DNA of 43,992 nt, taken from positions 1 through 43,992 of the forward strand of contig JAGWGB010000011.1 in the NCBI GenBank assembly GCA_028867595.1. Direction: 5' to 3'. The notes beneath the pieces are model-generated. The model was not told where the DNA came from, made no database searches, and saw only the letters and a program-made list of their open reading frames with translations. Each line of letters starts with the position of its first letter. Position 1 is the first letter of the stretch. Of this stretch, positions 1 through 43,992 are shown one piece after another. The position numbers and the translations under genes are program-made. The stretch is from Nitrososphaerota archaeon. GTDB lineage: Archaea; Thermoproteota; Nitrososphaeria; Nitrososphaerales; Nitrosopumilaceae.

Positions 1-119
1 AGAATATTGCTATATTTCTCTACTAGGGTGTTTTTAACATCATGGGATAATTGCCAGCGATCATAAGGCATATGTGTATGATTCGGTATTTTCACTGTGA
101 GATCTAGTATATCAGCCAA
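1..119 (-). CDS. hypothetical protein, truncated by the left window edge
   Basis: The minus strand is open from about position 228 down to base 1 without a stop. The most upstream usable start codon I find is TTG at 119; an ATG in the same frame lies at 71. The translated segment has an ordinary mixed composition (Trp, His and Pro residues, a charged end) rather than low complexity, so it may be the N-terminus of a real protein. I do not recognise the family. The open frame continues upstream of the TTG to a TGA near 230, overlapping the plus-strand ORF at 178, so at most one of the two is likely correct there. It could also be a decayed gene fragment. Confidence 0.35.
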   Translation of the reverse strand, partial: MADILDLTVKIPNHTHMPYDRWQLSHDVKNTLVEKYSNI

Positions 120-177
120 TGGGATTAACCACCTATAATAAACGCATATAGGCTTTTCGAGACGGTAGGGATCGGGT

Positions 178-444
178 TTGTTAGAAATAAAGCATTTGGT
201 AAAAATTTGTACGTATACTTTTCGCTTTGATCAAGCGAAATGCTATTATAACAGAAAACGAAAATTTTCATACTTGAGCACTCACTACAAAATCACCTTT
301 GAAGATGAGCCTAGGGGATATAAAACGTTATTTGAAAATAAGTTTCCGATTAGCTGTAATAGTGATGGCTCGTACATCATCTCGGATAAATGTCGCAAGG
401 TTCTTGATTCTAACAAAATTAAGTACCATCTTCTGACAGAATAA
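178..444 (+). CDS. small hypothetical protein
   Basis: An 88-residue ORF starting with TTG, rich in Lys, Tyr and Phe. The second half (from about residue 36) reads like a folded globular protein with a charged C-terminus. No membrane segment or signal peptide is visible and I do not recognise a family. An AT-rich patch near 144-151 could be a TATA box about 30 bases upstream, but it is weak. It overlaps the upstream part of an open frame on the opposite strand. It may be a real short gene or the remnant of one. Confidence 0.35.
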   Translation: MLEIKHLVKICTYTFRFDQAKCYYNRKRKFSYLSTHYKITFEDEPRGYKTLFENKFPISCNSDGSYIISDKCRKVLDSNKIKYHLLTE

Positions 445-934
445 AATCAGTTCCTAAACTAAACTTTACTGGCGTTTTGAATTAGGGTTATCCATTTGTT
501 ATTTCTCTTCTGCCCCAATCTGCTACTTCCGAAGGCGGTTTACCCTCTTACATGATTATACTATTTCATTTTATTTTATATTGATGCGTTATTGGGTTAT
601 TTTTTATTGTCAAATACAAAGCATGGATAGTCTTGTATGACAATTCATTGGACGGATCAAGTAATTCACGCCTAATTCCAAAATTTTCGATAACTTTCCA
701 CATGTCATCCAATGATATTTCCTGTACTTGCATGTTTGATAGTATTTCAATAAAGGTAGATACGTACGTGTATGTATCACAAACCTACACCCATAATCTC
801 TCAATATCTCATGTTAAAGCAATACATGCACCATTCCACGAGTTGCACAATTTTTGAAGTCGTGTATCATACAATTTCACAGCATACGAATCAGATTATG
901 AGATAATCAGAATCTATATGAGGCAAGTTGAAAA
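445..934. other. 490-base stretch without a convincing gene
   Basis: Two overlapping short ORFs on opposite strands (610-804 and 633-857) are the only open frames of note. Both have unusual composition and no promoter I can recognise. I see no tRNA fold, repeat array or mobile-element ends. A small hairpin-like run lies near 528-540. I treat this as intergenic. Confidence 0.4.
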
Positions 935-1219
935 TTAGCTTTCCATAACTGTGAAAAAATTTGCTATGTCTTTTTCGTAGACCAACTCATCCAAATGCAA
1001 TTTTATCTCGTCTAGTATTGAGGCATAGTCATCCCCGTATACTTCTTTTAACACAGGTCTCAAATATTCAGGGTGATCATAACAATCATCAATCCCGCTA
1101 TCATATAGCGCGTTAAGCCTGGCAACAAGTAGGTTGTACTTTGTATTTTGTCTTCTCATCAAGACCAGTTCCACACATGACACCAGAGCCATTTTGTGTT
1201 GATCAGATAGAGGACCCAT
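935..1219 (-). CDS. conserved-looking hypothetical protein
   Basis: A 94-residue soluble, acidic protein with predicted helical character and several Asp/Tyr pairs in the middle (YDSGIDDCYDHPEYL). No signal peptide, membrane segment or metal motif is evident. The ATG start at 1219 is well supported: an AT-rich TATA element at 1241-1248 lies about 26 bases upstream, the spacing of a leaderless archaeal transcript. It stands alone, 120 bases from the phosphate transporter gene on the same strand. Family and function are not recognised. Confidence 0.7.
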   Translation of the reverse strand: MGPLSDQHKMALVSCVELVLMRRQNTKYNLLVARLNALYDSGIDDCYDHPEYLRPVLKEVYGDDYASILDEIKLHLDELVYEKDIANFFTVMES

Positions 1220-1240
1220 TATCGGAACGGTACAGTGTTA

Positions 1241-1248
1241 TTTTATAA
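1241..1248 (-). promoter_or_regulatory. TATA box for the gene at 935-1219
   Basis: An A/T-only octamer reading TTATAAAA-like on the minus strand, centred about 26 bases before the ATG at 1219. The spacing implies transcription starting at or next to the start codon. Confidence 0.5.
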
Positions 1249-1339
1249 AATTTTGTATCGTAGAATTTACAATTGAAGATATCAAGTTTTCAAAAATTAA
1301 TGAAAAAAGTGTAATTCTAATTTTTAAAAAATTTCAAAA

Positions 1340-2326
1340 TCATTTGAATCCATTTATTGCCATGGTGATAACAAATGATACTGCTGCACCTGCTGGTATT
1401 GTAATTATCCACGCCCATACAATTCTCTTGCCCACTCCCCATCTTACAGCAGATAATCGCCTTACAGCACCGACGCCCATAATGCCTCCAGAAATTGCAT
1501 GTGTTGTACTTGCAGGGATACCAGCCCAAGCAAGAGTTGCAATAATTGTAGCGGCTCCAGTTTCTGCTGAAAAACCTTGGTAAGGTCTCAGATTAGTTAT
1601 TTTCATTGCCATGGTCTTGACTATTCTCCAACCTCCAAAGAATGTCCCAAGACTCATAGCTGTAGCAGCCATCAGAATCACGTATGAAGGAATCGAGAAT
1701 TTGGTGATAACGCCTTGTGTAAGTAAGATAAGTGCAATGATACCCATTGTCTTTTGCCCATCATTTGCTCCATGAGTCAATGAAAAGTATGCCGAAGAGA
1801 CAAGCTGAAGCCTGCCAAAAATGGAATTGACCGTATGCGGTTTTACTTTGGCAAAAATTTTCATTACTAGCAATGCAACTAGAAATGCTATTGCCAATCC
1901 AGCTATTGGGGAAACTATGATTCCTGTTATTACTGTTTGAAGGCCTCCAAAAATAATTGCCTTAGTTCCAACGCCTGCCAAGCCTGCACCCAAAATGCCT
2001 CCAACCAATGCATGACTGCTCGAAGTCGGCAGCCCCAGAACCCATGTTATGACATCCCACGTTATTGCGCCAGCTAGTGCGCCTATGATTATGTTAAGTG
2101 TTACAAAGTCAGGATTTATGATGCCTTTTCCTATCGTAGTTGCCACAGCAACACCAAATAGGAAAGGGCCTGTGAAATTTGCAAAGGCTGCAATTCCTAC
2201 AGCTGGAAGCGGTTTGAGTACTCTTGTTCCAACTATAGTTGCAATAGAGTTTGCAGCATCATGAAAACCATTTAGAAAATCAAAAACTAGTGCCGCTACT
2301 ATGGCTCCTATCGCAAGCGCAATCAT
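1340..2326 (-). CDS. pit: PiT-family inorganic phosphate transporter
   Basis: A 328-residue multi-spanning membrane protein of the PHO4/PiT family, which carries phosphate (often as metal phosphate) into the cell with H+ or Na+. Both halves of the internal duplication carry the family signature: NGFHDAANSIATIVGT near the N-terminus and LTHGANDGQKTMGI in the second half. The length suits the compact prokaryotic and archaeal form. It begins 7 bases after the stop of the DUF47 gene on the same strand. That pairing is typical: the DUF47/PhoU-like protein is thought to modulate the transporter. The two are very probably one operon read from about 2970 leftwards. Confidence 0.95.
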   Translation of the reverse strand: MIALAIGAIVAALVFDFLNGFHDAANSIATIVGTRVLKPLPAVGIAAFANFTGPFLFGVAVATTIGKGIINPDFVTLNIIIGALAGAITWDVITWVLGLPTSSSHALVGGILGAGLAGVGTKAIIFGGLQTVITGIIVSPIAGLAIAFLVALLVMKIFAKVKPHTVNSIFGRLQLVSSAYFSLTHGANDGQKTMGIIALILLTQGVITKFSIPSYVILMAATAMSLGTFFGGWRIVKTMAMKITNLRPYQGFSAETGAATIIATLAWAGIPASTTHAISGGIMGVGAVRRLSAVRWGVGKRIVWAWIITIPAGAAVSFVITMAINGFK

Positions 2327-2333
2327 AACCTAT

Positions 2334-2966
2334 CTATGTGTATTTTAGTACGACGTCTTCTATCGAGTCGGCAACATCAAGGCATCTATCAGAGGCCTCT
2401 TCCAAGGACTCGTAGATATCTTTCAGTTTTATAATGTTTATAACATCAGTTGTTTCCAATAGTGCCCCTACGGCTTTTCTGTATATGTCGTCTGCATTAT
2501 GTTCTATAGTGCTAACTGCACGGCAGTGCTCAATTATTGACTTGTTTACCTTTAGTTTATTTAGACTGGTAATCATTAGGTTGATCTCTTTTGTTGCATT
2601 TTGGAGCTCCTTTGCCAAGTCCAACATGTATGGAGGCGGAGATTTTATCTTGAAATTTACTATTCTGCCAGATATGCCTTCGATATAGTCTATAATATCA
2701 TCCGTTTTCGAGGCTATACGGGAAATGTCTTCCCGGTCAAGAGGAGTGATGAATGTTTTGTTTAGCTCCTCAAAGACAGAGTGGGTCAACCCGTCAGCTT
2801 CTCGCTCTATCTTTTTTATCTTAGAATGGTTTTCCTCTAGTTTTTCAAAGTTTTCAAATATCCCTACCAATAACTGGGATGCTTCTTCTGCCTTGCAGGC
2901 AAGATCATTTAATAGCGATAGAATCTCTTTTTCGTTTGATTTTATCCATGTCATCCATTGAGTCAT
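2334..2966 (-). CDS. DUF47 (PhoU-like) protein, PiT partner
   Basis: A 210-residue all-helical cytoplasmic protein. The repeated acidic motifs expected of the DUF47/TIGR00153 family are visible: EREAD near residues 54-58, DREDI near 98, DD..DY near 109, EHNAD near 155 and LEEASDRCLDVAD close to the C-terminus. In PhoU-like proteins these bind metal ions. Homologues commonly sit directly upstream of PiT transporters, as here (7-base gap), and are inferred to regulate phosphate uptake. The ATG at 2966 is the natural start. The divergent OppD-like gene begins 131 bases away, so the gap should hold promoters for both directions. Confidence 0.92.
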   Translation of the reverse strand: MTQWMTWIKSNEKEILSLLNDLACKAEEASQLLVGIFENFEKLEENHSKIKKIEREADGLTHSVFEELNKTFITPLDREDISRIASKTDDIIDYIEGISGRIVNFKIKSPPPYMLDLAKELQNATKEINLMITSLNKLKVNKSIIEHCRAVSTIEHNADDIYRKAVGALLETTDVINIIKLKDIYESLEEASDRCLDVADSIEDVVLKYT

Positions 2967-3097
2967 GTAGCTACTCTAAAGTTTCATAGTTAAATGTCTG
3001 ATGTATATAGGACACATGATCTATATAGTTACAAGAATTTGCTGCGATCAGGCAATTTTCAAAAGGCAAATTTACTTGAATCCCATATGCCAAGTGT

Positions 3098-4039
3098 ATG
3101 ACGTTATCAGTAAAAGATCTCAAAGTGCAATACAAATCAAGAGATAGAACAGTTCGTGCTGTTGATGGAGTGTCATTTCTTCTTGAAAATAATGAATCAA
3201 TTGGCATAGTAGGCGAGAGTGCCTGTGGAAAAAGTACGCTTGGGCTTGCAATCATAAGATCGGCATCAGGCGGAGAGATTGTTTCAGGCGACATATTGTT
3301 AGATGATACATCCATGCTAAAGATGTCAGAAGATGAATTTGCCAAGACCATCCTGTGGAAAAAGATATCCATGGTCTTTCAGGGTGCAATGAACTCGCTT
3401 GACCCCGTATTTTCCATAAAGGAGCAGTTTGAAGAAGTCCTAAAAAATCACCGCCATGAGGGAGACCGTATCAAAATAATAAACGAGGCAATAGATGCAG
3501 TAGGCTTGTCGCCATCAATACTGGGCAAATTTCCTCATGAATTGAGCGGAGGCATGAAGCAAAGAGTAGTGATTGCCATGGCATTACTTTTGAAACCAAG
3601 GCTTGTCATTGCAGATGAGCCAACTACTGCACTTGACGTGCTAGTCCAGGCTCAGATTCTTGGCCTACTTAAGAAATTAAAAAAAGGCGGAATGTCTTTT
3701 GTATTAATCTCACACGATCTTGGCATAATATCGGAAATAGCAGACAAGGTTGGGATAATGTATGCTGGAAAAATAGTAGAATTTGGAACTTTGCAAGAAG
3801 TTTATTCAGCACCAAAACACCCCTACACACAAGCATTACTCAAATCAATGCCAAAAATCAAGGGTGAACAGGATTTGATATCGTTGAAAGGAAATCCGCC
3901 TAGCTTGATTACACCGCCAAAAGGATGCAGGTTTTATGATAGATGCGTGCATGCAAAAGAAAAATGTAGAGAAGAACCACCTGTTATCAAAACAGAAACA
4001 GGATATGTATCATGTTGGCTCTATGAAGAGACAAAATAA
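3098..4039 (+). CDS. peptide/nickel-type ABC transporter ATPase, OppD/DppD-like
   Basis: A 313-residue ABC ATPase that powers an oligopeptide- or nickel-type importer. Walker A is GESACGKST (around residues 39-47), the signature is LSGGMKQR and Walker B is LVIADEPTTALD. The C-terminal oligopeptide-ABC extension is present, with Cys residues in GCRFYDRCVHAKEKC, which in relatives bind a metal or Fe-S centre. The usual partners (two permeases and a binding protein) are absent from this window. The matching OppF-like ATPase is 1.1 kb downstream on the same strand, separated by an opposite-strand gene. The ATG start is preceded by a weak AT-rich element near 3069-3076. Confidence 0.93.
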   Translation: MTLSVKDLKVQYKSRDRTVRAVDGVSFLLENNESIGIVGESACGKSTLGLAIIRSASGGEIVSGDILLDDTSMLKMSEDEFAKTILWKKISMVFQGAMNSLDPVFSIKEQFEEVLKNHRHEGDRIKIINEAIDAVGLSPSILGKFPHELSGGMKQRVVIAMALLLKPRLVIADEPTTALDVLVQAQILGLLKKLKKGGMSFVLISHDLGIISEIADKVGIMYAGKIVEFGTLQEVYSAPKHPYTQALLKSMPKIKGEQDLISLKGNPPSLITPPKGCRFYDRCVHAKEKCREEPPVIKTETGYVSCWLYEETK

Positions 4040-4058
4040 AAATTAAAAAAATTTTAAT

Positions 4059-4994
4059 CTAGTGAGAATAGAGTGTCTGATTCAAACCCGCACCGTTATA
4101 GTATGCGTTGTATGTGTTGATTGCATTTTGCAGTGCCATTTCAGTTCCAACTTCTATCTGAGTATTTCTGTCAGTGAGAGAATTCATACCGGGTCCTACA
4201 ATTGCTTCATTTGTGGTTGAGCTTGTAAGTCCAGCATAGTTAGTTGATTGTGTTGCTGCAAGCTTCTTAGCATGAATCTCTTGGAATATCTGAATTGCTT
4301 TGTTTAATGCATTTGCTTGTGCAGCATCTAGTTGACGACCAACAGTATTTTCATTTGTTGTAGCGCCTGGCTGCAGATTCACGTATGCAGTATCAATCTT
4401 TGTAAGTGTGTTTACAAGTGCAGTTGCTTGTGCCTCCATTGAGTTCCAAGTATCTTCTAATTGAGCCTGTCTATCAGGGGATTGTTCATTTGTGGTGCCC
4501 TGGCTCTGAAGAGTAGTGTATGCTGCATCTATTTTGGATAATTCAGAGACAATTGCTTCAGACTCGTTCAATGATTGGTCTCTTGCTTGAGCAATGAGAG
4601 CGTTTCTATCGCGTCCCTGCTCATCAGTTGTTGTACTGTTGAGGCCAAGATATCCAGTAGCCTGCAAAGAAACAAGCTGTCTGATGTGAATCTTGTCAAA
4701 CTCAGATAAGGCATTTTGCATAGATGTTTGGGAAGCCGTTGTCAAGTCACGTCCTTTTGTATTCTCGTCAGTTGTAATAGAAGTCAAGCCAGACCAGTTT
4801 CTCTCTGATGCGTTGTATACGTCGTTAAACATGTACTTGTCAGAGTAAACCATCGAAGCTCGTTGGTCAGCAACCCATTGTCGGTGTTCGATATCAGACC
4901 ATTGATCGTCTGCAAACACTTTGTTTAGATATACTGAACTTCCACTTAGAACTAAACCGGTAATCATTACCGCTGCTAGGAGTTTAACGTTCAC
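4059..4994 (-). CDS. secreted protein with about five tandem helical repeats
   Basis: A 311-residue protein with an N-terminal signal segment (hydrophobic residues about 4-20, ending near VFADD), so probably exported. The mature part contains about five repeats of 45-50 residues, each opening with a TT(D/N)E motif followed in most copies by a Gly/Asp-Arg pair (GRD, DRN, DRQ, GRQ). A helix rich in Ala, Gln and Asn follows and then a Thr/Gly-rich turn. The helices have heptad-like spacing. I do not recognise the family. It lies opposite to and between two peptide-ABC ATPase genes. The start is GTG at 4994, supported by a TATA box at 5019-5025, 27-28 bases upstream. A surface or S-layer-associated role is possible but unproven. 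Confidence 0.8.
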   Translation of the reverse strand: MNVKLLAAVMITGLVLSGSSVYLNKVFADDQWSDIEHRQWVADQRASMVYSDKYMFNDVYNASERNWSGLTSITTDENTKGRDLTTASQTSMQNALSEFDKIHIRQLVSLQATGYLGLNSTTTDEQGRDRNALIAQARDQSLNESEAIVSELSKIDAAYTTLQSQGTTNEQSPDRQAQLEDTWNSMEAQATALVNTLTKIDTAYVNLQPGATTNENTVGRQLDAAQANALNKAIQIFQEIHAKKLAATQSTNYAGLTSSTTNEAIVGPGMNSLTDRNTQIEVGTEMALQNAINTYNAYYNGAGLNQTLYSH

Positions 4995-5018
4995 GTTTGA
5001 GTATCATATATCATAGCC

Positions 5019-5025
5019 TTTAAAA
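5019..5025 (-). promoter_or_regulatory. TATA box for the secreted repeat protein
   Basis: TTTTAAA on the minus strand, centred about 28 bases before the GTG start at 4994. This matches leaderless initiation and supports the GTG as the true start. Confidence 0.5.
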
Positions 5026-5155
5026 CTTTGCGATACTGAGATTTTGACCAAGTGATCGCCTAATAGCCTAGATATTGACTAGAAAACTGAATTGATCCTT
5101 CACTGACAATTGGGCCTTTTATCACAGTTTTCTTGATATACTTGACAGATAAGTA

Positions 5156-6121
5156 TTGGCAGTGGAAGAGATCCTTTCTGTAAAGAATCTGGCGAAGTAC
5201 TTTGCAAAGGGGGGATTCCTGCGACAAAGGGAAGTAGTACGAGCTGTTGACGACATCTCCTTTTCAATTAAAAAAGGCCAGACCCTGGTGCTTGCAGGCG
5301 AATCAGGTTCTGGCAAGACAACCATAGCCCGTCTGATATTGAGGGCCATAGAGCCAGACTCGGGCGAGATAGTTTTTGATAATGCAAAAATAAGCAATGA
5401 TGCATCAAGTTTGAGAAAGATAAGAAAGGACTGTCAAATGATACATCAAGATCCTTATGCATCTATTGATCCAAGAATGAAAGTTTTTGACATAGTCAAA
5501 GAGCCACTGGATATACACAATCTTGGAAAACCAGACGAGCGAAAAAAAATGGTTTTTGATGCATTAAGAGATGTGAAACTAGATCCTGATGAGGTGATTT
5601 CAAAATACCCGCACATGCTATCAGGAGGCCAGAGACAGCGCGTGGTAATTGCAAGAGCTATTTCGACCAAACCCAAGATGGTCATAGCGGATGAACCAGT
5701 CTCGATGCTTGATGTCTCAGTCAGAGTTGGGATTTTAGAGTTGATAAAAGAATTACAAGACAAGCACGGCATATCATTTCTTTACATAACACATGATCTT
5801 TCTACTGCAAGGTATGTCGGGCATGTGATTGCCATATTATATCTTGGAAAAATAGTAGAATTTGGAAATATCGATGATGTGTTATCACAACCAATGCACC
5901 CTTACACACAAGCATTGATTGATTCAATTTCTGAGCCTGATCCAAATAATTTACACAGTGAGAGAAAAATTCGTGTTAACAATCCTTTGGATATTGATGC
6001 ATATCAGGGATGCAGATTCAGAGCAAGGTGTCCCTACGCCATTGAAAAATGCAAACAAGAGCCACACCTTGAATTGGTTGGGAATCAAAGAACTGTTGCT
6101 TGTTTTGTAAAGATAAACTAG
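5156..6121 (+). CDS. peptide/nickel-type ABC transporter ATPase, OppF/DppF-like
   Basis: A 321-residue ABC ATPase, partner class to the OppD-like gene upstream. Walker A is GESGSGKTT, the signature is LSGGQRQRVVIARA and Walker B is MVIADEPVSMLD. The C-terminal extension has the Cys pattern CRFRARCPYAIEKC. The first start is TTG at 5156; an in-frame GTG at 5162 fits better with the AT-rich TTGATATA element at 5133-5140 (about 25 bases upstream) and would shorten the protein by two residues. The stop overlaps the SMC stop by 4 bases on the opposite strand. No permease or binding protein is nearby, so the membrane part must be encoded elsewhere or the ATPases serve another permease. Confidence 0.93.
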   Translation: MAVEEILSVKNLAKYFAKGGFLRQREVVRAVDDISFSIKKGQTLVLAGESGSGKTTIARLILRAIEPDSGEIVFDNAKISNDASSLRKIRKDCQMIHQDPYASIDPRMKVFDIVKEPLDIHNLGKPDERKKMVFDALRDVKLDPDEVISKYPHMLSGGQRQRVVIARAISTKPKMVIADEPVSMLDVSVRVGILELIKELQDKHGISFLYITHDLSTARYVGHVIAILYLGKIVEFGNIDDVLSQPMHPYTQALIDSISEPDPNNLHSERKIRVNNPLDIDAYQGCRFRARCPYAIEKCKQEPHLELVGNQRTVACFVKIN

Positions 6122-9100
6122 TTTGCAACCTGTTGTACGTTAGAGAGTTTATGTGATACAACATGTGATACACCATTTCGTGGAAACACGCCGTAGATCA
6201 AGGTGGCTTTTTGCACTACAGAGTCTTTCAGTGATACCATTATGATCTGACTTCCTCCTGCTCGGTCTTCAAGTATTCTGGATAACCGTTCAGTGTTCAA
6301 TGCATCTAAGTGAGCATCAACTTCATCAAGAAGATAGAATGGCGATGGCTTGAGTTTTTGAAGAGCAAGTAAGAATGTAATTGCTGCAAGAGTCTTTTCG
6401 CCTCCACTAATTGAGGTAGATTCTCTTTTGGGCTTGTTTGGAAATTGTACCAAGTATGAAATGCCTGAAGAAAATATATCATCCTCGTTTTGGATTTCAA
6501 GCCAAGCATTTCCTCCTGTCATCTTGTTGAATATCTCGCGTATGTCCTTGTCCACTTTGTCATACGATTCCAAAAATGTTTGTCTTTTGTCTTTATCTAT
6601 TTCTTCAATAAATTTGACAATAGAGTTTCTTTCAGATTCAAGTTCATTCTTTCTGGTAGACATTGAACGATATCCATTTGAAACTTCGATGTATGTTTCA
6701 GGAGCTCGTGTGTTAAGAGAGCCAGACATTTGTTTCTTTTCTGCTTCAAGTTCTGCAAGAACTGGATCAACATCAAATGATTCAAGTAGGATGTCATATC
6801 CATATGAGAGAAGTGTTTTACGAATCTTCTCTTCGCTTTCAGAAAGATCCTTTAGGTCTCGTAAAATAGAGTCAGATTGTCTTTCCAATGCATTGATTTC
6901 TTTTGTTAGTGTTCTTTCGGATTCGTATTGATTCTTTAATTTTGCATCATATTCTTTGAGTGTAGATACTGAAGTTCCGGATGTCGATATCAATTGCTGT
7001 TCTTTCTCTCTCAATAAAACTAGTGAAGCGTCAAGAACCTCTTTTTCCTTTAACAGCGCTCTTGATTGTACCTCAAGATCGTGCTTTTCATGATTCAAAG
7101 AGGATTGCTCTTCAGACAGTCTACGCATGTTTGCCTTGTGAGAGTTTTCTTCATTAGCAAGCTCGGTAAGCTTTGCTGTCAGTTCACGAAATTCGGTTGA
7201 AATGGTACTTTGGGCACTCAATAAGGAAGAGCGTTTTTCGTTCAGAGAGGATATCATACTGGCTATTCTTGCTTGTTCTTCTTCGGCATAGTTTTCTTTG
7301 GTTAGGGATATTCGCTCCTCCAATGACGCAATGTAAGATTCTGTCTTGGACAGTTCAATTGCTATAGTTTCGTCTCTACGTTTGAGCTGAGTTATCCTAG
7401 AAGAAATTTGGTCAAGGGATACAGATATGCCCTTTAACTTGGTTTTGACGTCTGTAAGGCTCAAGTCTACATTGGCAAGTCCTGTTTCAGAGGCATTGTA
7501 TCTGCTTTCCAAGTTTCTTGTTATTCTTTCAATTTTTCTTATCTGTCCTTTTTTGTTTTGAATGAATTTCTTTAACAGTTCAAGGGATTGGACTAGACCA
7601 TCTACCGAAGTGCTAAGAAGTATTATCTTTGTAAGATTTGATATTTTGGAGTTGATATCTACAATGACTGCATTTGCGTCTGCTTCAAAGAACTGTCCAT
7701 CAATTGTGACTGCTTTATACCCTTTTTTAGATAGTGCGTATGCAGCTTCCTTTGAATTTGTTAAACTGATATTTCCAAAGATAAAGTTCTTGAGTGGTAA
7801 TAGTTTTTCATCACATTTTACAAAATCAGAAAGAATTCCAAGTACGCCTTCCTCTTGCTTGATTGTCATTTTGGAGTTTGTTATAGCATCAAGAGGAATA
7901 ATTCTGATTTTTGGAAGCTTCTTTTGTTGAGCAAACTCTGCAATTCCAAGTAGTGTTGCAAAATCATTTACTACTAATGCCTTTAGCCAGTCGGAGCCAA
8001 CGGATAAGATCGCTCTCTCATATTGTTTATCCCATGACAGCAATTCATAAACGAGTCCTTGTATTCCCAATCTCTTTGAGTCCTCCTTAAGTTTTGCAAT
8101 AGAGTAATCCTCATGCATTACTTCTTTTACAACTTTAATTTTTGCTTCATATTGTGCAGCAGCCTTGCTTGCCTTTTCAAAAATTAGTGTGGTTTCCTCA
8201 ACATCTTTTTCTGCCTTGGTGCGTTTATCACGCAAATCTGAAAGCCTAGACTTTAGTTCTCCAATGGCTGATTCATGGCCTGCCATAACTTGTCTGAGTT
8301 TTTGTTCGAGGTTGACTAGTTTGTTTTTTTCATCAGTCAGGGCAGTTGCTTTAGATGAGTTTTGATCAACTTTGTTTTGTATATCTAATTTTTCTTGTTC
8401 AAGTTTTGAGCTTGAAAGTTTTGCATCGTTTAGTGTACTGGTAAGGTTTCTTACCTTTTCATCTACCTTTATTTTGTTACTTGTAACTTGAGATTGCTGC
8501 CTTAATGTTTGATTGATTTCAGAATCAACTTGTGCAAGTTCTGCATTTGTATTCTTTTTTGAATCATTGATTGCATTAACTGAATTCTTTAATTCCATAA
8601 TCTGAGATTCCAAGGCAGAACGTTTCTCATGTAAACCTGAAAGTTCTGACTGAATCTCTGGCAGCCTAGACTCTATTTGCCCTATTCTTCTTGTACCCGT
8701 AGCTAGTTTGCTATTGGCTCCCTCAGACTGATGCATTGCAGTAGAAAGTTCAGAATCTATCGAAGCTTTGGCTACATTGTATGCGTTAACTTCTTCCATG
8801 AATTTTTGTTTCTCTTCTTCGAGTTTCTTTATCTCATCTCTTATCTGACTGCGCTGCTCATCGAATTTCTTGTATTCTGACTGGATTGCAGTAAGATTTC
8901 TGTCCTTTGAGACTTTTTGAGTCTCGATATCTCGTAGTTTATTTGAAGATTGGATAGCATAGAGCCTCTTCAGTTCACGGTCTAGAAAATCATACCGGAG
9001 TTGATTATTTCGTTCGGCTTCTAGTTCATCAATGCGTTTCTTTATCTCATCCATTCTGGCAAGCGCTATCTCAAGTCGCCTGTCTGCTTCATCTAGTTGC

Positions 9101-9642
9101 TTTAGTGCTTCCGTTTTTTTCTCGTCAAAATAGGCAAGGCCAATAATGTCCTCAATTATTCTTCGTCTCTCTTCAGAGTTGAACTCGGAGATTCTGGTGA
9201 TTGTTCCTTGTTGTACAATATTCAGTTTATGGATACCACAGTTTGCTACTTCTAAGAGATCCAGAATGTGATTTCTCAGTACCTTTTTTTGGTTCAAATA
9301 ATAGATGTTTTCTCCAGATTCATCCATCTCTCTAGTTATTGTTACTGTGCTGGAATCAACAGGGATCTTTCTGTCAGTATTGTCAAAGTGGCAGCTTACT
9401 CGTGCTATTTTTGCACCGTGGTTAGCGCCATCTACATCATGTAATAAAGAACGCAGTTTGTCCACTCTCATAACTTTGGGCGAGTTTTCACCCAAAGCAA
9501 ATGAGATCGCATCAAGAATGTTACTTTTACCAGAACCGTTAGCGCCAGAGATCGCAATAAGGCCAGTTTCAAAGTTTACTACAGTGTTTTTGTATCCAAA
9601 CGACTTGAAGCCAAAGATCTCCAGCTTGCGTATGTGTACCAA
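6118..9642 (-). CDS. smc: chromosome segregation protein SMC
   Basis: A 1174-residue SMC ATPase, normal family length. The N-terminal head carries Walker A (GANGSGKSN, residues 33-41). A long coiled coil follows, then a hinge domain in the middle (roughly residues 510-670), a second coiled coil, and the C-terminal head with the signature SISGGEKT and Walker B FYLLDEVDAHLD. SMC dimers organise and segregate chromosomes. No ScpA/ScpB (kleisin) gene is nearby. The start is TTG at 9642; the translation begins MVHIRKLEIFGFKSF, the classic SMC N-terminus, which fixes it. The stop codon shares 4 bases with the convergent ABC ATPase gene. Confidence 0.97.
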   Translation of the reverse strand: MVHIRKLEIFGFKSFGYKNTVVNFETGLIAISGANGSGKSNILDAISFALGENSPKVMRVDKLRSLLHDVDGANHGAKIARVSCHFDNTDRKIPVDSSTVTITREMDESGENIYYLNQKKVLRNHILDLLEVANCGIHKLNIVQQGTITRISEFNSEERRRIIEDIIGLAYFDEKKTEALKQLDEADRRLEIALARMDEIKKRIDELEAERNNQLRYDFLDRELKRLYAIQSSNKLRDIETQKVSKDRNLTAIQSEYKKFDEQRSQIRDEIKKLEEEKQKFMEEVNAYNVAKASIDSELSTAMHQSEGANSKLATGTRRIGQIESRLPEIQSELSGLHEKRSALESQIMELKNSVNAINDSKKNTNAELAQVDSEINQTLRQQSQVTSNKIKVDEKVRNLTSTLNDAKLSSSKLEQEKLDIQNKVDQNSSKATALTDEKNKLVNLEQKLRQVMAGHESAIGELKSRLSDLRDKRTKAEKDVEETTLIFEKASKAAAQYEAKIKVVKEVMHEDYSIAKLKEDSKRLGIQGLVYELLSWDKQYERAILSVGSDWLKALVVNDFATLLGIAEFAQQKKLPKIRIIPLDAITNSKMTIKQEEGVLGILSDFVKCDEKLLPLKNFIFGNISLTNSKEAAYALSKKGYKAVTIDGQFFEADANAVIVDINSKISNLTKIILLSTSVDGLVQSLELLKKFIQNKKGQIRKIERITRNLESRYNASETGLANVDLSLTDVKTKLKGISVSLDQISSRITQLKRRDETIAIELSKTESYIASLEERISLTKENYAEEEQARIASMISSLNEKRSSLLSAQSTISTEFRELTAKLTELANEENSHKANMRRLSEEQSSLNHEKHDLEVQSRALLKEKEVLDASLVLLREKEQQLISTSGTSVSTLKEYDAKLKNQYESERTLTKEINALERQSDSILRDLKDLSESEEKIRKTLLSYGYDILLESFDVDPVLAELEAEKKQMSGSLNTRAPETYIEVSNGYRSMSTRKNELESERNSIVKFIEEIDKDKRQTFLESYDKVDKDIREIFNKMTGGNAWLEIQNEDDIFSSGISYLVQFPNKPKRESTSISGGEKTLAAITFLLALQKLKPSPFYLLDEVDAHLDALNTERLSRILEDRAGGSQIIMVSLKDSVVQKATLIYGVFPRNGVSHVVSHKLSNVQQVAN

Positions 9643-9723
9643 TAAAATCGATGGTTACACATGTGAAATAACCAATTATTGACAAGTTTCGTTGACCAGG
9701 CTAACAACAATTACAATGTGTTG

Positions 9724-10791
9724 TTATTGCTCGCGTTTGCCTTCTACAAACTCTGAGAATGCCTTCTTTGCCTCAGTATATGGCATCTGTATTGGCGGGT
9801 GTTTGAAGCAGTAAGACGAGATGCTAGTCATTGGGCCGTATAGCTTTCTATCTAGAGCAATTTTCAGCCCACGTATTGCATCAATCATGATACCAGCGCT
9901 ATTGTAGGCATCAATCACTTTGAGTTTCAGATCAAGTTTGATCGGTATCTTGCCAAAGTACTTTCCTTCTATGTTGATATAACAGATCTTCTCATTATCA
10001 ATAAAGTCGACATAGTCACTTGGACCTATTCTCATAGGAATGTCATAGTCTGCCATGGCCTTTACTGCACTTGTCTTGCTTATTCTCTTATCCTCAAGTC
10101 TCTCTTCATCTAGCATGTTGTAAAAGTCCATATCGCCTCCAATGTTGAGTTGGTACGTACCATCTATGAGCACTCCTCTATCAACAAAGAGTTTGACCAA
10201 TGTCTTGTGAACTACAGTGGCTCCAAGTTGGCTCATTACATCATCTCCGGCAAGAGGAATCTTCTTGTCAGCATACATCTGCTGCCATTTTGGCTCTGAT
10301 GCTATGAATACAGGAATAGCATTAAGGAAACCAATTCCTGCCTCAAGCGCTTGGCTTGCGTAATATCTTACTGCCTCTGTGCTTCCAACAGGCAGATAAT
10401 TGACAAGCATTTCGGCGCCAGTATCTTGAAGTATCTTTTTGACATTTACTTCCGGTTCGTTTGAAGGGGTGACTATTCTACTCAAATGCCTACCCAATCC
10501 ATCCTTTGTAGGTCCACGTTGAACCATTATTCCGGTACGCGGTACGTCAGCTACTGTGATAGTATTATTTGGTCTAGCATATATCGCCTCTGAAATATCT
10601 TTTCCAACTTTGGTATCTGCGACATCAAATGCTGCCACTACCTCGATGTCTTTTGGCTCATATCCTCCCAAATTGTATGCAGTAAGTCCCACAGTATCAT
10701 GAGGATTATCAGTATAGTATTTTGCACCCTGAATTAGCGCAGACGCACAATTGCCCACACCTGCAATAGCAATCTTGATCTTCTTTCCCAA
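9724..10791 (-). CDS. ino1: myo-inositol-1-phosphate synthase
   Basis: A 355-residue enzyme of the Ino1 family, which converts glucose 6-phosphate to 1D-myo-inositol 3-phosphate using bound NAD+. An N-terminal Rossmann loop (IAGVGNCASAL) and family blocks such as GDDVMSQLGATVVHKTL and NIGGDMDFYNM are visible. The length matches the short archaeal/actinobacterial form rather than the about 530-residue eukaryotic one. In archaea the product usually feeds archaetidylinositol lipids. It lies 85 bases downstream of the GNAT gene on the same strand, with a CysRS-like gene before that. In actinobacteria inositol phosphate is also the entry point to mycothiol, which makes this company notable. Confidence 0.95.
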   Translation of the reverse strand: MGKKIKIAIAGVGNCASALIQGAKYYTDNPHDTVGLTAYNLGGYEPKDIEVVAAFDVADTKVGKDISEAIYARPNNTITVADVPRTGIMVQRGPTKDGLGRHLSRIVTPSNEPEVNVKKILQDTGAEMLVNYLPVGSTEAVRYYASQALEAGIGFLNAIPVFIASEPKWQQMYADKKIPLAGDDVMSQLGATVVHKTLVKLFVDRGVLIDGTYQLNIGGDMDFYNMLDEERLEDKRISKTSAVKAMADYDIPMRIGPSDYVDFIDNEKICYINIEGKYFGKIPIKLDLKLKVIDAYNSAGIMIDAIRGLKIALDRKLYGPMTSISSYCFKHPPIQMPYTEAKKAFSEFVEGKREQ

Positions 10792-10876
10792 CTTATTCGA
10801 TAGTACAAAATTACACCTACATATTAATTGTGATTTGCCAGATAGATGACTATTTGTATTGGTAAGGCCTCAAAAC

Positions 10877-11599
10877 TCAAATAGTGTAAATGTTTTTTTG
10901 ATAAATCTCTTTGAAGCCTAGTTTAAAATAGAAATCAAGCAAATGATCTCTGCCGTATGTTTCAAGCATTAGAAATTCCAAGTTGCGTAACTTTGTTTGG
11001 TTTAGTGCAAATTCAACCAATGATGCGGCAAATCCCTTCTTTCGCATATTTGGCACAGTTCCAAGGCAATAAAGGCCTAGCATAGAATTGCTTTCATACA
11101 ATGCCACACATGAGCTATATGATTTATCGATGTAGTATTCTATTGAATTGGATGATTTTTTCACTATCGCATCTACTGAAGCAAGCCAGACATGACAATC
11201 ATATGCACTACAGAATATTTCAGACCAAAGCAATGATTCATCATGTGAGATTTTACGGGCTTGGGTTGCAGTTACTGATTCTGGGATCTTTGTCAGAACG
11301 TGTTGTGTGTCATAGAACTTGAAATTTTGTTTCAGTTTTTTTTCAAATTCGGGATTGTTTAAGATATAGATGTATGGTCTGGTATGATGCTTCTCAAAAA
11401 CGCATAGAGATTCGTCTAGTGTTTTATCATCAAGACATGTTAATTTTGTGAGTTTGTTGAAAAAAATATCATCAGGTAGATTTTGATTGTAAAACAGTGT
11501 TCCACACTTGAGGTCAAGCGAATTACTCCAAAAACCTGTAAAGGCAAGATCAACTGCTTCGGATCTTGAAACTAGATCTTGATTCCAAGCACTCGACAT
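10877..11599 (-). CDS. GNAT-family N-acetyltransferase
   Basis: A 240-residue protein whose C-terminal half is a GNAT fold. The acetyl-CoA-binding segment is LGLYCLGTVPNMRKKGFAASLVEFAL (about residues 174-199; the R/Q-x-x-G-x-A loop appears as RKKGFA), followed by the usual C-terminal beta strands with YGRDHLLDFYFKLGFKE. The N-terminal 100 residues are more divergent, possibly a degenerate second GNAT-like unit. It overlaps the end of the CysRS-like gene by 28 bases, so the two are co-transcribed. The substrate is unknown; MshD, which acetylates a cysteinyl amine in mycothiol synthesis, is also a GNAT protein with two such units, but no direct orthology is visible here. Confidence 0.8.
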   Translation of the reverse strand: MSSAWNQDLVSRSEAVDLAFTGFWSNSLDLKCGTLFYNQNLPDDIFFNKLTKLTCLDDKTLDESLCVFEKHHTRPYIYILNNPEFEKKLKQNFKFYDTQHVLTKIPESVTATQARKISHDESLLWSEIFCSAYDCHVWLASVDAIVKKSSNSIEYYIDKSYSSCVALYESNSMLGLYCLGTVPNMRKKGFAASLVEFALNQTKLRNLEFLMLETYGRDHLLDFYFKLGFKEIYQKNIYTI

Positions 11600-12729
11600 A
11601 TTCTTTCAAAATCTTGGGAACTAATGCTATTTCCTGAAATTATCTTAGAGCATATGTTTTCAAATATTTCAAGTGCCCTAGGGGAATTTAGATCATCGTC
11701 TAATGCAGCAAGAAAGTTTTCTACCAGTTTGAAAATTTCTCCATCAGTTTTTTCAGTTGTTTTCAAATCAGCCACACGTATCTTTTCCATAAGCAATTTT
11801 TTTTCAGCAATTTGCTTTTCGTCAAAATTCATGTCTTCACGATAATGTTTTGAGAATAAGTAGAGTCTCAATAAATTTTGCCCATATTTTTTTACCAATT
11901 CTTGCGACCACATCACATTTCCGAGAGATTTGGACATTTTTTCGCCACCTGACAGAACAAGCCCCACATGCATCCATACTTTAACGGGGTTTTTGGATCC
12001 TGAAAGCAGTTCATATTGCGCAAGATGAGATTCATGATGAGGATACAAAAGTTCTCTTGCGCCTCCATGTATATCATAGCTTGTTCCAAAATTTTCTAGT
12101 GCCACAGTAGTATCCTGCATATGCCACCATGGTATTCCCTCTCCAAACTTGCTTGGCCATGTAAAATCAAAGTTTTCCGAGCAATTCCACAGCATTATGT
12201 CCTCTTGTCTTTTCTTGTTAGGTCCAATATCCAACCTATGAAGCTGTAGTTGGTCATGCGATTGCTTGGATAATACTCCATATGTTTTGACTTTGGATGT
12301 ATCAAGATAGACATTACCGTTTGCATAGTATGCTACGTTGTCATCCAGAAGTTTTGATATGTGATTTTCTATATAATGTACATAATCTGAGACGTATGCA
12401 AGCCTGTTAACACTTTTGACATTAAGCATTACAAGGTCTTCGGCAAATTTGTTGGCATAAAACATGGCAATAGTGTGATAGTTTTGTGATTCAGATTTTG
12501 CTTTATTGAAAACATTTTGGTTTATGTCGGTCATATTCACCAGGACATCAGTATCGTAACCTCTTTCATTCAAATGCCTACACAAAAGATCATATGTTAG
12601 AAAAATTCTTGCGTGTCCCACATGAGTAAAATCATACACTGTTGGCCCGCAGATGAATATTTTTATCGTTTTTTCGGTTGGTTCAAAATTATCTTTGTTT
12701 GAAGAAAAAGAATTGAATAGTGTGATCAT
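11572..12729 (-). CDS. short cysteinyl-tRNA synthetase-like enzyme
   Basis: 385 residues, clearly of the CysRS/MshC superfamily. ICGPTVYDFTHVGH holds Cys27 and the HIGH-type motif (HVGH, 36-39); KMSKSLGN (264-271) is intact; the DALR-type segment ALDDDLNSPRAL (342-353) is present. The protein stops right after that, without the C-terminal anticodon-binding region of E. coli CysRS (461 residues). MshC cysteine ligases end at about this point. Of the four zinc ligands in E. coli (Cys28, Cys209, His234, Glu238) this protein has Cys27, Asp206 (WWHMQDT instead of WHIEC), His231 and His235. It could be the organism's only CysRS or an amino-acid ligase. It overlaps the GNAT gene and is 8 bases after the Lrp-like gene. 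Confidence 0.85.
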   Translation of the reverse strand: MITLFNSFSSNKDNFEPTEKTIKIFICGPTVYDFTHVGHARIFLTYDLLCRHLNERGYDTDVLVNMTDINQNVFNKAKSESQNYHTIAMFYANKFAEDLVMLNVKSVNRLAYVSDYVHYIENHISKLLDDNVAYYANGNVYLDTSKVKTYGVLSKQSHDQLQLHRLDIGPNKKRQEDIMLWNCSENFDFTWPSKFGEGIPWWHMQDTTVALENFGTSYDIHGGARELLYPHHESHLAQYELLSGSKNPVKVWMHVGLVLSGGEKMSKSLGNVMWSQELVKKYGQNLLRLYLFSKHYREDMNFDEKQIAEKKLLMEKIRVADLKTTEKTDGEIFKLVENFLAALDDDLNSPRALEIFENICSKIISGNSISSQDFERICRVLGIKI

Positions 12730-12737
12730 GACACGTT

Positions 12738-12983
12738 TTATCTTCCGCCTTGAGATATTATAGGTGTCAGTGTCACAGTAGAACGAACTTTAGGAATTCT
12801 TCTTATCTTGTGTGTCACTATATCTTCCAAAGTAGCACTAGAGTTGGCCTGAACCTTGACGAAGATGTCATATATTCCGTATGTGCCTCGTACTTCTTTT
12901 ACTTCGGGAATTTTGGCTAGCTCATTTATGATTTCTATTTCTGAGCCTAGATCACAATTTATGAGAATGTATAATGCATCCAT
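12738..12983 (-). CDS. stand-alone Lrp/AsnC ligand-binding (RAM) domain protein
   Basis: 81 residues comprising only the RAM fold of Lrp/AsnC regulators: YILINCDLGSE, a middle strand EVRGTYGIYDIFVKV (the G.YDI.v signature) and an end with IRRIPKVRSTVTL. There is no helix-turn-helix, so it cannot bind DNA alone. Such domains sense amino acids or partner with full regulators and are abundant in thaumarchaea. The ATG start at 12983 has an AT-rich TTTTATG element about 26 bases upstream. Its stop is 8 bases before the CysRS-like gene on the same strand, so it may lead that operon. It is divergent from the PAC2 gene. Confidence 0.85.
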   Translation of the reverse strand: MDALYILINCDLGSEIEIINELAKIPEVKEVRGTYGIYDIFVKVQANSSATLEDIVTHKIRRIPKVRSTVTLTPIISQGGR

Positions 12984-13024
12984 ACTTTATCAATTAAATT
13001 TATCACATAAAACGATATCCATGA

Positions 13025-13031
13025 TTTAAAA
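13025..13031 (+). promoter_or_regulatory. TATA box that places the PAC2 start at 13055
   Basis: TTTAAAA centred near 13028, 27 bases before the ATG at 13055. The upstream ATG at 13034 would fall inside the promoter, so the later start is favoured. Confidence 0.5.
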
Positions 13032-13054
13032 GGATGTACATAGTACAACATGAT

Positions 13055-13768
13055 ATGAACAACGATATCGTTGTTAGAGAGATCAAGCCAGTTAACATAG
13101 AAGGAGGGTTTGTCATAGATGGATTTCCTTATGCCGGTTTGGCAAATGCAATAGCAACAGAATCCATGATAAATACGACATCTCAATTTGAGTTAGCAGG
13201 AGTTCTTGATTCAGAACTTTTCCCACCAATTAGCATCATAAGAGATGAGGTACCAGGATTTCCTGCAAGGATATTTGCCAATGAAGAATTAAAAGTTGCA
13301 ATATTTTCATCCTATCTTACTCCTCACGAATCTCTTCATCGCGAAGTTGCAAGAACCATGTTGAAATGGGCAAGTGAGCACAAATGCTCACTTGTAGTAA
13401 GCAGCTCTGCAGTAAAAACAGAGGAGAAGCCCATGGTGATAGGGGTGGCAAGCACTGCAGAAGCAAAAAAACGACTAACAGATGCACAAATTCCAGTGCT
13501 CAAAAATGGCACTGTACCTGGAATACCTGGAATTTTATTAAATGAAGGAGCAATGGCAAAAATCAATGTCATAGTTCTATTATACAAAGGCCAAGAAAAT
13601 GGACCTGATTTTAGAGCAGGTGCAGAAATTTGTATGGCAATGTCAAAACTTGTTCCAGGTGCATCTTGTGATTTCAAAACCTTGATTGGTGAAGCCGAGA
13701 GCATTGAACAACATATGAAGCAGGCAGAAGAAGAAGCAGGACCTCTGCGAGATGCAATATACGGATGA
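13055..13768 (+). CDS. PAC2-family protein (proteasome assembly chaperone-like)
   Basis: 237 residues from ATG 13055 (244 from ATG 13034). The PAC2 family is recognisable from FVIDGFPYAGLANAIATESMI, the segment PPISIIRDEVPGFPARIF, and an alpha/beta core with GTVPGIPGILLNEGA. Eukaryotic relatives help assemble the 20S proteasome; archaeal members (PbaB-like) are linked to proteasome or chaperone function, largely by homology. I prefer 13055 because of the TATA box at 13025-13031. The stop overlaps the next ATG as ATGA, so the 81-residue gene downstream is translationally coupled. Confidence 0.9.
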   Translation: MNNDIVVREIKPVNIEGGFVIDGFPYAGLANAIATESMINTTSQFELAGVLDSELFPPISIIRDEVPGFPARIFANEELKVAIFSSYLTPHESLHREVARTMLKWASEHKCSLVVSSSAVKTEEKPMVIGVASTAEAKKRLTDAQIPVLKNGTVPGIPGILLNEGAMAKINVIVLLYKGQENGPDFRAGAEICMAMSKLVPGASCDFKTLIGEAESIEQHMKQAEEEAGPLRDAIYG

Positions 13769-14010
13769 GCTATCAAGAACGAGAAATCTCAAGAGAGAAC
13801 CTTGAAAAATACCTCAAAGTTCTAGATTCTGACGAAGGAATAAGAATAGAGAATAAAGACGAGTTTGTTTTTATCAATAGAACTTCCAAGAGATATTGTA
13901 TTGACATATCAAGAAATAATCATGATGAATTTTTTTACATGAGCGATGTACATGACGTTCTAGATTTTTTAGCAGACAGGATAAAGAATTCAAGAATTTT
14001 CTCATATTAG
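13765..14010 (+). CDS. small hypothetical protein coupled to PAC2
   Basis: 81 residues, charged, with a pattern of short beta strands (EFVFINRTSKRYCIDIS) and a final helix. No metal motif or signal peptide. Its ATG overlaps the PAC2 stop as ATGA, a strong sign that it is a real gene expressed with the chaperone-like protein. The LysE gene follows 16 bases later. The family is unknown to me; a partner or regulator of the PAC2 protein is only an inference from coupling. Confidence 0.75.
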   Translation: MSYQEREISRENLEKYLKVLDSDEGIRIENKDEFVFINRTSKRYCIDISRNNHDEFFYMSDVHDVLDFLADRIKNSRIFSY

Positions 14011-14025
14011 AATCAGCAACATGAG

Positions 14026-14643
14026 ATGACATCAATACTAGAATTTGCGGCAACAGTCATCATAATATCAGTATCAGGAGTAATGTCTCCAGGACCGCTG
14101 TTTGCTGCAAATGTAGCGTACGGTATAAGATCAGGCTGGAAATCCGGAATCAAGATGGCATATGGACACACATTAGTTGAACTGCCACTTGTCATATTGC
14201 TTGGAGTAGGTGCCATATCTCTTGGCATACTGCCTCACTTTAGAGAATACATATCCGTACTTGGAGCCATCAGCCTCTTTGCTTTTGCCGGACTGCAAAT
14301 AAGAACAACATTCAAAGATTCTTTTTCGCAATCATCACCAAAGTATGGCCCATTTGTCATGGGAGTTCTTTTGAGTGCATTAAATCCATTTTTCTTGATT
14401 TGGTGGTTCACCATAGGCTTCAAGTTGATTTCCGATGCGTTGGTGTTGTATTCATTTATAGGAATTGGAATAATGTTTGGGTTTCACATATGGATGGATT
14501 ACGCATGGCTTGGAACAGTTGGGTTTTTGTCAAAACGCGGAAAGAATATTCTTTCGGCAAAAAACTATAAAATTTTCATGATTACACTTAGTGGAATTTT
14601 GATATATTTTGGCGCAAACTTTTTGATTGAGACGATGCGCTAG
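14026..14643 (+). CDS. LysE/RhtB-family exporter
   Basis: 205 residues with about six membrane segments. The family signature near the N-terminus, SVSGVMSPGPLFAANVAYGIRSGWKSG (about residues 15-41), holds the conserved P-G-P loop and the Gly/Arg after it. Members export amino acids or related small molecules such as lysine, homoserine, threonine or cysteine derivatives. The downstream loop (NPFFLIWW, about residues 120-127) is also typical. It is the third gene in a plus-strand run after PAC2 and the coupled small gene. Its stop overlaps a convergent gene by 4 bases. The substrate cannot be told from sequence. Confidence 0.9.
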   Translation: MTSILEFAATVIIISVSGVMSPGPLFAANVAYGIRSGWKSGIKMAYGHTLVELPLVILLGVGAISLGILPHFREYISVLGAISLFAFAGLQIRTTFKDSFSQSSPKYGPFVMGVLLSALNPFFLIWWFTIGFKLISDALVLYSFIGIGIMFGFHIWMDYAWLGTVGFLSKRGKNILSAKNYKIFMITLSGILIYFGANFLIETMR

Positions 14644-14879
14644 CCACAGTCAAGTATTTCCAAATCTCCTTTGCATTCATTGTCAAATTGAGATATCTTT
14701 TCATTTAGTTGGGCACAAAATTCAGGATCTTTTGTTTGATCGTATTTTTTGACATCACTTGCAATCTCAAGCTGTCTTATTTGACATGTGTTAACAACCC
14801 CCACACCATACAAAACAACGATCGAAGATACACCAACAGCAACTATAATGAGAGCATAAAACAGAGACTTGCTAGGCAT
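14640..14879 (-). CDS. small single-pass membrane protein
   Basis: 79 residues from the ATG at 14879 (86 from 14900). A hydrophobic N-terminal segment (residues about 5-25) is followed by a polar tail with four Cys residues (NTCQIRQ, FCAQLN, NECKGD and a final DCG), which may form disulfides outside the cell. I prefer the inner start because it places the membrane segment at the N-terminus and leaves only an 8-base overlap with the Alba stop. It is probably co-transcribed with Alba. Family unknown. Its stop overlaps that of LysE by 4 bases. Confidence 0.65.
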   Translation of the reverse strand: MPSKSLFYALIIVAVGVSSIVVLYGVGVVNTCQIRQLEIASDVKKYDQTKDPEFCAQLNEKISQFDNECKGDLEILDCG

Positions 14880-15159
14880 CTTCAGGTTTAGAGACATCAA
14901 CTTCTATAGTTGATACGTTTCTTTCTCTTCCATCTTTTGACTCCATTCTTTCTGAAAAGATCCTCACGCCACTAACTTTGTAGCCTACGGCATTCATCCT
15001 CTTAACTATCATTTGAGATACGTCTACTGCTGCCGTTATACTCTTACCTCGTGCTTTTATTGTCACAGTCGGTTCGTTTGCGAGCAGTGTCAATGTAGCG
15101 TTTACGTATGTAAGAATTGGTTTTTTACCAATAAAGACAATATTTGGCGGTCTTGCCAC
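14872..15159 (-). CDS. albA: Alba chromatin protein
   Basis: 95 residues from GTG 15159 (97 from TTG 15165). Alba family: GKKPILTYVNATLTLL, then TIKARGKSITAAVDVSQMIVKRM, the conserved KARG and AVD blocks. Alba dimers coat DNA and RNA in archaea and compact chromatin. A TATA box at 15181-15188 lies about 26 bases before the GTG codon, so leaderless initiation at GTG is favoured over the TTG two codons earlier. A small membrane protein gene overlaps its end. It lies 24 bases after a hypothetical gene on the same strand. Confidence 0.93.
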   Translation of the reverse strand: MARPPNIVFIGKKPILTYVNATLTLLANEPTVTIKARGKSITAAVDVSQMIVKRMNAVGYKVSGVRIFSERMESKDGRERNVSTIEVDVSKPEDA

Positions 15160-15180
15160 GAACAAGCTCTTTATGTGTTT

Positions 15181-15188
15181 TATTTAAT
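15181..15188 (-). promoter_or_regulatory. TATA box for Alba
   Basis: ATTAAATA on the minus strand, centred 25-26 bases before the GTG at 15159. It overlaps the stop region of the upstream gene, so Alba can be transcribed separately. Confidence 0.5.
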
Positions 15189-15438
15189 GGTTAAGATTCT
15201 TTTTTTCTATGTATTTCTCAAGAACTTTCTCAATATCATCTGACTGAGCTTGTTTTACTTCGTCAACAATTTCTTTTTCTTCTATTTCATAGCAATTTAG
15301 GAGGTCATTTTTGTCCTTGAAAAAAAGCATTACTTTCTCTTGATAGATGCAATAGTACAGCTTGTCAACCTCCATTTTTTCTGTCTGAAGTTTAATCCCT
15401 TCCTTTTCTATTAGAACTGGATAGTCCACCATCTTCAT
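15184..15438 (-). CDS. small hypothetical protein
   Basis: 84 residues, soluble. The N-terminal half alternates hydrophobic and charged residues as in a beta sheet (LYYCIYQEKVMLFF), and the C-terminal half is a Glu/Lys-rich helix. No recognisable motif. It is the first of three minus-strand genes ending with Alba and the small membrane protein. It lies 94 bases from the divergent DinB gene. A coding function is likely from length and context, but the family is not known to me. Confidence 0.6.
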   Translation of the reverse strand: MKMVDYPVLIEKEGIKLQTEKMEVDKLYYCIYQEKVMLFFKDKNDLLNCYEIEEKEIVDEVKQAQSDDIEKVLEKYIEKKNLNH

Positions 15439-15532
15439 TGGTAAGTACAGTATTTAGATGTAATTTGGAAAATTTTCAAAAGTGATTTCACACCAAATAA
15501 CATAATAAGTAAAGTAATGCAATAGGGATCTC

Positions 15533-16627
15533 GTGCAGCATAGGGTAATTTTTCATATCGATTTTGATTACTTTTATGCACAATGTGAAGAATTGAGAAA
15601 TCCAGAATTGAAGACAAAACCAGTGATTGTATGTGTGTTCTCAGACAGGGGCGGCGATAGCGGGGCCGTCGCAACTGCAAATTATCAAGCAAGAAAATAC
15701 GGAGTAAAATCAGGCATGCCAATAAAATTTGCAAAAAGAAAGATGGAAGAATTATCAGATGTAGTATTTTTGCCCACTGACTTTGACTATTATTCAGAAA
15801 TTTCTGAATCTGCAATGAGCATCATTAGGACATATGCAGATATTTTTGAATATGTGGGAAGAGATGAAGCGTATCTTGATGTCACAAAAAGAACTGAGGA
15901 AGACTTTACAAGGGCATCGCATCTGGCTCAACAATTAAAAAATGCACTACGTCAAAGCATCAAGCTTTCATCAACTATTGGAGTATCATCAAATAAGCTG
16001 GTCTCAAAGATTGCTACTGATTTTAAAAAGCCAGATGGCCTTACAGTAGTAGAACCAGATAAGATAGAATCATTTCTTGATCCATTACCAATCAAGGTCA
16101 TACCAGGAATTGGTAAAAAATCTGAAGAAAAATTTCATGAGTTGAGCCTTGAAACCATATTAGACCTAAAAAAACTAGATGTGTTTACACTCAACGGTCT
16201 ATTTGGTCGAAAAACAGGAACTTACATCTACAATGCGGCAAGAGGAATTGACGAGTCGCCAGTATCACCCAGAGGAGATCCAATACAATACAGCAGAATA
16301 ATTACACTAAAACAAGACACAAAGGATTTTGAGTCATTATCAAAAGACCTCGAACAGATATGTGAAGACATACAGAATGCAATAGTAAAAGACAATCTTG
16401 TATTCAAATCAGTAGGAATCCAGTTTGTACAAGAAGACCTCTCAAACAGAACAAAATCCAGAATGTTAAAGAATCCAACTTCTAGTCTTGATGAATTAAA
16501 AAAAACAGCGCTTCAATTACTTAAAGAATCATTGGTGGACCAAAGGCTGCTGATAAGAAGACTAGGGGTCAAAGTTTCTGACTTTTCAGAAGTATCTGGG
16601 CAAGCAGACATTACAAATTTCTTCTAA
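15533..16627 (+). CDS. dinB: Y-family DNA polymerase IV (DinB/Dpo4)
   Basis: 364 residues, the usual length. Catalytic residues by alignment to Sulfolobus Dpo4: Asp10 in HIDFDYFYAQ (with Tyr15 as steric gate), and Asp111-Glu112 in GRDEAYLDVT. The thumb helix-hairpin-helix (VIPGIGKKSEEKFHEL) and little-finger domain follow. The final residues QADITNFF form a PCNA-interacting peptide, expected for a polymerase recruited to the sliding clamp. It copies past DNA lesions. The start is GTG at 15533. The stop overlaps the convergent HExxH gene by 4 bases. Confidence 0.96.
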   Translation: MQHRVIFHIDFDYFYAQCEELRNPELKTKPVIVCVFSDRGGDSGAVATANYQARKYGVKSGMPIKFAKRKMEELSDVVFLPTDFDYYSEISESAMSIIRTYADIFEYVGRDEAYLDVTKRTEEDFTRASHLAQQLKNALRQSIKLSSTIGVSSNKLVSKIATDFKKPDGLTVVEPDKIESFLDPLPIKVIPGIGKKSEEKFHELSLETILDLKKLDVFTLNGLFGRKTGTYIYNAARGIDESPVSPRGDPIQYSRIITLKQDTKDFESLSKDLEQICEDIQNAIVKDNLVFKSVGIQFVQEDLSNRTKSRMLKNPTSSLDELKKTALQLLKESLVDQRLLIRRLGVKVSDFSEVSGQADITNFF

Positions 16628-17109
16628 GATAGTATGCCCACATGTGTTGCAAGTCTTTTGTGTTCATCAGATGAAATCCATTCAACCTGCAAATAATCCA
16701 TTATTTTTTCATCTTCCATTCCTAATCTTTTTGCTTCTTCAACGGCAACAATATAGGCCTCAATTTCAGTTGGCCTATCCACATAAGAATATGATTCATC
16801 GTATAGGTCAAGCCCTTGTCTTTGTTGCTTTACATGTACGAGTTCGTGCACTATATCCAGATACAGTGTAACGCTATCAGAATTTTTCAGATGATTTAAT
16901 GCCACTACAATTATCGCATCATCGTTTTTCACATGCATGTAATGAGTATTCGTGTCTACTACCACCTTGGTCTTGAAAAAGACATCATCTAGTTCATTGT
17001 CTGAACCGAAAACTTTCTGTAAAACTTCAACCTGCTTTAGTCCTACAAAAATATCTTCAATATCATATATTCCAGGATCTACGTTTCTATTGATTTTTAT
17101 CGTATTCAT
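16624..17109 (-). CDS. small HExxH-containing putative metallopeptidase
   Basis: 161 residues from ATG 17109 (168 from ATG 17130). A zinc-binding HELVH motif lies in LDIVHELVHVKQQRQG (His95 and His99 in the long numbering). Downstream PTEIEAYIVAVEEAK could supply a third Glu ligand, as in gluzincin-type peptidases. The N-terminal region shows beta-strand character. No signal peptide, so it is probably cytoplasmic. Its start lies inside the 3' end of the sortase-like gene, implying co-transcription and perhaps a functional link in processing, which is only inference. ImmA/IrrE- or SprT-like folds are alternatives. Its substrate is unknown. Confidence 0.75.
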   Translation of the reverse strand: MNTIKINRNVDPGIYDIEDIFVGLKQVEVLQKVFGSDNELDDVFFKTKVVVDTNTHYMHVKNDDAIIVVALNHLKNSDSVTLYLDIVHELVHVKQQRQGLDLYDESYSYVDRPTEIEAYIVAVEEAKRLGMEDEKIMDYLQVEWISSDEHKRLATHVGILS

Positions 17110-18061
17110 GTTTTGCAACTTCAACCTCATTTTTTTTTAATCTCTTTGTTTCAACATATGTTACAATGAGTAAAAAGACAAAGAGCCATGGAAGAAACAT
17201 TATCTCTCCTGCAATACCGTGGAATGATTGAAATTCGTTAACGTTAGTAGACACCTTGAGTACAAACAAGGATAGAGAAAGTATTCGAATTACATTTACA
17301 CCTATTGTTCCAACTACTCCAAGAACAAAATAAGCTGCCTTTCTGTTTCTTTGGATATTCATCTTGAGCAAAAACGCCATCATAACAAGAGAGTATATGA
17401 TTATGCTGTGAACCCCAGCAGAGGGCCAAAAGACTTGAAGTGCAAATGGGCCATGGTCTCCACTTAAGAACATGATGTTGCCGTGTGCGCTAGCAATACC
17501 AAAGTGGAAGGTTGTTATCAGAAAGACATCAAGACGCACAAGATATGGAACTACATACTGCAACGGACCAAGGGAATCATATGGGAAAAATGCGTCAAGC
17601 GATAAAATGATTGCAGTACCTGCAGCGTAGATCGGTCCTGCCGGTGAAATTCGTATCCATCTTTTGCCAAACAATACAGTTAGAGATATCATGAAAAACG
17701 CTGCAATGACAATAAAGTCCCACATCCAAGTCCACGAGTCTACCAGCAAAACATGGTATTGCGGCGCGACTGAGACAAGGTATGTTCTCAAGCCAAATTC
17801 TACACCTATCAGATAGCCGATAGCTGCGCCTGCTACGGGAATTGCTGCAAGTAATCTTTTCTTTGGGATCTCAAGTTTTAGCCCTATTAGTTCAGCCGCA
17901 ATAAAGGCCATGGCAAAAAGGAATCCTCCGCGACCTTGATTCCAGCCAAGACTAAATGTATCTGGAAAGACAGCAAGCGCAAACATTATTGGAGACGCAA
18001 TGATTGCGATAGCAATAAGTATACTTCTATTTTGCAATGATTTAATGCAAGACGTGTTCAA
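17087..18061 (-). CDS. thaumarchaeosortase-like (exosortase/archaeosortase family) membrane protein
   Basis: 324 residues, about eight membrane segments, basic C-terminal tail. Two of the three hallmark residues of the exosortase/archaeosortase superfamily are visible: Arg259 in GVNVIRIL and His281 in SFHGIAGE. At the position of the usual catalytic Cys stands Ser214 in FWPSAGVHS. This Cys-to-Ser change fits a thaumarchaeal subfamily, though I cannot confirm it by alignment. Such enzymes cut C-terminal tripartite signals from surface proteins and may attach them to lipid. The start is TTG at 18061, 15 bases after the Nre stop on the same strand. The end overlaps the HExxH gene. Confidence 0.82.
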   Translation of the reverse strand: MNTSCIKSLQNRSILIAIAIIASPIMFALAVFPDTFSLGWNQGRGGFLFAMAFIAAELIGLKLEIPKKRLLAAIPVAGAAIGYLIGVEFGLRTYLVSVAPQYHVLLVDSWTWMWDFIVIAAFFMISLTVLFGKRWIRISPAGPIYAAGTAIILSLDAFFPYDSLGPLQYVVPYLVRLDVFLITTFHFGIASAHGNIMFLSGDHGPFALQVFWPSAGVHSIIIYSLVMMAFLLKMNIQRNRKAAYFVLGVVGTIGVNVIRILSLSLFVLKVSTNVNEFQSFHGIAGEIMFLPWLFVFLLIVTYVETKRLKKNEVEVAKHEYDKNQ

Positions 18062-18076
18062 TAAAAACTCTAGCAG

Positions 18077-19237
18077 TCAGAAATAATCTTTAATTGATTT
18101 TTGCTTTCTTGCTTTTTGCAATTTACTTCGTGCTAACCATTCTTTCTTGTCTACACTAAGCCCTTTGCATGCAATATCCAGCCCTTCTTCAAAACTTGAT
18201 GCTAATGTTGGTTTTTGTTTTAATGCCATTCTAACGCCTTCTCTCACTTGCCAGACACCTACAGGAACTGCATATTCTGGACGTATCTCACGAAGTACCA
18301 TGACTCCGGCCTGAACCTTATTTAATAAAAGATATTCCGTTACAGCAAGTCTTGAAGCAAAATGCGCCCCAGCCGTTTCTGGATAGTGTGAGAGACCGTT
18401 TATGTTTTCAAAATCTGAACCAAATCCAATATTTCCATTTTGATCGTACCAAGCTTCCTGCATTTCAAACATCCATCTACTTGGAAACAAAAGTATAGAG
18501 TACAGATTTCCAAGATGTTCAAAGGCAAAAATTTGATAACTATCGATCTCAGAGAAATCAATTATCTCTTCAAGAAGGGCCTTTGAAATGGTATCATCGG
18601 TTGCAGTTATGCTCCATCGAGTTGGAACCAGTCTACGATTTTTTCCAAACATGCCTATACTGAAGCATTTTTGAATTTTGCTCACCTCGATTCCTCGGTT
18701 ATAGAGTTCTAGAACTGCATCTTGTGCCAAGACATCTTTGTCATAGAATAACTTCTGAATGTTCTTGTCCGATGAAGAATTTGTAAACTTGACATTCTTT
18801 ATCTCACCGATTGGTCCAAATGGTGCATTTTCAGAATCTACAAACGAAGACGCCCGAGCATTTTTTACAAACTCTAATTCAGAATCTGTAGAATGTGATG
18901 ACATTGCTAGGTCTTGCAGGCTTTCAATGTACCTGCCTTGCGGTTCGTTGGCCTTGATTGTTTGTATTCCTCTCACTAGAGATAGCCGGTAGTTCACAAT
19001 ATCTTCCAGACTCTTTCCGACCCATGATTCAGGCGTATCCATAACAAGCGTATCACCGTGAACAGGAGGTACCATGGGTCCTACCAATACCTTCGGATAC
19101 CCATAAGAGCCAACAAAGACGGAGGGCGGGCTAGAGCCTTCTACATAATTTGAAGAAAATAGATTGGCATATTTTGAGAGATATTCATTCCAGTTTGATT
19201 CAATTGCCTTTCGTATCTCGGCAGCGGTTCTAGTCAT
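18077..19237 (-). CDS. nre: Nre-family archaeal DNA repair protein
   Basis: 386 residues with the Nre (DUF650/DUF651) blocks: SPPSVFVGSYGYPKVLVGPMVPP in the N-terminal 60 residues, and AGAHFASRLAVTEYLL and VGVWQVREGVRMAL in the C-terminal domain. The end KQKSIKDYF is a PCNA-interacting peptide. In halophilic archaea NreA, with PCNA, protects against interstrand crosslinking damage. I do not see the N-terminal zinc finger reported in some relatives. It stands 15 bases upstream of the sortase-like gene on the same strand and is divergent from the gene at 19325. Confidence 0.9.
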   Translation of the reverse strand: MTRTAAEIRKAIESNWNEYLSKYANLFSSNYVEGSSPPSVFVGSYGYPKVLVGPMVPPVHGDTLVMDTPESWVGKSLEDIVNYRLSLVRGIQTIKANEPQGRYIESLQDLAMSSHSTDSELEFVKNARASSFVDSENAPFGPIGEIKNVKFTNSSSDKNIQKLFYDKDVLAQDAVLELYNRGIEVSKIQKCFSIGMFGKNRRLVPTRWSITATDDTISKALLEEIIDFSEIDSYQIFAFEHLGNLYSILLFPSRWMFEMQEAWYDQNGNIGFGSDFENINGLSHYPETAGAHFASRLAVTEYLLLNKVQAGVMVLREIRPEYAVPVGVWQVREGVRMALKQKPTLASSFEEGLDIACKGLSVDKKEWLARSKLQKARKQKSIKDYF

Positions 19238-19291
19238 TGGTTTTCAGATTGTTTTGATATTAATAATATGTTTGATGTAATCACTTTTGAG

Positions 19292-19297
19292 TTATAT
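19292..19297 (+). promoter_or_regulatory. TATA box for the gene at 19325
   Basis: TTATAT about 30 bases before the ATG at 19325. It lies inside the longer reading frame starting at 19268, arguing for the later start. Confidence 0.4.
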
Positions 19298-19324
19298 TCA
19301 ACTATTTACAAGAAAATAACAAAA

Positions 19325-19711
19325 ATGGCAGACGCAGAATCATTTGGAATTGAGAAAGGATATGGAAAACAGGCAGTAGACTGGATGAATGAAGAGGCAA
19401 AAAAGTTAGAATGGAAATTTGAAGCAAGACTATACAACTACGAATTAACCAGTCAAAACTTTGGTCCGTTTGAGATGTTTTCGTGGATAGGTGATTCAAA
19501 AGCAGCACGAGATCTTATTCTCAAGGCAAGCAAGCGATTCAAGATAAAAGTCATTGAGGGAGGATACAAAACACGACGATTGATAGTTAAGATGGTGCGA
19601 CATGAATACGGCTTGGTACGAAAAGGCGACAGAATAATAGGGCAGATAGAGTTTTCCTCATCGCATCTTACAAACAGCAAGTGGACAATAAGCAAAGAAG
19701 AAAGAAAATAA
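19325..19711 (+). CDS. hypothetical protein
   Basis: 128 residues from ATG 19325 (147 if begun at ATG 19268). Rich in Lys, Arg and aromatic residues (WKFEARLYNYEL, FEMFSWIGDSKAA), with a conserved-looking middle GGYKTRRLIVKMVRH and a final beta-type segment. No membrane part. The composition would suit a nucleic-acid-associated protein, but no known motif is present. The later start is preferred for its TATA box. It is divergent from the Nre gene and ends exactly where the convergent DUF99 gene ends. Confidence 0.65.
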   Translation: MADAESFGIEKGYGKQAVDWMNEEAKKLEWKFEARLYNYELTSQNFGPFEMFSWIGDSKAARDLILKASKRFKIKVIEGGYKTRRLIVKMVRHEYGLVRKGDRIIGQIEFSSSHLTNSKWTISKEERK

Positions 19712-20287
19712 TTATTGAATATGGGATAACTCTGCCTTGGCAAGGAGTTGTGCTACCCTTAATGGTTCCGGGATTGCTCCTTGTAATGTTAATGCGTCAA
19801 GAAGTTTTTTTGCTTCTTCTACTTCACACCCTTCGACGCGCAGGTAAATATCGTGTTTTGTATGTAAAGGCACCTTAGTTCGCGACCCGAGTTTTCTATA
19901 TTGTGTTACCTTAGATTCAAAATTTGGAAAGTGATGCTTAATTGCATCTTCAATTCCATCAGATTCTTCATACGTTACACCGATAATTGGGATCATGATC
20001 TCTTTTTGAAGTTTTTTTATATCAACGATATTATACATTGAAATTATCAATCCAGAAATTAATACAAAACTGATGTCTTGGCGTGCAAGTTTTTCATACA
20101 TGGAAATTATTGTATCAGTTGCATCATCGCCTTCAATAGTGGCTTTGCCAAAGACAAATCCATCTATTATAAAATCTCGCCTCATCACAACACCAGCCAG
20201 AATTGATGTAGTATCATTCTCTCGAAAGCTTTCGGCTATGGCAAGCCCACGTAAGCCTTTTTTCTCAAGTCTTATGTGATTCATCAC
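19712..20287 (-). CDS. DUF99 protein (UPF0215, endonuclease V-like)
   Basis: 191 residues of the DUF99 family, related in fold to endonuclease V: KGLRGLAIAESF near the N-terminus, LAGVVMRRDFIIDGF, EGDDATDTI, and the C-terminal YLRVEGCEVEEAKKLLDALTLQGAIPEPLRVAQLLA. Family members are common in archaea; a nuclease role is inferred from fold and not established. The start is one of two adjacent ATGs (20287 or 20284). It overlaps the end of a 41-residue membrane peptide gene by 23 bases, suggesting coupled expression. Confidence 0.85.
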   Translation of the reverse strand: MMNHIRLEKKGLRGLAIAESFRENDTTSILAGVVMRRDFIIDGFVFGKATIEGDDATDTIISMYEKLARQDISFVLISGLIISMYNIVDIKKLQKEIMIPIIGVTYEESDGIEDAIKHHFPNFESKVTQYRKLGSRTKVPLHTKHDIYLRVEGCEVEEAKKLLDALTLQGAIPEPLRVAQLLAKAELSHIQ

Positions 20288-20390
20288 TATTTCGTTTTAC
20301 GAATTTCCTATAAACAAGTACAGTTACAACAAAAAAAATAGCCGTCACAGAAGACCAGGAAGTAAAGGCAGCCACATCAAAACTAGTCAT
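20265..20390 (-). CDS. 41-residue single-pass membrane microprotein
   Basis: A short ORF translating as MTSFDVAAFTSWSSV followed by a hydrophobic stretch (about residues 14-27, ending VVTVLVY) and a basic-polar tail RKFVKRNSDESHKT. This is a typical single-pass membrane peptide with its positive end inside. The ATG at 20390 has a TATA element at 20415-20422, 28 bases upstream, matching leaderless genes in this window. Its stop lies within the start of the DUF99 gene, so the pair is probably one transcript. Function unknown. Confidence 0.6.
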   Translation of the reverse strand: MTSFDVAAFTSWSSVTAIFFVVTVLVYRKFVKRNSDESHKT

Positions 20391-20414
20391 GTATAGCACA
20401 TTTACAGGTTAGAG

Positions 20415-20422
20415 ATATTTTA
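20415..20422 (-). promoter_or_regulatory. TATA box for the 41-residue membrane peptide
   Basis: TAAAATAT on the minus strand, centred 28 bases before the ATG at 20390. It is the only promoter-like element seen upstream of the peptide and the DUF99 gene. Confidence 0.45.
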
Positions 20423-20465
20423 GTTAATGTTTAGACAGTACAATTATTTGTCATCAAAGGCCAAA

Positions 20466-21389
20466 TTATGCAATAATTTGTCCACTGCCAACTATTCGGA
20501 TTGTTTGCGATTCAGGTTTCAGAATTACACATATGTCATTTTTGATAAATGATGCAGGTTTGTTAAGGGAAAGTTTCATTGGATTCATAGATACTATTTT
20601 TGCGGCTCGGATCTGCATTCCTATGTTGACAAGAAACGTTTGATTTTCAGTCAGGTTGTCTTTGAAGAACTTGTTTTGTAGAAAATCTAATCCAATATCT
20701 TGAGATACAATAATGCCTTCTCCACTAGATAATTGGTCACCTCTTTGAACATCATCTGCCACTATGCCCTTTACAGCAAGCCCAACTCGAGCTGGAGATA
20801 TTGCTTCTTCAACTGGGTCGTCGTGCATTTGAATTGATTTTATCAAAACTTCATCTCCTTTTGGAAATAGTTTCAGTTTATCGTACACTTTGACTTTACC
20901 TTGAGCTACCTTACCAAGTATTACAGTGCCCACCCCTTTTACTTCAAAACAATGATCAATTGGAATTCTCGTACCTCCATCAGTTGATACTGATTCTAAT
21001 GCGTCCATTTCTTTTCGAAGATCTGATGGTTCTACTATCTTGTATTGTTCCACAACGGTTCCCTTTATCATCAGACGAAGTTTTTCTCGGTCTACATCAT
21101 ACGAGTGAGTCAGCAATCCCTTGTTTTTCTTGAGTACATCAAGTGCGACAATCTGCTCGCCTGTAAACTTGTCAAGTTTTGATACGTGAAATATGACATA
21201 TTCTCCCATGTTTATTGCTTGAAGAAGAGGCTGTATCTTTTCTGGAAAACCAGTAGGCAGTGTCCATGTTTTTACAACACCTGTATCTTTTTTATCATAG
21301 ATTGTAATGTCAGTCGCTGTCCCTTTTTTGCCAAAGTCTTTGGCTAGCGACTCGTCGTCTCCAAGTAAGGTGTAATTGATTGATTTCAT
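20466..21389 (-). CDS. EF-Tu/SelB-like protein without GTPase motifs
   Basis: 307 residues. The middle (about 142-222) is an EF-Tu domain 2: IPIDHCFEVKGVGTVILGKV, then KVKVYDKLKLFP and GLAVKGIVADDVQRGDQLS, as in EF-1alpha and SelB. A domain 3-like region follows, ending RIVGSGQII. The N-terminal 130 residues sit where a G domain should be but lack the P-loop (GHVDHGKT), DxxG and NKxD motifs; instead they hold short alpha/beta segments such as YVIFHVSKLDKFTGEQIVALD. It cannot hydrolyse GTP in the normal way. It may bind tRNA, the ribosome or a factor. ATG start, with a TATA-like element about 28 bases upstream. Confidence 0.8.
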   Translation of the reverse strand: MKSINYTLLGDDESLAKDFGKKGTATDITIYDKKDTGVVKTWTLPTGFPEKIQPLLQAINMGEYVIFHVSKLDKFTGEQIVALDVLKKNKGLLTHSYDVDREKLRLMIKGTVVEQYKIVEPSDLRKEMDALESVSTDGGTRIPIDHCFEVKGVGTVILGKVAQGKVKVYDKLKLFPKGDEVLIKSIQMHDDPVEEAISPARVGLAVKGIVADDVQRGDQLSSGEGIIVSQDIGLDFLQNKFFKDNLTENQTFLVNIGMQIRAAKIVSMNPMKLSLNKPASFIKNDICVILKPESQTIRIVGSGQIIA

Positions 21390-21472
21390 TTTATTTTTGA
21401 GAATTGACGACTAGTAAAATATCTTATGAATGTAATGACATCTAAAAACAGACCTTGTAAAGTTAGATGGTG

Positions 21473-21787
21473 CTATACAACGCCCACTTTATGAATGGTA
21501 ACAAGTCCGTTATCTCCAATAATTTCTTTAATTTCTGGCAATATTGTTTCGATTTTTTGGAGTTCATCAATTACCTCAATTAGTAATGGCATGTTAACTG
21601 ATATTCCTTCCACTTGAAAATTTGACTTGCCACGTTTACCATATCCAGACACTCCAGCCCACACAGTTGCCCCAGAGATCTTCCCTTTCTTTAGGATATC
21701 CAGCACTAGATTGTGTACACGTTTTCCCTTGAATGTATCATTGCGTTTTATCCTTATTACAAGCGACCACATCTCTAATGTTCTCAT
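21473..21787 (-). CDS. DUF190 protein
   Basis: 104 residues of the DUF190 family, a small PII-like fold: LVIRIKRNDTFKGKRVHNLVLDILKKGKISGATVWAGVSGYGKRG. The block GATV..G..GYG is the family signature. DUF190 genes are regularly found beside crcB fluoride channels, as here: its ATG overlaps the crcB stop as ATGA. A regulatory role in fluoride or ion export is inferred from that association. It is the last gene of the four-gene operon. Confidence 0.9.
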   Translation of the reverse strand: MRTLEMWSLVIRIKRNDTFKGKRVHNLVLDILKKGKISGATVWAGVSGYGKRGKSNFQVEGISVNMPLLIEVIDELQKIETILPEIKEIIGDNGLVTIHKVGVV

Positions 21788-22173
21788 CTAAATCCACCCT
21801 CCAGAATTACGCTTGCCAAGGCCCTACCACCAAATATGGCTCCAAGCGATAACCCCACATTAGTCATTACATTAATTGCCATTAGTAGGTATTGTTTGTT
21901 ATCAATCAAGTTTGAAGCTTCAAGTGCAAATGATGACATCGTAGTCAATCCTCCACAAAATCCAATTGCTACAAGCAATGCATATTTTTCGTCGAGGTTC
22001 CATTGTTGTGATAAAACTGCAAATGCACCGAGAATGAAGCTTCCAATTACATTTACTAGCAATACGTTTAGAGGCAGTGCACCAAATAAGAGAGGGGATT
22101 TTGTGATGCCATACCGTAGGAAAACTCCCGATACCCCGCCTATTGCAAGAAACACTAATTCAATCATTTTCAT
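21784..22173 (-). CDS. crcB: CrcB/Fluc fluoride channel
   Basis: 129 residues from ATG 22173 (131 from ATG 22179), four membrane segments. The Fluc signature is clear: GFCGGLTTMSSFALE (about residues 70-84), with IGGVSGVFLRYGI near the N-terminus and NVIGSFILG before the signature. Fluc proteins form dual-topology dimers that export fluoride; a single gene implies a homodimer. The start at 22173 overlaps the stop of the 79-residue gene as ATGA, and its own stop overlaps DUF190 as ATGA. I do not see a convincing fluoride riboswitch upstream. Confidence 0.95.
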   Translation of the reverse strand: MKMIELVFLAIGGVSGVFLRYGITKSPLLFGALPLNVLLVNVIGSFILGAFAVLSQQWNLDEKYALLVAIGFCGGLTTMSSFALEASNLIDNKQYLLMAINVMTNVGLSLGAIFGGRALASVILEGGFR

Positions 22174-22409
22174 ACCCAACTATTGTAATGGTTATTTAGA
22201 TTAGATACATTTTTGGTTTTCCTAAACCAAAATGAGATCTTATTTTTCATAATGCCATAACTTGGAAGCTGTAAAGAATGATTTTGATTTGCCATCCATT
22301 CATCAAATCTGTCAGTCCAGTGTTTCCTTGCTTTATGTTTGAAAGTCGATTTAGTTGCAAATGTTGTTCTCCACATACAATTTCTAGAATGGTTTTGGTA
22401 CAGTTTCAT
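22170..22409 (-). CDS. 79-residue basic protein in the cupredoxin-crcB operon
   Basis: A small protein rich in Lys, Arg, His, Trp and Asn (WRTTFATKSTFKHKARKHW), without a membrane segment. Composition alone would leave it doubtful, but both ends are coupled: its ATG overlaps the cupredoxin stop as ATGA (22406-22409) and its stop overlaps a crcB ATG as ATGA (22170-22173). It fills the gap between those genes exactly, which is unlikely for a chance ORF. Family not recognised. Nucleic-acid or anion binding is conceivable from charge, but unproven. Confidence 0.6.
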   Translation of the reverse strand: MKLYQNHSRNCMWRTTFATKSTFKHKARKHWTDRFDEWMANQNHSLQLPSYGIMKNKISFWFRKTKNVSNLNNHYNSWV

Positions 22410-23941
22410 ATCGGCATCTTTTTTGCTGAAGTTTTATCACTAGGCATGTCAGAAGGACGTAAACGCGTCTTTGTTTTGTTACCCGTGCGTTTCTTGACAT
22501 ATACGACTGCAACTGCACCTCCAGCCGGCACAAAGAACAGTGGCATTAGCCAGAAATTTACGTCCATGTTTCTTGCAGGCTCAACCATTGGCATATTCAT
22601 ATCACTTGTATCTGTTGAGTTGCCAGGATTTACTACAGTAGTATACTGTACAGCTTGATCTGTATGTGCAATATCAGAAAATTCAAAGGTCACAGGACCT
22701 GTGTTGTCAAATCGAAAATACTGGTATGCTCCTCCGAACTGTGTCGAGTCTTCAACTTTGTACAATTGCTGCCCATTTTGTGTAATTGTAAATATATAGT
22801 GAGCAGGTATTGCTTCGTACTTGATGTTGTCATAGACTTGATAAATGAACGTGATTTGTTTCCCAGTTGTAATGTAATGTGGTTCCCAATCGAGGTCAAC
22901 CTCATATGCTCTGTCAGGGGTGAGTCGTATGACTGGGAATTTTGTAATATCGTTTCCATATGCATCAACAGGAACAGATTCTGATGGCTTTACTATCACG
23001 TAACCCTGCATCCACGGATGCAAGGTACAGTAATACTCGAATGTTCCAGTAGTCGTGAACTTGTGGGTCCAGGATTTGTCAATGAGAATGTTGCCACTGT
23101 CAAAAAGACCATTTGGTTGCCCCACGCTATTTCCAAGAAGACTTGCTCTGCCTGAAGAGTGACCGCTTGTTACAGTATGGGTCTCTTTATCCTGATTTAT
23201 CCAAGTTACACTTTGATTCACAGATATAGTCACAGTGGATGGGGCATACCAAGATGGGGCATCGGTGTTAAATTGTGGGTTGTACGCACCATATGGGATG
23301 GTAACAACTTGCGATGTACCAGCAGGGGCTTGTGACACTGCAGTATGCGCACTATATTGACCACCAATTGTTATGCTCACTATCTCGTTTGGCCCTTTCC
23401 ACTCGGACATGCTAGTATTTGGAGCACCTGATCCTTGCATCTGGATTTGAAAGTTAACAGGGCTTACGTTTTGCAAAGCACCTGTGACCTGAATATCTTT
23501 TCCATTAGATGCAAGCGCAGACTCGTTTGAAAGTATCAACACACCATTGCCTTCCATCTGTTGAGCCCTTATGCCATAATTCTCGTACGGTATCAACTTT
23601 CCTTGTGGGTCTGCAAAGGATATTTGAAGGGCAAGAGGCTGGTCTGGTTCTATCGGCGTAGACATTATTGTAACATGAACAGAGCCATCCGAAGAAACTG
23701 CTTTTCCTATGACCAACGAGCTGTTAGATTCTGTCTGCGTAAATGTGGGGGTCTGATCGTAATACTGTGCAAAGGCAGGACCATGCACCAGATACAAGAT
23801 AAGGAATGTAAATATGACAACACCATAGATAAGAGATTCCTTGAGGAACTTGTTTATTTCGACTTGAGATAATGGCGAGAAGATGGATATTGTTGAATAG
23901 ATTGTTTTTCTCTTATCTTGATTTTTTTTGTTTTTAGTCAT
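22406..23941 (-). CDS. membrane-anchored cupredoxin (plastocyanin-like) protein
   Basis: 511 residues. A hydrophobic segment near residues 38-58 follows a charged N-terminus (signal anchor), and a second lies near the C-terminus (about 462-482) before a basic tail. Between them is a plastocyanin-like domain with type 1 copper ligands: His in DKETHTVTSG (about 253) and Cys305, His308 and Met311 in YYCTLHPWM. After it comes a second beta-rich domain. It is probably an extracellular copper electron carrier or copper-binding surface protein, as is common in thaumarchaea. It leads a four-gene operon with crcB. An inverted repeat lies next to its ATG. Confidence 0.88.
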   Translation of the reverse strand: MTKNKKNQDKRKTIYSTISIFSPLSQVEINKFLKESLIYGVVIFTFLILYLVHGPAFAQYYDQTPTFTQTESNSSLVIGKAVSSDGSVHVTIMSTPIEPDQPLALQISFADPQGKLIPYENYGIRAQQMEGNGVLILSNESALASNGKDIQVTGALQNVSPVNFQIQMQGSGAPNTSMSEWKGPNEIVSITIGGQYSAHTAVSQAPAGTSQVVTIPYGAYNPQFNTDAPSWYAPSTVTISVNQSVTWINQDKETHTVTSGHSSGRASLLGNSVGQPNGLFDSGNILIDKSWTHKFTTTGTFEYYCTLHPWMQGYVIVKPSESVPVDAYGNDITKFPVIRLTPDRAYEVDLDWEPHYITTGKQITFIYQVYDNIKYEAIPAHYIFTITQNGQQLYKVEDSTQFGGAYQYFRFDNTGPVTFEFSDIAHTDQAVQYTTVVNPGNSTDTSDMNMPMVEPARNMDVNFWLMPLFFVPAGGAVAVVYVKKRTGNKTKTRLRPSDMPSDKTSAKKMPI

Positions 23942-23942
23942 T

Positions 23943-23973
23943 TGTCTACCTCTTAATTTTCATTGGGTAGACA
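23943..23973 (-). promoter_or_regulatory. inverted repeat at the start of the cupredoxin-crcB operon
   Basis: Two perfect 8-base arms, TGTCTACC (23943-23950) and GGTAGACA (23966-23973), separated by 15 bases and starting 2 bases from the ATG of the cupredoxin gene. An AT-rich element (TAATAAT-like) lies just beyond, near 23975-23982. If that is the TATA box, the repeat covers the transcription start, the usual place for a repressor site in archaea. One arm also overlaps an AGAGGT Shine-Dalgarno-like sequence, so an RNA hairpin is a weaker alternative. Confidence 0.5.
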
Positions 23974-24113
23974 TTATTAGCATCAAGCGACGCGGTTTAG
24001 AAATTTTTTTATTTCAAGGCTAATGTCATAGCCTACCAAGCCTGTATCACATGACACTTTTAAGGTTTTATATTTTTGGGTGTCATTTTGATTCAATTTT
24101 GTGACCCTACAGA

Positions 24114-24908
24114 TTATCCTCTAGAATAGGTTCCCATCAATTCAGTTTTGTCTATGACATGACCATTCATGGCTTGCTCCAGATCACTTCTTGTTGCATT
24201 CTGACCAAGATTAAGAACTGTATCCAATGCATATAACGTAAAGAAGTATCGATGAGTTCCAGACGGAGGACATGGACTTTTGTATCCAATTTTTCCGGCA
24301 CTTGTCATACCCTGAGGAAATGAAATATTTTCCCCTACAGAAAATTCAGTGATATTAGCAGGAATGTTCCACATTGTCCAATGTGTGAATGGTCCACGCG
24401 GTGCATCAATGTCTACTACAGTGAGTGCAAGACTTTGTGCAGTTTGTGGAACATAGGATATTGCAAGAGGAGGCGACATACCAGTTCCATCACATGTGTA
24501 CTGTGATGGAATGGTATCATTGTTTTCAAATGCGGGACTTGATAATTCAAAAGCTTGAGTAGGTTCAATGTGTATGATGTTTTCTTGTGCCAGATATTGT
24601 ATTCCTTGTACAAAATTAGAGTCAGTCAAGGTTCCATTTGCCCACCAACCGGCAGTGTTTTTTACCCAGGCTGGAATTTCATTTTGAGTTACAGTCGATG
24701 AGTTTGTTTTTGGCATCTGTATTATTTTTTGGTCTATAAGATACTGAATACCTTTTAGAAAATCAGAATCTCCTACTTGTCCTTCTGACCACCACCTAGC
24801 AGTGTTTTTTACCCAAACTGGGATCTGAATTGAAACTGCATAAGAATCCAAGACGCATATTGTGAAAAATATCAAAGTTATGATTGCAACGCTAGCCAAG
24901 ATTTTCAT
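24114..24908 (-). CDS. secreted YbhB/YbcL-type PEBP protein with thaumarchaeal repeats
   Basis: 264 residues from ATG 24908 (277 from 24947). The inner start puts the signal peptide (MKILASVAIITLIFFTICVL) at the N-terminus. Two repeats of about 40 residues follow, each with IPxWVKNTAxWW and DSxFxxGIQYL, a module frequent in secreted thaumarchaeal proteins. The rest is a phosphatidylethanolamine-binding fold: SQYTCDGTGMSPPL, DIDAPRGPFTHWTMWNIP and HRYFFTLYALD. The ligand is unknown. It is a monocistronic gene divergent from the radical SAM gene. Confidence 0.88.
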   Translation of the reverse strand: MKILASVAIITLIFFTICVLDSYAVSIQIPVWVKNTARWWSEGQVGDSDFLKGIQYLIDQKIIQMPKTNSSTVTQNEIPAWVKNTAGWWANGTLTDSNFVQGIQYLAQENIIHIEPTQAFELSSPAFENNDTIPSQYTCDGTGMSPPLAISYVPQTAQSLALTVVDIDAPRGPFTHWTMWNIPANITEFSVGENISFPQGMTSAGKIGYKSPCPPSGTHRYFFTLYALDTVLNLGQNATRSDLEQAMNGHVIDKTELMGTYSRG

Positions 24909-25013
24909 ATGTAACCTAGGATCTGGTTTAAAATAAATTGAGTCCATAATGCGGTTTAAAAAATAGGTTCAGGCGTTACAAGATTTTAATAGATTCAGAG
25001 ATGACCTAAAACT

Positions 25014-26090
25014 ATGGTAGTAGATATGGTCAGAACAATAAATCGTGTAGGCAAGTGGTCGTTGAATAGAGCAATTGGAAGAAGAAGACCCCTCATAGGA
25101 GTCTTTAGCCTCACTCATTATTGCAATTACTTTTGTCCCATGTGCCCATTTGGAGATTCTGACAAGCAAGGGCAGCTAAAACTTGCAAGTAAAAATGACT
25201 TGACTACCAGCCAGTGGAAGCAAATATTTGATAAAGTTTCAGAATATTGTATTTGGTCCATTATTGAAGGCGGCGAACCGACAAGCAGGCCAGACTTTAT
25301 GGAACTGGTGCGTTACTTGTACAGCCTCCGAATGCCAATTACTTTGATTACAAACTGCTCATTGTTGCATACAATAAATCTTGATGAATTAAAGGGATAC
25401 ATACAGTTCATCACATGCAGCATTGACTCTGTGTTTGAAGAGTCTTATTGTAAAGTACGTGGTGTTACCCCGCAGACATACCAACGCGTAATGCAAAATT
25501 TGCAATTATTAACAGAACACAAAGTTCCGCATTACTTTAATTCTGTAATAACCAAGTTTAACACGCAAGAATTTATCGACAAATCATATTTTAAAAGAGC
25601 AAAAGAATTAGGTGTAAATGCGGTATCTCTAACTTTTGTAGAAGACAGATCAGATGTGGATTATTCTCTATTGCCTGACAGAGACACCATTGTAAAAGTT
25701 TGTGAAAGCGTGCTTGAACACATACATAGTAAAGAAGATCCTCAAGTGATGATTCCCCCGCAATATTTTGAACAAATAATCAAACACGGACGTGGAGTAT
25801 ATGATGAATGTGGTGTGTGGAAGAGCATTTTTGTAAATGGGAATGGTACAGTTATGGTTCCATGTTGGAAATATAACAGTCCTGAGAATACATACAACCT
25901 TCTTGAAAAGAGCGTAGATGAGATTTGGAGTGCCCCGCAGTGGGAAATTGCAAAAACTTGCCATGATTGCGAGGTTCTTGGATGTATATGGTATTCTTCC
26001 CAACCTGTCACAACATTTGCCCAAAATTACATGAGAGGACTATCTAAGATGATAAGCCAGCGCTCTCCAGAGATAGCGCAACAGATCTAG
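25014..26090 (+). CDS. radical SAM enzyme with C-terminal Cys-rich region
   Basis: 358 residues. The radical SAM cluster motif is Cys37-x3-Cys41-x2-Cys44 in HYCNYFCPMC; the second motif IIEGGEPTSRPDF follows. The C-terminal third has further Cys residues (YDECGVW, VPCWKYN, CHDCEVLGC) resembling a SPASM/twitch region that binds extra Fe-S clusters. SPASM proteins often modify peptides or lipids; here the substrate is unknown. The start ATG has an AT-rich element about 28 bases upstream. The 3' end overlaps the convergent methyltransferase gene by 47 bases. The closest type by eye is a HpnH/MoaA-like class. Confidence 0.9.
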   Translation: MVVDMVRTINRVGKWSLNRAIGRRRPLIGVFSLTHYCNYFCPMCPFGDSDKQGQLKLASKNDLTTSQWKQIFDKVSEYCIWSIIEGGEPTSRPDFMELVRYLYSLRMPITLITNCSLLHTINLDELKGYIQFITCSIDSVFEESYCKVRGVTPQTYQRVMQNLQLLTEHKVPHYFNSVITKFNTQEFIDKSYFKRAKELGVNAVSLTFVEDRSDVDYSLLPDRDTIVKVCESVLEHIHSKEDPQVMIPPQYFEQIIKHGRGVYDECGVWKSIFVNGNGTVMVPCWKYNSPENTYNLLEKSVDEIWSAPQWEIAKTCHDCEVLGCIWYSSQPVTTFAQNYMRGLSKMISQRSPEIAQQI

Positions 26091-26961
26091 TTTTTTGCGC
26101 AACAATGAGGTCAACTTTGTAATTCAGGCTTAGCCTTGGATTAACATTTAGTTTCCACGGAATGTAGTTTGGTCTAGTTGTGTTTTGAATTAATTTAAAA
26201 CCGATGCCTTTCACAAGCAGTCTTAGTTCTTCTGGAGTTGTCTTTGCTTTTACAGATCTTTTTCCTCGTTCAAAATCATATGGGTCAGATAAGACGAGAA
26301 ATTTTTTGGTCTGACGAGATACAACATGTAAGAGTTTACGCGGTTCGACAATATCAAGCAAATTCAAGGCAATTACTAGATCAAACTTTTGATTTCCAAA
26401 TGGAGAGTTTAACGAATCAGATACAATAAAATCCGAATTTTTCCTTTGGTGTTTTTTTGCTTCCAGAATACCATAAAATGACTTGTCTATACCAAATACG
26501 CATAGGTTTCGTTTTGCTGATTCTTGTGCTACTTGCCCTATCGAACAGCCATGTTCCAGAACAAGATTAGAGACAGGTAGTCTGTGCATCAAACTCTTGA
26601 TTTTAGAATAAAACTGAGAACGCATACTGCGTTTGTATATTCCCACCCACTTCTCTTCCAGTGCAGAAGTGTCGTCTGATGCATGATGGATTTTTCTCAA
26701 TACCCCTTTGATAAACAACTTCATCTTGTCTGACTTGGACAACAATAGCAATTGTCCTCCTAGAGACATCCTAATTGAAAAATATGATGAAAGATTTTCC
26801 AATACAAAAGGCACGGATGATATTATAGGATAAACTGCTTTGCAATTTATGCAGTGAAGAAACCCTTCTTGAATTTCGCTGTCATGCACTAGAGTTTCAA
26901 CCAATAGGTTGGAATTACATTTTACACATCTCAGATATTTTTCAGTAAAATCAAACAACAA
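26044..26961 (-). CDS. SAM-dependent methyltransferase with N-terminal zinc ribbon
   Basis: 305 residues. The N-terminal 60 residues resemble a Trm112-like zinc ribbon: Cys12/Cys15 (RCVKC) and Cys37/Cys40 (HCINC), then YPIISSVPFVL. The methyltransferase fold follows, with motif I LVLEHGCSIGQVA (about 131-143), the acidic strand VFGIDKSF and FDLVIALNLLD. The start is TTG. Zinc ribbon-methyltransferase fusions act on varied small molecules or RNA; the substrate is unknown. It is convergent with the radical SAM gene and overlaps it by 47 bases, so the two are not in one operon. Confidence 0.85.
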   Translation of the reverse strand: MLFDFTEKYLRCVKCNSNLLVETLVHDSEIQEGFLHCINCKAVYPIISSVPFVLENLSSYFSIRMSLGGQLLLLSKSDKMKLFIKGVLRKIHHASDDTSALEEKWVGIYKRSMRSQFYSKIKSLMHRLPVSNLVLEHGCSIGQVAQESAKRNLCVFGIDKSFYGILEAKKHQRKNSDFIVSDSLNSPFGNQKFDLVIALNLLDIVEPRKLLHVVSRQTKKFLVLSDPYDFERGKRSVKAKTTPEELRLLVKGIGFKLIQNTTRPNYIPWKLNVNPRLSLNYKVDLIVAQKTRSVALSLESAGLSS

Positions 26962-27000
26962 AATTTTAGAATTGGTAGGAGATTAAATTCATACTGTTAC

Positions 27001-27801
27001 CTATTCACGAATTTTGCTTTCTTGAAATGATTGAGCGTTATACCAACAATATCTGAAATAATCTAAACACCACTCATGAAATAGAGAATCTTTGCTGTAG
27101 AACATCTCCCTCATGTCTGCAGTACCGTCTAGTGTGGGAAAGCCGACGCATGCCTCTTTTTCGTTTAGCACCACCACTACGTTTGTACCTGCCCTCATTT
27201 TCCTTTCAACTAGGCCTTTGTTTATCAAATCTTTGATACCAAGCTTGTCAAGTAGTTCACGTCTACCTTTTGGCACAATTACTGACTCGGCGAAAATATA
27301 ATTCAGTTTGATTCCTTTTTTTACCCTAGTTAGAAGCGGTTCTATCAGATCGAGCGGCACTTCAGTAAAAATTTCGTACACAAATTCGTCTGCGTTTTTA
27401 TAAATTGTCTTCCACTGTTCCAGAACTTTGACAAATCCTTTAACCTGTTGCCCTCCAGCAAGTGCACCTATTCTTTGTATAAACTTCATAGGTACGTCAC
27501 CGAAATCATGATTTTCGAAATATTTCCTATTTTTGGAGAGAAACAAGAGAGACGGTACCTGTGTACACATAGTTTTGCCATATGTGGTCAAATCATACAT
27601 ACCATCCTTGTCTTTCATTATCAGGCCTGCATTTGCAAGACGTTCAAAATTTCTATGCACCTCCTGTACCGTGGCATGAAGTTCTTTTGCCATACTTGAG
27701 ATCTTTGATTTTTTTTCTAATAGTTTGAATATGATGTTGAGACGTTGTTCGCTTGCAAGTTCAAGAAAATCATTTGCAGCATTTTCATAGATATCAGTCA
27801 T
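27001..27801 (-). CDS. HTH transcriptional regulator with FilR1-like (DUF1724) domain
   Basis: 266 residues from ATG 27801 (291 from ATG 27876). A winged helix near the N-terminus (EQRLNIIFKLLEKKSKISSMAKELHATVQEVHRNFERLANAGLI in part) is followed by a long C-terminal domain resembling the DUF1724/FilR1 domain of archaeal regulators (VYEIFTEVPLDLIEPLL, RAGTNVVVVLNEKEACVGFP). The inner start is chosen because the first 25 residues look unstructured and a TTTACATA element lies about 26 bases before 27801. The neighbouring divergent gene is another winged-helix protein. The effector is unknown. Confidence 0.85.
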   Translation of the reverse strand: MTDIYENAANDFLELASEQRLNIIFKLLEKKSKISSMAKELHATVQEVHRNFERLANAGLIMKDKDGMYDLTTYGKTMCTQVPSLLFLSKNRKYFENHDFGDVPMKFIQRIGALAGGQQVKGFVKVLEQWKTIYKNADEFVYEIFTEVPLDLIEPLLTRVKKGIKLNYIFAESVIVPKGRRELLDKLGIKDLINKGLVERKMRAGTNVVVVLNEKEACVGFPTLDGTADMREMFYSKDSLFHEWCLDYFRYCWYNAQSFQESKIRE

Positions 27802-27900
27802 GACAGAATTTTTCAAGTTATTTATGTAAAGCTTTGCCCTTGCACAATGCTCAGTTAACTTAGTTAAGTAACCCATTAAATTGTAGAAACAAAACTAAGA

Positions 27901-28173
27901 ATGATGTTAGAAATTCAAGACGACAACAAAGAGATCCAGGAGATTTTATCTGACAAATCCAACAGATTGATACTTGAATCGATCATGACGACCCCTAAAT
28001 CTACTAGTCAATTATGCATAGAATGCAACATTCCAACAAGCACGGCGTATAGGAAGATGCAAAAGCTATCTGATCATAAGATGATACGAAAGATTGGAAC
28101 GATAAACAAGTCAGGCAAAAGAGAAATACTTTACAAGAGCAATTTTGCTGTTCTCAAAAAAGCCTTGAAATGA
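27901..28173 (+). CDS. small winged-helix DNA-binding protein
   Basis: 90 residues, essentially one ArsR-like winged helix: NRLILESIMTTPKSTSQLC, recognition helix PTSTAYRKMQKLSDHKMI, wing GKREILYKSN. A second ATG at 27904 suits the TATA-like CATTAAATT near 27873-27881. It is divergent from the larger HTH regulator, 24 bases apart in the long annotation, so the two may share and cross-regulate one control region. Confidence 0.85.
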   Translation: MMLEIQDDNKEIQEILSDKSNRLILESIMTTPKSTSQLCIECNIPTSTAYRKMQKLSDHKMIRKIGTINKSGKREILYKSNFAVLKKALK

Positions 28174-28218
28174 CAAGAATTTGTTAAACTAAAATACGGT
28201 TTCGTTTTTTGATAAATT

Positions 28219-28587
28219 GTGATTACTGTCAACTGTAGAGATATTCCTTCCATAAAGTCACCACTAGCAGTTTATACTTCAGATAAAGTTGGGGCAATGC
28301 CAGCCTTGAAACTTCATGAATTTGTCCTTGCGCCCATAGATGACGAGGAGGTAAATCCTACAGATGTCATCACCGCAATCAAAATGTTCCTTGCGTCGAT
28401 TGGCTGTGAGAGACACTTTGCAGTAGTACAAAAAAATGATGTGATTACAGTAGTCTCTCTTGATGGCTACAAGTTAGAATCATTCCCACAGGGCAAATCA
28501 GATCAGTTTTTTTCATGCATTCATTGTGGCCACGTTACGCAGTTTGAGACAGTGCACAATAACCACATGAAAATACACTATCTATAA
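28219..28587 (+). CDS. hypothetical protein with C-terminal zinc finger
   Basis: 122 residues starting at GTG 28219. The first 90 residues form an unknown alpha/beta unit; the tail FSCIHCGHVTQFETVHNNHMKIH has a C-x2-C pair and two His residues, a C2H2-type zinc finger. No membrane part. It follows the small winged-helix gene by 45 bases on the same strand. Single zinc fingers on small proteins recur in this window (29807, 31221, 36683). Nucleic-acid or protein binding is inferred. Confidence 0.7.
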   Translation: MITVNCRDIPSIKSPLAVYTSDKVGAMPALKLHEFVLAPIDDEEVNPTDVITAIKMFLASIGCERHFAVVQKNDVITVVSLDGYKLESFPQGKSDQFFSCIHCGHVTQFETVHNNHMKIHYL

Positions 28588-28648
28588 AATACAATACCGG
28601 TCAAGACCCCCAAGTTTTGAAATGCGTTATCATTTATTGCGTGCCTTA

Positions 28649-28933
28649 CTAATTAGCAACTACTTCATAAAACACTGGCTTTGGCGGAATTTCCATGTAC
28701 GAGTGTCCCTTGGATTGAATTCTGAAATGTTCTTGGGTTTGATGCATTTTTTCAAACTTTTCTTGGTTTTCAAATTCTACCAAAATGGTGTGTTTACCAG
28801 CTCGAGTTGCCAACAGTCTACGGTTAACAAATCCATCAAACTTTGCCAAGTCCTTATTAGACTCATTAATCCATTGTTTGAATTCTTCTTCCATTCCTTT
28901 CTTTAGTTGAATTTCAACTACAGCAACGAACAC
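28649..28933 (-). CDS. ABM-domain protein (antibiotic biosynthesis monooxygenase-like)
   Basis: 94 residues, ABM/dimeric alpha-beta barrel fold: FVAVVEIQLKKGMEEEFKQW, FDGFVNRRLL, HTILVEFENQEKF and HQTQEHFR. The family includes cofactor-free monooxygenases and heme-degrading enzymes, but many members are uncharacterised. I cannot assign heme-degrading residues. The start is GTG at 28933. It is a lone minus-strand gene between plus-strand neighbours. Confidence 0.85.
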   Translation of the reverse strand: MFVAVVEIQLKKGMEEEFKQWINESNKDLAKFDGFVNRRLLATRAGKHTILVEFENQEKFEKMHQTQEHFRIQSKGHSYMEIPPKPVFYEVVAN

Positions 28934-29016
28934 AGGATTTTTCGATGCATAATGGATTTAAGAGGATTTCTAATATTCTCATTTTTAGCAAGTGTGGTTC
29001 ATTTCCGCAATAATGC

Positions 29017-29022
29017 TAAATA
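29017..29022 (+). promoter_or_regulatory. TATA box for the gene at 29046
   Basis: TAAATA centred 26-27 bases before the ATG at 29046. It lies inside the longer frame that begins at GTG 28992 and so argues against that start. Confidence 0.5.
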
Positions 29023-29045
29023 CGGGATTACGTTCGATCAGAGAT

Positions 29046-29303
29046 ATGAATGAGAAAATGATGATATTTGGAGCAATCGCGGCCGCAATAGTGGTTATGA
29101 CTACACTCGTATTCCCTTTCTGGAATCTCATTCCAAATACAGTAACTGAAGTGGTCACAGTCAGGCAATCAGATTCGAGCGGGTGCTATGTTGAGACAAA
29201 AGACCATTTTGTTGTAAAGGTGCCCCCATGTAATGCACAACCGGGGCAAAACATCACGGCAACATTTGATGCAAAAGTAAGAGAACGTGAAAAACAGATC
29301 TAA
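29046..29303 (+). CDS. small membrane-anchored or secreted protein
   Basis: 85 residues from ATG 29046. An N-terminal hydrophobic segment (MMIFGAIAAAIVVMTTLVF) acts as signal or anchor; the rest is a short beta-rich domain with two Cys (SGCYVETKD, VPPCNAQPG) that could form a disulfide outside the cell. No known family. The start is fixed by a TATA box 26-27 bases upstream. Its stop overlaps the convergent pth2 stop by 4 bases. Confidence 0.7.
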   Translation: MNEKMMIFGAIAAAIVVMTTLVFPFWNLIPNTVTEVVTVRQSDSSGCYVETKDHFVVKVPPCNAQPGQNITATFDAKVREREKQI

Positions 29304-29656
29304 AGCAATTTTAGTTTTTGAGTTACCTTATCAATTATGTCTTCAGGAGCAGGGCCTATAGATATGCATGTAACCGTGCCAGGCTCAATTTGAGTATGTC
29401 CTGCATCTGTCACCTCTGACCACGGCAGATCAAGAGAAATTGCATGTTTTTTTACATCCTCAAGCTCGGACAAACTTGAAACCTTTAGTACTACTTTTTC
29501 TTGTCCGTACTCGGTCCATTCGTCATACCATTCTCTATGGGATTTTCGAACATGTTCTGCACCTAAAACACAAGCATGTCCTACTTGAGCAGCAATCTTT
29601 CCAGTACCCATTCCCAGGTCTCGTCTTACTACAATTACTTGTTTTATGTTGCCCAT
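29300..29656 (-). CDS. pth2: peptidyl-tRNA hydrolase Pth2
   Basis: 118 residues, the standard archaeal/eukaryotic Pth2: KQVIVVRRDLGMGTGKIAAQVGHACVLG, then EKVVLKVSSLSEL, DAGHTQIEPGTVTCISIGPAP. It releases peptides from prematurely dropped peptidyl-tRNA. Catalytic Lys and Asp positions (KIAAQ and TDAGHTQ) are present. An AT-rich TACTATAAT element lies upstream, consistent with its own promoter. Confidence 0.97.
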   Translation of the reverse strand: MGNIKQVIVVRRDLGMGTGKIAAQVGHACVLGAEHVRKSHREWYDEWTEYGQEKVVLKVSSLSELEDVKKHAISLDLPWSEVTDAGHTQIEPGTVTCISIGPAPEDIIDKVTQKLKLL

Positions 29657-29776
29657 ACCAACTTTGAATCATTATAGTACATGTTAAACTTTCGAGTTGA
29701 GATTATTTTTCTACTTACATTACACATCAAATCCTCAAATACGTGTAGAGTTTGTCTTGATGCAACAAACAGGAAA

Positions 29777-29783
29777 TTATATT
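29777..29783 (+). promoter_or_regulatory. TATA box for the 45-residue zinc protein
   Basis: TTATATT centred 27 bases before the ATG at 29807, the spacing of the other leaderless genes here. Confidence 0.45.
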
Positions 29784-29806
29784 CTATACAATGAAGGGTA
29801 AGAGCA

Positions 29807-29944
29807 ATGAATACCACTCAAGTCGTCAAACCATCGTGCGCATTTTGTAGCAAGGAGATGAGGTTTGTAGAAGGCGATGTAATATTTGGCGAAAAGTGGT
29901 TTCACAAAGATTGCGCCCCAAAATACAGTCCTAGTCAATCCTAA
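29807..29944 (+). CDS. 45-residue zinc-binding microprotein
   Basis: A short ORF with a clear metal site: PSCAFCSKEM (C-x2-C), then a beta hairpin, then KWFHKDCAPKY (H-x2-C). The spacing resembles half of a LIM or treble-clef zinc finger. The ATG at 29807 has a TATA box 27 bases upstream. It lies between pth2 and geranylgeranyl reductase, with its own promoter. Role unknown; such mini zinc fingers are often protein-protein adaptors. Confidence 0.7.
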   Translation: MNTTQVVKPSCAFCSKEMRFVEGDVIFGEKWFHKDCAPKYSPSQS

Positions 29945-30000
29945 TTACAGTTTAGTGGCATAACGGCAAAGTTCTTTTTGTACATCGTATTGATGTTTGA

Positions 30001-30010
30001 TATAAATAAT
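30001..30010 (+). promoter_or_regulatory. TATA box for geranylgeranyl reductase
   Basis: TATAAATAAT, near-ideal archaeal TATA, about 26 bases before the GTG start at 30030. Supports leaderless initiation at GTG. Confidence 0.6.
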
Positions 30011-30029
30011 TGATGCAAAGTATCAATGT

Positions 30030-31166
30030 GTGGATTACGACGTAGTTGTTGCAGGTGGAAGTGTAGCAGGTCTCTTGTGTGCAAGGGAAATTGCAGCACG
30101 AAACCACAAAGTTCTCGTAATAGAAGAAGATTATGAGATTGGCACTCCAGAGCACTGTGGTGGACTAGTTAGCATATCTGCCATGGATGAACTTGGAATA
30201 ATTCCAGTAAGAGCTACACTTGACAATAAGATACGCTCAGCACGCATGATCTCGCCATCAGGAAAAGAGTTTGTCCTTGATGCAAGACCTCAACAAGTTA
30301 TAGTACTGGATAGACGCGAATTTGATAAACAGATTGCACATCAAGCCAAAATTAACGGAGCTGAAATACGTGTCAGAACATCGCTGCGAGAAATAACAAA
30401 GGAAGGAGTGAGAACCAGCGATGGAGACATCAAATGTAAGCTAGTCGTAGATGCAAGAGGTGTCTCGTCTCTAATTAACAGAGACCGCACAGGCACTCTT
30501 CAATCTGCACAATACGAAGTATATGCAGACTGGATTGACAAAGAAAGAGTAGAAGTATATCTTGATCAGGAAAAGTATCCCGGATTCTTTGCATGGGTTA
30601 TACCAACAAGACACGATGAAGCCAAGGTTGGAGTTGCTGGCAGAGGCATAAATTCAGCCGTTGTGCTTGAAGACTTTTTGAAACAAAAAGGAAAGTATTC
30701 CACAGTACGAAAAATATTTGCACCTATATGGATAAAGGGTCCAATCAAGGAATTTGTAACAAAAAACGTTGTAACTGTTGGAGATGCAGCAGGTCAGGCC
30801 AAGCCTACAACTGCTGGTGGAATTTATTCTTCAGGACTAGGAGGTGTGTTTGCAGGGAAAGCCATATCAAAATTTTTAGAGACAGGAAAAGAAAATACGC
30901 TGCAAGAATATCAAAAAGAATGGACGGATAGGTTTGGAAAAGAATTTGAACATATGCTTCTTGCACGATCTCTTCTTGAAAGACTTGACAACAAATCAAT
31001 TGACAATCTTTTTGGATCTATAACACCTGAAATACTAAATGAGGTTTCACAAGAAGGAAGTTTTGATTTTCACACTATATCAGTTGCAAAAATTTTAGGA
31101 GTTAAAGGCTCGGTAAAAGCTGTTCAGGCAATTCTAGGAAATGAGTTGAGACGACTTTTGAATTAA
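30030..31166 (+). CDS. geranylgeranyl reductase-family flavoprotein
   Basis: 378 residues. FAD-binding Rossmann loop near the N-terminus (DVVVAGGSVAGLLCAREIA), the GG-reductase block EHCGGLVS (about 45-52), and the C-terminal FAD loop VGDAAGQAKPTTAGGIYSSGLGG. In archaea this family (digeranylgeranylglycerophospholipid reductase) saturates the isoprenoid chains of membrane lipids; genomes often have several paralogues, some acting on quinones or other prenyl groups. The start is GTG with a strong TATA box 26 bases upstream. Confidence 0.92.
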   Translation: MDYDVVVAGGSVAGLLCAREIAARNHKVLVIEEDYEIGTPEHCGGLVSISAMDELGIIPVRATLDNKIRSARMISPSGKEFVLDARPQQVIVLDRREFDKQIAHQAKINGAEIRVRTSLREITKEGVRTSDGDIKCKLVVDARGVSSLINRDRTGTLQSAQYEVYADWIDKERVEVYLDQEKYPGFFAWVIPTRHDEAKVGVAGRGINSAVVLEDFLKQKGKYSTVRKIFAPIWIKGPIKEFVTKNVVTVGDAAGQAKPTTAGGIYSSGLGGVFAGKAISKFLETGKENTLQEYQKEWTDRFGKEFEHMLLARSLLERLDNKSIDNLFGSITPEILNEVSQEGSFDFHTISVAKILGVKGSVKAVQAILGNELRRLLN

Positions 31167-31190
31167 TTGCACGATGATTCATAAGGAAGA

Positions 31191-31197
31191 TATAAAT
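31191..31197 (+). promoter_or_regulatory. TATA box for the zinc-ribbon/EF-1beta operon
   Basis: TATAAAT centred 27 bases before the ATG at 31221. It probably drives the zinc ribbon, aEF-1beta and perhaps the cdc48 genes. Confidence 0.55.
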
Positions 31198-31220
31198 TCG
31201 GTAGAAGAGCAGTTTTAAGC

Positions 31221-31400
31221 ATGTCATCATCTATTGCCTTGCCGGTATGTAGTTCATGTCATAGACCAATAATGCCTAATGACAAATGTGTCAAGTTCAA
31301 CTGTCCTAACTGTGGTACGGTACTGATCTGGAGATGCGAAAGTTGCAGAGAGGCCGCAAGAACATACACGTGCAAGTCATGCAATTTTGAAGGACCATAA
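31221..31400 (+). CDS. 59-residue zinc-ribbon protein (HVO_2753-like)
   Basis: A short ORF with four C-x2-C pairs: VCSSCHR, NCPNCG, RCESCRE and TCKSCNF, giving two zinc-binding sites. This matches the small archaeal zinc-finger family exemplified by Haloferax HVO_2753, which I recall is co-transcribed with aEF-1beta; the aEF-1beta gene indeed begins 6 bases downstream. A role near translation is inferred from that conserved pairing. The start is supported by a TATA box 27 bases upstream. Confidence 0.85.
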   Translation: MSSSIALPVCSSCHRPIMPNDKCVKFNCPNCGTVLIWRCESCREAARTYTCKSCNFEGP

Positions 31401-31405
31401 AGAAG

Positions 31406-31687
31406 ATGCCGAGATTAACATTACGAGCAAAGGTTCTACCAACAGGAACTGAGATCGACCTTGATAGCGTTGCTAAGAAGATCGGTTCTGCACTAAAGGA
31501 CGGCATAACGCTTGGGAAATATACAAAAGAGCCACTTGCTTTTGGACTCTACTTTATTAATGCTGAATTCTCATTAGACGACAAGGAAGGACAAATGGAT
31601 TCACTTGAAAACAGTGTCCGCAGTGTTGAGGGCGTCGGAGAGTTTGAGGTGCTTGGAATAAGCCGAGCATCAGTAGACGCAAAATAG
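31406..31687 (+). CDS. ef1b: translation elongation factor aEF-1beta
   Basis: 93 residues, the small archaeal form. Family blocks: RLTLRAKVLPTGTEIDLDSV, KEPLAFGLYFINAEFSLDD, and SVEGVGEFEVLGISR at the end. It exchanges GDP for GTP on aEF-1alpha. It lies 5 bases after the zinc-ribbon gene and 13 bases before cdc48, so all three are probably one transcript. Confidence 0.95.
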   Translation: MPRLTLRAKVLPTGTEIDLDSVAKKIGSALKDGITLGKYTKEPLAFGLYFINAEFSLDDKEGQMDSLENSVRSVEGVGEFEVLGISRASVDAK

Positions 31688-31700
31688 GGTTGGCATCCTT

Positions 31701-33872
31701 TTGGTAAAAAAAGATGAATTACTCCAAATGCGTGTTGGAGAAGCCAAACAAAGAGATGTAGGTAAAAGACGAGCTAGAATCGAACCAGAAGCAATGGAAT
31801 TTTTGAAAGCTGAGCCTGGAGACATGATAGAGATTATTGGAAAGAAATCTAGTTGTGCAATAGTATGGCCAGCTGATGATGACAACAAAGCACCAGACAT
31901 GATACGAATAGACGGCCAAACAAGGAAAAATGTCGGTATTGGGATAAATGATCTAGTTACAGTAAGGAAAGTGGTTGCAAAACCTGCAAAGACTGTCGTA
32001 CTTATGCCGGTAAATGGAAATGTCACAGTAGATAAGGAATTTACAGATTTTGTCAAAAATAGGCTCAAAGGTTTACCGCTTTCAGAGGGAGACGAAATAT
32101 CAGTAATGATATTGGGAAATTCAATGGACTTTAAAATTCACAAGATTTCTCCAAAAGGCGTTGCCAAGATAGAGCGTGGTACGTCACTTACAATTTTAAC
32201 TGAAACATCAGTTGACAAGAAGATTCGTGTTACATATGAGGAGATTGGAGGGCTCAAGGCACAGATAAACAGAATGCGCGAGATTGTCGAGCTGCCTCTA
32301 AAACATCCCGAAGTCTTTACTAGACTAAACATAGAGCCACATAGCGGAATTCTCCTTTATGGCCCACCAGGATGCGGTAAAACATTGATTGCCAAAGTAC
32401 TTGCAAGTGAATCAGAGGCAAATTTCTATTCCATAAATGGACCTGAAATAATGAACAAGTATTATGGAGAGACAGAAGCAAGACTACGAGATATTTTCAA
32501 GGAAGCAAAGGATAATGCTCCAAGTGTAATATTCATTGATGAAATAGACGCAATTGCTCCTAAAAGAGAAGAAGCGTACGGAGACGTTGAGAAAAGAGTT
32601 GTAGCTCAATTGTTAGCATTGATGGATGGACTAACAGACAGAGGAAATGTAATAGTGTTGGGAGCAACAAACAGACCTGAAAGTGTGGACCCAGCATTAA
32701 GAAGGCCAGGTAGATTTGATAGAGAAATTGAGATATCAGTACCAAACGCAGACGGCAGACTAGAGATTCTTCAGATTCACACAAGAGGCATGCCTCTTGC
32801 AGGAGATTTTGATCTGAAAATTTTAGCTGCAGAACTTCACGGATATACAGGGGCAGACATCAAGTCTCTTTGCAGAGAGGCTGCAATGAAAGCCCTTAGA
32901 ACATTTTTGCCTGAGATTGACATGGAGACTGAGAAAATATCTTCTGAAGTTTTACAAAAGATGTCCATTAGTCTTCACGACTTTTACGACGCAATGCATG
33001 AAATTGTACCCACTGCTATGAGAGAATTTTATGTTGAGAGTCCAAAGGTGTGGTGGAAGGACGTTGGCGGTTTAGATGACGCAAAGAGAACACTAAATGA
33101 CAATTTGATTACCGCAATAAAAGAGCCTGCCAAGTTTCAAAAGATGGGAATCAAACCTCCAAAAGGAGCGTTGCTTTACGGACCTCCAGGATGTGGAAAG
33201 ACCTTGCTTGCAAGAGCACTTGCAACAGAGAGTGGTGGAAACATGATATTAGTAAGAGGAGCCGAGATCCTTTCCAAGTGGGTGGGAGAATCTGAAAAAG
33301 CAATTAGAGAGATTTTCAGAAAGGCAAAGACATCATCCCCATGCATCATAATTTTTGACGAATTGGATTCCCTGGCAAGATCAAAATCTCTTGAAGAGGG
33401 CGGAGTTGGAGAAAGATTGCTCAGTCAGTTACTAACAGAGATGGAAGATGGAGGAGCTTCAAGAGTGATTGTTGTTGGAATATCAAATAGACCTGATTTG
33501 ATAGACCCTTCGTTACTTAGACCAGGTCGTTTGGACTTGATACTTTTCATCCCAGCACCTGAAGAAAAAGGAAGATTTGAGATAATCAAGGCGCTTACAC
33601 GACAAATGCCACTAGCTGGCGATGTTGACTTGAAAGAGATTGCACTTGCAACAAAGGGATATACTGGGGCAGACCTCGTGGCAGTATGTAGAGAGGCAGC
33701 AGTTCAGGCAATGAGAAACAATACACCCAAGATCAATAACATAGACTTTGCTGCAGCGTTGAAAGTCATCAAACCCTCAATTACCAAAGGTGTTGAGGAC
33801 TGGTATTCATCAATCAAAGATAACATATCGTACGCATTACCAAAACCAATAGACAAGGCATTTTACGGTTAG
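31701..33872 (+). CDS. cdc48: Cdc48/VCP-type AAA+ ATPase
   Basis: 723 residues. An N-terminal double-psi barrel/Cdc48 domain ([15 protein letters not shown]) is followed by two AAA+ modules. First: GPPGCGKT (about 219-226), Walker B IFIDEIDA, arginine-finger region [10 protein letters not shown]. Second: GPPGCGKT (about 493-500), [14 protein letters not shown]. It unfolds proteins, often for the proteasome. The C-terminus KAFYG lacks a clear HbYX docking motif. The start is TTG at 31701. A small winged-helix gene follows after 2 bases. Confidence 0.97.
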
Positions 33873-33874
33873 AT

Positions 33875-34192
33875 ATGACAACGATGCCTCTTAGAAATTC
33901 AGTATATGAGATAATAAAAAATGCTGGCTCTATGACAGATTCAGAGCTTACAAAGGCATTGATAAAAGCAGGAATTGCGATACCGGAAGATGAATTCAAC
34001 AAAACCTTGCTTAACTTGGAAATTTATGGTCTCATCAAGGTAACATGGCTTACAAAAGATGAGAGAAGAATAGAGATTGCAGTAAAAGAGGCCGAAGAAG
34101 ACGAGATAGAAAAACAAAACAGAGAGACCCTAGAAAAAGAGTATGAAGCTGGATTTCCTGGCGTTGGACAAGAAGAAGAGATAGAAGAATAG
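33875..34192 (+). CDS. winged-helix protein downstream of cdc48
   Basis: 105 residues. The first 75 form a winged helix-like unit (RNSVYEIIKNAGSMTDSELTK, DEFNKTLLNLEIYGLIKVTWL), the last 30 a Glu-rich tail. Only 2 bases separate it from the cdc48 stop, so the two are translated together. It could be a cofactor of Cdc48 or a DNA-binding protein; sequence does not decide. It ends 1 base before the convergent cyoE gene. Confidence 0.8.
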   Translation: MTTMPLRNSVYEIIKNAGSMTDSELTKALIKAGIAIPEDEFNKTLLNLEIYGLIKVTWLTKDERRIEIAVKEAEEDEIEKQNRETLEKEYEAGFPGVGQEEEIEE

Positions 34193-34193
34193 A

Positions 34194-35123
34194 TTATTTT
34201 ATTACTACTGGAAAGTGGAATGCCGCATCAAGTGCAATTCCGACAAATATTATTGTGAGATATGGCGCGGTCACCTTGTAAGCCTTCCATGCAAAGTCAG
34301 AAGTTGGATTCTTTGTTAGCTTGTAGTGATATAGTAACATCAGACCTCCAGAGACTGCAGCAATGGCGAGATAGACATATCCCAATCCAAATGCTACAAG
34401 AGCTAGTGAGTATGGTAGCAGTATTGCAGTATTGACAAGTATGTACTTGGATGTTCTTTGCATCCCAATCAAAACTGGCAGCATTGGAACATGTGCCTCT
34501 GCATAATCATCACGTATCTTCATTGCAAGACACCAAAAGTGAGACGGAGTCCATGCAAAGACAAGAATTCCCACAAGTGCGCCCAGTATATCCATAGAGC
34601 CCGTTGCAGCTGACCAACCTGCCATCGCTGCACAACTTCCAGCAAATCCACCAATTACAATGTTTGATGAATTTGCACGCTTGAGCCATGCAGTATAGAT
34701 TATGACATAGAAGAATATTCCAAGTGCGATGAAAAGTGTCGAAAGAGGATTCAGGGTAAACCATGCATAAATTACAGAGATCGCACTTACAGCTAAACCA
34801 TATATCAAAACATTTCTTGCAGACATTCTTCCTGATGGAATTGGTCTCTTGCTTGTTCTTTTCATCAATGGATCAATGTCGCGATCATAATAGTGATTAA
34901 GAGCACTTGAACCTGCAGAAGAAAGCGATCCTGCAATAATGATATGTAAAAGACTTAGGTAGTTAAGCTGCGGTCCTATCAATTTGCTTGCTGCATACAT
35001 TGATGTTATTGCAGTAATCACAAGTAAAACTACTATACGTGGTTTTGATATTTCCAGTACTTCTTTTAATCCCACTAGCCTTAGCGGGTCTCTTGGGAAT
35101 TTAATTTCTTCGAAGCTTATCAT
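34194..35123 (-). CDS. ctaB: heme O synthase (protoheme IX farnesyltransferase)
   Basis: 309 residues, UbiA-type prenyltransferase with about nine membrane segments. The first Asp-rich motif is NHYYDRDIDPLMKRTSKRPIPSGR, the CyoE/CtaB signature. It adds a farnesyl group to heme b to make heme O for terminal oxidases. It is divergent from the membrane cupredoxin gene, a sensible neighbour for respiratory assembly. Confidence 0.95.
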   Translation of the reverse strand: MISFEEIKFPRDPLRLVGLKEVLEISKPRIVVLLVITAITSMYAASKLIGPQLNYLSLLHIIIAGSLSSAGSSALNHYYDRDIDPLMKRTSKRPIPSGRMSARNVLIYGLAVSAISVIYAWFTLNPLSTLFIALGIFFYVIIYTAWLKRANSSNIVIGGFAGSCAAMAGWSAATGSMDILGALVGILVFAWTPSHFWCLAMKIRDDYAEAHVPMLPVLIGMQRTSKYILVNTAILLPYSLALVAFGLGYVYLAIAAVSGGLMLLYHYKLTKNPTSDFAWKAYKVTAPYLTIIFVGIALDAAFHFPVVIK

Positions 35124-35162
35124 TTGAGGTCAAAAGAATTAAGTACCTCACCTAATCGAACT

Positions 35163-36269
35163 ATGACGATGAGTGACTGGGACCTCATGATGCCTGGCAT
35201 GGGCCTAACTGCTATTGGTCTTTCAGGAGTCATTTTATCCTATTTGGGTATTGCAAACACTTTCCTTACTGGAATGCAGGCACTTTCAGGTTTGACTATG
35301 TTTATTGGCATGGTGTTTCTTTCTGCAGGCATTCTAAATGGCGGAATTTCAACTAGTGGAAGAGCCAAGGCAACCACACTTGTAATCTTTGGAATTGCAG
35401 GCTCGGTTGGAGGTTATGCGCTAAGTCTTAACACAGTCATAACATCAATGCCAAGATTTGTCGGAGTTTTAATCATCATAATCGTACCAACTATTGTAAT
35501 AGCTTTTACTTCAATGAAGATGCAGAAATATTTCAAGCCAATTGCAGTGATATTTTTGGCTGCCATGGCAGTAGGAGCAGGTTCCTTTACTGCATTTGGA
35601 TTTTTGGGTCCAGGCGCCCAGTTCTCATTGCATCCACTAAATGAGACAAATGCCACAGAGTCTGCAGAAAAGGCCTTGCCTACTGCACCAGTGATAACAG
35701 TCAACATTCCTACAAATTCATCCATCAAAGGAAATCCAAACTTTACACCAGATACGGTTACAGTTCCAAAAGGAGACATAATAACGTGGACCAACAATGA
35801 CACGGTACCACATACTGTTACAAGTGCAGCAGACGCCGGTGCTACATTTGATTCAAGTTTGATTGCAGCTGGCAAGACATATTCGCTTGATACATCAAAG
35901 CTAAATGCGACAGAATATGATTACATGTGCACAGTTCATCCATTTATGACAGGAAAGATAATCATAACTCAGCCGATTATCTCAAATGTTACTATATCAA
36001 AGGGTGCGTCAACGCAGAGTGCCGGACAGAAATATTTTGATCCAGCAAGCGACTCAGTCAAGATAGGCACAACAGTTGTTTGGACAAACCAAGACAGTGC
36101 GTCTCATACTGTTACAAGCGGTGACCCAAGTGCAGGACCCTCCGGAACATTTGATTCAGGACTAATCAAACCAGGAGACACATTCAAACACACATTTACC
36201 TCAGCAGGCACTACATCGTACTTCTGCACAGTTCATCCATGGATGACTGGAAAAATAATAGTAGGATGA
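35163..36269 (+). CDS. membrane protein with two cupredoxin domains
   Basis: 368 residues from ATG 35163 (381 from TTG 35124, which directly abuts the ctaB start). Four or five membrane segments (about residues 10-155) precede two plastocyanin-like domains. Each has full type 1 copper ligands: His in VPHTVTS with YMCTVHPFM, and His in ASHTVTS with YFCTVHPWM. This is an extracytoplasmic two-copper electron carrier. Divergence from heme O synthase suggests a link to the terminal oxidase. The stop overlaps the JAMM gene start as ATGA. Confidence 0.9.
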   Translation: MTMSDWDLMMPGMGLTAIGLSGVILSYLGIANTFLTGMQALSGLTMFIGMVFLSAGILNGGISTSGRAKATTLVIFGIAGSVGGYALSLNTVITSMPRFVGVLIIIIVPTIVIAFTSMKMQKYFKPIAVIFLAAMAVGAGSFTAFGFLGPGAQFSLHPLNETNATESAEKALPTAPVITVNIPTNSSIKGNPNFTPDTVTVPKGDIITWTNNDTVPHTVTSAADAGATFDSSLIAAGKTYSLDTSKLNATEYDYMCTVHPFMTGKIIITQPIISNVTISKGASTQSAGQKYFDPASDSVKIGTTVVWTNQDSASHTVTSGDPSAGPSGTFDSGLIKPGDTFKHTFTSAGTTSYFCTVHPWMTGKIIVG

Positions 36270-36679
36270 CATTACAAAAAAATCTAGTTCTTTCCAAAAA
36301 TCACGTCGATATTCTAAAAAAACATGCAAAGAAAAACGAGCCAAACGAGTCGTGCGCCATATTATTTGGAAGAAACGAGCATGAGAGATTTTCAATAGAT
36401 GAAGTTTTCCTAACAGAAAATATTGAACCTTCACCCGTTAATTTTACAATATCAAATGATGAGCTCATCAAGGCTTACACAGAGTCGGAAAAAAAGAGAT
36501 TGGACGTGATAGCAATATTTCACTCACATCCAGACTCTGCGGCATATCCTTCTTCCACCGACCGTCAATACATGGAGATAAATCCCATACCCTGGATCAT
36601 CTATTCTAACATTAATGATGAGCTTCGCGCATATATTTTAGAATCAACGGTCGTTCCAATCAATGTGACAGTTATTTGA
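36266..36679 (+). CDS. JAMM/MPN-domain metalloprotease (desampylase-like)
   Basis: 137 residues from ATG 36266 (146 from 36239). The JAMM zinc motif is complete: Glu in NESCAILFGR, HSHP (IFHSHPDS), then S-x2-D in YPSSTD. Archaeal JAMM proteins remove ubiquitin-like SAMP proteins; some release small modifiers or sulfur-carrier tails. I choose 36266 because it overlaps the cupredoxin stop as ATGA. Coupling of a JAMM protease to a membrane copper protein is unusual. No SAMP gene is seen here. Confidence 0.9.
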   Translation: MTLQKNLVLSKNHVDILKKHAKKNEPNESCAILFGRNEHERFSIDEVFLTENIEPSPVNFTISNDELIKAYTESEKKRLDVIAIFHSHPDSAAYPSSTDRQYMEINPIPWIIYSNINDELRAYILESTVVPINVTVI

Positions 36680-36682
36680 GCA

Positions 36683-36790
36683 TTATTGCTTGTGTATATT
36701 TTTTTTATGACGCTCAAAGTGTTCCTTGTCTACAAAGGTTGCGCTACAATCTTTACACTTGAATTCGGACTTTTGGCCCCACAATGACAA
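36683..36790 (-). CDS. 35-residue C2H2 zinc finger microprotein
   Basis: A short minus-strand ORF reading SEFKCKDCSATFVDKEHF then ERHKKNIHKQ: a complete C-x2-C ... H-x4-H zinc finger with the typical Phe and Phe/Leu spacing. The start is TTG at 36790 or 36784 and no strong TATA box is seen, so initiation is uncertain; it may instead be part of a transcript from the gene at 36818-37207 upstream on the same strand. Spacing from the JAMM stop is 3 bases. Confidence 0.55.
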   Translation of the reverse strand: MSLWGQKSEFKCKDCSATFVDKEHFERHKKNIHKQ

Positions 36791-36817
36791 AGACTACACG
36801 GTGGTAACGTAAAAGAA

Positions 36818-37207
36818 TTACTCTAGGGCAAAAGTAGCCCGTGTACCATCATGAATGTTCTTGAGAAAATCGGTCTCTGTTTTCCTTATCTTTCCCATTA
36901 CATTTACTGGGGAATATGGTCTAATTTCTCCCTTTGAGCTGACAGGGGTTGGTCCAAAAAACAAGCAGATCGCATTTCCTTGAGGCCAAAAAGCCACATC
37001 CATTTTATCTACAACAGGTTTTGAGTTTTCAGCACCCACATCTATCTGAGTCTTGTCAGTGTAAAGTTCTTCTCCCCAGACGTTTATTTTCACATCAAGC
37101 GGCAAGCAGCTAAGAAATGAACTTACTGTCTTTGGCGCAATCGCGTCATCTAATTCCAGAGTAATGTTCTTGGTTTTTGAAAGATCGACCCTTACTTTAT
37201 GTATCAC
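36818..37207 (-). CDS. cyclophilin-like fold protein (DUF369/TM1367-type)
   Basis: 129 residues. Family blocks: LELDDAIAPKTVSSFLSCLP, NVWGEELYT, VAFWPQGNAICLFFGPTPVS, YSPVNVMGKI. The fold is cyclophilin-like but proline-isomerase residues are not conserved, and function is unknown. The start is GTG at 37207. It is divergent from the DUF2024 gene, 53 bases away. Confidence 0.85.
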   Translation of the reverse strand: MIHKVRVDLSKTKNITLELDDAIAPKTVSSFLSCLPLDVKINVWGEELYTDKTQIDVGAENSKPVVDKMDVAFWPQGNAICLFFGPTPVSSKGEIRPYSPVNVMGKIRKTETDFLKNIHDGTRATFALE

Positions 37208-37230
37208 AATAAAAACCTGGCATGATTAGA

Positions 37231-37238
37231 ATAAATAT
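37231..37238 (+). promoter_or_regulatory. TATA box for the DUF2024 gene
   Basis: ATAAATAT centred 26-27 bases before the ATG at 37261. It lies inside the longer frame from 37222 and supports the inner start. Confidence 0.5.
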
Positions 37239-37260
37239 CCCTTTTCTGTCCATCAAAAAC

Positions 37261-37518
37261 ATGGAAATTCATGTATACGATACATACGTGGAAGCAAAAG
37301 ATGGTCACACGATGCACTTTGATGTCATCACAGAAGTAAAGGATCATCAAAAGGCAATCCAGTATGCAAAGGAATGGCTAAAGACCATCGGCGAAGGCGA
37401 TTCTAAGGTTACAACCGAAGAGTGCCAGTTTTGCCACTCACAGGGAGCACCACCGCCAATTGCCAATGAGATCAAGTCAAAAGGATACTTCATCCAAAAG
37501 ATGGAAGGCTGTCCATAA
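37261..37518 (+). CDS. DUF2024 family protein
   Basis: 85 residues from ATG 37261. The start MEIHVYDTYVEAKDGHTMHFD is the DUF2024 signature; a C-x2-C pair follows (ECQFCHSQG) and the end is YFIQKMEGCP. Function unknown in the family; the Cys residues may bind metal. A TATA box 26-27 bases upstream supports this start over the ATG at 37222. Confidence 0.88.
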   Translation: MEIHVYDTYVEAKDGHTMHFDVITEVKDHQKAIQYAKEWLKTIGEGDSKVTTEECQFCHSQGAPPPIANEIKSKGYFIQKMEGCP

Positions 37519-37589
37519 AACTATCTTTTTAATTTTCAATTTTACTATTTTTGCAAACTCTTTTTAGATTGTTTAAATTATTTTAAATT

Positions 37590-37790
37590 ATGGCAGAAGA
37601 TGGAAAATACCGCAGGCTGACGGTAGAAGGAGATGCCTCGACAAAATGGATATGCGGATGTTTTGAGACAGTCGATGGATTCTTCAAGTTTTGCAAGGAG
37701 CATAACAAAGCAATGAAGAAGACAATCGAGGCTCAGATTGACGAACTAGACATGACCATGGTTGTGGATGACAAAAAGTCTACAAGTTAG
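37590..37790 (+). CDS. small conserved-looking hypothetical protein
   Basis: 66 residues, soluble, with three Cys (WICGCFETV, FFKFCKEHN) that could bind a metal, and an acidic C-terminus. Its ATG is preceded by AT-rich TTTAAATTA sequences that can act as TATA. The stop overlaps the hppA stop by 4 bases. Family not recognised. Confidence 0.65.
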   Translation: MAEDGKYRRLTVEGDASTKWICGCFETVDGFFKFCKEHNKAMKKTIEAQIDELDMTMVVDDKKSTS

Positions 37791-39883
37791 AGCATTATTA
37801 CTGCAATAAATGCAGATACGAATACGATTGCCACTGTGTTTAGTAGTTTTATTACAGTGTTCAGTGCCGGCCCTGCAGTGTCTTTGTATGGGTCGCCAAT
37901 TACGTCACCCACGATAGCAATCTTGTGTTCTTCCGTGCCCTTCTTTCCCTTGATCTCCATGTACTTTTTGGCATTGTCCCATGCACCTCCAGTGTTTGCA
38001 AGGTGGAAGGCCAGAAATATACCGGTGATAACAGCCCCCATTAGCAAACCCACTACTGCTGGCGGTCCAATTAAGACCCCTAGGATTATTGGAGCTGCAA
38101 TAGTAATAGAGGCAGACTTCCACAGTTCCCTCAATGATGCTACCGTTGCAACATCGACACATTTGGCATAGTCAGGTTTTGTCTTGTAAGTCAGAATATC
38201 AGGAGATTCTTTGAACTGTCTTCGAATTTCTTCCACCATCTTGGACGCAGCCCTTGCCACAGCTGACATTAACTGATTTGTAATGAAAAACGGCAACAGT
38301 CCACCGACAAGCAATCCAACAACAACCGCTGGGTTTGACAAACTGTAGTTTAGCGCATAATGTATTGTGTTTGCAGGATCATGTCGAATTATTTTGTTAC
38401 CAACAAGATCAAATAATTTTCCGGCCTCATATTGAAATGCCTGAATCATTGCAAGTGCTGCAAGCCCTGCGCTTGCAATTGCAAATCCCTTTGTTACTGC
38501 CTTTGTCGTATTTCCTACTGCATCAATTTCATCAGTTACTTTACGATTTTCTTCTCCCATCCCAGTCATTTCTACGATTCCTCCAGCGTTGTCACTTATT
38601 GGCCCAAATGCGTCTATGCTCAGAACTATGCCTGCTAAACTTAGCATTGCCATTGCAGTAAGTGAGGTTCCAAAGATACCGTATAGAACAATTTGGGATT
38701 GGTCTGCCTGCAACCCTCCTGCTGCTGATGAGACAATTACGTATGACAAGGCAAGCGATACTACAATCGCAATCATGAACGGCCCAGTTGAGCGCATTCC
38801 CTGAATTATTCCCATCAATGTCAGAGATGCATAACCCCACTTTGCAGAAGCTTCAATTTCTTGAACTGGTTTGAATCTGTAACTTGTGAAATAATCTGTT
38901 ATTCTCTGTATTACTGGAACCAGTATTACTCCAACAACTGTGCTTCCAAACATTGCGTATGATAACGCAGAATGATCAAGAAAGAGCCAAGTAAAGACAA
39001 AATTTAGTGCGATTGCAATGGCTGCAGAAACATAGAATGCACGTGCAAGAGGTTTATTGACGTCATCTATCTTTCGTGGACCGATTGTAGAAATTCCAAT
39101 AATTGATGCAATCAGACCAGAGGCCCCAATTAGCATTGGGTAGAAGACATTTTGTTCATTTCCAATAAGTGCTGCAAGCAATAATGAAGCCAACATTGTA
39201 ACAATGTATGATTCGTAAATGTCAGACCCCATCCCTGCCGCATCTCCCACATTGTCTCCTACGTTATCTGCTATAGTGGCTGGATTTCTCGGGTCATCTT
39301 CTGGTATATTTGCCTCAACTTTTCCTACAAGGTCGGCACCCATATCAGCAGCCTTTGTAAATATGCCACCACCTACCCTGATGAAAAGTGCGATTAGGCT
39401 TGCGCCAATTCCTACTCCGGCAATTGTGATCGGATTTTGGAAAAAGTGATACAATATGGTTATTGCAAGCAAGGCCATTGCTGGAACTACCAAACCTACT
39501 GTAGCCCCACCCCTGAATGCAAGTGCAAATGTATGTCCCAAGCCCTTTCCTGAAGCGTTCGCTGCCCTTACTGCAGCCTTTACCGTTATCTTCAGTGCAA
39601 TCAGACCTGCCACGGCAGACAAACCGGCACCAACTGCAAAGGCTATTCCATTTGAATAACCAATTGCCACACCTATCACTACAGCAATTCCTATTGCAAT
39701 TGGGATAACTATCTTGAATTCTCGTTTTAGAAATGCGACTGCCCCTTCTTTGACTGCATTTGAGATATCAAGCATCTGCTGCGTGCCTGGTTTTTGTTTT
39801 GAGACCCATCCTGCAAGCACCGCTGCAACAATAAATGAGATAATAGAAGCGCCCACAGGTACCGCAACCTCTTTGAGCGTCAT
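37787..39883 (-). CDS. hppA: membrane-bound proton-pumping pyrophosphatase, K+-independent type
   Basis: 698 residues, about 16 membrane segments, normal length. It hydrolyses pyrophosphate and pumps H+. The pyrophosphate/Mg site is visible: DVGADLVGKVE-type block (MGADLVGKVEANIPEDDPRNPATIADNVGDNVGD in part) and DNAGGIVEMTG. At the position that separates the subclasses, GNTTKAVTKGF has Lys and Thr (K-x-x-T), the K+-independent pattern, rather than the Ala/Gly of K+-dependent enzymes. This saves pyrophosphate energy in a low-energy lifestyle. Confidence 0.96.
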   Translation of the reverse strand: MTLKEVAVPVGASIISFIVAAVLAGWVSKQKPGTQQMLDISNAVKEGAVAFLKREFKIVIPIAIGIAVVIGVAIGYSNGIAFAVGAGLSAVAGLIALKITVKAAVRAANASGKGLGHTFALAFRGGATVGLVVPAMALLAITILYHFFQNPITIAGVGIGASLIALFIRVGGGIFTKAADMGADLVGKVEANIPEDDPRNPATIADNVGDNVGDAAGMGSDIYESYIVTMLASLLLAALIGNEQNVFYPMLIGASGLIASIIGISTIGPRKIDDVNKPLARAFYVSAAIAIALNFVFTWLFLDHSALSYAMFGSTVVGVILVPVIQRITDYFTSYRFKPVQEIEASAKWGYASLTLMGIIQGMRSTGPFMIAIVVSLALSYVIVSSAAGGLQADQSQIVLYGIFGTSLTAMAMLSLAGIVLSIDAFGPISDNAGGIVEMTGMGEENRKVTDEIDAVGNTTKAVTKGFAIASAGLAALAMIQAFQYEAGKLFDLVGNKIIRHDPANTIHYALNYSLSNPAVVVGLLVGGLLPFFITNQLMSAVARAASKMVEEIRRQFKESPDILTYKTKPDYAKCVDVATVASLRELWKSASITIAAPIILGVLIGPPAVVGLLMGAVITGIFLAFHLANTGGAWDNAKKYMEIKGKKGTEEHKIAIVGDVIGDPYKDTAGPALNTVIKLLNTVAIVFVSAFIAVIML

Positions 39884-39969
39884 CGAGTGTTAGAAAACGT
39901 ACGAAGTATTTATGTAAATTTATCTTACTTTTTGCATAGAATGTCACAATGAGTTGATTAAAAATTGCT

Positions 39970-40386
39970 TTAACTAGAATTTTTACATCTTTTTCGGTAC
40001 GGTTTGAAAATTTTTCCTGCCAATCCACGTCTGACAAGCTTGTTGAAACGCTTTCCATGACTTAGGTAGGGAAATCTTAGGTGCACAAGTTCATGCACTA
40101 TGGTGTTTTCAAGGGTTTTTTCGTCAGGTATCTTTTTGACGTTTATGAATACAAGGTTGTGCATCATGTATGAGACTCCTAGGTACTTGTAGGCCGAGGT
40201 CCTTCTTCCTTGTGTGATCTCTTTTGGCATCTCAAGGACTTCTCTTGTAGTCAGCACCACTTTTGGCTCTGCAATTCCAAATCTGGCTGAATAAATTCCA
40301 ACTTTTTCAAGTATCTTAAACCTCAGGTTATGGTCAAGATGCATCATTTCAAGGTCTGCTAAAATCAGTTTAATTTCGATTGTCAA
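39970..40386 (-). CDS. HExxH metallohydrolase (YgjP/SprT-like)
   Basis: 138 residues. NTIVHELVHLRFPYLSHGKRF holds His98, Glu99 and His102 plus His110 followed by G-x-x-F, the pattern HExxH-x7-HG-x2-F of the YgjP/SprT-like families. No signal peptide. SprT relatives cut protein-DNA crosslinks, but this short protein lacks the other SprT domains, so its role is open. The upstream 180 bases contain its promoter. Confidence 0.82.
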   Translation of the reverse strand: MTIEIKLILADLEMMHLDHNLRFKILEKVGIYSARFGIAEPKVVLTTREVLEMPKEITQGRRTSAYKYLGVSYMMHNLVFINVKKIPDEKTLENTIVHELVHLRFPYLSHGKRFNKLVRRGLAGKIFKPYRKRCKNSS

Positions 40387-40566
40387 ATATCATGCAAGAG
40401 TTGGTGCAATTTTGCAGTTTTACCAATAAAGTAGTAAAGGGTCAGAGAATGTGCAGCTTAATCACAAATCATACAGCCACCGGCTCATCATACCCAGAAA
40501 TATCAACTGCAACAGGTCATAAAAACAGTCTTTTCCAAAATACTGTATAAGGCAGTTTGCAAAAAC
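40387..40566. other. 180-base gap between minus-strand genes
   Basis: No recognised gene. A plus-strand ORF of 52 codons (40392-40550) exists but is Ser/Thr/Asn-rich without a motif or clear promoter; I do not call it. The stretch probably holds the promoter of the HExxH gene. Confidence 0.35.
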
Positions 40567-41061
40567 TCAGGTCATCGCGTTCATGATTTTCTGCGCCTTT
40601 TCCCTTATCTCTTGGGTTACTACCACTATGACCAGCCCTTCATTTGGTTGGCCATACATGACGACAGAATTTTTTGGTGCATGTAACACAGCAGGTATGA
40701 CAAGCAGATCTTCTTCCCCATCAACTAGTATTCTTACAGGCGGTTCTTCCCCAAGCGCTTTTTTTATTGACTCTATGCTTTCAGTAGTAATTTCAGCTGG
40801 TGGGTTGGAGCATCGATGAACAGTTTTCACAGTACCAAGCGGTGGCTCTCTCTTGTTTCTCTTTTCCATGGAATCGACAATTTGCAATGATGGGTCTAGT
40901 CCAAACTTTATCATTTTTTCAGTTGTGGCATCCCCTACTGTTATGAGAAATGCCCCTTTCGGTATAGTTTTCAAGATGTGGTCTTTTGATGTCTCAGAAT
41001 CCTTTAGGAGTAACCCCATTGGTTTTTTGAGGCTTTCACGCATGTTTTCTGGCAGATGCAC
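40567..41061 (-). CDS. GTP-dependent dephospho-CoA kinase (DUF359)
   Basis: 164 residues with DUF359 blocks: GAFLITVGDATTEKMIKFGLDP, then IVDSMEKRNKREPP, and VDGEEDLLVIPAVLHAPKNSVVMYGQP. In archaea this family performs the last step of coenzyme A synthesis with GTP. The start is GTG at 41061; upstream the frame runs into the Mrp stop, so no longer form is possible. It is 24 bases after the Mrp gene. Confidence 0.92.
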   Translation of the reverse strand: MHLPENMRESLKKPMGLLLKDSETSKDHILKTIPKGAFLITVGDATTEKMIKFGLDPSLQIVDSMEKRNKREPPLGTVKTVHRCSNPPAEITTESIESIKKALGEEPPVRILVDGEEDLLVIPAVLHAPKNSVVMYGQPNEGLVIVVVTQEIREKAQKIMNAMT

Positions 41062-41085
41062 GAGATATCTTGTAGTATTCTCTTT

Positions 41086-42168
41086 TTATGTAGTTGCTTC
41101 TGCCTTCATCTCTTCGCCAAGTTGGGAGGCAATTACACTACACCTTGCAGCAACGTTTTTTGCCACTATCATAAACGCTTGAGAGTGAGAGGAATTGGGG
41201 TCAGTTACAATTGCAGGCCTGCCAGTATCGGAACTTTCCATGATGCCTGGGTTTAACGGGATTCCGCCCAAAAATGGCAATCCATATTTTTCACTCATTC
41301 TTTGTGCGCCCTCTTTTCCAAAGATATAGTGATTTGTATTGCAATTGTCACACTTGAAGTAGCTCATGTTTTCAATCACACCAATAATTGGCACGTTGAG
41401 TTTTTGGAACATCCCAAACGCCTTTACTGCTACATTGCTTGCGACCTCTTGCGGCGTTGTCACAACCACTATACCAGTAATAGGAATTGTCTGTGCTAAT
41501 GTCAACGGGATATCACCAGTACCTGGTGGAAGGTCCACAATCAGATAATCAAGATCACTCCAGTTTGTATCTACCAAAAATTGTTTTAATATTCCTGAAA
41601 TTATGGGACCGCGATATATTGCAGCTTGATGGTCTTGGTCAGCAAAGAACCCAAACGAGACTACCTTGAGTCCGTGAGATTCTGCAGGCTGTAGTTTGTT
41701 GTTTTCAACTTCCATTGCAGCTTTGCCCATGCCAAGCATGAGTGGAACACTTGGGCCGTAAATGTCTGCATCCAAGATTCCGACCTTGGCCCCAGTCCTT
41801 GCAAGAGCAAGTGCCAAGTTCACTGATACTGTTGTCTTGCCAACTCCACCTTTGCCGCTTGCAACGCCAATAATGTTCTTGACTGTTGGAAGCATCTCGT
41901 CCATGCTTAGTGCACGTCCTTCCATGACTTTGGCTGTAACCTTGATGTCAGTCTTTGATACGCCTGGGATGGTCGATATTGCCTTTCTGACATCCTGCTC
42001 TATCTGATCATTGAAGGGGCATGCAGGTGTGGTTAATTCTAAGGTAAACTTTAGATCATTTCCGTTTATTTCCAGATCTTTTATCATCCCCATTGAGACG
42101 ATGTCCTTTTTCAGATCAGGATCAATTACTGTACTCAGAGTCTGCAAAACCTGGTCGACTGATACCAT
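41086..42168 (-). CDS. mrp: Mrp/NBP35-type P-loop ATPase with N-terminal MIP18 domain
   Basis: 360 residues. An N-terminal DUF59/MIP18-like domain (about 1-85: VIDPDLKKDIVSMGMI, TTPACPFNDQIE) is followed by the ApbC/NBP35 ATPase: GKGGVGKTTVSVNLA, DADIYGPSVPLMLG, LDYLIVDLPPGTGD. A C-x2-C pair (KCDNCNT) binds the Fe-S cluster at the dimer interface. It carries Fe-S clusters to target proteins. The ATG is supported by a TATA box 27-28 bases upstream. Confidence 0.96.
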   Translation of the reverse strand: MVSVDQVLQTLSTVIDPDLKKDIVSMGMIKDLEINGNDLKFTLELTTPACPFNDQIEQDVRKAISTIPGVSKTDIKVTAKVMEGRALSMDEMLPTVKNIIGVASGKGGVGKTTVSVNLALALARTGAKVGILDADIYGPSVPLMLGMGKAAMEVENNKLQPAESHGLKVVSFGFFADQDHQAAIYRGPIISGILKQFLVDTNWSDLDYLIVDLPPGTGDIPLTLAQTIPITGIVVVTTPQEVASNVAVKAFGMFQKLNVPIIGVIENMSYFKCDNCNTNHYIFGKEGAQRMSEKYGLPFLGGIPLNPGIMESSDTGRPAIVTDPNSSHSQAFMIVAKNVAARCSVIASQLGEEMKAEATT

Positions 42169-42191
42169 ATGAGAAAAAATTCTTTGGAACG

Positions 42192-42200
42192 ATATTTAAA
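42192..42200 (-). promoter_or_regulatory. TATA box for the mrp operon
   Basis: TTTAAATAT on the minus strand, centred 27-28 bases before the ATG at 42168. Confidence 0.55.
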
Positions 42201-42415
42201 CATAGGCAACAAGTTCATGACCAGAGTTGGAAACTATATTGGGAAATTCCACTTCATGATAAATGGGAATAAATGGTACAATTTTGGGGGGGTCAGTGGC
42301 TTCACAAGTTTTTGCCTGCGCCCTCTCGATTTCACATCATGTTTTTTACAAAGAACTGACAAAATCCATGTTTTACGCCATTACAACCTGTACTGACAGA
42401 AAGGTTTTCTGAGGT

Positions 42416-42658
42416 TTACTCAGATTCGATGGTTTCATTCGTACGAAGGACCTTGGTCGAGCAAATTTTGTCATTTATGCGAATCTCTTCAAGTATCTCA
42501 TCAAGGTAATCGTCGCTAGGAAAAGTTAACTTGGCTACTAAATCATAGTGGCCAATAGTTGGTTGAACCTCTTTTATGTATCCTGTCCTAGTCAAGTTTT
42601 GGACAATCTCGTTTTCTTTGCCTTGCTCGCATCTCATTAAAACATATGCAGAGGGCAT
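42416..42658 (-). CDS. stand-alone Lrp/AsnC ligand-binding (RAM) domain protein
   Basis: 80 residues from ATG 42658 (91 from TTG 42691). RAM fold: AYVLMRCEQGKENEIVQNL, PTIGHYDLVAKLTFPSDDYLDEIL, KICSTKVLRTNETIES. No DNA-binding helix-turn-helix. The inner start is favoured by a GGAGGG Shine-Dalgarno-like sequence about 8-9 bases upstream, a rare case here of a likely leader. It is the second such domain in the window. Confidence 0.85.
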   Translation of the reverse strand: MPSAYVLMRCEQGKENEIVQNLTRTGYIKEVQPTIGHYDLVAKLTFPSDDYLDEILEEIRINDKICSTKVLRTNETIESE

Positions 42659-42912
42659 ATTTACTGCCCTCCGTGATTTGGCGTGCGGCAACTGCCAAAA
42701 CCGTCAAATCCAACAATGTATTTTTCCACATCACGTGTTGGTTGGGTGTCCACGGTATATCTATCTCATAATGACAATTAAGTCGCTCTCACCCCTGCAG
42801 TAAGGAAGATCAATTCCTAAAAATTTTCCATTGGGTTTTATTTACAGGTGACAGTTTTTCATCTAGTTGAAAATTCCTATGGTAGATAAGATTTCAAAAC
42901 CAGAAAAATTTT

Positions 42913-42985
42913 ACCAAGCTTTGTTATTGTAAATGATTTCATTTTACTGCAATTTTTTAAAAAAATGTGAAAAACATAGCTTGGT
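42913..42985 (+). repeat. 13-base inverted repeat upstream of tbp
   Basis: ACCAAGCTTTGTT at 42913-42925 and AACATAGCTTGGT at 42973-42985 are inverted copies with one mismatch, 47 bases apart. The second arm abuts the TATA box of tbp. Possible activator or repressor site. Confidence 0.5.
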
Positions 42986-42992
42986 ATATATG
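42985..42992 (+). promoter_or_regulatory. TATA box of the tbp gene
   Basis: TATATATG, centred about 29 bases before the TTG start at 43018 and directly before the palindrome. A strong site for TBP itself, so feedback is plausible. Confidence 0.6.
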
Positions 42993-42993
42993 A

Positions 42994-43015
42994 TGTACTG
43001 TACATGTACAGTACA
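42994..43015 (+). promoter_or_regulatory. perfect 22-base palindrome at the tbp transcription start
   Basis: The half site TGTACTGTACA is followed at once by its exact reverse complement, giving a 22-base palindrome without spacer. It lies between the TATA box (42985-42992) and the TTG start (43018), covering the expected transcription start. Position and symmetry suit a dimeric repressor operator. Confidence 0.75.
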
Positions 43016-43017
43016 CA

Positions 43018-43596
43018 TTGGAATTAAAGCCAATAGTCAGCATAGAAAATGTTGTAGCAACAGGCTTTGTGGACCAAAGAGTTGACTTGGGAAAAATTCT
43101 CAAAGAATTTCCCGATTCAGAAAAAAAGGAGAACTTTCCAGGATTAATCTTTAAGATCCAGTCTCCGAGGTCTACCACACTCATATTCACTTCTGGAAGG
43201 ATGGTATGCACAGGCACGAGATCTGCAAATCAGGCAGTTACTGCAATAAGAACAGTAGCAGAAAAGTTGCAAAAGGCAGGCATTGTTACAAAAGATCACT
43301 TGGAGATCACGGTCAGAAACATTGTCGCGTCTGCAAATCTTGGATATCGAATTCATCTAGAATCTGCTGCAAAGAGCATGCCAAGATGTATGTACGAGCC
43401 AGAACAATTTCCTGGTCTGATTCACAGAATGGTAGATCCAAGATCTGTCATACTGCTATTTGCTTCAGGAAAGTTGGTCTGTGCAGGCACAAATAAGGAG
43501 GCAGAGACGTATAGGGCGGTAAACAACCTACGTGCAACACTTGTTGAAAAAAACCTGATGCATGGGCTTGATAACATCAAAAATCTCACGGCATAA
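43018..43596 (+). CDS. tbp: TATA-box-binding protein
   Basis: 192 residues, two imperfect repeats of about 90. First repeat: SIENVVATGFVDQRVDLGKI, FPGLIFKIQSPRSTTLIFTSGRMVCTGTRS. Second: VRNIVASANLGYRIHLESAA, FPGLIHRMVDPRSVILLFASGKLVCAGT. It binds TATA boxes and recruits TFB and RNA polymerase. The start is TTG at 43018; a normal TBP N-terminus (ELKPIVSIENVVA) begins here. Its promoter carries the palindrome described above. Confidence 0.97.
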   Translation: MELKPIVSIENVVATGFVDQRVDLGKILKEFPDSEKKENFPGLIFKIQSPRSTTLIFTSGRMVCTGTRSANQAVTAIRTVAEKLQKAGIVTKDHLEITVRNIVASANLGYRIHLESAAKSMPRCMYEPEQFPGLIHRMVDPRSVILLFASGKLVCAGTNKEAETYRAVNNLRATLVEKNLMHGLDNIKNLTA

Positions 43597-43713
43597 GGTA
43601 GGACGAATGTGTGCAAGTCGGTCAGGATGGATCAAAATGTCCAATTTGTGCTCAATAACTTGAAAGTATCGTATCCAAAGATTCATAAATTGAAATTTTA
43701 TCAGTTTTTTTGG

Positions 43714-43992
43714 ATGTTTTCTATATCAACCCTTACTGATGTAGTTAGAGTACCTCCCAAATTGTTTGGTGAGTCGCTCAAAAAGGCAGCCATTACAATA
43801 CTTAGAGAAAAGTACGAGAGCATGATAAACCCAGAACTTGGCTATGTCATAATGATAATGGACACCAAGGTGGAAAAAATGGGAAAGATAAAGATAAGAA
43901 AGAGCATTCGCCAGATGTTAAAAAGAAAGAAAAAAAGAAAAGAAAAAGTTTGTGCTTTCAGGACAATTAAGCAGATTCTATTCTTGTTACTT
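43714..43992 (+). CDS. rpo7: Rpo7 (RpoE', Rpb7-like) N-terminal part, cut by the window edge
   Basis: 93 codons to the window end. The first 57 residues read as the Rpo7 tip domain: MFSISTLTDVVRVPPKLFG, LREKYESMINPELGYVIMIMD. From about 43870 the frame turns into a Lys/Arg-rich run instead of the expected IPGDG-type segment leading to the S1 domain. In a +1 frame the same bases give a more typical acidic-basic linker (DKDKKEHSPDVKKKEK) but reach a stop. An indel in the A-rich tract, a real frameshift or a divergent paralogue are possible. ATG is preceded by CATAAATTG about 27 bases upstream. Confidence 0.7.
   Translation, partial: MFSISTLTDVVRVPPKLFGESLKKAAITILREKYESMINPELGYVIMIMDTKVEKMGKIKIRKSIRQMLKRKKKRKEKVCAFRTIKQILFLLL

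Follow-up and report, generated by a model that had tools for sequence, protein, structure and literature searches.

Here we report that the core promoter of an extra gene for the TATA-binding protein (TBP), found in a 43,992-nt stretch of DNA from a Nitrososphaerota archaeon (hereafter the window), contains an exact 22-bp perfect palindrome, and that the core of this palindrome fits a family of paired TACNGTA boxes that recurs in the corresponding position at further promoters of Nitrosopumilaceae genomes. The reading of the palindrome as an operator is well supported by sequence comparison; that a regulator binds it, that the effect is repression rather than activation, which protein is responsible and to what signal it responds are points that we infer. 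Taken as a whole, the explanation that we find probable is that the palindrome is the operator of an occluding repressor, that it belongs to this Nitrosopumilaceae site family with a 114-aa winged-helix protein as candidate regulator, and that the TBP gene was recruited to the regulon.

The palindrome and the extra TBP gene

The palindrome, TGTACTGTACATGTACAGTACA, lies between the TATA box and the TTG start codon at 43018 (Table 1), as claimed by a sequence-only reading of this DNA, and the claim was confirmed. The local order is GGTATATATG-A-TGTACTGTACATGTACAGTACA-CA-TTG, or, with the upstream part written differently, TTGGTATATATGA-TGTACTGTACATGTACAGTACA-CA-TTG, and the flanking bases (42993 and 43016) are unpaired. 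No perfect palindrome of the window is longer, and the longest in about 670 kb of related DNA measure 20 bp. Base composition predicts about 0.018 perfect 22-bp palindromes per window and 0.67 per genome, and none appeared in 60 windows simulated with a first-order Markov model. The sequence-only reading had held a chance origin at this position to be very unlikely; a perfect 22-mer palindrome somewhere in the genome is not rare, while its exact position in the TATA-to-start interval is. The 22-mer also nearly repeats the palindromic 4-mer GTAC (four copies with 5/6/5 spacing), and because such near-tandem units give part of the symmetry, its perfection overstates its information content. Palindromes of at least 18 bp number 4 in the window versus 0.15 in simulations, and three 18-bp perfect palindromes (13058-13075, 15792-15809 and 32782-32799) lie within coding sequences.

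Table 1. Features of the promoter region and its surroundings (window coordinates)
Feature	Coordinates	Strand	Basis
Segment of about 1.5 kb present here and missing from five relatives	42169..43713	none	Synteny
Stand-alone Lrp/AsnC ligand-binding (RAM) domain gene, divergent; likely start Met at 42655	42416..42655	-	Pfam AsnC_trans_reg, E 3.1e-6
TATA box (TATATAT) of the extra tbp gene	42985..42991	+	Sequence; TTGGTATATATG context also at Nitrosotalea class-B tbp promoters
Perfect 22-bp palindrome, predicted repressor operator	42994..43015	none	Core fits TACNGTA-N3/4-TACNGTA family
Conserved core TACTGTA-CATG-TACAGTA, with an 11-bp centre-to-centre distance between its two boxes	42996..43013	none	
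Extra divergent TBP paralogue, 192 aa, TTG start	43018..43596	+	Pfam TBP, E 4.9e-48; tree; paralogue alignment
rpb7 (RNA polymerase subunit Rpo7), right-hand neighbour	43714..43992	+	Pfam SHS2_Rpb7-N, E 5.5e-13

The gene behind the palindrome has no alternative in-frame start between the TTG and the preceding stop. Its product matches Pfam PF00352 in two stretches that correspond to both TBP repeats and cover the full length, and residues 3-180 align with the solved TBP 1mp9. The sequence-only reading took it for the usual, constitutive tbp, a view that did not hold: the genome contains four TBP genes, the other three group with the paralogue classes of relatives, and the window copy is at most 63% identical to any other TBP found and sits on a long end branch of the tree (1.5 changes per column). 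No orthologue was found among 60 related genomes, and the gene together with its operator site was seen in one genome only. A viral origin was considered and rejected, as a search of viral contigs found no relative of this TBP; haloarchaeal plasmid TBPs among those listed reach only about 39-45% identity to it.

The surroundings also differ from those in relatives. In five of them the adjacent, divergent genes mrp and rpb7 are separated by about 100 bp; here the gap measures 1.5 kb and contains the RAM-domain gene and the TBP gene. The closest relatives of the RAM protein (46-63% identity) are in four Nitrosotalea genomes, and the close relatives of the genome as a whole are Nitrosotalea and other Nitrosopumilaceae, names that we assign from sequence matches. 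The first 58 residues of rpb7 are 93-100% identical to those of relatives, and homology is lost about 100 bp before the contig end, owing either to a misassembly or to a genuine truncation. The assembly is a fragmented MAG of which the window is contig 22, and the tbp locus stands 1 kb from the end of that contig. Because of the low identity, the long branch and the insertion between mrp and rpb7, the window TBP reads as an acquired or strongly diverged accessory TBP and not as the housekeeping copy.

A family of TACNGTA sites

The pattern described here was reached stepwise on data already seen, from the 22-mer to its half-site, then to a GTAC double box and finally to a TACNGTA pair. The full 22-mer was rejected as a repeated element, as the genome holds no second copy with up to three mismatches and the relatives searched gave weak matches only, in three of them. 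None of the roughly 100 other TBP promoters inspected contains it. Conservation upstream of tbp in close relatives, by which the sequence-only reading had proposed to judge the operator, is thus missing at the other tbp genes; the search for orthologues of this particular TBP, however, came up empty, and it is at other genes that the type of operator is conserved. Nor did the half-site TGTACNGTACA, whose further copies that reading had proposed to look for, define a regulon, its genus-wide count not being enriched over the reversed control. A near-copy, TGTACTGTACA-A-TGTACAGTACA, occurs in another Nitrosotalea genome, where a TATA-like stretch precedes it and what is probably the start of an unrelated gene follows. 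The LexA SOS box, considered for the CTGT...ACAG symmetry, has the consensus spacing CTGT-N8-ACAG, and was rejected on the CTGT-N6-ACAG of the window.

The GTAC double box, GTACNGTAC-N{1,10}-GTACNGTAC, was matched in 24 of 400 genomes of the order, mostly immediately ahead of a 35-aa gene that shows a C2H2 zinc-finger pattern and no Pfam match and is followed by a coiled-coil gene. In Nitrosotalea this zinc-finger promoter reads TACCGTA-NNN-TACGGTA or a variant of it, which suggested TACNGTA-N-TACNGTA as the real unit, and the double box was superseded as a site definition by this better description. The site family is defined here as two TACNGTA boxes with 3 or 4 bases between them, and the window core has both boxes with N4 spacing.

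In the archaeon's own genome TACNGTA-N{2,6}-TACNGTA has 10 matches, versus 1 for the reversed pattern. Nine of these are upstream of a gene start, usually directly 3' of a TATA box, and one is within a coding sequence; the former belong to two radA copies, the zinc-finger operon, trpE with its divergent small neighbour, the 114-aa gene, an adjacent pair of ribbon-helix-helix (RHH)-like genes with three sites, and the window TBP. The corresponding P values (5e-8 for the count, 4e-10 for position) are uncorrected for the earlier refinement of the pattern on the same data, and the positional one rests on an assumed zone of 2000 genes x 60 bp. A fairer test, with the pattern fixed beforehand, is provided by 15 further Nitrosopumilaceae, in which the N3/N4 form has 64 matches versus 7 for the control, in genomes that were hand-chosen and in several of which zinc-finger sites had already been seen. 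Three genomes outside the Nitrosopumilaceae gave 0 matches to this form.

Among the site contexts retrieved, four loci recur: radA, with 16 sites in 15 genomes; the zinc-finger operon, with 33 sites; trpE, with 13; and the 114-aa gene, in 14 genomes. A few species carry added targets, the window TBP among them. At radA, the zinc-finger operon and the 114-aa gene the sites lie 3' of a TATA-like box and end -1 to +4 nt from the start; the window site, also 3' of its TATA box and with 4 nt between core and start codon (+4), fits this group. The trpE site directly follows a TATA-like box, 45-102 nt before a start codon that was chosen by script and is perhaps not the true one. Across sites the box positions are conserved and the N positions variable; the window has TACTGTA on both sides, and most conserved sites have TACCGTA/TACGGTA. 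The identity of the DNA-repair gene radA is given by a Rad51 match (E 1.6e-90), and the name trpE is putative, read from the sequence. No published description of the TACNGTA site was found in the literature searched, chiefly papers available without subscription.

The same type of site in the same place at other promoters across the family supports the suggestion of the sequence-only reading that the palindrome is a regulator-binding operator placed to block initiation. It also weighs on two other explanations. The palindrome might lack any regulatory role, a few near-tandem copies of palindromic GTAC having formed a long palindrome by chance; the genome-wide expectation, the lack of enrichment of TGTACNGTACA in the genus and the absence of the palindrome from every other tbp gene agree with this, but its placement exactly between TATA box and start, and its match to an enriched, conserved site family with the same geometry, make such an origin decidedly improbable. 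Alternatively, the palindrome, being self-complementary and adjoining the TATA box, might act as RNA in a 5' hairpin, or TBP itself might bind it for feedback, as the sequence-only reading had envisaged. At the usual archaeal TATA-to-start spacing, the TATA box at 42985-42991 places the transcription start near 43013-43018, so that most of the palindrome would be untranscribed; other TBP promoters are without the palindrome, the analysis yielded no indication that TBP regulates its own gene, and genes with no relation to TBP carry the same type of site. We consider both forms of this explanation scarcely credible.

Several further repeats were observed. In Nitrosotalea, promoters of class-B tbp (four loci and others) share the TATA context of the window tbp and have immediately behind it a different inverted repeat, either GGTAC-N6-GTACC or GGTTATA...TATAACC, so that this tbp may also be under regulation. 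The promoters of the zinc-finger/coiled-coil operon have a further inverted repeat, GGTAA-N8-TTACC, shortly upstream of the TATA box. Both radA copies of the genome, on contigs C103 and C137, carry the operator; at only 4.2 kb, C103 might represent a strain variant or have been misbinned. Three copies of TGTACNGTACA form an iteron-like tandem array with an 18-bp period in the same genome (contig C83, positions 200-246 of the extracted locus L194), about 300 bp upstream of an ORF resembling a secreted protein. An exact copy of the 22-mer occurs in the viral contig IMGVR_UViG_3300020112_000420 (locus L160, 297-318), which has no evident relation to this archaeon.

Candidate regulators

The best candidate regulator is the product of the 114-aa gene, because its gene has a TACNGTA site in the promoter in 14 of the 16 family genomes inspected, and because the protein is strongly conserved. 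It is a predicted winged helix: the AlphaFold model shows this fold with an added N-terminal helix (mean pLDDT 77.3; wing region 87-95), and a Foldseek search of the PDB returned AspA of pNOB8 (4rs8, E 7e-4) as best match, followed by MarR/ArsR/SmtB types. AspA is also the top match of the sequence profile, a weak one (E 0.034). We regard this protein as the likeliest repressor and a candidate autorepressor, a proposal to which we give an even chance. In Nitrosotalea the 114-aa gene frequently has a divergent RAM-domain neighbour (seven loci), as the window TBP does, and its RAM protein is 43% identical to that of the window; RAM genes are numerous (14 matches in the archaeon's own genome), and for this reason the likeness is only noted.

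The same type of operator could instead be bound by a small RHH-like protein. RHH dimers fit paired boxes about one helical turn apart, and the genome has two adjacent small genes with three TACRGTAAANTTACYGTA-type sites at their own starts, N4-spaced like the window site; one of the two genes encodes a protein with a weak RHH_5 match (E 0.032). The other protein has no Pfam match, the spacers of these sites are of the form AA..TT (GTAA..TTAC) versus CATG in the window (GTAC..GTAC), and RHH-like genes with such sites were seen in no more than 2 of the 16 family genomes inspected, as against 15 with the site family. An RHH-like regulator is on this evidence unlikely, and the 114-aa winged-helix protein is preferred.

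Known systems and proposed function

Parallels exist for several parts of this system. Stf76 of pSSVx (PMC4027180) is an archaeal winged-helix autorepressor that acts by promoter occlusion; it resembles the 114-aa candidate in its small size, its winged helix and the location of its sites, which lie in its own promoter and over the core promoter, and differs in that here one conserved type of site is common to several chromosomal genes, including radA, and binding is predicted. AspA (PDB 4rs8, 5k5q), which the 114-aa protein matches best both by fold and by profile, is a centromere-binding protein of plasmid pNOB8, whereas the 114-aa protein is chromosomal and linked to promoter sites, and the two are 19% identical in the fold alignment. 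The RHH cell-cycle repressor of Sulfolobales, aCcr1 (mentioned in PMC12796447), is a small archaeal repressor acting on several promoters, as the RHH-like proteins might be; its target genes differ from those found here. Haloarchaea have several TBP genes per archaeon, proposed to serve different promoter classes (PMC2121645). The genome studied here likewise has several, and differs from the haloarchaeal case in that its extra TBP gene carries an operator and in the low identity to the listed plasmid TBPs noted above.

We propose that the palindrome acts as a double-stranded DNA operator, on which a dimeric or tandem-dimer repressor would occupy the two TACNGTA boxes, cover the DNA from the TATA box to the transcription start and so prevent loading of RNA polymerase at the initiation region, leaving the accessory TBP gene silent until a signal releases the repressor. 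Repression is the simplest reading because a site lying over the interval from TATA box to transcription start should keep the polymerase from loading. The extra TBP, inserted beside rpb7, would in this lineage have joined a TACNGTA regulon whose targets would include radA, the zinc-finger/coiled-coil operon, trpE with its divergent neighbour and the 114-aa winged-helix gene.

As a regulatory element the palindrome is of a known sort; what is notable is which genes share the site and that an extra TBP is one of them. To our knowledge few regulons have been defined in ammonia-oxidizing archaea, and the present analysis contributes a defined operator sequence, a set of conserved targets with the recombinase gene radA among them, and a winged-helix protein as candidate autoregulated regulator. 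Judging from the shared site, the extra TBP is probably switched on and off together with the radA gene set. It is a rather distant prospect that an extra TBP under the same repressor as radA amounts to an archaeal analogue of a stress-controlled alternative sigma factor; if it did, derepression would alter part of the TBP pool and redirect transcription genome-wide. These observations suggest that an extra TBP can come under the control of a specific repressor in archaea, a point of relevance to the role of multiple TBPs.
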